Source: Salvelinus alpinus
Lineage: Eukaryota > Chordata > Actinopteri > Salmoniformes > Salmonidae
Assembly: GCF_045679555.1 (NCBI RefSeq)
Contig: NC_092087.1
Coordinates: 22,282,925 to 22,346,924 of the forward strand
Direction of reading: 5' to 3'
Length of the DNA: 64,000 bases
Every line of letters starts with the position of its first letter. The stretch's first letter is position 1. The notes under the pieces are model-generated. The model searched no databases and was not told where the DNA came from. It was given only the letters and a program-made list of their open reading frames with translations. Of this stretch, positions 1-64,000 are shown piece by piece. The translations under genes and the position numbers were made by a program.

Positions 1-3000
1 AATTTGTTAAATAATGTGCAAGCTATCAAAGGAGGTGGTCAACACTCCTCCGCTAATTAGTGAACCTCCACCCATAAAAGGATTGATCTCTGACCCCAGC
101 AGCGATACCAAACCTAATTATGCCATTAGCAAAAAATCTGCCGAAATTGCGAACGCTCTCCAAAATCAACCATCAAACACAGGCTTTGTGACGGTTCTCC
201 CCACTTTTGCACTGATGTATCGCCATAGAAATGTGGCATCGGTCCAATACCACAGTGCACAGCTGAAGCACTTGCCAGACATGGCTAACATGAGGGGACA
301 GGTGGAGAGAACTGAGCAACTATTGACAAAAGCAGGAAATGAAAACATTCTGCCAGTCGAGGAACTGTGTTTGAAATCTGAACAATTAAAAGTAATTGCA
401 AATACTTATGATGATGAACGAGGACAATCTCTCCAACAAAATCGTTGTCTCCAGGAACAACTCGATTTAGCCAAAACTAAATACGATGTAGTCCAGTCCA
501 AACTAGATAAATCTGTCGAGTTATCTACAAACAGGAGCGCGCAATTTGATAACATGCAGGCAGTTTTGTCGAACGTTATACAAGGTAACAATGTTCTACT
601 CCAAATTCTGCAGACCAAAGACGATCAGCTGATGAACACAATGACTAAGTTGGATGACAAATCAGCAGAACACATTGAAGTCGCTGACCAAATGAATGAT
701 GAGAGAACTCGGGTGATGAAGATGGAAATCTTGATTTCTAAGCAAGCGGAAGAAATCTCATCACTGAATCTCTCGCTCCGTACTCAAGACCTCAAGACCT
801 GCAAACCATGACAGATAAGTTTGAGACCGAAAGGAGCAAGTGCGACACTCACGTGTCCAAAATCAGTACTCTAAGCACTCAAGTGGACTCTGCAATGCAG
901 CAGAATACCACCCTTTCCCCACAGGATGAAGCCAACCCTCTCCGCCCGCTTGACACGGAATACCTTGACAAACTCGTCCAGAATTTGCCCACCTTTGACC
1001 CCGTTGCAGGTCAGCCAAACGATACTGAGACGTTCCTAGCTGACATAGAGGACGCGTTGGGTGACTACCCGATCGCTACGGGTTCTGACAGGGTTTACCT
1101 GTTGAAGCAAACGTCGAATAGACACGTGACGAGGTCCATTCGTCTACAACAGCAACACGTGCTAAATGACTACGCTAAACTTGCCACAGCTTTGAAATTA
1201 GAATTCAGTGGTTCTGCGACTCGCAAACACGATAGCTCACTGGCTAACACGGTCAAACAAGCTCGGAACGAACACCCACAAGCTTACTATCATAGGCTTC
1301 GTTCAGCTTACTTTGGCCTACTCACTGAAACAGGAATGGAAGACCGGTTACCATTTAAACAAATGTTTCTGTCGAACATGTATCCCACCTTCATTACCTA
1401 CTTGGGCCCTGCCTATCTTACAACTCAGAGAGCTTGCAAGCACAGCTTTTGAGGCATCGAAAGCTCGCAACGCTGTCAAGGGTTGCGTCAGTCAAATCTG
1501 GTATCAGGATAAAATGTGATTCAGAGTCACCGAATATACTTTAAGTATTTTTATTAAACTCAAGCGATAAATGGTAAATGCAATTTTCGTATATACGGGT
1601 TCACTGTAACACCTCGCAGGGTAGAACAGAGAACAGCTGGAATGTGTACAAACAACAGTTATTATACTGTGATAGAAATAGTTCCAACCCGTCCGTTGGC
1701 CTATCACAGTAGAGGCTGAGCGTGGTTTAAACTTGCTCAAACTATCGTAGGCGCTTAGGCTGGTCCCAGCCCCCTAGCGCTCCAGATGTCCAGCGCTGTT
1801 GCTGTGTAGATTCCGCTCCCACACCCTAGAGACTGAGGTCAGACAGTTCTGTAACATTGTTTGAGCTATTTGCACCTGCATAGAAAGCATACTGTTCCCG
1901 CTCAAGGTTAACCACAGCTTCTCAGCACACTATCTGGGGCAAAATGTTACTTCTAGCACACACACAGGCACTCAGGCCAACAGTTGCTAATATTCAATCA
2001 CATGTGATATAGTATTGGGTTATAGCGCAATAAACACAGATCCTCACAACGCTAAGAGCCCTGACCACTCGGTTTTGAAGTTTGACCAGGAGCACTCACT
2101 CCAGTTAGATGGTGCATTATCAGGTATTGGAGCGTTGAGAGATGACGCACAACAACGGGTTCTACCACGAAACCATGATTCCAATAACCTCCGCGGTCAA
2201 AATAACTGTAAAGTACATCGCCATCAACATGACTACCGCTACAATCGACCTGTTCGCTACGTTCCTGCACCCAACCCACACAAAGTGTCAGAGCACAAGG
2301 GTAACAAAGGGTTGAAGGATGATCAAAACGTAGACCAATGTTCTCCAGAAGTTTCACTACGGGAAGAACTAAAGCGAGAACAATTTGAGAAAAGGGTCAA
2401 AGATAAGTCACAAGGTCTAGACGGGAAATTACCGGACACCAGGTCCGCAAGAATTAACACCCATAGCAAGGACGTTAAAGTTCAAATTTCTCCCGCTCTC
2501 ATTCGAGACCCTATCCAGGGCCCGCTTGATCAAGAAACCAGCCCACGGGCTTTGTCTATAGACTCTGATACAAAGGTTGCGAAGAAAAAGGTAAAACGCT
2601 TCGTTAAAGCCAAGCCCACTCAAAATCTGGAAAGTCGATCTGCTTCCATCTTGAACAGAAATGACACATCACGTCGTTGCGAACGACCACTCCACTTTGT
2701 GGGGAATATGTCCACTAAACACAAATCGAAACGCCCATACCTGGAAACAGTCCTGGAGGACTGCTTAACTTGTCATGCGCTAATTGATTCGGGTGCGACA
2801 ATATCACTCATCTCTCAAACATTGTTTGATGATCTCAAAAGGGCTTTGAAGCCAACTAAACGTTGGTTAAAAGTGGAACGATGCGACACTACACTTTGAG
2901 GGGTCACTCAGACTACCTCGCCTCTCACATTGAGAGTCATGCTGAAACTACACTTCCAGGACGTCTCGCTCGTTCACCCTGTGTATGTTACCAGCCTCGA

Positions 3001-5224
3001 AACTGTACCCCTGCTACTGGGAGCAGACTTGATGGCTCGGTTACTCCCATTGGTGGATTGGAAAACCAACCAGGTATGGTCACAGGCTACAGTACCTTCT
3101 CCACAGACCACCCCGTCTTCCCCTAACGCTAGCTGCAACGCAGTCATTCACGAGGGGTATCTGTCAAAAGCATCCCTTGGGAAAAGACGTTTAGAAACCT
3201 CTTGGTGCAGAATCCGATCCAAGGAGATATTACGATATCTCGACACATTCCATCAGCCAATCTGATTGACATTCTTTTCATGATTTCGAGCCAGCTGTCT
3301 CTGTGAATGAGCAACTTCCCTCCTCCTTGCAGTCGTGCAATACGGTAGTTGAGATGAACTTCCTTCGGACACTTCCGCAAGCACTGCGGCCGTCTCAGCA
3401 AGAAAAACATCGATGCGCAAAGTATACTCTGCCTCCGATGACACACATTCCGCTTTATGGGGGACTGTCAACCCTTACAATGACACTAATGGCGTCAGTC
3501 CAGCAACTGACCCGATGACTCCCACTGGTGAAACACTTTGCGATATCACAGACCGATATCCTCGTCTCAGTTTGCAGGTACCGAAGAGGTTGCCACACGC
3601 GGACGCGGTGGTGACTGACAGACCTCGACAGCCACTGAGGGTGTTGAAGCACAAACACCAGGAGATTTGGTTGAAAGGTTACAGCCCTTCTCATAATAAC
3701 GTAGCCATTGACAACTCGTACATAGGGTTCGAACCTTTCGTTTGCGCCTCGGATACCAACACCACATGCTGGTGGGGTCCCGAGACACAAAGGCGGGGAA
3801 TAGTAGCCCAGACCCATGATGAGCCTTATCGAGGCCGATGGGGAGGTCGAGACTACGGACAACACCGTACGAGGCCACCAGAGCATAAATCAAATCTAGT
3901 TGTAAACTCCCCTTTGAGAACAGTGAGGAGCAGACAGGCCCCTAGACGGGGATTATCTTAGAACACATCTAAGATAGTACTGAGGTGTACCACACTGGTC
4001 GTAAAGGAAGTCCAGTGGACTTGTCCACCTCCAAAACAAATGGCAACAATAATCATTCCTTGCCATGTGTAGTAGTCACTACAAGACAACTAGTAAATTG
4101 CTCTGATCATGTATTCCTGTAGGATAACATTTCAGAATAAATCGGTAGGACACCTGGACCCCTTGAGTACCAGTACCAATACCACAGTCAGTCCAGCAAC
4201 ACTCAGTAAGAGGATTAGTAACCTCACAAGTTAAATTGCTATTGATAATAGCAACATAGGAGTCACTCAGAGTGCAACACGGGGAAGGGAATCTCCATTG
4301 CACTCTTCCAATGGTTAACACACGCCACTAATAAATAGAACCCTCCTTTCAGGAGAAAAGTTATTAGAAGTCATGAACCATGATCACACCACGTACGACT
4401 GGTCTAATACTTAGAGTACTTCCCTCATGAGGTTAGCTCCTCCGTGGATAACATAGCTATGAAGTAGACTTCTTCATACCTACCGCCACTACAATAGTGG
4501 AAGACAGTGACTGGTAGTAAAACCACTACAGACTCCCGCGACACCAATTCTGACTGACCTCCAGGCATTGACCTGAAAATTACCTGACTACGTCAGACTC
4601 ATTCTGAGCTAGTTGTAATCTGCCAGAATACTTGGTTTCCTTCCCTTGACATGTGCGCTTGCGTAAGCATAAACGCACATGCACAACGGAACATCCAATT
4701 AGGATTTATGCTAGGATCACTTAAGGGTCCGAGCAAAATACCAGCCTTAGTAAAGTTGAACATTTATTTTGAGGCCTTTAACTCTACAGCTACAGTACTC
4801 ACCAGTTTTCTTCCCAGAGGTCCATAGGTCATCCCTGTAGACTGCCCAAAACTAGTGCCTTACAGCTGTAGACTTATCATATAGTTATCAACTTAGGATA
4901 GTACCCTAAGCAACACCCCGCAAATTAGGAAAGATATGACATTAGACAATGCCATGATAGGGTCATTTTGCCAAGACCATGGACGTAGATGGAATACATA
5001 TATATATTTTTTTATGCTTTCATTCATTTTGTTTCATTTTCTTCGGCACGTAGAAAGTGATAGAGCCATAAACAACTTCCCCATACAACCATCAGTTAGT
5101 GCCACAACGCCGCTCATTTTGGGAGGAAATGTAATGATATATTTCATGAGTGTGTGTGCGTTGTTAACATCTGCCTAAGTTACTGCCCAGATCTTCCAGT
5201 CTGGATGACCAGACGACGGGTCCG

Positions 5225-5420
5225 GAACGGCGATCCCAATCCGGACATCCGCTGCCCAGCCATGGGGCGGACTTCTTCATTTGCAGACACCCTACCCGGA
5301 TCGACCACCAGAGGGGGGACTGCAACGGCGATCCCAATCTGGACATCCGCTGCCGAGCCATGGAGCAGACTTCATTCGCAGAAACCCTACCCGTGTCGAT
5401 CACCAGATGGGGACCACAAC
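5225..5420 (+). repeat. Two-copy minisatellite, period about 97 bp
   Basis: A block containing GGCGATCCCAATC(C/T)GGAC and the following CATCCGCTGCC(C/G)AGCCATGG recurs at about 5228 and 5325, with a weaker third partial unit after 5390. It lies inside the retroelement just before its 3' LTR. It explains the short overlapping reading frames on both strands here, which I do not regard as genes. Confidence 0.6.
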
Positions 5421-5511
5421 GATGGTCCACAACCAGGACAACCCACGGTCATTTTTATGTTGGTTTGCAGCATGCAGGTTAATCACAAGATTGAACCCAA
5501 CATGGGGGGAC

Positions 5512-6530
5512 TGTCATGACGTTGGCCTGGTGGTAGGTTTATGACAGTCATAAATACCTCTTCCCCCTTTTTCCTCTCTCTACCCTACTGATATGACATT
5601 TGAAAATCCCTTGGTTAACATAGAGATTCTGGGAACATCAGAAGGTGGGGGGAAATGAACCATATTTTGGTAATCCGACCAGTTGAACATATGGGTTGGT
5701 ACTTAATGAATAGGATGTCAGTTCGGTTGTCATCTGAGACATTCTCATCAATGATAGGATGACATAACCTCTACAGTGGAAAGTCTACACATTAGAGTTA
5801 TCAGATTCACATGGAATTGTTGGGCAATTTAAATGTTTGAATATAAAATTATTGGTGAAAAGATTAAATGTGATTTTAGCTTCCAAATGAGAGATTTGGA
5901 TTTTCATAAGGTTAGGGCTCTGCTCAATCAGTGGCCCGCCCCTGTGAAGAGACATGGGTTATAAAACTATGAAAACACACCCTTCTCCCTCCACTATATA
6001 AAGCCTTGACGAAAATGTAACCTCCTGTTCCAAGTACGCGACGCCTGCAGCCTCTGCGTTAAAAGGGCAAATAACTTGCTGTTCCGGGTACATTAGGATG
6101 ACGATCCGATGTCAGAATGGTTCAGATAATAACTACAGAACGAAGCTATCCTCAGCGTGAGCTTTGGTTGCGAATGGTATGAACTTTGAACTCTTATTCA
6201 CTACAGAAGTGATACCTCCTAGCCGTTGAGTTAGCAACAGCAGCTGCAAACGTGGGCTAGGGAAGAACAGACAGAGTATCCCGTCTACCACACAACGACG
6301 TTACTACAACGTATTCAATTTACCACCAGATACATTCTTCAAAGGACAAAGGACTCTGTTGGGCAACACGGCCTTTCATTTACCACCAACCTACTGAAGC
6401 GCAGCTCAGAGTAAATATTTATTGCATTTTCCTTTTCCAAATGGGCGGTAATTTAAAATGCATAAGATTCTGTATTTACGATAGAGTAGCTGCCTACGGC
6501 CGGATAGAGACATAGCTTCCCTCTTTAGAG
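5512..6530 (+). repeat. 3' LTR of the left retroelement
   Basis: The LTR begins TGTCATGACG straight after a G-rich polypurine tract. It contains a core promoter, with TATATAAAG at about 5996, some 480 bp inside the repeat, as expected for a U3 region. The right end is not clean: similarity to other repeats begins near 6560-6600, so the end given is approximate. I recognise the sequence style as a high-copy salmonid LTR, but that is memory rather than a search result. Confidence 0.6.
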
Positions 6531-6589
6531 ACATAGCTTCTCCCTACAGAACGTCACGGCTTCACAGAGCTAACAAAAAACAACATCCC

Positions 6590-6781
6590 ACAACCTAAGG
6601 TGGCAAAACAGGCTGCCTAAGTATGATTCCCAATCAGAGACAACGATAGACAGCTGTCCCTGATTGAGAACCATACCCGGCCAAAACATAGAAACACAAA
6701 ACATAGAATGCCCACCCCACATCACACCCTGACCTAACCAAATAGAGAAATAAAACGGCTCTCTAAGGTCAGGGAGTGACA
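6590..6781 (-). repeat. Partial LTR, same family as the solo LTRs at 28.2 kb and 40.8 kb
   Basis: Read on the minus strand it begins TGTCACTCCCTGACC at 6781. It shares the paired segment ATTCCCAATCAGAGACAA / CTGATTGAGAACCATA with the solo LTRs at 28227-28571 and 40814-41213. The far end is not defined and the copy looks truncated. Confidence 0.55.
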
Positions 6782-6782
6782 G

Positions 6783-6890
6783 TTGTTGTTATATGTGTCG
6801 AACTGCTTTGCTTTATCTTGGCCAGGTCGCAGTTGCAAATGAGAACTTGTTCTCAACTAGCCTACCTGGTTAAATAAAGGTGAGACATTT
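6783..6890 (+). repeat. 5'-truncated LINE 3' tail
   Basis: Matches the last ~110 bp of the LINEs ending at 35142 (minus) and 60441 (plus), including CTTGGCCAGGTCGCAGTTG and the terminal CCTGGTTAAATAAAGGTG. Only the 3' end is present, as is usual for LINE insertions. Confidence 0.75.
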
Positions 6891-7775
6891 TTTTATAATA
6901 ATACATTTAAAAAACATGGTCTGGAAGGTATTCTGTGGTCCTCAGGCTCACTCTATCCCAATAACACAAACCCATGCAAACATTAGCCAATTCATGTTTA
7001 TGCCATGCTTAATATAAATTGAGCTATCTTAGCTGTCAGCTTGTATTGTGTTTTGCCAACGTACCTTGTGCATAGCTAGGGGTTGGAAGCACATGCTGGT
7101 GGAATCATAATCTGTACCACCTACAACAAAATACACAACAATACACAATTCAACCACCACACTATTATATTTATCTCTATTAGACTGGCTTCCTTAGCAC
7201 ACCTAACATAGACATTTCAATATTGTCAGCTTGCTGTTAGCTAGTTAGCGTAACTACATTGGCAGTAAGATTGCTAGCCAGTTTAGAACCAACTAATCAT
7301 TCATAGACCATTTATACACAGTCATCATTGCTACCAACACACAGAGAGTGAGTTAGCTATATCAACGTTTCTATTTGGTAGCAATGATGAATGTGTTTTC
7401 CAGACAACAGTGGAATAGTGGAATAGATGGCTACCAGATTGAGCTACTCTTATTTGCTAGCTTACGTTAGCTAACGTTAGTAAAAGATAGAATGAATAAA
7501 CAAACATATTTACTGTGCAAATATAGCTACCAGTCTAGCAGTGACTACCACGGCATAGGCGAAATGGATTGACAGTGTGTATCCAAATGATAGCTAGCTA
7601 TATGATTTAGCTGAATGTTTTCAGAGTTCATTACAGGACTGAAACATTAGCTAGCTAATTTACCTAGTCCAGCTAGGCTAGCAAGCTAGCTAACGTTAGA
7701 TTACCTCTAATCAAAAATCTTCTGTTTTGTTGTGAAGGAATAAATCTATGGTATCACATCCCTTCTCAGCTGTCG
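6891..7775. other. No gene seen; AT-rich stretch dense in GCTAGCTAA / AACGTTAG motifs
   Basis: No reading frame or RNA gene is supported. From about 7160 to 7710 the words TAGCTAGC and CTAACGTTAG recur many times in no regular period, which points to a degenerate repeat of unknown type. Confidence 0.4.
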
Positions 7776-8080
7776 TCAATGGATTACCAGTTCACCCTGA
7801 AAATCCCTCTGATAGTCTTTGGTCACCATAAGCATCATTCTTGAGAGCCGCAATCCACTGGCGGCATCGGGGTAGATCTCTGGTAGGTAGAATGGTGAAA
7901 GATAACTTGTTTTCGTGCATGTTTGTAATTTACACAGCCAGGCACAGAACACCACATGGACATGATGACAAACGTTAGTGAAAAACAAATGATCCCCAAC
8001 AAATTTGCCTGGAGAAGTTCTGAGATTACCGTGTTGTTCGTTTCAAAGTAAACAACACCATCACTCAAGTTTGTGGACAC
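7776..8080 (-). pseudogene. THAP-type zinc finger relic
   Basis: On the minus strand the frame opening near 8080 reads MWCSVPGCVNYKHARKQVIFHH, residues 42 to 63. This is the start of a C2CH THAP DNA-binding domain (Cys-x4-Cys, then the Phe-His pair). The domain continues in another frame as DLPRCRQWIAALKNDAYG, which carries the conserved Trp of THAP fingers. One frameshift therefore separates the two halves. No Cys-x2-His closing pair was found further on. THAP domains occur in host transcription factors and in P-element-like transposases; which this came from cannot be told. It is not a working gene as it stands. Confidence 0.55.
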
Positions 8081-8555
8081 GCCCCATCTACCTACCGGCG
8101 GTAGCTGTATTCATTATGAATGCCGGAATTTGTGGTTCACTATGAGCAGACGAAAACACAAGAAGTCAAAACTTCCCGATTCTAACAGTGAAATGAAAAT
8201 GCGCAGCTTGTGGTTTGGATAATTTTGATGTTTAGGACAAAACATAATGTTGTTAATATAGTAATGACTATATGCTGTGGCAGAGCCAAGGTGAAATGTC
8301 CCTTTAACCACTAATTCCTAGCCCAGCTAACATTAGCCACCTAGCCACCTAGCTAACATTAGACACAAGAAATTGGAATTTGTAACTTAATATCATAGGT
8401 ATTGCAAATTGTTAACATTTTGTACAAATTGTAATTCGTAACATATCATATGAAATGGATGATGTACATCCACAAATTAATAAATACCATACCAAATGTA
8501 ACATATCATACTCATTTGAGTGTCACGAATTTTCATTTAAAATATTACGTATACC
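8081..8555. other. No gene seen
   Basis: AT-rich spacer with a few repeats of CTAGCCACCTAGC and GTAACATATCATA. Opsin exon 6 of copy C would be expected around here but I find no match to it. Confidence 0.4.
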
Positions 8556-8686
8556 CTGAGTCCAGGTTGCAGGCAGCAGGTATAAGGTCCCTAGCATACA
8601 CAGTAAGCTATAATCATGGCAACAACCATCCAACCATCACTTCCTGAGCTTTCTGTGTTGACTCAGTCTTTCTGCTGCATGGCAAC
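8556..8686 (-). pseudogene. opn1lw: opn1lw copy C: exon 5 relic
   Basis: Minus-strand sequence from 8686 down to about 8556 aligns with exon 5 of the two intact LWS genes: the acceptor CAG at 8687-8689, AAAGACTGAGTCAACACAGA, and the stretch for MIIAYCVC. The intact genes have TGC TGG GGA where this copy has TGC TAG GGA, a stop, and there are small deletions upstream of it. The codon for site 277 is TAC (Tyr). The fragment ends before the retinal-binding lysine. It shares about 50 bp of intron 4 on its right before the LINE begins at 8743. This is the 3' part of a dead third LWS gene; its exon 1 relic is at 15266-15366. Confidence 0.85.
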
Positions 8687-9878
8687 CTACAGTATGGTCA
8701 TTCGGAAGGAATTTTAAAGGGTTCGATTTTACCCTGTAATATCAAATGTATTTATATAGCCCTTCGTACATCAGCTGATATCTCAAAGTGCTGTATAGAA
8801 ACCCAGCCTAAAACCCCAAACAGCAAGCAATGCAGGTGTAGAAGCACGGTGGCTAGGAAAAACTCCATAGAAAGGCCAGAACCTAGGAAGAAACCTAGAG
8901 AGGAACCAGGCTATGAGGGGTGGCCAGTCCTCTTCTGGCTGTGCTGGGTGGAGATTATAACAGAACATGGCCAAGATGTTCAAATGTTCATAAATGACCA
9001 GCATGGTCAAATAATAATAATCACAGTAGTTGTCAAGGGTGCAGCACTTCAGGAGTAAATGTCAGTTGGCTTTTCATAGCCGATCATTAAGAGTATCTCT
9101 ACCGCTCCTGCGGTCTTTAGAGAGTTGAAAACAGCAGGTCTGGGACAGGTAGCACGTCCGGTGAACAGGTCAGGGTTCCATAGCCGCAGGCAGAACAGTT
9201 GAAACTGGAGCAGCAGCACGGCCAGGTGGACTGGGGACAGCAAGGAGTCATCATGTCAGGTTGTCCTGAGGCATGGTTCTAGGGCTCAGGTCCTCCGAGA
9301 GAGAGAAAGAAGGAGAGAATTAGAGAGAGCATACTTAAATTCACACAGGACACCGGATAAGACAGGAGAAGTCCTCCAGATATAACAAACTGACCCTAGC
9401 CCCCCGACACATAAACTACTGCAGCATAAATACTGGAGGCTGAGACAGGAGGGGTCAGGAAACACTGTGGCCCCATCCGATGATACCCCCGGACAGGGCC
9501 AAAAAGGAAGGATATAACCCCACCCACTTTGCCAAAGCACAGCCCCCACACCACTAGAGGGATATCTTCAACCACCAACTTACCATCCTGCGACGAGGCC
9601 GAGTATAGCCCACAAAGATCTCCGCCACGGCACAAACCAAGGGGGGGCGCCAACCCAGACAGGAAGATCACGTCAGTGACTCAACCCACTCAAGTGACGC
9701 ACCCCTCCTAGGGATGGCATGAAAGAGCACCAGTAAGCCAGTGACTCAGCCACTGTAATAGGGTTAGAGGCAGAGAATCCCAGTGGAGAGAGGGGAACCG
9801 GCCAGGCAGAGACAGCAAGGGCGATTCGTTGCTCCAGAGCCTTTCCGTTCACCTTCACACTCCTGGGCCAGACTACAC

Positions 9879-11105
9879 TCAATCATATGACCTACTGAAG
9901 AGATGAGTCTTCAGTAAAGACTTAAAGGTTGAGACCAAGTCTGCGTCTCTCACATGGGTAGGCAGACCATTCCATAAAAATGGAGCTCTATAGGAGAAAG
10001 CCCTGCCTCCAGCTGTTTGCTTAGAAATTCTAGGGACAATTGGGAGGCCTGCGTCTTGTGACCGTAGCGTACGTGTAGGTATGTACGGCAGGACCAAATC
10101 GGAAAGATAGGTAGGAGCAAGCCCATGTAACGCTTTGTAGGTTAACAGTAAAACCTTGAAATCAGCCCTTGCCTTAACAGTAAGCCAGTGTAGGGAAGCT
10201 AGCACTGGAGTAATATGATATTTTTTTTTGGTTCTAGTCAGGATTCTAGCAGCCGTATTTAGCACTAACTGAAGTTTATTTAGTGCTTTACCCGGGTAGC
10301 CGGAAAGTAGAGCATTGCAGTAGTCTAACCTAGAAGTAACAAAAGCATGGATTCATTTTTCTGCATAATTTTTGGACAGAAAGTTTCTGATTTTTGCAAT
10401 GTTACGTAGATGGAAAAAAGCTGTCCTTGAAAGAATCTTGATATGTTCGTCAAAAGAGAGATCAGGGTCCAGAGTAACGCCGAGGTCCTTCACAGTTTTA
10501 TTTGAGACGACTTTACAACCATCAAGATTAATTGTCAGATTCAACAGAAGATCTCTTTGTTTCTTGGGACCTAGAACAAGCATCTCTGTTTTGTCCGAGT
10601 TTAATAGTAGAAAGTTTTCAGCCATCCACTTCCTTATGTCTGAAACACAGGCTTCTAGCGAGGGCAATTTTGGGGCTTCACCATGTTTCATTGAAATGTA
10701 CAGCTGTGTGTCATCCGCATAGCAGTGAAAGTTAACATTATGTTTTCGAATGACATCCCCAAGAGGTAAAATATATAGTGAAAATAATAGTGGTTCTAAA
10801 ACGGAACCTTGAGGAACACCGAAATGTACAGTTGATTTGTCAGAGGACAAACCATTCACAGAGACAAACTGATATCTTTCCAACAGATAAGATCTAAACC
10901 AGGCCAGAACTTGTCCGTGTAGACCAATTTGGGTTTCCAATCTCTCCAAAAGAATGTGGTGATCGATGGTATCAAAGGCAGCACTAAGGTCTAGTAGCAC
11001 GAGGACAGATGCAGAGCCTCGGTCTGACGCCATTAAAAGGTCATTTACCACCTTCACAAGTGCAGTCTCAGTGCTATGATGGGGTCTAAAACCAGACTGA
11101 AGCAT
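9879..11105 (-). pseudogene. L2-like LINE ORF2: reverse transcriptase
   Basis: Two frames, 11105-10353 and 10265-9879, give most of a LINE reverse transcriptase. The first begins [20 protein letters not shown], then [17 protein letters not shown] (motif A, first catalytic Asp), [16 protein letters not shown] (motif B) and [12 protein letters not shown] (motif C, catalytic Asp pair). The second is the C-terminal region with HITPVLASLHWLTVKARADFK and LWNGLPTHVRDAD. The catalytic residues are kept but the chain is interrupted near 10300. The enzyme would copy LINE RNA at a nicked target. Confidence 0.85.
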
Positions 11106-11160
11106 TTCGTATGCATTGTTTGTCTTCAGGAAGGCAGTGAGTTGCCGTGCAACAGCTTTT

Positions 11161-12726
11161 TCAATTTTTTTTGAGAGGAATGGTTGATTCGATATAGGCC
11201 GATAGTTTTTTTATATTTTCTGGGTCAAGGTTTGGCTTTTTCAAGAGAGGCTTTATTACTGCCACTTTTAGTGAGCTTGGTACACATCCGGTGGATAGAG
11301 AGCCGTTTATTATGTTCAACATAGGAGGGCCGAGCACAGGAAGCAGCTCTTTCAGTAGTTTAGTTGGAATAGGGTCCAGTATGCAGCTTGAAGGTTTAGA
11401 GGCCATGATTATTTTCATCATTGCGTCAAGAGATATAGTACCAAAACACTTAAGTGTCTCTCTTGATCCTAGGTCCTGGCAGAGTTGTGCAGACTCAGGA
11501 CAGCTGAGCTTTGGAGGAATACGCAGATTTAAAGAGGAGTCCGTAATTTGCTTTCTAATGATCATGATCTTTTCCTCAAAGAAGTTCATGAATTTATTAC
11601 TGCTGAAGTGAAAGCCATCCTCACTTGGGGAATGCTGCTTTTTAGTTAGCTCTGCGACAGTATCAAAAATAAATTTTGGATTGTTCTTATTTTCCTCAAT
11701 TAAGTTGGAAAAATAGGATGATCGAGCAGCAGTGAGGGCTCTTCGATACTGCACAGTACGCCATTTCCGTTCCAATTTTCTGGAAGCTTGCTTCAGAGCT
11801 CGGGTATTTTCTGTATACCAGGGAGCTAGTTTCTTATGACAAATGTTTTTAGTTTTTATGGGTGCGACTGCATCTAGGGTATTGCGCAAGGTTAAATTGA
11901 GTTCCTCAGTTAGGTGGTTAACTGATTTTTGTCCTCTGACGTCCTTGGGTAGGCAGAAGGAGTCTGGAAGGGCATCAAGGAATCTTTGTGTTGTCTGAGA
12001 ATTTATAGCACGACTTTTGATGCTCCTTGGTTGGGGTCTGAGCAGATTATTTGTTGCGATTGCAAACGTAATAAAATGGTGGTCCGATAGTCCAGGATTA
12101 TGAGGAAAAACATTAAGATCTACAACATTTATTCCATGGGACAAAACTAGGTCCAGAGTATGACTGTGGCAGTGAGTAGGTCCAGAGACATGTTGGACAA
12201 AACCCACTGAGTCGATGATGGCTCCGAAAACCTTTTGGAGTGGGTCTGTGGACTTTTCCATGTGAATATTAAAATCACCAAAAATTAGAATATTATCTGC
12301 TATGACTGCAAGGTCCGATAGGAATTCAGGGAACTCAGTGAGGAACGCTGTATATGGCCCAGGAGGCCTGTAAACAGTAGCTATAAAAAGTGATTGAGTA
12401 GGCTGCATAGATTTCATGACTAGAAGTTCAAAAGACGAAAACGTAATTTTTAAAAATTTTATTTTATTTTATTATTATTATTATTATTTTTATTTTTTTG
12501 TAAATTGAAATTTGCTATCGTAAATGTTAGCAACACCTCCGCCTTTGCGGGATGCACGGGGGATATGGTCACTAGTGTAACCAGGAGGTGAGGCCTCATT
12601 TAACACAGTAAATTCATCAGGCTTAAGCCATGTTTCAGTCAGGCCAATCACAACAAGATTATGATCAGTGATTAGTTCATAACCTCTACCGCTTCTCTCT
12701 CCCGGATCCGGGATCCTCCTCATCAA
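11161..12726 (-). pseudogene. L2-like LINE ORF2: apurinic-type endonuclease
   Basis: Frames 12726-12490 and 12417-11161. The first has GLTETWLKPDE (catalytic Glu of APE-type LINE endonucleases). The second has VYRPPGPY, ILIFGDFNIHMEKS (Asp/Asn) and GLSDHHFITF (the SDH catalytic motif), followed by the linker and the N-terminal RT segment ending KVAVIKPLLKKP. The two frames are separated by an AT-rich expansion (about 12440-12500). The role would be nicking target DNA. The product is not continuous with the RT frame downstream. Confidence 0.8.
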
Positions 12727-14540
12727 AAAAGCTGACTAGCATAGCCTAGCCTAACGCGACAGGGATATCATATAATATAATTTTCATGAAATTACAAGTC
12801 CAATACAGCAAATGAAAGATAAACATCTTGTGAATCCAGCCATCATTTCCGATTTTTAAAATGTTTTACAGCGAAAACACAATATGTATTTCTATTAGCT
12901 AACCACAATAGCAAAAGACTCAACCGCATATTTTCACAACTTTTCTACCGCATAGGTAGCTATCACAAAACCGACCAAATAGAGATATAATTAGTCACTA
13001 ACCAAGAAACAACTTCATCAGATGACAGTCTTATAACATGTTATACAATAAATTTATGTTTTCTTCGAAAATGTGCATATTTGAGGTATAAATCATAGTT
13101 TTACATTGCAGCTACCATCAAAAATATCACCAAAGCAGCCAGAATAATTACAGAGAGCAACGTGAAATACCTAAATACTCATCATAAAACATTTATGAAA
13201 AATACATGGTGTACAGCAAATGAAAGATAAACATCTTGTGAATCCAGCCAATATTTCCGTTTTTTTTATGTGTTTTACAGCGAAAACACAATATAGCATT
13301 ATATTAGCTTACCACAATAGCAAAACACACAAATGCATTTATTAGCAGCAAAAGGTAGCGATCGCAAAAACCAGCAAAATATATAAAATTAATCACTAAC
13401 CTTGACCAACTTGATCAGATGACAGTCTTATAACATCAGGTTATACAATACACTTATGTTTTGTTCGAAAATGTGCATATTTAGAGCTGCAAACCGTGGT
13501 TATACATTGTGAATATGTAGCATTGATTCACCAGAATGTCCGGAGCTAGTTTGGACACTCACTTAATCTGACCAAAGAACTCATCATAAACTTTACTAAA
13601 AAATACATGTTGGACAGCAAATGAAAGATACACTGGTTCTTAACAAGCATTTCGCTACACTCGCATTAACATCTGCTAACCATGTGTATGTGACTAATAA
13701 AATTTGATTTGATTTGATTAATGCAACCGCCGTGTTAGATTAAAAAAAAATAACTTTACCATAACAAACAGCTTACGTTATTGCGAGACAGCGCCCGCCA
13801 AAACGGCGGATAATTCCAATCCTCCATAAATTGTTCTTACTTTTGCTGAGCTTCCATCAGAATCTTGTACAAGGAGTCCTTGGTCAAGAATAAATCGTTG
13901 TTTGGTTTTAGAATGTCCTTCTCTCCTGTCGAATTCGCTCCACAAGGCTAGCCAATGTTGATGACGTTCCCAATTTCTCTCAACGCAGAGAACGGAAAAC
14001 TCCAAAAGTCCCATTAAACGTTGAATAAACTGAAAAAACCTACTTTATGATGTTTTTCTAATATGTATCAAATAAAAACAGAGCCGGAGATATTAGCCGT
14101 GTATACCGAATGCTTATCATAAGACAATATGGAGGTGCTTCCCGCGCCTAGGTAGAGAAAGGAAATTCTGGACACGTCATTCCAAGAGCTCTTGTTCGAC
14201 CTCAGATCAAGCTAGACACCCCATTCCACCTTCCACTGCCTGTTGACATCTAGTGGAAGGCGTATGAAGTGCATGCATATCGATAAATAGTAGGCAATTG
14301 AATAGGCAGGCCCTGGAACAGAGCATCGTTTTCAGATTTTTCACTTCCTATCTGGAAGTTTGCTGCAAAATGAGTTCTGTTTTACTCACAGATATAATTT
14401 AAACAGTTTTAGAAACTTGAGTGTTTTCTATCCAATAGTAATAATAATATGCATATTGTACGATCTAGAATAGAGTACGAGGCAGTTTAATTTGGGCACG
14501 ATTTTTTCCAAAGTGGAAACAGCGCCCCCATATTGACAAG
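12700..14540. repeat. Unclassified 1.8-kb repeat with internal ~400-bp module, inserted in the LINE
   Basis: This block interrupts the L2-like LINE between ORF1 and the endonuclease. A module starting ACAGCAAATGAAAGATAAAC appears at about 12810, 13217 and (shortened) 13615, a spacing near 400 bp. Units 1 and 2 share ATCTTGTGAATCCAGCCA, TTTTACAGCGAAAACACAAT, GATGACAGTCTTATAACAT and GAAAATGTGCATATTT. The right part contains GCGACAGCGCCCGCC-like sequence and ends with GGAAACAGCGCCCCCATATT. No transposase frame and no convincing terminal repeats were found. A short LINE tail is embedded in it. Confidence 0.6.
13633..13718 (+). repeat. 5'-truncated LINE tail ending in TTTGATTTGATT
   Basis: CATTTCGCTACACTCGCATT, CATCTGCTAACCATGTGTAT and the tail AATAAAATTTGATTTGATTT match the last 80 bp of the LINE that ends at 19628. 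Only the 3' tip is present, so it is a severely truncated insertion inside the 1.8-kb repeat. Confidence 0.75.
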
Positions 14541-15045
14541 AAGATAACTGTCTAATACTGCGGGTAATGGAGTCGCCAATGACTGGGGTTTTCAATTTGT
14601 CAGAGCTAATGGTGGGAAGCTTCGGCGTCTCAGACCCCGTAACGGGAGGAGTAGAGACAAGAGAAGACTCGGCCTCAGACTCCGACTCGCTGCTTAATGG
14701 GGAAAACCGCTTGAAAGTTTCTGTCGGCTGAATGAGTGACACCGGTTGAGCATTCCTACAGCATTTCCTTCCAGAAGCCATGAGAAAGTTGTCTGGCTGC
14801 GGGGACTGTGCGAGGGGAATTATACAACTATCTGTACTTACTGGTGGCACAGACGCTGTTTCATCCTTTCCTACACTGAAATTACCCTTGCCTAACGATT
14901 GCGTCTGAAGCTGGGCTTGCAGCACAGCTATCCTCACCATAAGTCGATCGTTCTCCTGTATATTATGAGTACAGCGACTGCAATTAGAAGGCATCATGTT
15001 AATGTTACTACTTAGCTTCGGCTGTTGAAGGTGCTGACGAACCAT
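14428..15045 (-). pseudogene. L2-like LINE ORF1 (partial, esterase-type start)
   Basis: A 205-residue frame. Its N-terminal half has CSRCTHNIQENDRLMVRIAV, a short cysteine pair followed by a coiled coil. A Ser/Glu-rich region follows, and then VIGDSITRSI, the GDS box that opens the SGNH-esterase domain in ORF1 of CR1/L2-type LINEs. The frame leaves LINE sequence at about 14540, where the inserted repeat begins, so the rest of the esterase is missing and the last ~38 residues are foreign. Confidence 0.65.
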
Positions 15046-15210
15046 GTTCAGATAAAGCGTTCGGAGTGAAAAAGTTGAATGAAAAAAAAAGTTGAGGGAA
15101 AAACTAAAAATATAAACGGTAATTAAAAAGTAAAAACCGTAAAGTTGTCAGGTAGCAAAGTAAGGTTGGCAACAAAACGCACAGCAACACGTCTGCAAGT
15201 TCAAGAGGAA

Positions 15211-15366
15211 GTGCCTTTTCAAAAGGTTAACTTGGCCATTACTGTAGTTTCTCGTCCTCTCCCACCATTGGTTTTATTGCTGTTGTTGTAGGTGAAGAAA
15301 GATTATTTAATTGTCTCTTGGTTATGTTGCCTGGCTGCAAAAGCAGCACCTCTCCAATCCTCTGCA
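15211..15366 (-). pseudogene. opn1lw: opn1lw copy C: intron 4 remnant fused to exon 1 relic
   Basis: From 15211 to about 15244 the sequence matches intron 4 of copies A and B (compare 23273-23310). At about 15245 it switches to sequence matching the end of intron 1 and then exon 1 of copy A. The former donor position carries CCAATG followed by GTGGGAG. So exons 2-4 and introns 1-3 were removed in a single deletion of about 1.2 kb. Exon 1 has a TAA stop (ACA ATT AAA TAA where copy A has ACA ACG AGA GAA). The ATG region has been lost by a small deletion near 15360. The gene is dead. Its upstream region (15367-15945, continuing at 21800) still aligns with that of copy A. Confidence 0.85.
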
Positions 15367-15587
15367 GAATATGCAAATCAAGAAGACAACATATTATTTC
15401 CATTTCAGTCATTGAATTGTTCTAAAATATTTGCCTTGCCAGTTGTTTGTTACCACAGTTGTGTTTTTTGCCTTTACCTGTTGGACGCTTTTTCTCTATC
15501 TTGCGGTTTGGCTTCTCTTGTCTTTTCTTGCTCTTCACCTGTTGTGGTGTTAGCAACCAACAAGATGGTGTACCCCAATCTGTGGGG

Positions 15588-15594
15588 TTTTATA
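15588..15594 (-). promoter_or_regulatory. Fossil TATA box of LWS copy C
   Basis: TATAAAA on the minus strand within a block (about 15440-15610) that is nearly identical to the upstream region of copy A (24730-24900). About 225 bp upstream of the exon 1 relic. Conservation of the block despite gene death reflects recent duplication rather than selection. Confidence 0.45.
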
Positions 15595-15945
15595 CCAGCC
15601 ATGTTGTCATCAAGATTAATCGTTCAGACACACACACACACAAACTTAAATTATGCTGACCCGGAAGAACTGAATCCAATGTTTGAATTTAAGGTTAATC
15701 CTTCTTGGATGAGAAGTGCTTTTGGGGTCATGTTACTCAGCAGTCAGGTGAAATTGCTTATCCTCTTCATGCTTAAAAAAGTAAATAGTTGACTTAAAAA
15801 TTATTCTAATTACTTGTACATAAAGAAAACGCATTTTGACAATTAAAATTATTTTACTATAAAAAAGTCAACAGGGAAGTATACTTTGAGGGGATAATCA
15901 GACGTTGATTTAATTTACTTCATTCTATGTTCTAGCTTTTCCTCA

Positions 15946-16308
15946 TGTCACAACTTCCGCCGAAGTCAGTCCCTCTCCTTGTTCGGGCGTTCGGGGGTGG
16001 TCGACGTCACCGGCTTTCTAGCCACCGGCCGATCCACTTTTCATTTTCCATTTGTTCTGTCTTTGTCTTATCACACCTGGCTTCACTCACCAATCACTTG
16101 TTTATTATTTAACCCTCTGTTCCCCATGTTGTATTTGTGAGTGATTGTTATTTGTTACGTGGATGATTGTCAGGCTTTTGTTTTAGACCGTGTTTTTGGC
16201 ACTTGTATGCGTTCTGTGCTGTCATTTGGTAACCGGTATTAAAGTGCGCCTGTTTATTATACTCCGCTCTCCTGCACTTGACTTCGCCTCCCATATACAC
16301 GCAGTACA
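15946..16308 (+). repeat. 5' LTR of the chromodomain Gypsy element
   Basis: 363 bp, beginning TGTCACAACTTCC and ending GCAGTACA. It aligns along its whole length with 21440-21794. The 5' neighbour CCTCA is the target-site duplicate. Confidence 0.9.
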
Positions 16309-17184
16309 GAATCACTCACCTCAAGAATGGAGTCAGCAGGAGCAGAAGCCCTCCCAGTTGCAGTGGAGGAGCACGTTCAGCAGACTATAGATCGTTGGGA
16401 GAGAGGAGGAGGTTTTTCAGCGCCTCCACTAGCCCCACTACAACAGGTCCCACTATCCACCCCTCTTTCACCTGGTCCCAGCGGGATTCGACTCACGCTC
16501 CCGAGGGAGTATGACGGGACGGATGCCAGGGGTTTCTACTACAGCTGGAGCTCTACCTGGCGACCGTCCACCCGGCTCCTTCGGGGCGTGAGAGTGTGTC
16601 CGCCCTCGTCTCCTGCCTCTCAGGCAAAGCCCTGGAGTGGGCCAACTCCGTATGGAGTAAGGGAGACACGGCGTTGGACCATTACGCAGAGTTCACCCGC
16701 CGTTTCGGGCAGTGTTCGACCACCCGCCTAGAGGTCGAGCGGAGGGTGAACGTCTGTTCCTCCTGAGGCAGGGGACGAGGAGCGCGCAGGATTTCGCCTT
16801 GGACTTCCGGACCCTGGCTGCCAGCGCGGGATGGAACGGCAGGGCCCTGATCGATCACTACAGGTGAAGTCTGCGCGAGGACGTCCGTCGGGAGTTGGCC
16901 TGCCGAGACACCACCCTCACATTGGACCAGCTGGTGGACCTGTCAATCCGGCTGGACAACCTGCTGACTGCCCGCGGACGTCCGGATCGGAACCTGTCAG
17001 TTCCATCCCCCAGCACCTCCGCTTCGACGCCCATGGAGCTGGGAGGTGCTGCACTTAGGGCGACCGGAGGAGGGGCCATTCCCTGCACCATCTGTGGCCG
17101 CAGAGGGCACACTGCTGGTCGGTGCTGGGGGGGGGTTCCTCAGGGAACCCCCCCCCAAACAAGAAGTTCCCGCGCTCAGGTCTG

Positions 17185-19628
17185 TTCAACGCTGGTCCGA
17201 CCAATCTGATTCCACGCTTCAAGACTGCTTCGATCACGTGGATTGGGATATGTTCCGCATTGCGTACAACAACATCATTGACGAATACACTGATTCGGTG
17301 AGCGAGTTCATTAGAAAGTGCATCAGCGACGTAATACCCACAGCAAAGATTAAAACATTCCCAAACCAGAAACCGTGGATGGATGGCAGCATTCGCGCGA
17401 ATCTGAAAGCGCGAACCACTGCTTTTAACCAGGGCAAGGTGACCGGAAACATGACCGAATACAAACAGTGTAGCTATTCCCTCCGCAAGGCAATCAAACA
17501 AGCTAAGTGCCAGTATAGAGACAAAGTAGAGTCGCAATTCAACAGCTCAGACACAAGAGGTATGTGGCAGGGTCTACAGTCAATCACAGATTACAAAAAG
17601 AAAACCAGCCCCGTCGCGGACCAGGATGTCTTGCTCCCAGACAGACAAAATATTTTTTTGGCTCGCTTTGAGGACAATACATTGCCACTGACACGGCCCG
17701 CTACCAAAACCTGCGGGCTCTCCGAGGTGAGTAAAACATTTAAACGTGTTAACCCTCGCAAGGCTGCAGGCCCAGACGGCATTCCCAGCCGCGTCCTCAG
17801 AGCATGCGCAAACCAGCTGGCTGGTGTGTTTAAGGACATATTCAATCAATCCTTATCCCAGTCTGCTGTTCCCACATGCTTCAAGAGGGCCACCATTGTT
17901 CCTGTTCCCAAGAAAGCTAAGGTAACTGAGCAAAATGACTACCGCCCCGTAGCACTCACTTCCGTCATCATGAAGTGCTTTGAGAGACTAGTCAAGGACC
18001 ATATCACCTCCACCCTACCTGACACCCTAGACCCACTCCAATTTGCTTACCGACCCAATAGGTCCACAGACGACGCAATCGCAACCACACTGCACACTGC
18101 CCTAACCCATCTGGACAAGAGGAATACCTATGTGAGAATGCTGTTCATCGACTACAGCTCAGCATTTAACACCATAGTACCCTCCAAACTCGTCATCAAG
18201 CTCGAGACCCTAGGTCTCGACCCCGCCCTGTGCAACTGGGTACTGGACTTCCTGACGGGCCGCCCCCAGGTGGTGAGGGTAGGTAACAACATCTCCACCC
18301 CGCTGATCCTCAACACTGGGGCCCCACAAGGGTGCGTTCTGAGCCCTCTCCTGTACTCCCTGTTCACCCACGACTGCGTGGCCATGCACGCCTCCAACTC
18401 AATCATCAAGTTTGCGGACGACACTACAGTGGTAGGCATTACCAACAACGACGAGACGGCCTACAGGGAGGAGGTGAGGGCCCTCGGAGTGTGGTGTCAG
18501 GAAAATAACCTCACACTCAACGTCAACAAAACAAAGGAGATGATTGTGGACTTCAGGAAACAGCAGAGGGAGCACCCCCCTATCCACATCGACGGGACAG
18601 TAGTGGAGAGGGTAGTAAGTTTTAAGTTCCTCGGCGTACACATCACGGACAAACTGAATTGGTCCACCCACACAGACAGTGTTGTGAAGAAGGCGCAGCA
18701 GCGCCTCTTCAATCTCAGGAGGCTGAAGAAATTCGGCTTGTCACCCAAAGTAGTCACAAACTTCTACAGATGCACAATCGAGAGCATCCTGTCGGGCTGT
18801 ATCACCGCCTGGTACAGCAACTGCTCCGCCCACAACCGTAAGGCTCTCCAGAGGGTAGTGAGGTCTGCACAACGCATCACCGGGGGCAAACTACCTGCCC
18901 TCCAGGACACCTACACCACCTGATGTCACAGGAAGGCCATAAAGATCATCAAGGACAACAACCACCCGAGCCACTGCCTGTTCACCCCGCTATCATCCAG
19001 AAGGCGAGGTCAGTACAGGTGCATCAAAGCAGGGACCGAGAGACTGAAAAACAGCTTCTATCTCAAGGCCATCAGACTGTTAAACAGCCACCACTAACAT
19101 TTAGTGGCTGCTGGCAACATACTGACTCAACTCCAGCCACTTTAATAATGGGAATTGATGGAAATGTATGTAAAAATATATCACTAGCCACTTTAAACAA
19201 TGCCACTTAATATAATGTTTACATACCCTACATTACTCATCTCATATGTATATGTATATACTGTACTCTATATCATCTACTGCATCTTGCCATCTTTATG
19301 TAATACATGTATCACTAGCCACTTTAAACTATGCCACTTTATGTTTATATACCCTACATTACTCATCTCATATGTATATAGTGTACTCTATACCATCTAC
19401 TGCATCTTGCCTATGCCATTCTGTACCATCACTCATTCATATATCTTTATGTACATATTCTTTATTCCTTTACACTTGTGTGTATAAGGTAGTAGTTGTG
19501 GAATTGTTAGGTTAGATTACTCGTTGGTTATTACTGCATTGTCGGAACTAGAAGCACAAGCATTTCGCTACACTCGCATTAACATCTGCTAACCATGTGT
19601 ATGTGACAAATAAAATTTGATTTGATTT
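17185..19628 (+). mobile_element. 5'-truncated LINE inserted in the Gypsy element
   Basis: A LINE lacking ORF1 and endonuclease but with an almost complete reverse transcriptase. It ends in AATAAAATTTGATTTGATTT at 19628, where Gypsy protease sequence resumes. Its 3' region holds two ~125-bp tandem units (about 19180-19310 and 19311-19440, each with ACTAGCCACTTTAAAC and ACCCTACATTACTCATCTCATA). Jockey-superfamily type, possibly Rex1-like; the clade is not certain. The left junction is approximate. Confidence 0.8.
17200..18923 (+). CDS. LINE reverse transcriptase (open, 5'-truncated)
   Basis: An open frame of about 575 LINE-encoded residues, read from the insertion junction. In order: the linker with KPWMDGSIRANLKAR; AAGPDGIPSRVLRACA; NDYRPVALTSVIMKCFERLV; FAYRPNRSTDDAI; MLFIDYSSAFNTIVPSKLV (motif A); GAPQGCVLSPLLYSLFTHDC (motif B); IKFADDTTVVG (motif C, with the catalytic Asp pair intact); and the thumb with LGVHITDKLNWSTH. 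The frame begins upstream at 17046 in Gypsy gag, so its first ~45 residues are not LINE sequence. A stop at 18921-18923 ends it slightly before the expected C-terminus, which continues in another frame at 18923-19100. With no endonuclease or promoter it is not expected to move. Confidence 0.8.
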
Positions 19629-21439
19629 AGTAGATTCAGGCGCAGCTGGGAATTTTATTGACCGTTCATTTGCTCATAGTTTAGGGATTCCCCTTGTTCC
19701 TGTGGATATGCCCTTCCCTGTGCACGCCCTAGGTAGTCGACCATTAGGATCAGGGCTGATTAGGGAGGCCACCGCTCCACTTGACATGGTTACGCAGGAG
19801 GGTCATAAGGAGAGAATCAGTCTCTTCCTTATTGATTCTCCTGCATTTCCCGTGGTGCTGGGCTTACCCAGGTTGGCCTGTCATGACCCCACTATTTCGT
19901 GGCAACAGAGGGCTCTCAAGGGGTGGTCACGAGAGTGCTCAGGGAGGTGTGTGGGGTGTTTCCATCGGTGCGACTACGGTGGAAAGTCCAGACCAGGTCT
20001 CCACCGTGCGCATCCCCTCAGAATATGCCGATTTGGCTCTCGCCTTCTGTAAGAAGAGGGCGACTAAATTACCACCTCATCGACGGGGAGATTGTGCGAT
20101 AAATCTCCTGGTAGATGCTGCACTTCCCAGGAGTCACGTGTATCCTCTGTCACAGGAGGAGACGGTGGCTATGGAAACATATGTCTCCGAATCCCTGGGG
20201 CAGGGATACATTCGGCCCTCCACTTCACCTGCCTCCTCGAGTTTATTTTTTGTGAAGAAGAAGGATGGGGGTCTGTGCCCATGTGTATTGACTATCGAGG
20301 GATCAATCAGATCACTGTGAGGTACAGCTACCCGCTGCCTCTCATCGCCAGTGTGATCGAGTCAATGAACGGGGCGCGCTTCTTCACAAAATTGGATCTC
20401 AGGAGCGCATACAACCTGGTGCGTATCCGGGAGTGGGACGAGTGGAAGACGGCATTTAGTACCACCTCAGGGCACTATGAGTACCTCGTCATGCCGTACG
20501 GGTTGATGAATGCTCCATCAGTCTTCCAGGCCTTTGTTGACGAGATTTTCCGGGACCTGCACGGGCAGGGTGTAGTCGTGTATATCGACGACATTCTGAT
20601 ATACTCTGCTACACGCGCCGAGCATGTGTCCCTGGTGCGCAGGGTGCTTGGTCGACTGTTGGAGCATGATCTGTATATCAAGGCTGAGAAATGTCTGTTC
20701 TTCTAACAGTCTGTCTCCTTCTTAGGGTACCGCATTTCCACGTCAGGGGTGGAGATGAAGAGTGACCGCATTTCAGCCGTGCGTAATTGGCCGACTCCCA
20801 CCACGGTAAAGGAAGTGCGGACGAATGGTTCAAGCGCTCGGAGGAGACCTGGGACGCCGCCCATGTACACCTACAACGGGCTGTGAGGTGGCAAAAAGCG
20901 AGCGCCGACCGTCACCGCAGCAAGGCCCGGTGTTCGCACCGGAGGACAGGGTCTGGCTCTCGACCCAGAACCTGCCCCTCCACCTGCCCTGCCGGAAGCT
21001 GGGTCCGCGGTTTGTGGGGCCATTTAAAGTCCTGAGGAGACTGAACGAGGTATGCTATAGATTACAGCTTCCCCCCAGATTTTCGCATTAATCCCTCGTT
21101 CCATGTGTCTCTTCTCAGGCCGGTGGTGGCTGGTCCACTCCAGGAAGCTGAGGTGCGGGAGGTTCCTCCGCCCCCTCTGGACTTCCAGGGGGCCCCGGCG
21201 TATGCTGTTCGAGCCATCCTGGACTCGAGGCGTCGGGCGAGGGGCCTTCAGTACCTCGTGGAGTGGGAGGGGTACGGTCCGGGGGAGAGATGCTGGGTGC
21301 CGGTGGAGGACGTCCTGGACCCTTCGTTGCTGCGGGATTTCCACCGTCTCCATTGGGATCGCCCTGCGCCTCGTCCTCCGGGTCGTCCCCGTGGTTGGTG
21401 TCGGCGCGCTGCTGGAGCCGCGCGTCAAAGGGGGGGTAC

Positions 21440-21794
21440 TGTCACGACTTCCGCCGAAGTCAGTCCCTCTCCTTGTTCGGGCGGCGTTCGGCGGTCGACA
21501 TCACCAGCTTTCTAGCCACCGCCGATCCACTTTTCATTTGTTCTGTCTTTGTCTTATAACACCTGGCTTCACTCACCAATCACTTGTTTATTATTTAACC
21601 CTCTGTTCCCCATGTTGTATTTGTGAGTGATTGTTATTTGTTACGTGGATGATTGTCAGGCTTTTGTTTTAGACCGTGTTTTTGGCACTTGTATGCGTTC
21701 TGTGCTGTCATTTGGTAACCGGTATTAAAGTGCGCCTGTTTATTATACTCCGCTCTCCTGCACTTGACTTCGCCTCCCATATACACGCATTACA
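21440..21794 (+). repeat. 3' LTR of the chromodomain Gypsy element
   Basis: 355 bp, beginning TGTCACGACTTCC and ending GCATTACA, directly after the tract AAAGGGGGGGTAC. It is followed by CCTCA and then by opsin-spacer sequence continuous with that left of 15941. Confidence 0.9.
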
Positions 21795-22664
21795 CCTCAT
21801 GTAATTACAAACCAATCATGAGGAAAGTGGATCACTTCGATCCTTTAGGCTGATTGAGGAGATAACCTCTATCCTATCCGCTTTACCAGACAGTTCATTT
21901 TGGGTGTGGCATGTGAGTTTGGTCTTTAAACAATCATTGATAACAGGTGCAGTGAATAAACATTGAATGAACAGTGTATGAACATAGAAAGTGAGACCAG
22001 AGGGTATTTTCATTTTGCTGCATGCATGAAATGTATTTTAATCAGAAAAAAACATTGTTAAATACATTGTATACACAGTTATCTATTTACTAGTATTATT
22101 CTTTTTTTGTTTTTTTATTTGCAAGAGGGATACAAAATGTTTACCTCATAAGTTACTTTAAAAGTAAGGGGTTTTCAAACCATACATTGTTCACATCATT
22201 TTGAGATGATCAGATTTCCATTGGCAGTTAATTTCAGTTTTCCTTAGCTGTGATGCTGTCTAGTTTAGCCACTGCAGAGTGAAGGGAATGCCTTACAAGA
22301 CGCCAACTTTTTCTTGCCACTTGGACAGACATTGATAGTAGTAGTATATACATATTCCCATAATGTACCACTCAAATAGCTATAATATGCATATCAATTA
22401 CCACACAACTCTCTGCTTGTTTAATCGAAGACCATGGATTAAAAAAGCTCCAAGGGGTGGTTCATAGCAATTTAGTTTTGTGGGTAACGTTTTTACACAC
22501 ATTGCACCTGTATGAGGTAAAGCTTAATAATCTCCTGAAAAGTTGTGGGAGAATATTTGTTAAAGAAAACAAGAGGATGTACTGTACATTTGAAAAGTCC
22601 CATTTGGAAAATCTCCTCAGAACGTTCACGATTTGTTTCCAAGAGGTACAATGTTGTCTGGGGT

Positions 22665-24642
<1,978 letters not shown>

Positions 24643-24878
24643 TTATGAGAAAGTATCTGAAGAATATACAAATGAAGACAACATATTATTTCCATTTCAG
24701 TCATCGAATTGTTCTAAAATATTTGCCTTGCCAGTTGTTTGTTGCCATAGTTATGTTTTTGCCTTTACCTGTTGGTCGCTTTTTCTCTGTTCTTGTGGTT
24801 GGCTTCTGTTGTCTTGTCTTGCTGATCACCTGTTGTGGTGTTAGCAACCAACAAGATGGTGTACCCCAATCTGTGGGG

Positions 24879-24885
24879 TTTTATA
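24879..24885 (-). promoter_or_regulatory. TATA box of LWS copy A
   Basis: TATAAAA on the minus strand (plus strand TTTTATA), about 240 bp upstream of the ATG, implying a longer 5' UTR than copy B. The surrounding block is shared with copy C. Confidence 0.5.
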
Positions 24886-24987
24886 CCAGCCATGTCGTCA
24901 TCGAGATTAAGATCTAACACACACACACCAAAAAGAACTTCAGTTATGCCGGCCAGTCGAACTGAAGCCAAGGTTTGAATTTAAGGT

Positions 24988-24993
24988 TAATCC
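24988..24993 (+). promoter_or_regulatory. Candidate Crx/Otx site upstream of LWS copy A
   Basis: TAATCC, the core recognised by Crx/Otx homeodomain factors that drive photoreceptor genes, lies about 105 bp upstream of the TATA box. It is kept in the copy C upstream block (near 15695). A six-base match alone is weak evidence. Confidence 0.35.
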
Positions 24994-26028
24994 TTCTTGG
25001 ATAAGAAGTGCTTTTGGTGTCACGTAATTCAGCATTCAGGTGAAATTCCTTATCCTCTTCATGCTTAGAGAAAATAGTTGACCTAACAATTGTTCTTGTT
25101 ACTTGTAAAGAAAACACATTTTGACAATATGAATGTTTTTACTATAACAAAGTAAACAGGGAAGTATTCTTTGAGATAATCAGATATTGATTTAATTCAC
25201 TTCAGTCTGTTCTCTCTTTTCATGTAAATACAAAACAATGAAGAAAGTGGATCACTTCGGCCTTTAGCCTGATTTGTGAGATAATCTCTATCCTATCCGC
25301 TTTACCAGACAATTCATATTGGGTGTGTCATGTGAGTTTGGTCTTTAAACAATCATTGATAACAGGTATCAGTGTATAAAAATTGAAAGTGAGACCAGAG
25401 GGTATTTATTTGCTGCATGCATGACATTTATTTCAATCAGAAAAAAACATTGTATACACAATTCTCTTAATACTATATATATATATATCTTTTTTTTTTT
25501 TGCAAGAGGATTAGAACATGTTTACCTCATAAATTACTTTAAGGGGTTTTCAAACCATACATTGTTCACATCATTTTGAGTTATCAGATTTCCATTGGCA
25601 GTTAATTTCAGTTTTCCTTAGCTGTGATGCTGTCTAGTTTAGCAACTGCAGAGTGAAGGGAATGCCTTCCAAGACGCCAACATTTTATTGCCACTTGGAC
25701 AGACATTGATAGTAGTAGTATATACATATTCCCATAATGTACCAAATAACTATAGTATGCATATTAATTACCACACAACTCTGCTTGTTTAATCAAAGAC
25801 CATGGATTAAAAAAGCTCCAATGGGTGGTTCATAGCAATTTAGTTTTTGTGGGTAATGATTTTACAAACATTGCACCTGTATGAGGTAAAGCTTAATAAT
25901 CTCCTGAAAAGTTGTGGGAAATGATTTCTTTAAGAAACACAAGAGGATGTACTGTACATTTAAAAAGTCCCATTCTGAAAATCTCCATAGAACGATTTGT
26001 TTCCAAGAGGTACGCCATTGTCTGGGGT

Positions 26029-29000
26029 TTATGCAGGTGCCACAGTGGAAACCTCTGTTTTTGATGTAGACACTTCAGAGCCATCATCTTCCTCCTTGCC
26101 AAAGAGCTGCATGATGCAAGAACGGAACTGTGGAGAAAGAATAAGAATGGAACATGAGGAAAGAGCTTCAAAATGTACAGTACGTCTACATTTAGGTAGA
26201 CATACTGTAATTCCTTTGTTAATCACTTTATTATTGATGGGTCAAAATATACTTAACCCAAATGTAAAAGTAACATGTAAAGTGTTGGTCCCATGTTTCT
26301 GAAATAAAATATCCCAGAAATGTTGTCGATATCCACAAAAGCTTATTTCTGTTACATTTTGTGCAGAAATGTGTTTACATCTCTGTTAGTGAGCATTTCA
26401 CCCTTTGCTAAGATTATCCATCCACCTGACAGGTGTGGCATATCTGGAAGCTGATTAAACAGCATTATGATTACACAGGTACACCTTGTGCTCGAGACAA
26501 TAAAAGGCCACTAAAATGTGCAGTTTTTTCACACAACACAATGCCACAGATATCTCAAGTTTTGAAGGAGCATGCAATTGTCATTCTGACTGCAGGAATG
26601 TCCAACAGAGCTGTTGCCAGAGAATGTAATGTTCATTTCTCTACCATAAGCCACCTCCAACCTCCTTTTAGAGAATTTGGCAGTATGTCCAACTGGCCTC
26701 ACAACCGCAGACCTCATGTAACCACGCCAGCCCAAGACAGGAGAAGGAGATATGTTGCGCTGCATGACACAAATGGTGGACACCAGATAATGACTGGTTT
26801 TCTGATCCACGCTCCTGCATTTTTTTTAAGGTATCTGTGTCCAACAGATGCATATCTGTATTCCCAGGCGTGTGAAATCAAGATGTTAGGGCCTATTTTT
26901 GTTCAGTGTTCATGTAGCTATCAGACTAACACACTTACCTGTTTGTTCATGAAGACATAGATAACTGGATTGTAGATGGTGGCGCTCTTGGCAAAGTAGG
27001 CAGGCAGTGCAGCAGCCAGAGGGTGGAAAGCATACCCAGGGTTAGCCGCAGAAAAGCAGGCAAAGCAGGTATAAGGTCCCCAGCATACACAGAAAGCTAT
27101 AATCATGACAACAACCATCCTGGACACTTCCTTCTCGGCCTTCTGTGTTGACTCAGAGTCTTTCTGCTGCGCAGCAACCTGTGGTCATTCAGAAGGAATA
27201 TCAAATGGTTAGATTTAACCCTTTTAATATGCCTTTTCAAAAGGTACACTTGACCATTACTGTTTTTAACAACATAGTTGCTTGCTACAGTATAGTATAT
27301 TCAAAATATCACTTACAGCACGAATGGCTAGCCACACGAAAATGTAGCAGAAGATGATCACGAACAGTGGGAAGAAGCAGCATGTAATCATGAGTGTAAT
27401 CATGTAGGACTTGACTCCAGGATCCTCATTGCCTCCGAACACATCAGGTCCGCAGGAAGTCTTCAGGCCGTGAGGCCAGTACCTGGTGGAGGGAGAAAGA
27501 TTTTGAACAATTGAGTTTCACACATCAGTGAAATAAAAAGAGACAAAAATCCCACCTGCTCCAGCCAAAGATGGGGGGGGCACACCAGAAAGCAGCCCAG
27601 ACCCAGGAGAAGATAATGCCTCCCATGGCCCATTTGCCATCAAACTTGACATTTCCAAAGGGCTTGCACACCACCACCCATCTCTCCCAAGAGATGACAG
27701 CCAGGGACCACAGAGCAGCAATACCTGTGCAGGGGAACAGTTGTACTGAAAGTTAGACACTAATTATATGTGAAAACACAGCACCGTAAGAACATGCACC
27801 AAGGAAATGGCTATAGGGAGCACTTTGTGTCGATCAATTTCTCTATACATTAATCTACAATTTCCACATATTACTGGTACAATAAATACAATTCAAATCT
27901 TTGTAAAACTGAGGAGTATCTTACCACACACAGACACAGTGTATCCCTCAAAGACACACATTGGATGTCCCAGAATGAAGTAGCCAAAAATCTGGTTGCA
28001 AACGCTGATGGTGCTTGCCAAAAGTGTTTCTCCAATGTCAGCAATAGCAAGGTTGACCAAGATCCAGTTCAGAGGGTGTTGGAGCTTCTTGAATTTTGCA
28101 GTGGCCACCAGTACCAGGCCATTGGTGAAGACTGAGGCAATGACCACAAAGATCATCCAAAGTGTTGAGAGATTGTACACCCATCTTGGAGCAATGTGGT
28201 AGTTGGGGCCCTCAAAAGGATCTGCATGTAACGTTCGTCATATGGAGGAAGAGAGGCCCAAAGCACAGCGTGGTTAGTGTTCATCATGTTTAATAAAGAC
28301 AATAAACGTGGAAAAAAACGAAACAGTTCTGTCTGGTGCAGACACACGAAGACAGAAGACAGCCACCCACAAAACCCAAAACAAAACAGGCTACCTAAAT
28401 ATGGTTCCCAATCAGAGACAATGACCAACACCTGCCTCTGATTGAGAACCATATCAGGCCAAACATAGAAAAGGGAAAACTAGACACACAACATAGAATG
28501 CACACTCAGCTCACGTCCTGACCAACACTAAAACAAAGAAAACACAAAAGAACTATGGTCAGAACGTGACACTGCAAAAGAAGAAGAGATAAAAATGTAA
28601 TATAAATTCCTGACTTATTGATATAGTCATATGCAGTGGTGTAAAGTACTTAAGTAAAAATACTTTAAAATACTACTTAAGTTGTTTTTTGGGGTATCTG
28701 TACTTTTATCTGTACAACTTTTACTTTCACTCCACTACATTCCCAAAGAAAATAATATACTTTTTACTCCATACATTTTCCCTGACACCCAAAAGTACTC
28801 GTTATATTTTGAATGCTTAGCAGGACAGAAAAATTGTCATATTCACACGCTTATCAAGAGAACATCCCTGGTCATCCCTACTGCCTCTGATCTGGCGGAC
28901 ACACTAAACACAAATGCTTAGTTTGTAAATTATAGGGGAGTGTTGGAGTGTGCCCCTGACTATGTTGAAAACAAGAAAATCGTGCCGTCTGTTTTGTTTT

Positions 29001-29659
29001 AATATAATTGATCCATACTTTTACTTTTTAGACTTAAGTATATTTTAGCAATTACATTTACTTTTGATACTTAAGTAGATTTAAAACCAAATACTTTTAG
29101 ACTTTTACTCAAGTAGAATTTTACTGGGTGACTTTCACTTTTACTTTAGTCATTTTTAATTAAGATATCTTTACTTTTACTTAAGTATGACAATTGGGTA
29201 CTTTTTCCACCACTGGTCATATGAGGACAGTAAACAAACATTTTGAACAGAATGTGTGCATCAAAAGTTATGACCAAGAAAAACACTGTCCTGACACAAA
29301 TTATTCAATGTATTGGTTGTATCATTGTGCGTACTGCTAATGCCAGTTACAAATGGTATGTCTGCTGTTTGTGAAATAACGTATGAGAGAACTACACTGC
29401 AACAAAAGACCTTCAGCAACATCAATTTAATTTAAAAAGGACACCATTACTCTCTGTAAATCTATAATAACTCCAATCTTTTGGGGGAATATACAGAATT
29501 AAGCTCTTTCAATAGTTCTACCAAATGATGTCACCCTCAGGCACTACACTGAACAAGATGTACTGTACCTTTGGTGTTATTGCTGTTGGTGTAGGCGAAA
29601 CCTGAATCTCTCGTTGTATCGTCGTGCCGCCTGGCAGCAAAGACTCCTAGCTCTGCCAT
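26029..29659 (-). CDS. opn1lw: Long-wave-sensitive cone opsin, copy B
   Basis: Six coding exons on the minus strand: 29659-29569, 28221-27925, 27724-27556, 27482-27317, 27178-26939 and 26127-26029; 1062 bp, 353 aa. The start gives [20 protein letters not shown]; an N-glycosylation site NNT follows. Counterion CVFEGY, SWERW, chloride-site WPHGLKT and retinal Lys ([11 protein letters not shown]) are all present. Tuning sites read Ala180, His197, Phe277, Thr285, Ala308; Phe277 differs from copy A and, by the known LWS rules, should shift absorbance a few nanometres to shorter wavelength. Introns are swollen by mobile elements: intron 1 holds a solo LTR and a hAT MITE, intron 5 a decayed Tc1 piece. 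The LTR lies 5 bp from exon 2 and duplicates the acceptor, so splicing may be disturbed even though the coding exons are intact. Confidence 0.93.
26250..26920 (+). mobile_element. Internally deleted Tc1-like transposon in LWS-B intron 5
   Basis: The left part carries GTAAAGTGTTGGTCCCATGT and the N-terminal helix-turn-helix of a Tc1 transposase ([20 protein letters not shown], then [19 protein letters not shown]). The sequence then jumps at about 26742 to the C-terminal end ([13 protein letters not shown]) and the 3' flank ending TTTTTGTTCAGTGTTCATG. The catalytic DDE region is missing. The equivalent intron of copy A (22764-22982) is only 219 bp and lacks the element, so it arrived after the two copies separated. 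Confidence 0.8.
28227..28571 (-). repeat. Solo LTR in LWS-B intron 1, beside the exon 2 acceptor
   Basis: 345 bp, TGTCACGTTC...GAACGTTACA on the minus strand, flanked by the 5-bp duplication CTGCA (28222-28226 and 28572-28576). No internal retroelement sequence is present, so it is a recombined solo LTR. It shares its family with 40814-41213. It contains an 18-bp imperfect hairpin, TGGTTCCCAATCAGAGAC against GCCTCTGATTGAGAACCA (about 28402-28450). Confidence 0.9.
28634..29215. mobile_element. Non-autonomous hAT MITE in LWS-B intron 1
   Basis: 582 bp, starting CAGTGGTGTAAAGTAC and ending GTACTTTTTCCACCACTG, with an 8-bp target duplication GTCATATG on both sides (28626-28633 and 29216-29223). 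CAG ends with an 8-bp duplication are the hAT signature. The interior is AT-rich and full of inverted TACTTAAGTA words, with no transposase. Confidence 0.9.
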
Positions 29660-29730
29660 CCTGGACTGCTTAACAGGAGTTTCTGATGTTGACTGCTGAA
29701 GTCCAAGCCGTGCTTCTCAAATATCCTAGG

Positions 29731-29767
29731 GTTTATATACCATCCTTTGGGTCTTTTGAAAGGATTA
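29731..29767 (-). promoter_or_regulatory. Core promoter of LWS copy B: TATA box and Crx/Otx-like site
   Basis: On the minus strand GTATATAAAC (29740-29731) lies about 72 bp upstream of the ATG, a normal spacing for a short 5' UTR. TAATCC (29767-29762), a Crx/Otx core, lies about 25 bp further upstream. Their closeness to the gene and to each other supports a photoreceptor promoter. It does not align with the copy A promoter, which has its TATA about 240 bp from the ATG. Confidence 0.6.
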
Positions 29768-29779
29768 TGGCCTTGGAGG

Positions 29780-31346
29780 AATTAGGGCACGGTTGGCACT
29801 GGGGCCATGGTATAATTTGTGCCATGGCATGGGCTGGACTGTCTTTTCTTAACTGTTAATTACCACCAACAACTAAGTAGGGTGGATTTCAGAGGCCCAT
29901 AATCTTGTCTGAGAGGGCTTTAGTGGCAGAGAAGGTTAAAAGTAATTTAAATGCCATGCTGCTGTAACTGAGGCCCAGATTGGTCAGTTGACTGGCATTA
30001 GGGTAATTGGTTTTAAATGTGTAACTTTAAAAAATTAAAAGTTGTCTAAGAGAAATATGTATGATGACTGACTACACTTCAACATGAAAAATAGTGTCGA
30101 GAGAAATCCAGATGCCAACATGCCATGTAGGCCCACAAGGCCCTATTGGAGCTGGAATGGTTGATAAGTTTAAAAAATAAAAATAAAGTATTTTTGGCTG
30201 TCTCAGATGCTTTATTTCGTTTCATCTGCTATTTTCCACATTGGGGGGAGCACCATCACTCTATCACTCTACAGATTGACAATACCTCATATCCATCATA
30301 TTTCAATGAATGATAACTGATGACAAAAGTGCATCTGAAATGCATCGGAAACACTGACTTTATGAAAATCAATATCTCTTTAGAAGTACATTTTTGTAGT
30401 TAAACTGTTGAATGTACAGTATAGTGATATAGAATGCCACCCTAAACATTATTAGGCCTATTATATGTAACATGCCAAATGGGCCAGTTATCTGATATCT
30501 GGGTTAGACGGATTTGTCTTCTGACTAAAGCAGCTTATTCGGACAAGTGGGGTTCCGCAGGACTTTACCTATGAAAGTCTAATTAGTATTGACAAGAGTG
30601 CAGTCAGAAACGGTCTAATCTCTCCTGATTGATGGTTCATTTTGGGGAAGCAGGGTTTATCCAAAAACCTGAAGGGAGTCAAGTTTAATCCCTGACAGTA
30701 GTAAACCTGAAGGTTAAATTAAGGGTTTTATTTAACTCCTGGTATCTTTTTCCGGCAGCTGTTGAATGTGACGTTTAACTAACAGCCTTGAGAAGATCTC
30801 CATGAAGAGTGGAGGATGGAGCCAGCAAACATGATGATGTGCGAGAACAGTCTGTTGACGTGTTATGTCTCCCTCAGTGTTTTGTTTTATGTGCTGTCTT
30901 TTGGTTCTATTTTCACTATTCTTAACTGTTTGACTGTTTGACTGTTTGATGGTTGACAGATGATCCTCCTTTTATGCGCAAAATGTTTTAGACTATAGCA
31001 CAACTGAACCATTCAATTGAAGGAACTTGGCTTTGATTGTAGCCTAGTCCCATTCTTATAAAGCCTACCTGCAATCTCCTAATCGTGCTCCTCTGTAAAA
31101 TGCTGCATTGCTTCAAGGGTAAGTCTAGAATTCCGCTAGTTTTGAACTATTCATGATTGGTAAAAGTTCACCACTAGCAGAACTCTGATTTTCTTCAAGA
31201 AAAGAATGCTCTTGTGTAAATTGGGATTTTGGTATTGAATGACTAATGTACAGGAATATACTGTGAATGAATTTATTTTTAATTATGTTAGTTGTGTGAT
31301 ATATACAAGAGTTGCAAATTGTATTTGTGTGGCCTTGAATTGATTT
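29780..31346. other. No gene seen; spacer upstream of LWS copy B
   Basis: Unique-looking AT-rich DNA without coding potential. This is where LWS upstream control elements would be expected from other fish, but nothing can be named from sequence alone. Confidence 0.4.
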
Positions 31347-31541
31347 GGGGTGGCAGGTAGCCTAGTGGTTAGAGCGTTGGACTAGTAACCGAAAGGTTAG
31401 AAGATCGAATTCCAGAACCGACAAGGTAAAAATATGTCGTTCTGCCCCTGAACAAGGCAGTTAACCCACTGTTCCTAGGCCGTCATTAAGAATAAGAACA
31501 TGTTCCTAACTGACTTGCCTAGTTAAATTTAAAAAATAAAT
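31347..31541 (+). repeat. tRNA-derived SINE (salmonid SlmI/HpaI style)
   Basis: The head reads GGTAGCCTAGTGGTTAGAGC (A box of a pol III promoter), then GATCGAATTCC (B-box remnant). The body has CTGCCCCTGAACAAGGCAGT and ends CTTGCCTAGTTAAATTTAAAA. A short second SINE head lies at 32186-32210, cut off where the hAT element begins. Confidence 0.8.
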
Positions 31542-32185
31542 TTTACACTATTTCATGATTTAATTTCCTTCATATTACTTTGTTATTTTAATAATAATAA
31601 CTTAGCCTACTTTTGGTGTTATTACTGGTATTACTATTGCTGTCATAGCCTAATTTGTTGTTATTGTTTTATTTAGCATATTAATTTATGAATAACTATA
31701 AATTTTATAATTTTATAATTTATAATCATTGTGTTGTTGTTGTTGTTTTGTTGTTGTTGTTGTTCTGGAAGGAAGGAATATCCTCCATAACCATCTATAT
31801 CAAGGTATATATATATATTTATTATTTGTAATACATTTTTTTTTTACAGATTCTGCAGTAGCTTAAATAATAAAAAAGTTTATTTTTCTTTCATCAAAAT
31901 AGAATTTAAATAGCCTCATTTATTAGGCTAAACATAGACTATTTTATCCCTTAACAATATATACCTAATGAGGGATGTATGATCCTATGTTCTTGCCTCT
32001 TGAAATCTATACTGTAGTCTACACACCTGTGGCTGCATGCAAATGTTTAATTAAGGACTGATAGCTGATAAGGACTAATTAAGTAATTAAGGGCTAAGAG
32101 TAATTAAAGTGCAGACCACACCAAGAGTTTTTTACTGTAAAGGAAGCATGAAGATAATGGTTTAACAGGTAATGCTATCTGTTTA
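31542..32185. other. No gene seen; AT-rich spacer with a (TTG)n run
   Basis: A GTT-repeat microsatellite at about 31732-31765. No coding potential. Confidence 0.4.
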
Positions 32186-32345
32186 GGGCGGCAGACAGCC
32201 TAGCGGTTAACCTCTACAGCAGGAATTCCCAAACTGGGGTACGCGCAACGCAGTCGGAGGTACGCCAAATAAAATGTGATTCACATTTAATATATATATA
32301 TACAGTATATAATATTTATATATATATTTGTATATATATATATAT

Positions 32346-33832
32346 TTCCAACATTTGTTTACAGACAGATTATTTCACTTATAATTCACTGTATCACAAT
32401 TCCAGTGGGTCAGAAGTTTACATACACTAAGTTGACTGTGCCTTTAAACAGCTTGGAAAATGATGTTGTGGCATTAGAAGCTTCTGATAGGCTAATTGAC
32501 ATCATTTGAGTCAATTGGAGATGTACCTATGGATGTATTTCAAGGCCTACCTTCAAACTCAGTGCCTCTTTGCTTGACATCATGGGAAAATCAAAGAAAT
32601 CAGCCAAGACCTCATAAAAAGAATTGTAGACCTCCACAAGTCTGGTTCATCCTTGGGAGCAATTTCCAAACGCCTGAAGGTACCACGTTCATCTGTACAA
32701 ACAATAGTATGCAAGTATAAACACCATGGGACCACGCAGCCGTCACACTGCTCAGGAAGGAGACGCGTTCTGTCTCCTAGAAATGAACGTACTTTGGTAC
32801 GAAAAGTACAGATCAATCCCAGAACAATAGCAAAGGACCTTGTGAAGATGCTGGAGGAAACTGGTACAAAGTATCTAGTTCCACAGTAAAACGAGTCCTA
32901 TATCGACATAACCTGAAAGGCCGCTCAGCAAGGAGGAAGCCACTGCTCCAAAACTGCCATGAAAAACCCAGACTACGGTTTGCAACTGCACATGGGGACA
33001 AAGATCGTACTTTTTGGAGAAATGTCCTCTGGTCTGATGAAATAAAAATAGAACTGTTTGGCCATAATAACCATCGTTATGTTTGGAGGATAAAGGGGGA
33101 GGCTTGCAAGCCGAAGAACACCATCCCAACCGTGAAGCACGGGGGTGGCAGCATCATGTTGTGGGGGTGAAGTTGCTGCAGGAGGGACTGGTGCACTTCA
33201 CAAAATAGATGGCATCATGAGGTAGGAAAATGATATGGATATATTGAAGCAACATCTCAAGACATCAGTCAAGAAGTTAAAACTTGTTCGCAAATGGGTC
33301 TTCCAAATGGACAATGACCCCAAGCGTACTTCCAAAGTTGTGGCAAAATGGCTTAAGGACAACAAGGTCAAGGTATTGGAATGGCCATCACAAAGCCCTG
33401 ACCTCAATCCCATAGAAAATTTGTGGGCAGAACTGAAAAGTGTGTGCGAGCAAGGAGGCCTACACACCAGACTCAGTTACACCAGCTCTGTCAGGAGGAA
33501 TGGGACAAAATTCACCCAACTTATTGTGGGAAGCTTGTGGAAGGCTACCTGAAACATTTGACCCAAGTTAAACAATTTAAAGGAAATGCTACCAAATACT
33601 AATTGAATGTATGTAAACTTCTGACCCACCGGGAATGTGATGAAAGAAATAAAAGCTGAAATAAATTGTTCTCTCTACTATTATTCTCACATTTCACATT
33701 CTTAAAATAAAGTGGTGATTCTAACTGACCTAAAACAGGGACATTTTACTAGGATTCAGTAAAGGAATTGTGAAAAACTGAGTTTAAATGTATTTGGCTA
33801 AGGTGTATGTAAACTTCCGACTTCAACTGTGT
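32346..33832 (+). mobile_element. Tc1-like transposon, salmonid type, left end missing
   Basis: Begins inside the element at TTCCAACATTTGTTTACAG and ends ACTTCCGACTTCAACTGT near 33831. Transposase remnants: GAISKRLKVPRSSVQTIVCK (helix-turn-helix), [20 protein letters not shown] (second catalytic Asp), [17 protein letters not shown] (third catalytic residue Glu). Several stops and frame changes divide the gene. The same family is at 54830-60932. Confidence 0.85.
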
Positions 33833-34324
33833 ATATACAGTACAGAGAATACTTACTTACAAGCCTTTAACCAACGATGCAGTTTTAAGAAAATAAAAAT
33901 AAAAAAAGATCAGGAAAAAGTAAGATAAGAAAAACAAATAATTAAGAGAGCAGCAGTGAATAACAATAGCGGGGCAATATACAGGGGGTACCGGTACAGA
34001 GTCAATGTGTCAATGTGTGGAGGCACTGGTGGCGAGGTAATTGAGATATTTTGTACATGCAGGTATGGTTGTTGTACCCCTTTCAAACATTTAACCTCCA
34101 GCTGCATACCTCCTGTAGCACCAAGATCAGCACACTCTCAAATCTTGTTTTTGCCATCATTGTAAGCATGCCACACATGCCACACACACACATACGATAC
34201 ATTTACTAAACATAAGAATGAGTGTGAGTTTTTGTCACAACCTGGCTCGTGGGAAGTGACAAAGAGCTCTTAAAGGACCATTGCACAAATAATAATCAAT
34301 CATTTTGCACTTCAATTAGCCATC
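33833..34324. other. hAT 3' noncoding region
   Basis: No gene. GGGGTACCGGTACAGAGTCAA at about 33985-34008 resembles a LINE 3'-region word common in salmonid DNA, but the fragment is too short to assign. Confidence 0.3.
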
Positions 34325-35135
34325 TTACTTATAAAACTTTATTTGTTCATCGAAAATTGTGAATAACTCACCACAGGTTAATGAGAAGGGTGTGCTTGAA
34401 AGGATGCACATAATGCTGCAATGTTGTGTTGTATTGGAGAGACTCAGTCTTAAATCATTTCCCACACTCAGTCTGTGCCTGCATTTAGTTTTCATGCTAG
34501 TGAGGGCCGAGAATCCACTCTCACATAGGTACGTGGTTGCAAAGGGCATCAGTGTCTTAACAGCACGATATGCCAAGGCAGGATACTCCGAGCGCAGCCC
34601 AATCCAGAAATCTGGCAGTGGTTTCTGATTAAATTACATTTTCACAGAACCGCTTGTTGCAATTTCGATGAGGCTCTCTTGTTCAGATATCGGTAAGTGG
34701 ACTGGAGGCAGGGCATGAAAGAGATAATGAATCCAGTTGTTGGTGTCATCCATTTCGGGAAAGTACCTGCGTAATTGTGCACCAAACTCACTCAGGTGCT
34801 TCGCTATATCACATTTGACATTGTCCGTAAGCTTGAGTTCATTTGCACACAAAAACTCATACAATGATGGAAAGACCTGTGTTTTGTCCTTGTTAATACA
34901 GACAGAGAAGAGCTCCAACTGCTTAACCACAGCTTCAATTTTGTCCCGCACATTGAATATAGTTGCGGAGAGTCCCTGAAATCCTAGATTCAGATCATTC
35001 AGGAGAGAAAAAACATCACCCAGATAGGCCAGTCGTGTGAGAAACTCGTCATCAGACAAGTGAAAATGATGGTCCGTAAAGAAAACATTAAGCTCGTCTC
35101 TCAATTCAAAAAAACGTGTCAATACTTTGCCCCTT
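34325..35135 (-). pseudogene. hAT transposase, C-terminal half
   Basis: Frame 35164-34634 gives GKVLTRFFELRDELNVFF, YLGDVFSLLNDLNLGFQG and FPEMDDTNNWIHYLFHALPP. Frame 34576-34325 gives TTYLCESGFSALTSMKTKCRHRL, the hAT dimerisation motif. The two are separated by a frame break near 34600. It continues the transposase from 38336 across the LINE. Confidence 0.8.
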
Positions 35136-35141
35136 GATTTA

Positions 35142-38100
35142 AAAAAAATATATATATATTCCACCTTTACTTAACCAGGTAGGCCAGTTGAGAACAAGTT
35201 CTCATTTACAACTGCGACCTGGCCAAGAAAAAGCAAAGCAGTGCGACACAAACAACAACACAGAGTTACACATGGAATAAACAAACAAACAGTCAATAAC
35301 ACAATAGAAAAGTCTATATACAGTGTGTGTAAATGAGGTAAGATAAGGAGGGTAAGGCAATAAATAGGCCATAGTGGCGAAATAATTACAATTGAGCAAT
35401 TAAACACTGGAGTGATAGATGTGCAGAAGATGAATGTGCAAGTAGAGATACTGGGGTGCAAAGGAGCAACAACAAAAAAACAGTATGGGGATGAGGTAGT
35501 TTGACAGGCTATTCACAGATGGGCTATGTACAGGTGCAGTGATCTGTGAGCTGCTCTGAAAGCTGTGGCTTAAAGTGAGAGAGGGAGATATAAGTCTCCA
35601 GCATCAGTGATTTTTGCAATTCGTACCAGTCATTGGCAGCAGAGAACTGGAAGGAAAGGCGGCCAAAGTAGGAATTGGCTTTGGGGGTGACCAGTGAAAT
35701 ATACCTGCTGGAGCGTGTGCTATGGGTGGGTGCTGCTATGGTGACCAGTGAGCTGAGATAAGGTGGGGCTTTACCTAGCAAAGACTTATAGATGACCTGG
35801 AGCCAGTGGGTTTGGCGACAAATATGTATCGAGGGCCAGCCAACGAGAGCATACAGGTCGCAGTGGTGGGTAGAATATATTGGGCTTTGGTGACAAAACG
35901 GATGGCACTGTGATAGACTGCATCCAATTTGCTGAGTAGAGTGTTGGAGGCTATTTTGTAAATGACATCGCCGAAGTTGAGGATCGGTAGGATAGTCAGT
36001 TTTACGAGGGTATGTTTGGCAGCATGAGTGAAGAATGCTTTGTTGCGAAATAGGAAGCCGATTCTAGATCTAATTTTGGATTGGAGAAGCTTAATGTGAG
36101 TCTGGAAGGAGAGTTTACAATATAACCAGACACCTAGGTAATTGTGGTTGTCCACATATTCTAAGTCAGAACCGTCCAGAGTAGTGATGCTGGAAGGGCG
36201 GGCAGGTGCGGGCAGCAATCGGTTGAAGAGCATGCATTTAGTTTGACTTGCATTTAAGAGTAGTTGGAGGCCACAGAAGGAGAGTTGTACGGCATTGAAG
36301 CTCGTCTGGAAGTTAGTTAACACAGTGTCCAAAGAAGGGCCAGAAGTATACAGAATCGTGTCGTCTGTGTAGAGGTGGATCAGAGAATCACCAGCAGCAA
36401 GAGCAAAATTATTGATGTATACAGATAAAAGAGTCAGAGAATTGAACCCTGTGGCACCCCCATAGAGACTGCCAGAGGTCCGGACAACAGGCCCTCCGAT
36501 TTGATACACTGAACTCTGTCTGAGAAGTAGTTGGTGAACTAGGCGAGGCAGTCATTTGAGAAACCAAGGCGGTTGAGTCTGCCGATAAGATTGTGGTGAT
36601 TCGAAAGCCTTGACATAGTCGAAAGCCTTGGCCAGGTCGATGAAGACGGTGGCACAGCATTGTCTCTTATCGATGGTGGTTATGATATCGTTTAGGACCT
36701 TGAGCGTGGCTGAGGTGCACCCATGACCAGCTCGGAAACCAGATTGCATAGCGGAGAAGGTACGATGGGATTCGAAATGATCAGTGATCTGAATGTTAAC
36801 TTGGCTTTCGAAGACCTTAGAAAGGAAGGGTAAGATAGATATAGGTCTGTAACAGAGTCTAGAGTGTCTCACCCTTTGAAGCTTTCCAATTTTTGGGGAT
36901 CTCAGACGATACAAAAGAGAGGTTGAACAGGCTAGTAATAGGGGTTGCAACAATTGCGGCGGATAATTTTAGAAAGAGATGGTCCAGATGATCTATCCCG
37001 GCTGATTTGTAGGGGTCCAGATTTTGTAGCTCTTTCAAAACATCGGCTATCTGGATTTGGGTGAAGGAGAAATAGGGGAGGCTTTGGCAAGTTGCTGTGG
37101 GGGGTGCAGGGCTGTTGACCGGTTTAGGGGTAGCCAGGTGGAAATCATGGCCAGCCGTAGAAAAATGCTTATTGAAATTCTCAATTATTGTGGATTTATC
37201 GGTGGTGTTTCCTAGCCTCAGTGCAGTGGGCATCTGGCAGAAGGTGCTCTTATTCTCCATGAACTTTACAGTGTCCCATAACATTTTGGAGTGTGTGCTA
37301 CAGGATGCAAATTTCTGTTTGAAAAAGCTAGCCTTTGCTTTCCTAACTGACTGTGTATATATTGGTTCCTGACTTCCCTGAAAAGTTGCATACGCGGGGG
37401 CTATTCGATGCTAATGCAGAACGCCACAGGATGTTTTTGTGCTGGTCAAGGGCAGTCAGGTCTGGAGTGAACCAAGGGCTATACCTGTTCCTGGTTCTAC
37501 ATTTTTTGAATGGGGCATGCTTATTTAAGATCCTGAGGAAAGCACTTTTAAAGAATAACCAGGCATCCTCTACTGACGAAATGAGGTCAATATCCTTCCA
37601 GAATACCCGGGCCAGGTTGATTAGAAAGGCCTGCTCGCTGAAGTGTTTTAGGGAGCGTTTGACAGTGATGAGGGGTGGTCGTTTGACCGCAGACCCATTA
37701 CGGATGCAGGCAATGAGGCAGTGATCACTGAGATCCTGGATGAAGACAGCAGAGGTGTATTTGGAGGGCAGGTTGGTTAGGATGATGTCTATGAGGATGC
37801 CCGTGTTGTACCTGGTAGGTTCATTGATAAATTGTTTGAGATTGAGGGCATCTAGCTTAGATTGTAGGACGCCCGGGGTGTTAAGCATGTCCCAGTATAG
37901 GTCACTTAACAGTATGAGCTCTGACGATAGACGGGGGGCAATCAATTCACGTATGGTGTCCAGGGCACAGCTGGGGCAGAAGTTGGTCTATAGCAAGCGG
38001 CAACGGTGAGAGACTTGTTTCTGGAAATGTGGATTTTTAAAAGTAGAAGCTCAAATTGTTTGGGCACAGACCTGGATAGTATGACAGAACTCTGCAGGGT

Positions 38101-38336
38101 ATCTCTGCAGTAGATTGCAACTCTGCCCCCTTTGGCAGTTCTATCCTGTCGGAAAATGTTATAGTTAGGAATGGAAATATCAGGGGTTTTGGTGGCCTTC
38201 CTAAGCCAGGATTCAGACACGGCTAGGACATCCGGGTTGGCAGAGTGTGCTAAAGCAGTGAATAAAACAAACTTAGGGAGGAGGCTTCTAATGTTTACAT
38301 GCATGAAACCAAGGCTTTTTGCTTTTACGGTTAATA
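35142..38336 (-). mobile_element. 5'-truncated LINE inside the hAT transposase
   Basis: Same family as 55705-60441. On the minus strand it starts at the endonuclease (KSLGFMHVNIRSLLPK, PDVLAVSESWL, VAACYRPTSAP), continues through the linker (YSPWFTPDLTALDQHKNIL at about 37500) and reverse transcriptase (LQPLLLAC to AGHGCTSATLKVLNDIITTI, FIDLAKAFDYV, HLYTDDTILYTS). It ends in the tail CCTGGTTAAGTAAAGGTGG. Several frame changes, so inactive. The insertion point lies within the codons for hAT RWL(S)RGK. Confidence 0.85.
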
Positions 38337-39045
38337 ACCAGCGCACTTCTGTATGTTGTAAAAGCATTACATGGCCGATGCCCATAACATTGCATATTGC
38401 AGAAAATACACAAGAGTTCAGGGGCCTTGCTTTAACAAAGTTAACCATTTTCTCTGTAATGTCCAAAATGTCTTTGAAGCTGTCAGGCATTCCATTGGCA
38501 GCAAGAGCGTCTCGGTGGATGCTGCAGTGTACCCAAGTGGCATCGGGAACAACTGCTTGCACGCGCGTTACCACTCCACTATGTCTCCCTGTCATGGCTT
38601 TTGCGCCATCAGTACAGATACCAACACATCTTGACCACCAACGTCCATTTGATGTCACAAAGCTGTCCAGTACTTTAAAAATAGCCTCTCCTGTTGTCCT
38701 GGTTTCCAGTGGTTTGCAGAAAAGGATGTCTTCCTTAATTGACCCCCCATAAACGTAACGGACATATACCAGGAGCTGTGCCAGGCCCGCCACGTCTGTT
38801 GATTCATCCAGCTGTAACGCATAGAATTCACTGGCTTGTATGTGAAGCAGTAATTGTTTTGAAACATCTCCTGCCATGTCACTGATGCGTCGTGAAACAG
38901 TATCGTTTGATGAAGACATTGTCTGTATAGTTTCTTTGACCTTTTCCCCCAGCATTGTCCCAGCCATATCCGCGGCAGCAAGAAGAATTAAGTCCTCCAC
39001 AATAGTATGGGGCTTGCCTGGCCTAACCCCTCGGTAGATCACCAT
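38336..39045 (-). pseudogene. hAT transposase core (5' half, split by LINE)
   Basis: About 237 residues in one frame: SNDTVSRRISDMAGDV, EFYALQLDESTDVAGLAQLL (catalytic-region Asp), CVGICTDGAKAMTGRHSGVV (the CTDGAxAM box of ZBED5-like hATs), WVHCSIHRDALAANG (conserved Cys-x2-His region) and HTEVRWLL. At that point the LINE begins, and the next hAT residues (SRGKVLTRFFELRDEL) are found 3.2 kb away at about 35135. The frame runs on into LINE endonuclease sequence, giving a misleading 367-residue fusion. Confidence 0.8.
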
Positions 39046-39152
39046 ATAAGATGCTTCTAGCCCCGACTTATTAATAAATGGTATCTGTTGCTTTTATACA
39101 TGTCTTACTACTCGAAAGTCATCTTAATTCTTGCTCAAAAAACTCCTGTGGC

Positions 39153-39458
39153 TTATTTTTCAAATTGGCGTGTTTTGTTTCTAAATGTCTGCACAAGAGT
39201 GAGATAGCACTTTTGCACATATAACACACTGTGGCTGAGGAAAGGAACTACTCCCACTATAAGTGAATTAAAATCAATGTAGTTCTCATCATATTTGCGC
39301 CCTTTCGATGGTCCAACGTCTCTATCTGTTGTTTGGTGCTTTCCCGGGTAAGGGGGCAGTAGCCCTTCGGCTGCATCAGATTCACATCTGTCAGTGTCCA
39401 TGCTAGCTGGGCTAACAACAAATGTAGAATTACTGATGCTAGCATTGGATGTGCTCAT
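39153..39458 (-). pseudogene. hAT transposase N-terminal region, decayed
   Basis: 101 residues, Ser/Thr-rich start then KGRKYDENYIDFNSL, resembling the (K)RKYxExYLxFGF entry to the BED zinc finger of ZBED5-like proteins. The zinc ligands themselves are not recognisable, so the finger has decayed. Confidence 0.5.
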
Positions 39459-39683
39459 GGAACCAGAACAACTTGTGTTGTTGACAGATGCAAGTGTAGT
39501 ACTGCTGGTAGAGCTGGTAGTGAAACGAGGCTACTCAGGCAAGAAAAAAACCTCACCCAAATGTATAGCCCTGTTGGAAAATATAAATGGACTGTTTGAA
39601 AATGTGAATGTATTTTTTTTTACAAATGTTTTTTAATTTTAATTTTATATTTAGTAAATGATTTAAAAAAAAATATATATATA

Positions 39684-40689
39684 TACACTGCTCAAAAAAA
39701 TAAAGGGAACACTAAAATAACACATCCTAGATCTGAATGAATGAAACATTCTTATTAAATACTTTTTTCTTTACATAGTTGAATGTGCTGACTACAAAAT
39801 CACTGTGCGGCCCCCAAAGAAATGCCACCCCACACCATGACTGACCCACCGCCAAACCGGTCATGCTGGAGGATGTTGCAGGCAGCAGAACGTTCTCCAC
39901 GGCGTCTCCAGACTCTGTCACGTCTGTCACATGTGCATGTGAACCTGCTTTCATCTGTGAAGAGCACAGGGCGCCAGTGGCGAATTTGCCACTCTTGGTG
40001 TTCTCTGGCAAATGCCACACGTCCTGCACGGTGTTGGGCTGTAAGGCGTCAGGCCCTCATACCACCCTCATGGAGTCTGTTTCTGACCGTTTGAGCAGAC
40101 ACATGCACATTTGTGGCCTGCTGGAGGTCATTTTGCAGGGCTCTGGCAGTGCTCCTCCTGCTCCTCCTTGCACAAAGGCGGAGGTAGCGGTCCTGCTGCT
40201 GGGTTGTTGCCCTCCTACGGCCTCCTCCACGTCTCCTGATGTACTGGCCTGTCTCCTGGTAGCGCCTCCATGCTCTGGACACTACGCTGACAGACACAGC
40301 AAACCTTCTTGCCACAGCTCGCATTGATGTGCCATCCTGGATGAGCTGCACTACCTGAGCCACTTGTGTGGGTTGTAGACTCCGTCTCATGCTACCACTA
40401 GAGTGAAAGCACCGCCAGCATTCAAAAGTGACCAAAACATCAGCCAGGAAGCATAGGAACTGAGAAGTGGTCTGTGGTCACCACCTGCAGGACCACTCCT
40501 TTATTGGGGGTGTCTTGCTAATTGCCTATAATTTCCACCTTTTGTCTATTCCATTTGCACAACAGCATGTGACATTTATTGTCAATCAGTGTTGCTTCCT
40601 AAGTGGACAGTTTGATTTCACAGAAGTGTGATTGACTTGGAGTTACATTGTGTTGTTTAAGTGTTCCCTTTATTTTTTTGAGCAGTGTA
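39684..40689 (-). mobile_element. Tc1-like transposon of a second family, internally deleted
   Basis: Near-perfect ~28-bp terminal inverted repeats, TACACTGCTCAAAAAAATAA at 39684 and its complement ending at 40689, next to TA. The minus strand carries the transposase N-terminus (40435-40049): [40 protein letters not shown], then an arginine-rich hook ([10 protein letters not shown]). Next comes part of the catalytic core (40018-39800: PVLFTDESRF with the first Asp, and GGGSVMVWGGIS). The C-terminal third with the last catalytic residue is gone. It sits inside the hAT element. Confidence 0.9.
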
Positions 40690-40813
40690 TATTAGGCGTA
40701 CCCCCGACAGCATTGTGCGTACCCGTGTTAACTTCTTGACAAGTTAATAGGCAATTTATTGTATTTTAAAAGTGATACAGAATTTTGTTTGGTTGTCAAT
40801 ACATCCAAATATC

Positions 40814-41213
40814 TGTAACGGCAGCCTTCCTCCTCTTCGTCTGAAGAGGAGGTGTAGCAGGGATCGGACCAAGACGCAGCGTAGTTGGTGCTCAACATAT
40901 TTAATAATACGAACTGTGAACACTACAACAATACAAAAATAACAAAATGTGGCAAACCGATACAGTCCTGGCTGGTGCAGAGAAAACACGAAGACAGAAG
41001 ACAGCCACCCACAAAACCCAAAACAAAACAGGCTACCTAAATATGGTTCCCAATCAGAGACAATGACCAACACCTGCCTCTGATTGAGAACCATATTAGG
41101 CCAAACATAGAAACAGACAAACTAGACACACAACATAGAATGCCCACCCAGCTCACGTCCTGACCAACACTAAAACAAGTAAAACACACAAGAACACTGG
41201 TCAGAACGTGACA
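40814..41213 (-). repeat. Solo LTR with 5-bp target duplication
   Basis: 400 bp, TGTCACGTTCTGACC at 41213 (minus) to CCGTTACA at 40814. Flanked by ATATC (40809-40813 and 41214-41218). Same family as 28227-28571. It landed exactly at the 3' tail of the L2-like LINE fragment. Confidence 0.9.
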
Positions 41214-41218
41214 ATATC

Positions 41219-41801
41219 AAATCAAATCAAATCAAATGTATTTATATAGCCCTTCTTACATCAGCTGACATCTCAAAGTGCTGTACAGAAACCCAGCCTA
41301 AAACCCCAAACAGCAAGCAATGCAGGTGTAGAAGCACGGTGGCTAGGAAAAACTCCCTAGAAAGGCCAAAACCTAGGAAGAAACCTAGAGAGGAACCAGG
41401 CTATGAGGGGTGGCAAGTCCTCTTCTGGCTGTGCCGGGTGGAGATTATAACAGAACATGGCCAAGATGTTCAAATGTTCATAAATGACCAGCATGGTCAA
41501 ATAATAATAATCACAGTAGTTGTCGAGGGTGCAACAAGTCAGCACCTCAGGAGTAAATGTCAGTTGGCTTTTCATAGCCGATCATTGAGAGCATCGCTAC
41601 CGCTCCTGCTGTCTCTAGAGAGTTGAAAACAGCAGGTCTGGGACAGGTAGCACATCCGGTGAACAGGTCAGGGTTCCATAGCCGCAGGCAGAACAGTTGA
41701 AACTGGAGCAGCAGCACGGCCAGGTGGACTGGGGACAGCAAGGAGTCATCATGCCAGGTAGTCCTGAGGCTTGGTCCTAGGGCTCAGGTCCTCCGAGAGA
41801 G

Positions 41802-41872
<71 letters not shown>

Positions 41873-42786
41873 GAGGAAGAGAGAATTAGAGAGAGCATAC
41901 TTAAATTCACACAAGACACCGGATAAGACAGGAGAAATACTCCAGATATAACAGACTGACTCTAGCCCCCCGACACATAAACTACTGCAGCATAAATACT
42001 GGAGGCTGAGACAGGAGGGGTCAGGAGATACTGTGGCCCCATCCGATGATACCCCCGGACAGGGCCAAACAGGCAGGATATAACCCCACCCACTTTGCCA
42101 AAGCACAGCCCCCACACCACTAGAGGGATATCTTCAACCACCAACTTACCATCCTGAGACAAGGCCGAGTATAGCCCACAAAGATCTCCGCCACGGCACA
42201 ACCCAAGGGGGGGCGCCAACCCAGACAGGAAGACCACGTCAGCGACTCAACCCACTCAAGTGACGCACCCCTCCTAGGGACGGCATGGAAGAGCACCAGT
42301 AAGCCAGTGACTCAGCCCCTGTAATAGGGTTAGAGGCAGAGAATCCCAGTGGAGAGAGGGGAACCGGCCAGGCAGAGACAGCAAGGGCGGTTCGTTGCTC
42401 CAGAGCCTTTCCGTTCACCTTCACACTCCTGGGCCAGACTACACTCAATCATATGACCTACTGAAGAGATGAGTCTTCTGTAAAGACTTAAAGGTTGAGA
42501 CCGAGTCTGCGTCTCTCACATGGGTAGGCAGACCATTCCATAAAAATGGAGCTCTATAGGAGAAAGCCCTGCCTCCAGCTGTTTGCTTAGAAATTCTAGG
42601 GACAATTAGGAGGCCTGCGTCTTGTGACCATAGCGTACGTGTAGGTATGTACGGCAGGACCAAATCGGAAAGATAGGTAGGAGCAAGCCCATGTAATGCT
42701 TTGTAGGTTAGCAGTAAAACCTTGAAATCACCCCTTGCCTTAACAGGAAGCCAGTGTAGGGAGGCTAGCACTGGAGTAATATGATC
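41219..42786 (-). mobile_element. L2-like LINE 3' fragment
   Basis: The last ~1.57 kb of the LINE family at 8743-15210, minus strand, with an AAATC-repeat tail at 41219-41237. It encodes the RT C-terminus only (42849-42445: ITPVLASLHWLPVKARGDFK, LWNGLPTHVRDADSV). A GAAA microsatellite has expanded within its 3' region. Confidence 0.9.
41801..41872 (+). repeat. (GAAA)n microsatellite
   Basis: About 17 uninterrupted GAAA units. The other L2 copy has only a short GAGAGAAAGAAGG at the same place (about 9297), so the repeat grew after insertion. Confidence 0.95.
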
Positions 42787-43140
42787 CCCCAAAAAATTCA
42801 ACACTTGAAGGAGATTTTTCTTCTGCTTGGATAGTTCCATTTGTGTCACCGTGTGGCTTTAATTCCAGTTTGTCCACAAATTAATCATTTATATGTTGGA
42901 TTCACGTCTCCATCTCAACCAAAAACCAACTAAATCAAATTAAATCAGACTTTAAATGCACTTTAAATAAAGTTTGATTTGATTTAGTCCTATTCTTTAA
43001 CCTTGATTTTTGTTTGAGATGGACATGTGAATCCAACATATCAAACTCGAATTAAAGTCAGACTAAGTGAGTGGCACAGATGGAACTATCCAAGCAGAAG
43101 ATACATCTCCTTCAAATGTTAATTTTTGGTTGTGTCGACA
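42787..43140. repeat. Fold-back (hairpin) element
   Basis: Arms of about 170 bp pair around a centre near 42960. Left AACACTTGAAGGAGAT...CTTCTGCTTGGATAGTTCCA matches right TGGAACTATCCAAGCAGAAG...ATCTCCTTCAAATGTT. Left TTGGATTCACGTCTCCATCTC matches right GAGATGGACATGTGAATCCAA. No coding capacity. It abuts the L2 fragment. Confidence 0.8.
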
Positions 43141-44616
43141 ACCAAACACAATTCAATATCACTAAATATCATTACACTTGAAATCAACCAGTGCTTGAAA
43201 CCCTGGGCCTATGTATTGTCTATTTTAGTTGAATCCGAGGTTGAATTGAAACAATAGCTGTTGATGACTTTGCAAATGCTATATAGTCCTAAATAGCATA
43301 ATTGATAATACATGAATGATAGAGTATGGTCACATTTCATTTGCTCTGCTAAACCTACCCTTTGGAATGACTTCGATAGCAACAGTAATTCTAATTCGTT
43401 TTTAAGTGGAGGTCGCTCAAAAATCATTCTCACAATAGCACATTGGTAATAGCTGTAGCATCTCCAGTAGTAGGTGGTGTCCAGCTTATTGTTTTTTTAA
43501 TTCTTCTGATAGTGGATAAAACATTGAAGATGTGACTTTGTTTAAAAGGAACAAATTCAACATATTGAATACAAGCTTTGTCTATATTTAAATTTGGTTA
43601 TCATGATGACATAATCCTATGGTTAACATTTTACCCTCAAAACAACAGTTTAAGTTGATTACCTTTTTCGAATCCAATGTTTTTTCTATGTAGATTCCAC
43701 ATCACAATACGTTGACAAAACAATGTTGATTCAACCAGTTTGTGCACAGTGCATTGCTACCATGGATAGTGTCAGTTACATCTCACCAACAGACTAAATC
43801 CTTAACATGTTGGGTCCGTACTTGCGAACATTAAAACTCTTTCTCCATCTCAAAATGCAAATTTTTAAAATTTTAATTGTTGATGTAGTTGCATGTGATA
43901 AAAAGCTACATGTTAGCTGTTCCCATTACATAACCTGGCACATTCAGCCCTATGCTAATCTGAGTAGGTGGCAGTGAATAATTCCTGTAACAAATTCTGC
44001 ATCAGCCTATGAAAGATCTTAGACTTTATATCCACCAACCAATGGCATTTCTGGAAATGCCAGAGAGATATTTTAAACCTCCAAATTCAACGTTTACTTT
44101 TGTTCCACTTGGTCTGTCTCAAGTGTAGAGTGCAAATAATTGAATGATGCATCCTTGACTAGGCTACTAGCTACTAACGTTAGACAAAATAAAAAAATGC
44201 ACGTTTTCACATATCTGACCATGTTTTTACTCATCCATTTCACACACACATTCATGTGCTATTACGGAAAAGAAATTAACGAGGTCTAGAGCGGTTGACT
44301 CCAAAACAACAGTGCACTTTAACTGCGCCAAGTATTCTGTTGAGGAAAACACTGTCCACTGCTGGTCCTCGATGCTCGATTCAAATAACGCATTTGTGAC
44401 CAAGTGAATGATTATAATAATGCATATAAAATGTTGTAAATGTACGTGTCGGCCTACACGTCTACGTAATAAATGTAAGCGATAATCAACGAGGGTCTAT
44501 GCATTCTATGGAAAATAATGCAAAATGCAGCTCCTTGTTAAATGTATTCTTAATCTACATTTTCAAGATTTTGGTGGGATTTGAACAATCCGTGGCAATA
44601 ACGAGGGGGTACCATA
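43141..44616. other. No gene seen; SWS2-LWS spacer
   Basis: AT-rich single-copy-looking DNA without supported coding frames or recognisable repeats. Confidence 0.4.
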
Positions 44617-44731
44617 TGAGGTTGGTGGTACTATAATTGGAGAGGACGGGCTAGTGGTATTGGCTGGAGTGGAATCAGTGGAATGGTATCAAAATATTAT
44701 TATGAGCCTTCCTCCCCTCAGCAGCCTCCTG
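44617..44731 (+). repeat. Short palindromic MITE, internally deleted
   Basis: GAGGTTGGTGGTACTATAAT at the left and TCCTCCCCTCAGCAGCCTCC at the right. GGCTGGAGTGGAATCAGTGG and TATTATGAGCC fall in the middle. This is a very common salmonid palindromic repeat with its central half missing. Confidence 0.6.
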
Positions 44732-45878
44732 TAATTTGAACAGTCAGTCAAACACACGTGATGTAGTTGCTTTGATTATCAGAATGTGCCATTGGACTTC
44801 TGTTAAAGATGCTTTCATAAACAAGTGTTGGATTACATCTACAGACTTAGATCGACATTGCATCTTTGTATCTGTCCCATTATGGCTTCTGTGAGAGCAT
44901 GGGCAGCGCCACTGAAGCATCCCCATTTTGAAGTAGTCTGTTTTCTTCTTTTACTTCTTCTATGAGTTGGCAAACAAACTGAAAGGGTTCACACTGCCAC
45001 CTAGAGTGTGTTGTTTGAATAGGTATAAAGCCAAGGTTGGCGATTTGCTGCCACCTGCAATTATAGAATGTTTCCTCATAAATATAATTAATTGGCTGAT
45101 CCCTCCTTGTGACCTGGATGGAATTATGTTATCCTTCCTTAACCTATTGGAAGTCCCACCCAGTTGACAACTTAAAACATGGTGAAAGTCCTCAATGGCG
45201 CCTCCCATGCTAAAACAGGTTTTTGGGCACTAGGGTCCTCTATCTCTTTGATCACGTCCAACTAAATCAACAAATATAATTTTCTCATATGGAATTTGTC
45301 ACGGGGATATAATCACGGCCAGCTGTGCAGGTTAGCATAGGGCTAAATGTGTCAGGTTATCTAATGGGAAAAGCTAACGTGTAACGTTTGATCACGTGCA
45401 TCTACTGTACTTCAACGATTTGAATTGGCTGATGCACATTTTGAGACGAAGAAAAAGTTTAAACTTAAACTTTTTCTAATGTTCACAAACATGGACTCGT
45501 TATGTAATCCAATGAGATTGTAGACTTTGGTGAAACAGATAATTAGAATCCAATAAATTTGTGTTAAACTGTCAACATATGTTCGATGGGCTTCCCCAGT
45601 TTTCTCACCATAAATCCTGTTTATCTCCATGTTCTATGTAGCATTAAGTTCAGTTCAGAAGTAGCCTTACTAGTCTAAGCCATATGATTGTAAATAATAG
45701 GCTTCAGGAAATTACAATTGCTATCAATACCCTTTTATTTTTAAACACTTGTGTCTTAGTCTTAGTGCACTATTGTGAAACATGCTCCCTGAAAAAATTT
45801 GACATTGTAGGATTGTGGAACATATAATGTGTATAAATATAGTCACATTACACTATGCATTATATAGTACATTCGTAG
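44732..45878. other. No gene seen; SWS2-LWS spacer
   Basis: Short frames on both strands lack any domain or codon signal that would support a gene. Confidence 0.4.
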
Positions 45879-46097
45879 AAAAAAAAGAGTTCCAAAATGT
45901 CTCTTTGGCTATCCCTATAGGAAACCCCTTTTTGGTTCCAGGTATACACCTTTAGGGTTCCATGTAGAGCCCTCTGTCGAAAGGGTTCTACATGGAACCC
46001 AAAAGGGTTCTACCTGGAACCAATAAGGGTTCTTCAAAGGGTTATCCTAGGGGAGAGCTGAAGATCCATTTAAGGTTCTAGATAGCACCTTTTTTTA
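45879..46097. repeat. Fold-back MITE of GGTTC/GAACC words
   Basis: A ~220-bp palindromic element. AAAAAAGAGTTCCAAAATGT on the left pairs with ATAGCACCTTTTTTT-like sequence on the right. GGGTTCCATGTAGA pairs with TCTACATGGAACCC in the middle (about 45956-46002). Typical of short fish MITEs. Confidence 0.75.
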
Positions 46098-46581
46098 TTT
46101 ACTGTATGATATGATGTATATGATGATATATGAATTCAAGATTGTTGGCAACTATTTAGAACTGCTGTGCTGCTACTGAAGTCCAAATTGTAATACTAAT
46201 TTTCTGGCTACCAACTTATAGACCTATGTAAAGTGTATTTGCCCACTTAAACATTGAAAATGTACCTTTTGTGTTTTATTGTCTTGTTTTGAACCACGTT
46301 GAAGCATTGCATCATAATGCACTCTAATTAAAGTGAGTATAGCGACACAAACACCCAAACCAGTAAATTAGCTTTTTTTTTGTGTGCATTTATTCTCATC
46401 TCTCTTTAATGCAGTTAAATTGTTATAGCTACTCTTATAAGATTATCATACCACATATTTTTGACAACACCTTCAAGGACAAAACGTCCTGTTTAGTGCA
46501 CATTCAATATTATTTACAATATACAAATGATCATACAGTAGCAACAGTTTAGCAAGTAAAATAAAAATAGAGATGCCCTCT

Positions 46582-48770
46582 TTAACCAGCAGAAGACACT
46601 TGAGTGACTGAGGATGTTGATGATGCTTCCTCATCATCCCCGGACTTCAATCCCAGCAAATTCATCATGCATGAGCGGAACTGAAAGTGAGGAGGAAGAC
46701 AATCACTGATGGGGAAAATTATCATATGAAAACGATCATGTGACTAAATAAGGAAAAATTATTTACGGTATTAAGGTAACCATTCAACCTGTTAATTGTT
46801 CCAGTGAATACTCTTCCACAAGACACTTAAAAACTATAAACATACCAGCTTATTCATGAAGACATAAATGAGAGGGTTGTAGACTGTGGAGGCCTTGGAG
46901 AAACAGGAAGGTATGGTGGCCAATCTGAGATCAAAGGGTGCACCGCGGTTTTGTACAACCCAGACAGCAAAGGAGGCGTAGGGCATCCAGCACACTAGGA
47001 AGCCCACCACCATCACCACCACCATCTTGGTGACCTCCTTCTCTGCCTTCTGGGTGGAGGCAGAGTCTGCCTGTGCCGCGGCAGCCTGTGCGGGGAGTTA
47101 AAGAGGGCATGATTCCAGTGCTGTAGTAACAGCCTACTGATGTCTGTATCTCATCCCAAAGGCTTCCACTAATAATCACTATGACATGGATAGATTCCAA
47201 AATAAGCAGAAGAAAGCATGTTCTCAATCTAGAATGTCGCTAGGTTGATTCATTAAGATGGTGGTTAGTGTTTTTGAAATGTTTATTTTCCTACCTTTCC
47301 TTTGAACCATTTACCCTTTTTCATGTAGGCTTTTTCGTATACATTTTGCTAATTCCACTCGTCATTACTTAGATTACCATATTATATGTTATGTTAATCC
47401 TTGTATTGTAACTAAATATGTGCTACTTTATTACAATAAACTTGCCAAAAAAAACTTCTGTGACTACATTGTTTTCTATGTATTGTTTCCCAGTGATTAA
47501 CAATGTCCATGTTATCACGTAGCAACTAATTCAAAGAATCTCTTCCTATGTGTAACTTGCACATACCGCCTTCATCATGAAGAGCAGCTGGGCATAGCAG
47601 AAAACAATGACACTGAATGGGACTCCGAAGCAGAAGAAGAAGAGGAACATGACATAGGACTCATTGTTGTATTTGTTGTTTGTGGTGTACCAGTCTGGTC
47701 CACAGGAGCACTGGAGACCTTCTGGAATGTATCTGGGAAGAGAATGGATCACAGTCCTCACCTTCAAATTCAGGAACAGTGTTGCACAAGTGTTGTATCA
47801 CATGTACAAACCAAAATTATTTGTGTGTGTGTGTGCGAACTTGCGTATGTGAGGTGTTTGTACACACAGAGAGAGAAAGAGACAGAGAGATAGGAGTGAA
47901 AATGACACTGACCTACTCCAGCCAAACAGAGGGGGAAGACTGGCAGCCAACCCAAACACCCAAGTGATTGCACAGCCAATTATTGCATGTGTGCTCTTGA
48001 ATTGAAAGTTACCGACTGGCTTACAAATAACCAACCATCTTTCAAACGCCACTACTGAGAGAGACCATAAGCTCACCATACCTGCAATGACACAGAAAAT
48101 AAAAGCACATACATGAATGGTTTATAGGGAGATGTGAATATCCTTTTTACTATGAGGAATTGCTAAAGCACTGCTACAGATGATCAATTTACCAAAGGAT
48201 TGAAGCATACAAACTGTCAAAATAGATGTGAAATGACTAAATGAAAAGAAATGTGTGACACCAATACATTAATTTCAAATTGTACATATTAAGCTTGTAT
48301 ATTAATAGACAATAAAAAAGATGTTCAGATGCAATTGTGCTCATAGTTGTAGTATTTGTAGTCTATATATTTTTCTTACCGCCAAGAGTAGCTGTAAATC
48401 CCTCAATCTGGCATGCAACCGATCCCATGATAAAGTATCTGTAGCCAAAGGACAAGCTGGCGGTGGAGGATCCAAACATGGACACCAGCAGGTTAGCTAT
48501 TGCCAAGTTCACCAGAATGTAGTTGAGATGGGATCGCAGCTTCTTGAACTGGATAGTACACACGATGGTAAGGACGTTGATAGCAGTGCCGGCAACAAAT
48601 AGAAAGAACATGAAAAATGACATGCCATAGAAGATAGCACTGCCCGCCAGGTGGTCCTGAGGAACCAGGAAGGGGCTGAGTGAAGTGATGTTGTTGGTAT
48701 CCAGCGCGATAGGGATGTAGAATCCCTCCTGGAGCTCCACGGGGCGAGCATTCGACCTCATTGTGTTCAT
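46582..48770 (-). CDS. opn1sw2: Blue cone opsin SWS2
   Basis: Five coding exons on the minus strand: 48770-48380, 48081-47913, 47732-47567, 47085-46846 and 46680-46582; 1065 bp, 354 aa, all introns GT-AG. A retinal-binding G-protein-coupled receptor of short-wave cones. Seen: start [20 protein letters not shown] (a second ATG at codon 4 is possible); glycosylation site NIT near residue 27; TM1-TM2 with [14 protein letters not shown]; counterion Glu in [16 protein letters not shown] at TM3; CSCGPDW disulphide loop; [11 protein letters not shown] (Trp265, Ala269, bovine numbering); retinal Lys in [13 protein letters not shown] with Ser at 292; and a Ser/Thr-rich tail for kinase phosphorylation. 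Exon sizes 169/166/240 match visual opsins. It lies upstream of the LWS genes on the same strand, the order conserved across fishes. It looks intact. Confidence 0.96.
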
Positions 48771-48947
48771 TTTATTTGATAACCAATTTGTTTTAATATA
48801 ATTTGTTTCCCCACTACCAAGGTCTTATAACTACAAAGATCTATTCCATTAAAAGGAGAAAAAGTAATTCAAAATGCGTTAATTGCCTGGTGTCTACCTC
48901 AGGAGCTCGAAGGTTGATCGCATGTCCTGTTGGGGAACTAAGTGGAC

Positions 48948-48954
48948 TTTTATA
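48948..48954 (-). promoter_or_regulatory. TATA box of opn1sw2
   Basis: TATAAAA on the minus strand, preceded by AAGGCCT, about 180 bp upstream of the ATG. The only good TATA in the first 300 bp upstream. Confidence 0.55.
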
Positions 48955-48959
48955 AGGCC

Positions 48960-49697
48960 TTAAGAGTGATATCACAGTGCCCCACCCTCAAATGAAAGAT
49001 GTCAAGTAATTTCCTCAACACACAAGTCCTCTCATACAACCACACACACCTGCACATGTATATAAGACACAGTCCCTGAACGTAATCTTCTTTCCGTGCA
49101 GAAAAACCTGGATGATAAGGATGATCCCATTTACATAGATAGCAGTTCAGTGTTACTGCAACCAGCTAATCTTCTTTCCAATGCTGTTAAGCCGGCTAAT
49201 GGTACGCATTTCAGCCTTTTGTAATCTGCACTCAGCTGGTTTAACTCTGGCTTTGTGCTGGATGTCTTGGTCTTTAGGGACTTATCCATAAATGCTTTTG
49301 ACGGAGTTATCCTGCAGTGCCATCAACACTTTCTTCAGAAACAGAGGACTGAATCGCACAAACAATTGAAATAGGGTAACATGAAAAAATAGCTCACACA
49401 GAGGTCTTTGGTGTTTATCTAATAAGCTTACAACAGCTATCCTGACTGTTTGTAACCTTTAAACATTTGTGAATTACTTTGACAAATTCCTACAAATGGA
49501 TGTTTTGTTGCTAATGTTTACCTCAAATGTTGACTTGATTGTTGGCTTGACTGCATGATTAATCCTTAGTTTAATGCTACAAAACGTTTGCAATACAACC
49601 TTCTGCTTATGTACTTATGTAATTGTTTGACAATGTTTTTGTCCATTTAGGGGAGCTTTTTGGCTCAAGAGGCAAATATTCTGTATAGAATTCAGGT
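48960..49697. other. No gene seen; upstream flank of opn1sw2
   Basis: No repeats or coding frames recognised. It is the natural place for SWS2 enhancer sequence, but none can be named from sequence alone. Confidence 0.4.
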
Positions 49698-51990
49698 ATA
49701 CATTTACATTACATTTAAGTCATTTAGCAGACGCTCTTATCCAGAGCGACTTACAAATTGGTGCATTCACCTTATGACATCCAGTGGAACAACCACTTTA
49801 CAATAGTGCATCTAAATCTTTTAAGGGGGGGGGGGGGGGGTCAGAAGGATTACTTTATCCTATCCTAGGTATTCCTTGAAGAGGTGGGGTTTCAGGTGTC
49901 TCCGGAAGGTGGTGATTGACTCCGCTGTCCTGGCGTCGTGAGGGAGTTTGTTCCACCATTGGGGTGCCAGAGCAGCGAACAGTTTTGACTGGGCTGAGCG
50001 GGAACTGTACTTCCTCAGTGGTAGGGAGGCGAGCAGGCCAGAGGTGGATGAACGCAGTGCCCTTGTTTGGGTGTAGGGCCTGATCAGAGCCTGAAGGTAC
50101 TGAGGTGCCGTTCCCCTCACAGCTCCGTAGGCAAGCACCATGGTCTTGTAGCGGATGCGAGCTTCAACTGGAAGCCAGTGGAGAGAGCGGAGGAGCGGGG
50201 TGACGTGAGAGAACTTGGGAAGGTTGAACACCAGACGGGCTGCGGCGTTCTGGATGAGTTGTAGGGGTTTAATGGCACAGGCAGGGAGCCCAGCCAACAG
50301 CGAGTTGCAGTAATCCAGACGGGAGATGACAAGTGCCTGGATTAGGACCTGCGCCGCTTCCTGTGTGAGGCAGGGTCGTACTCTGCGGATGTTGTAGAGC
50401 ATGAACCTACAGGAACGGGCCACCGCCTTGATGTTAGTTGAGAACGACAGGGTGTTGTCCAGGATCACGCCAAGGTTCTTAGCGCTCTGGGAGGAGGACA
50501 CAATGGAGTTGTCAACCGTGATGGCGAGATCATGGAACGGGCAGTCCTTCCCCGGGAGGAAGAGCAGCTCCGTCTTGCCGAGGTTCAGCTTGAGGTGGTG
50601 GTCCGTCATCCACACTGATATGTCTGCCAGACATGCAGAGATGCGATTCGCCACCTGGTCATCAGAAGGGGGAAAGGAGAAAATGAATTGTGTGTCGTCT
50701 GCATAGCAATGATAGGAGAGACCATGTGAGGTTATGACAGAGCCAAGTGACTTGGTGTATAGCGAGAATAGGAGAGGGCCTAGAACAGAGCCCTGGGGGA
50801 CACCAGTGGTGAGAGCACGTGGTGAGGAGACAGATTCTCGCCACGCCACCTGGTAGGAGCGACCTGTCAGGTAGGACGCAATCCAAGCGTGGGCCGCGCC
50901 GGAGATGCCCAACTCGGAGAGGGTGGAGAGGAGGATCTGATGGTTCACAGTATCGAAGGCAGCCGATTGGTCTAGGAGGATGAGAGCAGAGGAGAGAGAG
51001 TTAGCTTTAGCAGTGCGGAGCGCCTCCGTGATACAGAGAAGAGCAGTCTCAGTTGAATGACTAGTCTTGAAACCTGACTGATTTGGATCAAGAAGGTCAT
51101 TCTGAGAGAGATAGCGGGAGAGCTGGCCAAGGACGGCACGTTCGAGAGTTTTGGAGAGAAAAGAAAGAAGGGATACTGGTCTGTAGTTGTTGACATCGGA
51201 GGGATCGAGTGTAGGTTTTTTCAGCAGGGGTGCAACTCTCGCTCTCTTGAAGACGGAAGGGACGTAGCCAGCGGTCAAGGATGAGTTGATGAGCGAGGTG
51301 AGGTAAGGGAGAAGGTCTCCGGAAATGGTCTGGAGAAGAGAGGAGGGGATAGGGTCAAGCGGGCAGGTTGTTGGGCGGCCGGCCGTCACAAGACGCGAGA
51401 TTTCATCTGGAGAGAGAGGGGAGAAAGAGGTCAGAGCACAGGGTAGGGCAGTGTGAGCAGAACCAGCGGTGTCGTTTGACTTAGCAAACGAGGATCGGAT
51501 GTCGTCGACCTTCTTTTCAAAATGGTTGACGAAGTCATCTGCAGAGAGGGAGGAGGGGGGAGGAGGGGGAGGAGGATTCAGGAGGGAGGAGAAGGTGGCA
51601 AAGAGCTTCCTAGGGTTAGAGGCAGATGCTTGGAATTTAGAGTGGTAGAAAGTGGCTTTAGCAGCAGAGACAGAAGAGGAAAATGTAGAGAGGAGGGAGT
51701 GAAAGGATGCCAGGTCCGCAGGGAGGCGAGTTTTCCTCCATTTCCGCTCGGCTGCCCGGAGCCCTGTTCTGTGAGCTCGCAATGAGTCGTCGAGCCACGG
51801 AGCAGGAGGGGAGGACCGAGCCGGCCTGGAGGATAGGGGACATAGAGAGTCAAAGGATGCAGAAAGGGAGGAGAGGAGGGTTGAGGAGGCAGAATCAGGA
51901 GATAGGTTGGAGAAGGTTTGAGCAGAGGGAAGAGATGATAGGATGGAAGAGGCCTTATAGGCCTTCACGCTTAAGCAAACAAAAGAAGTA
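49698..51990 (-). mobile_element. 5'-truncated LINE with long open reverse transcriptase frame
   Basis: The 3' end is the classical fish LINE tail (plus strand ACATTTACATTACATTTAAG, then TCATTTAGCAGACGCTCTTA and CCAGAGCGACTTACAAATTG). A run of 16 G lies at 49825-49840. The element has no endonuclease; its 5' end is about 51990. Distinct from the three other LINE families in the window. Confidence 0.85.
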
Positions 51991-52130
51991 GGAGGGCTGC
52001 TTAACAAAAATGACAGGAATCTAATGATAGGGCTTAACCAGGAAAAGGACAAATGGTAAACAGGTGTTGGAGCACTCAAAAACCAGGCATATACTGTATA
52101 CTGTATATAACTCTTCTTACACTCAGGCAT
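49860..52130 (-). CDS. LINE reverse transcriptase, open frame of 756 aa
   Basis: The first ~50 residues are flanking sequence; LINE sequence begins near KAYKASSILSSLPSAQTF. In order: the linker with PWLDDSLRAHRTGLRAAERK; CPLDPIPSSLLQT; NYRPVSLLSFLSKTLERAVL; FKTSHSTETALL; LILLDQSAAFDTVNHQIL (motif A; the usual Leu-Ser is Gln-Ser here, the catalytic Asp is present); [20 protein letters not shown] (motif B); [13 protein letters not shown] (motif C); HWLPVEARIRYKTMVLAYGA; and a C-terminus ending RHLKPHLFKEYLG. An unbroken frame of this length implies a fairly young insertion. Lacking endonuclease and promoter it is not autonomous. Confidence 0.85.
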   Translation of the reverse strand: MPECKKSYIQYTVYAWFLSAPTPVYHLSFSWLSPIIRFLSFLLSSPPTSFVCLSVKAYKASSILSSLPSAQTFSNLSPDSASSTLLSSLSASFDSLCPLSSRPARSSPPAPWLDDSLRAHRTGLRAAERKWRKTRLPADLASFHSLLSTFSSSVSAAKATFYHSKFQASASNPRKLFATFSSLLNPPPPPPPSSLSADDFVNHFEKKVDDIRSSFAKSNDTAGSAHTALPCALTSFSPLSPDEISRLVTAGRPTTCPLDPIPSSLLQTISGDLLPYLTSLINSSLTAGYVPSVFKRARVAPLLKKPTLDPSDVNNYRPVSLLSFLSKTLERAVLGQLSRYLSQNDLLDPNQSGFKTSHSTETALLCITEALRTAKANSLSSALILLDQSAAFDTVNHQILLSTLSELGISGAAHAWIASYLTGRSYQVAWRESVSSPRALTTGVPQGSVLGPLLFSLYTKSLGSVITSHGLSYHCYADDTQFIFSFPPSDDQVANRISACLADISVWMTDHHLKLNLGKTELLFLPGKDCPFHDLAITVDNSIVSSSQSAKNLGVILDNTLSFSTNIKAVARSCRFMLYNIRRVRPCLTQEAAQVLIQALVISRLDYCNSLLAGLPACAIKPLQLIQNAAARLVFNLPKFSHVTPLLRSLHWLPVEARIRYKTMVLAYGAVRGTAPQYLQALIRPYTQTRALRSSTSGLLASLPLRKYSSRSAQSKLFAALAPQWWNKLPHDARTAESITTFRRHLKPHLFKEYLG

Positions 52131-52802
52131 TATTCCATTATGAATACAGGTTGAAATTAAATTTCATGATTCTGAGAAAGGTCAAAAAATTTGGCCGCTT
52201 AGGAGTAATTCTCATCGATAACAAATTTGAGAAATACATGCCCTTACCTATGACCCAGCCACATACATTAAAAATAATCTAAATTTTAACAATATAATTA
52301 TGAAGCCAAATCAATTGTTTTAAATGAGAGCAATGCATTGGGGGAGGAGCTATGGTTATGCTGCGCTGCCACTTAGGGAGGTTTCAACCGTTGACACAGC
52401 AGCAGATCTGTAAACCAACTCATAATGGCAATTTACATTTAATGCGTTCTGTTTTATAACCGACCTTAAAGGAGAAGTAGGACTTTCATCCACAAATGTA
52501 CCTGCATTTTTATTAAATGTAAATAGTTTATAAGTGAATATCATAATGTAGTTATGTTTTTAGATTCTTCTTCCAGTTAGCGGATATCTTATTTTTTTCA
52601 AAGCCATTTTAGCTGAATCTAGCGTAGAATCATGGGAACTTGTTGCACTATATACTGAAGTTGCCTCCGTGCCAAGGCACGTGTTCCTAGGCAACCTCCC
52701 TGGACTTGCCCTGGCAGGCCTGCTCCCCCCTTGTGCCGTGGCTGAAGCCAGTGTGAGAAACTTGCTAGCAAACTAAGCTAAATAAATACTGCACTCTAAA
52801 CT
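51991..52802. other. No gene seen
   Basis: AT-rich spacer. The frames here show no domain. Confidence 0.4.
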
Positions 52803-53915
52803 AGTGATGGGAAATTTGGCAATTTTTACTGACTCAGATCTTTTTAATTCATTCAGTCAAAAAACAAATCTTTCGACTAATTTTGTTAATTTGATTCCCG
52901 TATTCCCAGAGAACGCAGGACCCCATACTGGCACAAACAATGTACATTTGTGATTGCTAGGCATACAAATAAGATAATTTATTGATACCTTTAAAATGAG
53001 GTCTAGTTGCGGCTGCAACCGGACTAGATTGTGAACACTCTTGGCGGAATGCAATTAATTGACTGCCGTGAGGGAGATGAATCACGCTTCACCATCTGGC
53101 TGCCCGACTAACAAATCTGGGTTTGGTGGATGCCAGGACAATGCTACCTGCCCGAATGCTAAGTGACAAATGTAAAGTTTGGTGGAGGACGAATAATGGT
53201 CTGGGGCTGTTTTTCATGGTTTGTGCTAGGCCCCTTAGTTCCCTTAAAGATAAATCTTAACGCTACTGCATACAATGACATTCTAGATGATTCTGTGCTT
53301 CCAACTTTGTGGCAATAGTTTGGGGAAGGCCCTTTCCTGTTTCAGCATGACAATGCCCCTATGCACAAAGCGAGGTCCATATAGAAATTATTTGTTGAGA
53401 TCGATGTGGAAGAAATTGACTGGCCTGCACAGAGTCCTGACCTCAACCACATTGAAACGCTTTGGGATGAATTGAAACGCCGACTGCGAGCCAAGCCTAA
53501 TAGCCCAACAGCAGTGCCCGACCTCACTAATGCTCTTGTGGCTGAATGGAAGCAAGTCCCTGCAGCAATGTTCCAGCATCTAATGAAAGACTTCCCAGAA
53601 GAGTGGAGGCTGTTAGAGCAGCAAAGGGGGGACCAACTCCATATTAAGGCCCATGGTTTTGGAATGAGATGTTTGACGAGCAGGTCTCCACATACCTTTG
53701 GTCATGTAGTGTATGATAGACAGTAGTCAGAGCACGTCTCCAGAGACGATGAGCATGAGGTGCGCATGTTAATCCTTCTGTAGGATTCATTGCAGCCAGC
53801 ACGTCGAACCCCTAAAATCAATGAGTCACTCTGAAAAACTCATTATGACTATCAAGTCTGTAAAAAGAGTAATTCAAAAAGAATGAATCATTCACGAACT
53901 GCACATCACTACTCC
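52803..53915. repeat. Non-autonomous terminal-repeat element split by a Tc1 fragment
   Basis: Left end TAGTGATGGGAAATTTGGC and right end GAACTGCACATCACTA are roughly inverted, with ATTCATTCAGTC-like and GAATGAATCATTC words inside each end. The middle (about 53050-53722) is a Tc1 transposase fragment of a different family. Superfamily not determined. Confidence 0.4.
53050..53722 (+). pseudogene. Tc1-like transposase, C-terminal half
   Basis: Runs from about DESRFTIWLPD-like sequence near 53075 through [11 protein letters not shown] and FQHDNAPMHKAR (second Asp) to EIDWPAQSPDLNHIETLWDE (third residue, Glu) and GDQLHIKAHGFG. It ends with TTTGGTCATGTAGTGTA, the inverted-repeat end of this Tc1 family. 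A stop near 53321 and another near 53381 interrupt it. The N-terminal half and left end are missing. Confidence 0.75.
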
Positions 53916-54069
53916 GAACCAGAAAACCTCTTTGCTAGATCCAAGATTCTTTAAATAGACAAAGCAAGGAAAGTAAACTTCAAAATGTGATGTAGTTTTT
54001 GGTAGATTTGCAGCAGTTGTTGGTAAATAATGCATCCTGCAATGTTCAAAAACAACTTACTCAACCTTT

Positions 54070-54829
54070 ACTTCTTCTTCTATTAACGGTGGTTGGCATC
54101 CAATTTGATGCATTACCGCCACCTACTAGACTGGAGTACAACTCCCTTATACTTTGATTGAAAAATAAAAATGCACTAAATAAATACCCTACCATCTAAC
54201 ACTACACTCACTCATTTCAACATTATATACAATTTTATTAACACCACCCTACTCCACTAATTAAATGTATTCATTGCTACCTCATGCCATCATCCTGAAA
54301 GGATGGGACATCACCACTTAACACACCCTGTAACTCTTCTGATGTCAAGTCTTGCACACCCAAATACCTCTCTGCAGCTGCCACCACAACCTCAATTTTC
54401 TGTGACTTCCGTTCCATCCCTGCAGTACAGCTGATAACCATTGCTATAAATGCAAAAAATCCAATCTTACTGAAACTTATATCACATTTTTTCCTATTCC
54501 TCTGTACTGGTATATCTCAACTACTCTCACCACTCCTCCCCCTTAACCCATCTTCCTCTACTTTCTTCACTGCCGCAGCAAAAGACAACTTCTGCACTAC
54601 TCTAACCCTGGAAACCTCAACCTGCCTCTCTCGCACGCTCCATGGGCACCCCTACAATTAACACATTCCACCACTTTCCCCAATACTACATATTCCTTTG
54701 TCTCATGCCCTTCTGCACATTTATAACACCTTGGACCCTACATCCTACACACTGCTGCCACATGCCCATAAGCTTGACACCTGTAACATCGTAATGTATT
54801 CGGCACATATGCTCGTACAGGATAACTTT
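54070..54829 (-). pseudogene. LINE ORF1-type CCHC zinc-knuckle fragment
   Basis: Read on the minus strand from 54829: RAYVPNTLRCYRCQAYGHVA, then AVC (a complete C-x2-C-x4-H-x4-C knuckle). After one in-frame stop comes GPRCYKCAEGHETKEY, where the last Cys is Tyr, then VECVNCRGAHG. Two or three consecutive knuckles with CxNCxGxH spacing are typical of ORF1 proteins of several LINE clades. The 3' part (54070-54180) has TAGGTGGCGGTAATGCATCA on the minus strand. No ORF2 is attached. Confidence 0.6.
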
Positions 54830-56983
54830 TACAGTTGAAGTCGAAATTTACATAGACTTAGGTTGGAGTCATTAAAACTTGTTTTTCAAACACTCCACAC
54901 ATTTCTGGTTAACAAACTATAGTTTTGGCAAGTCGGTTAGGACATCTACTTTGTGCATGACGGAAGTAATTTTTCCAACAATTGTTTACAGACAGATTGT
55001 TTCACTTATAATTCACTGTATCACAAGTCCAGTGGGTCAGAAGTTTACATACACTAAGTTGACTGTGCCTTTAAACAGCTGTAAAATTCCATAAAATGAT
55101 GTCATGGCTTTAGAAGCTTCTGATAGGCTAATTGACATAATTTCAGTCATGGAGGTGTACCTGTGGATGTATTTCAAGGCCTACCAAACAATAGTACGCA
55201 AGTATCAACACCATGGGACCACGCAGCCGCCATACCGCTCAGGAAGGAGATGCGTTCTGTCTCCTAGAGATGAACGTACTTTGGTGCAAATCATTCCCAG
55301 AACAACAACAAAGGACCTTGTGAAGATGCTGGGGGAAACAGGTACAAAAGTATCTATATCCACAGTAAAACGAGTTCTATATCGACATAACCTGAAAGGC
55401 CGCTCAGCATGGAAGAAGCCACTGCTCCAAAACCGCCATAAAAAAGCCAGACTACGGTTTGCAACTGCACATGGGGACAAAGATCGTACTTTTTGGAGAA
55501 ATGTCCTCTGGTCTGATGAAACAAAAATAGAACTGTTTGGCCATAATGACGATCGTTATGTTTGGAGGGAAAAGGGGGAGGCTTGAAGCACCGGGATGGC
55601 AGCATCATGTTGTGGGGGTGCTTTACTGCAGGATGGACTGGTGCACTTCACAAAATAGATGGCATCATGAGGCAGGAAAATTATGTGGATATATTGAAGC
55701 AACAAAACAGTCCAAGATGGCGTAGCAGTGCAGACGTTGTTTGTCGTTGTAAATGTATATACTTTTTTTGTATATATTTCAATCTCTTTTTCCATTTTTT
55801 TTATTAAATATACCTTCCGGCAACCCGCCTCACCCAATGTGATACGGATCTGCTATTTTTAGACCTTATAGCTAGAACCTCCATCAGAGGCTAGCCATCA
55901 GCAGCTAACCAGCTAATTAGCTACTATCTATTTAGTCATTGTTAGCCACTGCTAGTGGCCTTTACCTTTAGCTCAGACACCAGCCTCTTTTAGCCTGGAT
56001 AATACTTGCCAGTCTGCACAGTGCGATATCAATCCTGAGCATACCGGACTGCTTTCCTCCACTACAACACCGGATTCCTGCCGTAAGCCATGGACCATTA
56101 CTCCTGATCATCGCAGCTAGCTAGCTGCTACTGAGCGGCACAGCCCCAAAGCTAGCCTTGAGCCAGGCCCATTTCCCGGCCTGCTCAGTGGACCCTATGA
56201 TCACTCGGCTACACAGCTGATGCCTCGCGGACTCTTCACTAACACAACTAGAATACACTACATCACCGGATTCCTGCTGTAAGCTCTGGACCTTTGCATC
56301 GGATCATCACAGCTATCTAGTTGCTACCGAGTGGTTATAGTGGCTAACGCCCTTGTCCTGAAGCTAGCACCAGTTATCCTCGAGCCAGACACATCTCCCT
56401 TTTAGCAAACAAAATTACTCCAGCTACAAACCTCTTTTGCCAATTAGCCTGGACCCTTTGTCGACACGGAGCTCCGACTGATCTATCACGACTGGTCTGC
56501 TGACGTAATTCCGTCCAATGTGCCCTCAATCGGCCTTTACCGGACGCCGGTGAAGACGTTTCTGCTAGTCCCAGTCTGCTAGCTCTATAAACGCTGTGTC
56601 TCCCGCTTGCTAGCAAAGTAACGACTACCTAGCGGCTTCCCTGTTTCATCTATTGCTGTTCACTGGACCCTATGATCACTTGGCTACATAGCTGATGCCT
56701 GCTGGACTGTTCATTAATCACGGTACTCCATTTCGTTTATTTTGTTTATCTGTTGGCCCCAGCCTCGAACTCAGGCTGTGTAGTTAACTGATCCTCTCTG
56801 CCCATTCATCGCCATTTTACCTGTTGTTGTTGACTTAGCTGATTAGCTGTTGTTGTCTTACCCGTTGTTGTCTTAGCTATCTCTCCCAATCAACACCTGT
56901 GATTGCTTTATGCCTCGCTTTATGGCTCTCTCTAATGTCAATATGCCTTGTATACTGTTGTTTAGGGTAGTTATCATAGTTTT

Positions 56984-57900
56984 TTGTACTGCGGAGCCCC
57001 TAGTCCCACTCAACATGCCTCAGATACCTATTTTGTCCCACCTCCCACTCATGCGGTGACCTCACCCAGCATAACTAGTGCATCCAGAGATGCAACCTCT
57101 CTTATCGTCATTCAATGCCTAGGTTTACCTCCACTGTACCCGCACCCTACCATACCCCTGTCTGTACATTATGCCCTGAAACTATCCTACAACGGCCAGA
57201 AATCTGCTCCTTTTATTCTCTGTCCCCAACGCACTAGACGACCGGTATTGATAGCCTTTAGCCGTACCCGCATCCTACTCCTCCTCTGTTCCTCGGGTGA
57301 TGTAGAGGTTAAACCAGGCCCTGTGTGTCCCCAGGCGCTCTCATTTGTTGACTTCTGTAACCGTAAAAGCCTTGGTTTCATGCATGTTAACATTAGAAGA
57401 TTCCTCTCTAAATGTGTTTTACTCACTGCTTTAGCACACTACGCCAACCCTGATGTCCTTACCGTGTCTGAATCCTGGCTTAAGAAGGCCACCAAAAGTC
57501 CTGAAATTTCCATCCCCAACTACAACTTTTTACATCAAGATAGAACTGCCAAAGGGGGAGGAGTTAGCCTGCAAAGTTCTGTCATACTTTCCAGGTCTGT
57601 GCCCAAACAGAAAGCTTCTAATTAAAAAAATTATTCTCTTCAGGAATAAGTCTCTCGCGGTTGCCGCCTGTTATAGACCCCCCTCAGCTCCCAGCTGTGC
57701 CCTGATTGCCCCCCCATCGATCGTCAGAGTTTGTACTGCTAGGTGACCTAAACTGGGATATGCTTAACACCCCGCCGGGTGTCCTACTATCGAAGCTAGA
57801 TGCCCTCAATCTCAAACAAATGATCAAGGAACCCACCAGGTACAACCCTAAATCTGTAACCATGGGCACGCTCATAGATATCATCCGTTAAACGCTACAG
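56984..57900 (+). pseudogene. LINE 2A-like motif and endonuclease start
   Basis: Frame 56984-57625: a ~100-residue leader, LLCSSGDVEVKPGPVCPQAL, then the endonuclease opening KSLGFMHVNIRRFLSK and PDVLTVSESWLKKATK (catalytic Glu). Frames 57453-57746 and 57706-57891 continue with VAACYRPPSAP and LLGDLNWDMLNTP (Asp-Leu-Asn catalytic box). Frame changes separate them. A segment ahead of 57890 seems missing compared with the sister copy at 37.6-37.8 kb. Confidence 0.75.
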
Positions 57901-58004
57901 TCAAACGCTCCCTAAAACACTTCAGTGAGCAGGCCTTTCTAATCGACCTGGCCCTGGTATCCTGGAAGGATATTGACCTCATCCCGTCAGTAGAGGATGC
58001 CTGG

Positions 58005-60081
58005 TTGTTCTTTCAAAGTTATTTCTTCACCATCTTAAATAAGCATGCCCCTTTCAAAAAATGTAGAACTAAGAAGAGATATAGCCCTTGGTTCACTCCA
58101 GACCTGACTGCCCTCGACCAGCACAAAAACATCCTGTGGCGGACTGCACTTGCATCGAATAGTCCCTGCGATATGCAACTTTTCAGTGAAGTCAGGAACC
58201 AATACACACAGTCAGTTACGAAAGCAAAGGCTAGCTTTTTCAAACAGAAATTTGCATCCTGTAGCTCTAACTCCAAAAAGTTTTGCAACACTGTAAAGTC
58301 CATGGAGAATAAGAGCACCTCCTCCCAGATGCCCACTGCACCTAGGCTAGGAAACACTGTCACCACCGATAAATCCACGATAATCGAGAATTTCAATAAG
58401 CATTTCTCTACAGCTGGCCATGATTTCCTACTGGCTACCCCAACCCCGGCCAACAGCTCTGACCCCCCCCCCCCCCCCCCCCGCAGCTACTTGCCCAAGG
58501 CTCCCCAGCTTCTCCTTCACCCAAATCCAGATAGCAGATGTTCTGGAAAAGCTGCAAAACCTGGACCCGTACAAATCAGCTGGACTAGACAACCTGGACC
58601 CTCTTTCTAAAATTATCCGCCGCCATTGTTGCAACCCCTATTACCAGTCTGTTCAACCTCTCTTTCATATCATCCGAGATTCCTAAAGATTGGAAAGCTG
58701 CCGCGGTCATCCCCCTCTTCAAAGGGGGTGACACTCTAGACCCAAACTGTTACAGACCTTTATCCATCCTGCCCTGCCTATCTAAGGTCTTCGAAAGCCA
58801 AGTTAACAAACAGATCACTGACCGTTTCGAATCCCACCGTACCTTCTCCGCTGTGCAATCTGGTTTCCGAGCTGGTTACGGGTGCACCTCAGCCACACTC
58901 AAGGTACTAAACAATATCATAACCACCATCGATAAAAGACAGTACTATGCAGCCGTCTTCATCGACCTGGCCAAGGCTTTCGACTCTGTCAATCACCGTA
59001 TTCTTATCGGCAGACTCAACAGCCTTGGTTTCTCAAATGACTGCCTCGCCTGGTTCACCAACTACTTCTCAGATAGAGTTCAGTGTGTCAAATCGGAGGG
59101 CCTGTTGTCCGGACCTCGGGCAGTCTCTATGGGGGTACCACAGGGTTCAATTCTCGGGCCGACTCTTTTCTCTGTATATTTCAACGATGTCGCTCTTGCT
59201 GTGGGTGATTCCTTGTTCCACCTTTACACAGACAACACCATTCTGTATACATCCGGCACCTCTTTGGACACTATGTTAACAAACCTCCAAACGAGCTTCA
59301 ATGCCATACAACACTCCTTCCGTGGCCTCCAACTGCTCTTAAACGCTAGTAAAATTAAATGTATGCTCTTCAACCGATTGCTGCCCGCACCCGCCCGCCC
59401 GACTAGCATCACTACTCTGGACGGTTCTGACATAGAATATGTGCACAACTACAAATACCTAGGTGTCTGGCTAGACTGTAAACTCTCCTTCCAGACTCAT
59501 ATTAAGCATCTCCAATCCAAAATTAAATCTAGAATCGGTTTCCTATTTCGCAACAACGCCTCCTTCTCTCATGCTGCCAAACATACCCTCGTATAACGGA
59601 CTATCCACTGATCCTCGACTTCGGCGATGTCATTTACAAAATAGCCTCCAACACTCTACTCAGCAAACTGGATGCAGTCTATCACAGTGCCATCCGTTTT
59701 GTCACCAAAGCCCCATATACCACCCACCACTGCGACCTGTATGCTCTCGTCGGCTGGCCCTCGCTACATATTCGTCGCCAGACCCACTGGCTCCAGGTCA
59801 TCTATAAGTCTTTGCTAGGTAAAGCTCCGCCTTATCTCAGCTCACTGGTCACCATAGCAACACCCACCCGTAGCACGCGCTCCAGCAGGTATATCTCACT
59901 GGTCATCCCCAACGCCAGCCCCTCTGGCCGCTTTTCCTTCCAGTTCTCTGCTGCCAATGACTGGAACGAATTGCAAAAATCGCTGAAGTTGGAGACTTAT
60001 ATCTCCCTCACTAACTTTAAGCATCAGCTATCTGAGCAGCTTACCGATCGCTGCAGCTGTACACAGCCCATCTGTAAATAG
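58005..60081 (+). pseudogene. LINE linker and reverse transcriptase
   Basis: 58005-58610 is the linker (YSPWFTPDLTALDQHKNILW). 58853-59596 is the RT: QSGFRAGYGCTSATLKVLNN, FIDLAKAFDSVNHRILIG (motif A), GVPQGSILGPTLFSVYFNDV (motif B), HLYTDNTILYTS (motif C, where the second catalytic Asp is Asn; the sister copy at 36.4 kb has YTDD). 59571-60081 is the C-terminal region (HWLQVIYKSLLGKAPPYLSS near 59790). Not active: catalytic change plus frame breaks. Confidence 0.8.
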
Positions 60082-60932
60082 CCCATCGAACTACCTACCT
60101 CATCCCCATATTGTTTTTAATTTACTTTTTTTGCTCTTTTGCACACCGGTATTTCTACTTGCACATCAACATCTGCACATCTATCACTCCAGTGTTCATT
60201 TGCTAAATTGTAATTACTTCGCTACCATGGCCTATTTATTGCCTTACCTCCTTACTCCATTTGCACACACTGTATATAGATTTTTCTATTGTGTTATTGA
60301 CTGTACTTTTGTTTATCCCACGTGTAACTCTGTGTTGTTGTTTTTTGTCGCACTGCTTTGCTTTATCTTGGCCAGGTCGCAGTTGTAAATGAGAACTTGT
60401 TCTCAACTGGCCTACCTGGTTAAATAAAGGTGAAATAAATAAACATCTCAAGACATCAGTCAGGAAGTTAAAGCTTGGTCGCAAATGGGTCTTCCAAATG
60501 GACAATGACCCCAAGCATACTTCCAAATTTATGTCAAAATGGCCTAAGGACAACAAAGTCATATTGGAATGGCCATCACAAAGCCCTGACCTCAATCCCA
60601 TAGACAATTTGTGGGCAGAACTGAAAAAGCGTGTGCGAGCAAGGAGGCCTACAAACCTGACTCAGTTACACCAGCTCTGTCAGGAGGAATGGGACAAAAT
60701 TCACCCAACTTATTGTGGGACGCTTGTGGAAGGCTACCTTAAAAGTTTGACCCAAATTTAACAATTTAACGGAAATGCTACCAAATACTAATTGAGTGTA
60801 TGTAAACTTCTGACCCACTGGGAATGTGATGAAAAAAATAAAAGCTGAAAGAAATAATTCTCTCTACTATTATTCTGACATTTCACATTCTTAAAATAAA
60901 GTGGTGATCCTAACTGACCTGAGACAGGGAAT

Positions 60933-61489
60933 TGTCATGTTTTGTCTTTGATCATCATGTCTTGTCCCTGTGCTTCCCTCTGCTGGTCTTATTAGGTTCT
61001 TTCCCTCTTTCTATCCCTCTCTCTCCCCCTCCCTCTCTCCCTCTCTCGCTCTCTCTCTCTATCGTTCCGTTCCTGCTCCCAGCTGTTTCTCATTCTCCTA
61101 ACGACCTCATTTACTCTTTCACACCTGTCCCCTATTTTGCCCTCTGATTAGAGTCCCTATTTCTCCCTCTGTTTTCCGCTTCTGTCCTTGTCGGATTCTT
61201 GTTTGATGTTTGCTGTTCTGTGTCCTTGTTCCGCCCTGTCGTGTTTTTGCCTTCTTCAGATGCTGCGTGTGAGCAGGTGTCTATGTCAGCTACGGCCTGT
61301 GCCTTCCTGAAGTGACCTGCAGTCTGTGGTCGCGTCTCCAGTCGTTCCTCTCTACTGACGAGAGGATTTCAGTTTCCTGTTTTGGATTTACCTTTGATAA
61401 TATCCAGGAGAATCATTGTTTGTTTAATACTGGAATAAAGACTCTGTTTCTATTACGTCGCTTTTGGGTCCTCATTCACCAGCATAACA
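60933..61489 (+). repeat. 5' LTR of the right-hand Gypsy element
   Basis: 557 bp, TGTCATGTTTTGTC to AGCATAACA. A CT-rich tract lies at about 61000-61070. AATAAAG at 61434-61440 could serve as the polyadenylation signal. Left neighbour is Tc1 sequence (GAGACAGGGAA). Confidence 0.8.
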
Positions 61490-64000
61490 GAAGAATCCGA
61501 CCAAGTATGGACCCAGCGACTATGGATTCTCTCAACACTGCCGTCGAGTTCCAGGGAGCAATGCTCGGCAGACACGAGCAGGAATTGTTTGCTGCTCGTC
61601 ATGCCGTTGAGACCCTGGCCGCTCAGGTCTCCGATCTCTCTGGACAGTTTCAGAGTCTTCGTCTCGTGCCACCAGCTACTTCCTGGTCTTCCGAGTCTCC
61701 GGAACCTAGGGTTAATAACCCACCATGTTACTCTGGGCAGCCCACTGAGTGTCGCTCCTTTCTCACCCAGTGTGATATTGTGTTCTCTCTCCAGCCCAAC
61801 ACGTACTCAAGAGAGAGAGCTCGGATCGCTTACGTCATATCACTCCTTACTGGTCGGGCTCGGGAGTGGGGCACAGCTATCTGGGAGGCAAGGGCTGAGT
61901 GTTCTAACGATTATCAGAACTTTAAAGAGGAGATGATACGGGTTTTTGATCGTTCAGTTTTTGGGAAGGAGGCTTCCAGGGCCCTGGCTTCCCTATGTCA
62001 AGGTGATCGATCCATAACGGATTACTCTATAGAGTTTCGCACTCTTGCTGCCTCCAGTGACTGGAACGAGCCGGCGTTGCTCGCTCGTTTTCTGGAGGGA
62101 CTCCACGCTGAGGTTAAGGATGAGATTCTCTCCCGGGAGGTTCCTTCCAGCGTGGACTCTTTGATTGCACTCGCCATCCGCATAGAACGACGGGTAGATC
62201 TTCGTCACCGAGCTCGTGGAAGAGAGCTCGCGTTAACGGTGTTTCCCCTCTCCGCTTCTCAACCATCTCCTCCCACCGGCTCAGAGACTGAGCCCATGCA
62301 GCTGGGAGGTATTCGCATCTCGACTAAGGAGAGGGAACGGAGAATCACCAACCGCCTTTGCCTCTATTGCGGTTCTGCTGGACATTTTGTCATGTCATGT
62401 CCAGTAAAAGCCAGAGCTCATCAGTAAGCGGAGGGCTACTGGTGAGCGCTACTACTCAAGTCTCTCCATCAAGATCCTGTACTACCTTGTCGGTCCATCT
62501 ACGCTGGACCGGTTCGGCTGCTTCCTGCAGTGCCTCGATAGACTCTGGGGCTGAGGGTTGTTTTATGGACGAAGCATGGGCTCGGAAACATGAGATTCCT
62601 CTCAGACAGTTAGGGAAGCCCACGCCCATGTTCGCCTTAGATGGTAGTCTTCTCCCCAGTATCAGATGTGAGACACTACCTTTAACCCTCACAGTATCTG
62701 GTAACCACAGTGAGACCATTTCCTTTTTGATTTTTCGTTCACCTTTTACACCTGTTGTTTTGGGTCATCCCTGGCTAGTATGTCATAATCCTTCTATTAA
62801 TTGGTCTAGTAATTCTATCCTATCCTGGAACGTTTCTTGTCATGTGAAGTGTTTAATGTCTGCTATTCCTCCTGTTTCTTCTGTCCCCTCTACTCAGGAG
62901 GAACCTGGTGATTTGACAGGAGTGCCGGAGGAATATCATGATCTGCGCACGGTCTTCAGTCGGTCCAGAGCCAACTCTCTTCCTCCTCACCGGTCGTATG
63001 ATTGTTGTATTGATCTCCTTCCGGGGACCACTCCCCCTCGGGGTAGACTATACTCTCTGTCGGCTCCCGAACGTAAGGCTCTCGAGGATTATCTGTCTGT
63101 TTCTCTCGACGCCGGTACCGTGGTGCCTTCTTCCTCTCCCGCCGGAGCGGGGTTTTTCTTTGTTAAGAAGAAGGACGGTACTCTGCGCCCCTGCGTGGAT
63201 TATCGAGGGCTGAATGACATAACGGTTAAGAATCGTTATCCGCTTCCCCTTATGTCGTCAGCCTTCGAGATTCTGCAGGGAGCCAGGTTCTTTACTAAGT
63301 TGGACCTTCGCAACGCTTACCATCTCGTGCGCATCAGAGAGGGGGACGAGTGGAAAACGGCGTTTAACACTCCGTTAGGGCATTTTGAATACCGGGTTCT
63401 GCCGTTCGGTCTCGCTAATGCTCCAGCTGTCTTTCAGGCATTAGTTAATGATGTACTGAGAGACATGCTGAACATCTTTGTTTTCGTTTACCTTGACGAT
63501 ATCCTGATTTTTTCACCGTCTCTCGAGATTCATGTTCAGCACGTTCGACGTGTACTCCAGCGCCTTTTAGAGAATTGTCTCTACGTGAAGGCTGAGAAGT
63601 GCGCCTTTCATGTCTCCTCTGTCACATTTCTCGGTTCTGTTATTTCCGCTGAAGGCATTCAGATGGATCCCGCTAAGGTCCAGGCTGTCAGCGATTGGCC
63701 CGTCCCTAAGTCACGTGTCGAGTTGCAGCGCTTTCTCGGTTTCGCTAATTTCTATCGGCGTTTCATTCGTAATTTCGGTCAAGTGGCTGTCCCTCTCACA
63801 GCTCTGACTTCTGTCAAGACTTGCTTTAAGTGGTCCGGTTCCGCCCAGGGAGCTTTTGATCTCCTCAAGAAGCGTTTTACATCCGCCCCTATCCTTGTTA
63901 CTCCTGACGTCTCTAAACAATTCATTGTCGAGGTTGACGCTTCAGAGGTGGGCGTGGGAGCCATTCTGTCCCAGCGCTTCCATTCTGACGATAAGGTCCA
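60933..64000 (+). mobile_element. Gypsy (Ty3) element, 5' part, runs off the window
   Basis: The 5' LTR is 60933-61489 (TGTCATG...ATAACA). Gag follows from about 61507 to 62427 with the retrotransposon gag core (CDIVFSLQPNTYSRERARIA, REWGTAIWEARAE) and a CCHC knuckle ([14 protein letters not shown]). Then come protease ([11 protein letters not shown]-type box near 62535), reverse transcriptase ([20 protein letters not shown] near 63195, [11 protein letters not shown] near 63490) and the start of RNase H ([12 protein letters not shown] near 63930). The visible part looks whole, with no break noticed. It lies inside the right flank of a Tc1-like element and is probably recent. The 3' half and second LTR are beyond the window. 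Confidence 0.9.

Follow-up and report, generated by a model that had tools for sequence, protein, structure and literature searches.

In LWS copy B, the sws2-proximal red cone opsin gene of this locus, a solo LTR lies exactly at the 3' end of intron 1, and its 5-bp target duplication is the splice acceptor itself. The acceptor TGCAG therefore stands twice on the minus strand, once adjoining exon 2 (the inner copy, 28222-28226) and once, with its native context, on the far side of the element (the outer copy, 28572-28576). This structure was found in the window, by which we mean the whole stretch of 64,000 nucleotides of Salvelinus alpinus DNA that was analysed, and we regard it as certain. What it does to the transcript can be judged from the sequence with less assurance. 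Our preferred explanation, to which we give an even chance, is that the two sites would be used side by side with a mostly broken product, which would make copy B a gene of reduced output rather than a dead one.

The opsin array and the solo LTR of copy B

The array lies on the minus strand and comprises an intact SWS2 gene (48770-46582), LWS copy B (29659-26029), LWS copy A (22665-24642) and a third, dead LWS copy (15807-15212 and 8742-8569). Copy B is made up of exon 1 (29569-29659), exon 2 (27925-28221), exon 3 (27556-27724), exon 4 (27317-27482), exon 5 (26939-27178) and exon 6 (26029-26127), and its CDS of 353 codons contains no internal stop and no frameshift. With its first 321 residues as query, the best PDB match was human LWS (8iu2, E 6.6e-177, residues 11-321), and those retinal, disulphide and chloride-site residues that were checked are intact. 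K312, which we take to be the retinal lysine, and H197 and K200, presumably the chloride-site histidine and lysine, are all there, and together with the best match they mark copy B as an LWS cone opsin. Copy A, with six exons, a product of 357 residues and an ordinary intron 1 acceptor, served as the comparison. The first part of the dead copy holds the upstream region and an exon 1 with an in-frame stop, 83% identical to copy A over 551 bp, and a further part is an intron 4/exon 5 piece carrying stops; its last two parts lie about 6.5 kb apart, though they are neighbours in the gene map, and the ORFs in between are, we presume, LINE-like. By eye, copy A has an apparent 5' UTR intron directly before the start codon (24640-24820, minus strand), and no such intron was seen by eye upstream of the start codon of copy B, where a TATA-like GTATATAAA stands about 80 bp from it. 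Intron 5 measures 811 bp in copy B and 219 bp in copy A (a gain of 592 bp), and that of copy B holds, in the region 26430-26960, a plus-strand ORF resembling what we take to be a Tc1-like transposase.

The element in intron 1 of copy B occupies 28227-28571 (345 bp, minus strand, TGTCACG...CGTTACA). Another solo LTR of this family (40814-41213, minus strand, 400 bp) has the same ends, which fixes the ends of the family, and carries a duplication of its own, GATAT. The two copies are 92.3% identical over a 260-column alignment, and a partial, more distant match (76%) lies at 6604-6734 (both by blastn within the window). From the TG...CA ends, together with a duplication that is 5 bp in both copies, we read them as solo LTRs; a full-length member of the family was not found by blastn within the window. 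When both strands of the window were searched for TGTCA...TTACA at 300-450 bp flanked by identical 5-mers, only the two LTRs were returned, against a mean of 0.06 in 200 single-base shuffles, the motif having been picked after the element was seen. An exact-pattern search of genome contigs (33 bases) and of viral contigs (22 bases) gave no copies, nor did blastn in plasmids and phages, as is expected of collections that are not of fish.

Insert and one duplication together amount to 350 bp. The native polypyrimidine tract of intron 1, TTTTTATCTCTTCTTCTTTTGCAG (approximately 28577-28595, minus strand), is found beside the outer TGCAG, and the undisturbed acceptor of copy A reads TTTTATCTCAG. 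Thus the original prediction was borne out as to the solo LTR at the end of intron 1, the duplication that equals the acceptor, the original tract left with the outer copy 350 bp away and the ordinary acceptor of copy A, and the coordinates that were checked hold. An ATTAAA in the opsin sense (28289-28294, minus strand), which by its sequence is a possible poly(A) signal, is common to both family copies and is followed by a T/G-rich stretch, while the element in copy B also has two AATAAA on the opposite strand, absent from the second copy. Set against each other, these signals are a weak guide to the sense in which the LTR lies with respect to the opsin gene. Farther up in the same intron lies a non-autonomous element of 582 bp, presumably hAT-like (28634-29215, minus strand), with the 8-bp duplication CATATGAC; with these two insertions intron 1 of copy B is 1347 bp long, as compared with 284 bp in copy A.

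Predicted competition between the inner and the outer acceptor

Acceptors and donors were scored with approximate weight matrices (the acceptor matrix being a vertebrate one), and the 8414 AGs of the window served as background. The inner acceptor scored -3.04, at the 70.4th percentile, below the worst of the nine unaltered LWS acceptors of the window, which range from 1.27 to 9.02 (92.8th-99.9th percentile), while the outer one, at 9.08, scored just above the best of them; the outer context joined to exon 2, which represents the acceptor before the insertion, scored 10.66. At -20..-5 the outer site has a pyrimidine fraction of 0.94 and the inner site one of 0.44, a measure for which no matrix is needed; the nine LWS acceptors range over 0.56-0.94 and four SWS2 acceptors over 0.75-0.875. 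A weak acceptor is found elsewhere at the locus in intron 2 of copy A (1.27, pyrimidine fraction 0.56), with no strong rival just upstream of it. Other AGs of copy B intron 1 that scored above 2 were 28959 (2.52), 28527 (4.99) and 28332 (2.29), and the donor of this intron, AAAG/GTACAG (29563-29572), scored 0.53, the weakest of ten LWS donors (next 1.81).

The choice among these sites is predicted to decide the product. Use of the inner site would give an exon 2 of 297 nt and the normal opsin reading frame. Use of the outer site would give an exon of 647 nt and, as had been claimed, add 350 nt, which is not a multiple of three (350 mod 3 = 2), with a predicted stop at codon 45. An acceptor inside the LTR, at 28527, would add 306 nt, in frame, with a stop at codon 36, and the one at 28332 would add 111 nt with a stop at codon 50, whereas skipping of exon 2 would keep the frame with the loss of 99 residues.

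We propose that the boundary of intron 1 and exon 2 was the exact insertion point of an LTR retrotransposon, which took the acceptor TGCAG for its 5-bp target and later shrank to a solo LTR. Most transcripts would then take the outer site, include 350 nt of LTR and run into the stop at codon 45, and since this stop lies upstream of the later exon junctions such RNAs would probably be degraded; a minority may be spliced at the inner AG by way of a CTAAC and a tract of the LTR and yield normal opsin. Mixed splicing of this kind is suggested by the exact boundaries and duplications, by a strong outer site set against a weak inner one for which rescue seems possible, and by the weak donor. Against it, weak acceptors do exist at the locus, and the matrices that set the two sites apart are approximate. 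Furthermore, exon definition would favour the inner site, with its exon of 297 nt, over the outer, with 647 nt, and the 17 residue differences between copies A and B, described below, give no apparent sign of decay in copy B.

Structural masking of the outer AG was also considered and was dropped. The fold of 28180-28640 gave a z of -4.35, with the outer UGCAGUG paired to the end of the MITE that lies upstream, and in partition functions over four stretches at spans of 100-400 the unpaired probability was 0.00-0.03 for the outer and 0.14-0.21 for the inner AG. But the inner AG is thus mostly paired as well, as are, at the single span of 100, the copy A acceptor (0.01-0.03) and the empty site (0.07-0.24), and the result depends on span, the outer AG being open at span 60 (0.79-0.81). 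Predicted RNA pairing does not, in these models, separate the inner from the outer site.

The inner site is better furnished than its score suggests. It had been claimed that LTR sequence has taken the place of its pyrimidine tract, and this is correct for the stretch adjacent to the AG, where there is none; farther up inside the LTR, however, a tract is present, CCTCTCTTCCTCC (28244-28256, minus strand, -35..-23), and with it a branch-point-like CTAAC (28273-28277, minus strand) whose A, at -53 from exon 2, is a candidate by motif. At -34..-21 of the inner site 13 of the 14 positions are pyrimidines, and the AG is preceded by 107 nt free of AG, a stretch as long as the at least 100 nt that characterises distant-branch-point exons and a length reached by 28 of the window's 8416 AG intervals, both strands counted. 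The second family copy has its last AG 14 nt from its own end and hence no such AG-free end. After the site had been seen, we framed four rules that look jointly for a branch-point motif, a tract and the absence of AG. The inner site passes all four, the outer site just the two loose ones and neither of the strict; 26, 59, 106 and 214 of 8401 background AGs pass, and so do 1, 3, 5 and 7 of the 13 authentic acceptors. The CTAAC, the tract and the AG-free stretch at the LTR end suggest that the inner site could work; whether it is used is a separate matter.

One may argue from this that the LTR end amounts to a full substitute for the acceptor, that the inner site would be efficient and copy B fully functional, and that the LTR merely lengthened the intron. 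We consider this a serious but doubtful alternative. CTRAY, tract and lack of AG occur together at only 26 of 8401 AGs by the strictest rule, the inner site included, but the rules are post hoc and poor at marking real acceptors, and the strong outer site itself fails both strict ones. The uninterrupted CDS of copy B and its intact checked residues fit a functional gene, and so would, should those species carry this LTR, the accounts, in the portions of the sources available, of lws1 and lws2 beside sws2 as intact in six salmonids (PMC9309310) and of both as expressed in Atlantic salmon smolts (PMC13193417). On the other side, the outer site comes first and has kept its native context, and for PTB exon 11, in the part of PMC1431707 that deals with it, a candidate at -51 that scored high and had a tract beside it proved unnecessary.

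At the other extreme, copy B might be essentially without normal mRNA, owing to poly(A) cleavage within the LTR, to skipping of exon 2 or to exclusive use of the outer site, which we hold to be improbable. The opsin-sense ATTAAA with its T/G-rich stretch, shared with the second family copy, makes early cleavage within intron 1 possible, the exon 1 donor is weak, in-frame skipping would remove 99 residues, and one LWS copy of the array is already dead. This is countered by 353 codons that have kept both frame and checked residues, although gene conversion from copy A could maintain both. A private or segregating insertion in the sequenced individual, or an error of the assembly, is very unlikely, the exact target duplication and element ends speaking against a misassembly.

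Precedents for an insertion at a splice acceptor

The closest precedent for the copy B insertion, as far as the available text of PMC7349775 describes it, is the SINE of canine merle at the boundary of intron 10 and exon 11 of PMEL17. There too a retroelement sits at a splice acceptor with a target duplication that involves the original acceptor, as the duplication in copy B contains it, and there too rival acceptors compete, one of them with an abnormal product (predicted for copy B), while the element brings a pyrimidine tract. Unlike copy B, merle has a reverse-orientation SINE whose duplication measures 15 bp and whose poly(T) varies in length (PMC7349775), whereas the solo LTR of copy B has a duplication of 5 bp, the acceptor itself, and an end that offers a candidate branch point along with a candidate tract. 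De novo Alu insertions at NF1 acceptors are similar in that a retroelement landed in the AG or the tract (4 of 14 Alu insertions in the part of PMC3219598 consulted); those, unlike the case of copy B, caused skipping of the downstream exon in patients. With the distant-branch-point exons of PMC1431707, as partly described there, the inner site shares an AG-free stretch of more than 100 nt and a putative branch point farther off than the usual 40 nt, but in copy B this candidate lies at only -53 and was supplied by the LTR. Introners likewise recruit splice sites from the duplication that a mobile element makes of its target, but they make new introns (PMC9860276, seen in part), whereas the element of copy B landed at the edge of an existing one, copy A having intron 1 at the same place.

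Among the matches listed in the open-licence literature on salmonid or teleost LWS and on the mechanism, the titles and abstract openings do not describe this insertion. The kind of event is already known from the canine merle SINE; the case is neat and testable, and the phenomenon is not new. What is notable in copy B is that the 5-bp target is the acceptor itself. If mixed splicing is true, the gene is a clean natural experiment in which two identical acceptors compete, one in the old context and one in that of the LTR, and it would explain, by a concrete change in cis, why a fish might use its tandem red opsins unequally. It is also a reminder that, judged by its coding exons alone, copy B would be called functional.

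Probable gene conversion between the copies and the predicted tuning of copy B

The overall dN/dS between copies A and B is 0.038/0.107 (NG86), and the divergence is very uneven. dS is 0.68 in exon 1 (30 codons only, in a gapped alignment), 0.13 in exon 2, 0 in exon 3, 0.02 from exon 4 into the early part of exon 5 and 0.10 over what remains, the split within exon 5 having been chosen after the differences were seen. Exon 3 is identical at 167/169 positions, exon 4 at 165/166 and intron 4 at 137/138, and introns 2 and 3 are diverged between near-identical exons. When intron 1 of copy B, without its two inserts, was aligned to its counterpart in copy A, the score was 1.5, against a mean of -20.1 and a best of 2.5 in 50 shuffles. 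These data are best read as those of old duplicates in which gene conversion has probably evened out much of exons 2-6, from which it follows that the intact exons of copy B can be borrowed from copy A. The claim that the coding exons of copy B are intact was thus confirmed in the letter, but it has little bearing on function: exons 2-6 appear to have been homogenised with those of copy A, so that an intact reading frame says little about whether copy B works, and we rejected it as proof. In the stretch aligned to human LWS the 17 residue differences comprise 6 derived in A, 4 derived in B and 7 that are not polarisable, and by this count copy B appears to have no excess of residue change over copy A.

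At tuning site 261 (human 277), in exon 5 (26939-27178), copy B has phenylalanine and copy A tyrosine, while site 164 is alanine in both; from these residues, the absorption of copy B is expected to lie at a somewhat shorter wavelength than that of copy A. With A164 and F261 of the five-site residues, and if a shift of -7 nm is taken for each, copy B would come to about 546 nm. A broader idea, which we rate as a long shot, is that the 3' end of this LTR family in the gene sense might be a portable acceptor module, made up of branch point, tract and AG-free stretch, that needs only an AG in the target duplication, such that insertions on acceptors would mend themselves and could set the level of splicing. 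Here it would tune how much is made of a red opsin that differs spectrally (copy B, Y261F). The one further full copy that the window contains, with an AG 14 nt from its end, speaks against it.

The place of copy B beside an intact sws2 fits the lws1/lws2 of PMC9309310, as far as the available part of that source goes, where Lws3 is given as 546 nm. By its position copy B is a candidate for lws1 or lws2, and by the estimate of about 546 nm for lws3. S164A is given for O. mykiss and S. salar in the accessible portion of PMC5686071. In six salmonids several lws3 and lws4 genes are reported, in the same partial text of PMC9309310, as missing, partial or dead, and cloning from Atlantic salmon yielded eleven visual opsins of full length as expressed genes. 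In that species lws2 predominates, lws1 increases in smolts and expression of lws3 is very low (PMC9309310 and PMC13193417, both in part), with 8 counts of lws3 to 1,240 of lws2 at 800 dd (PMC9309310).
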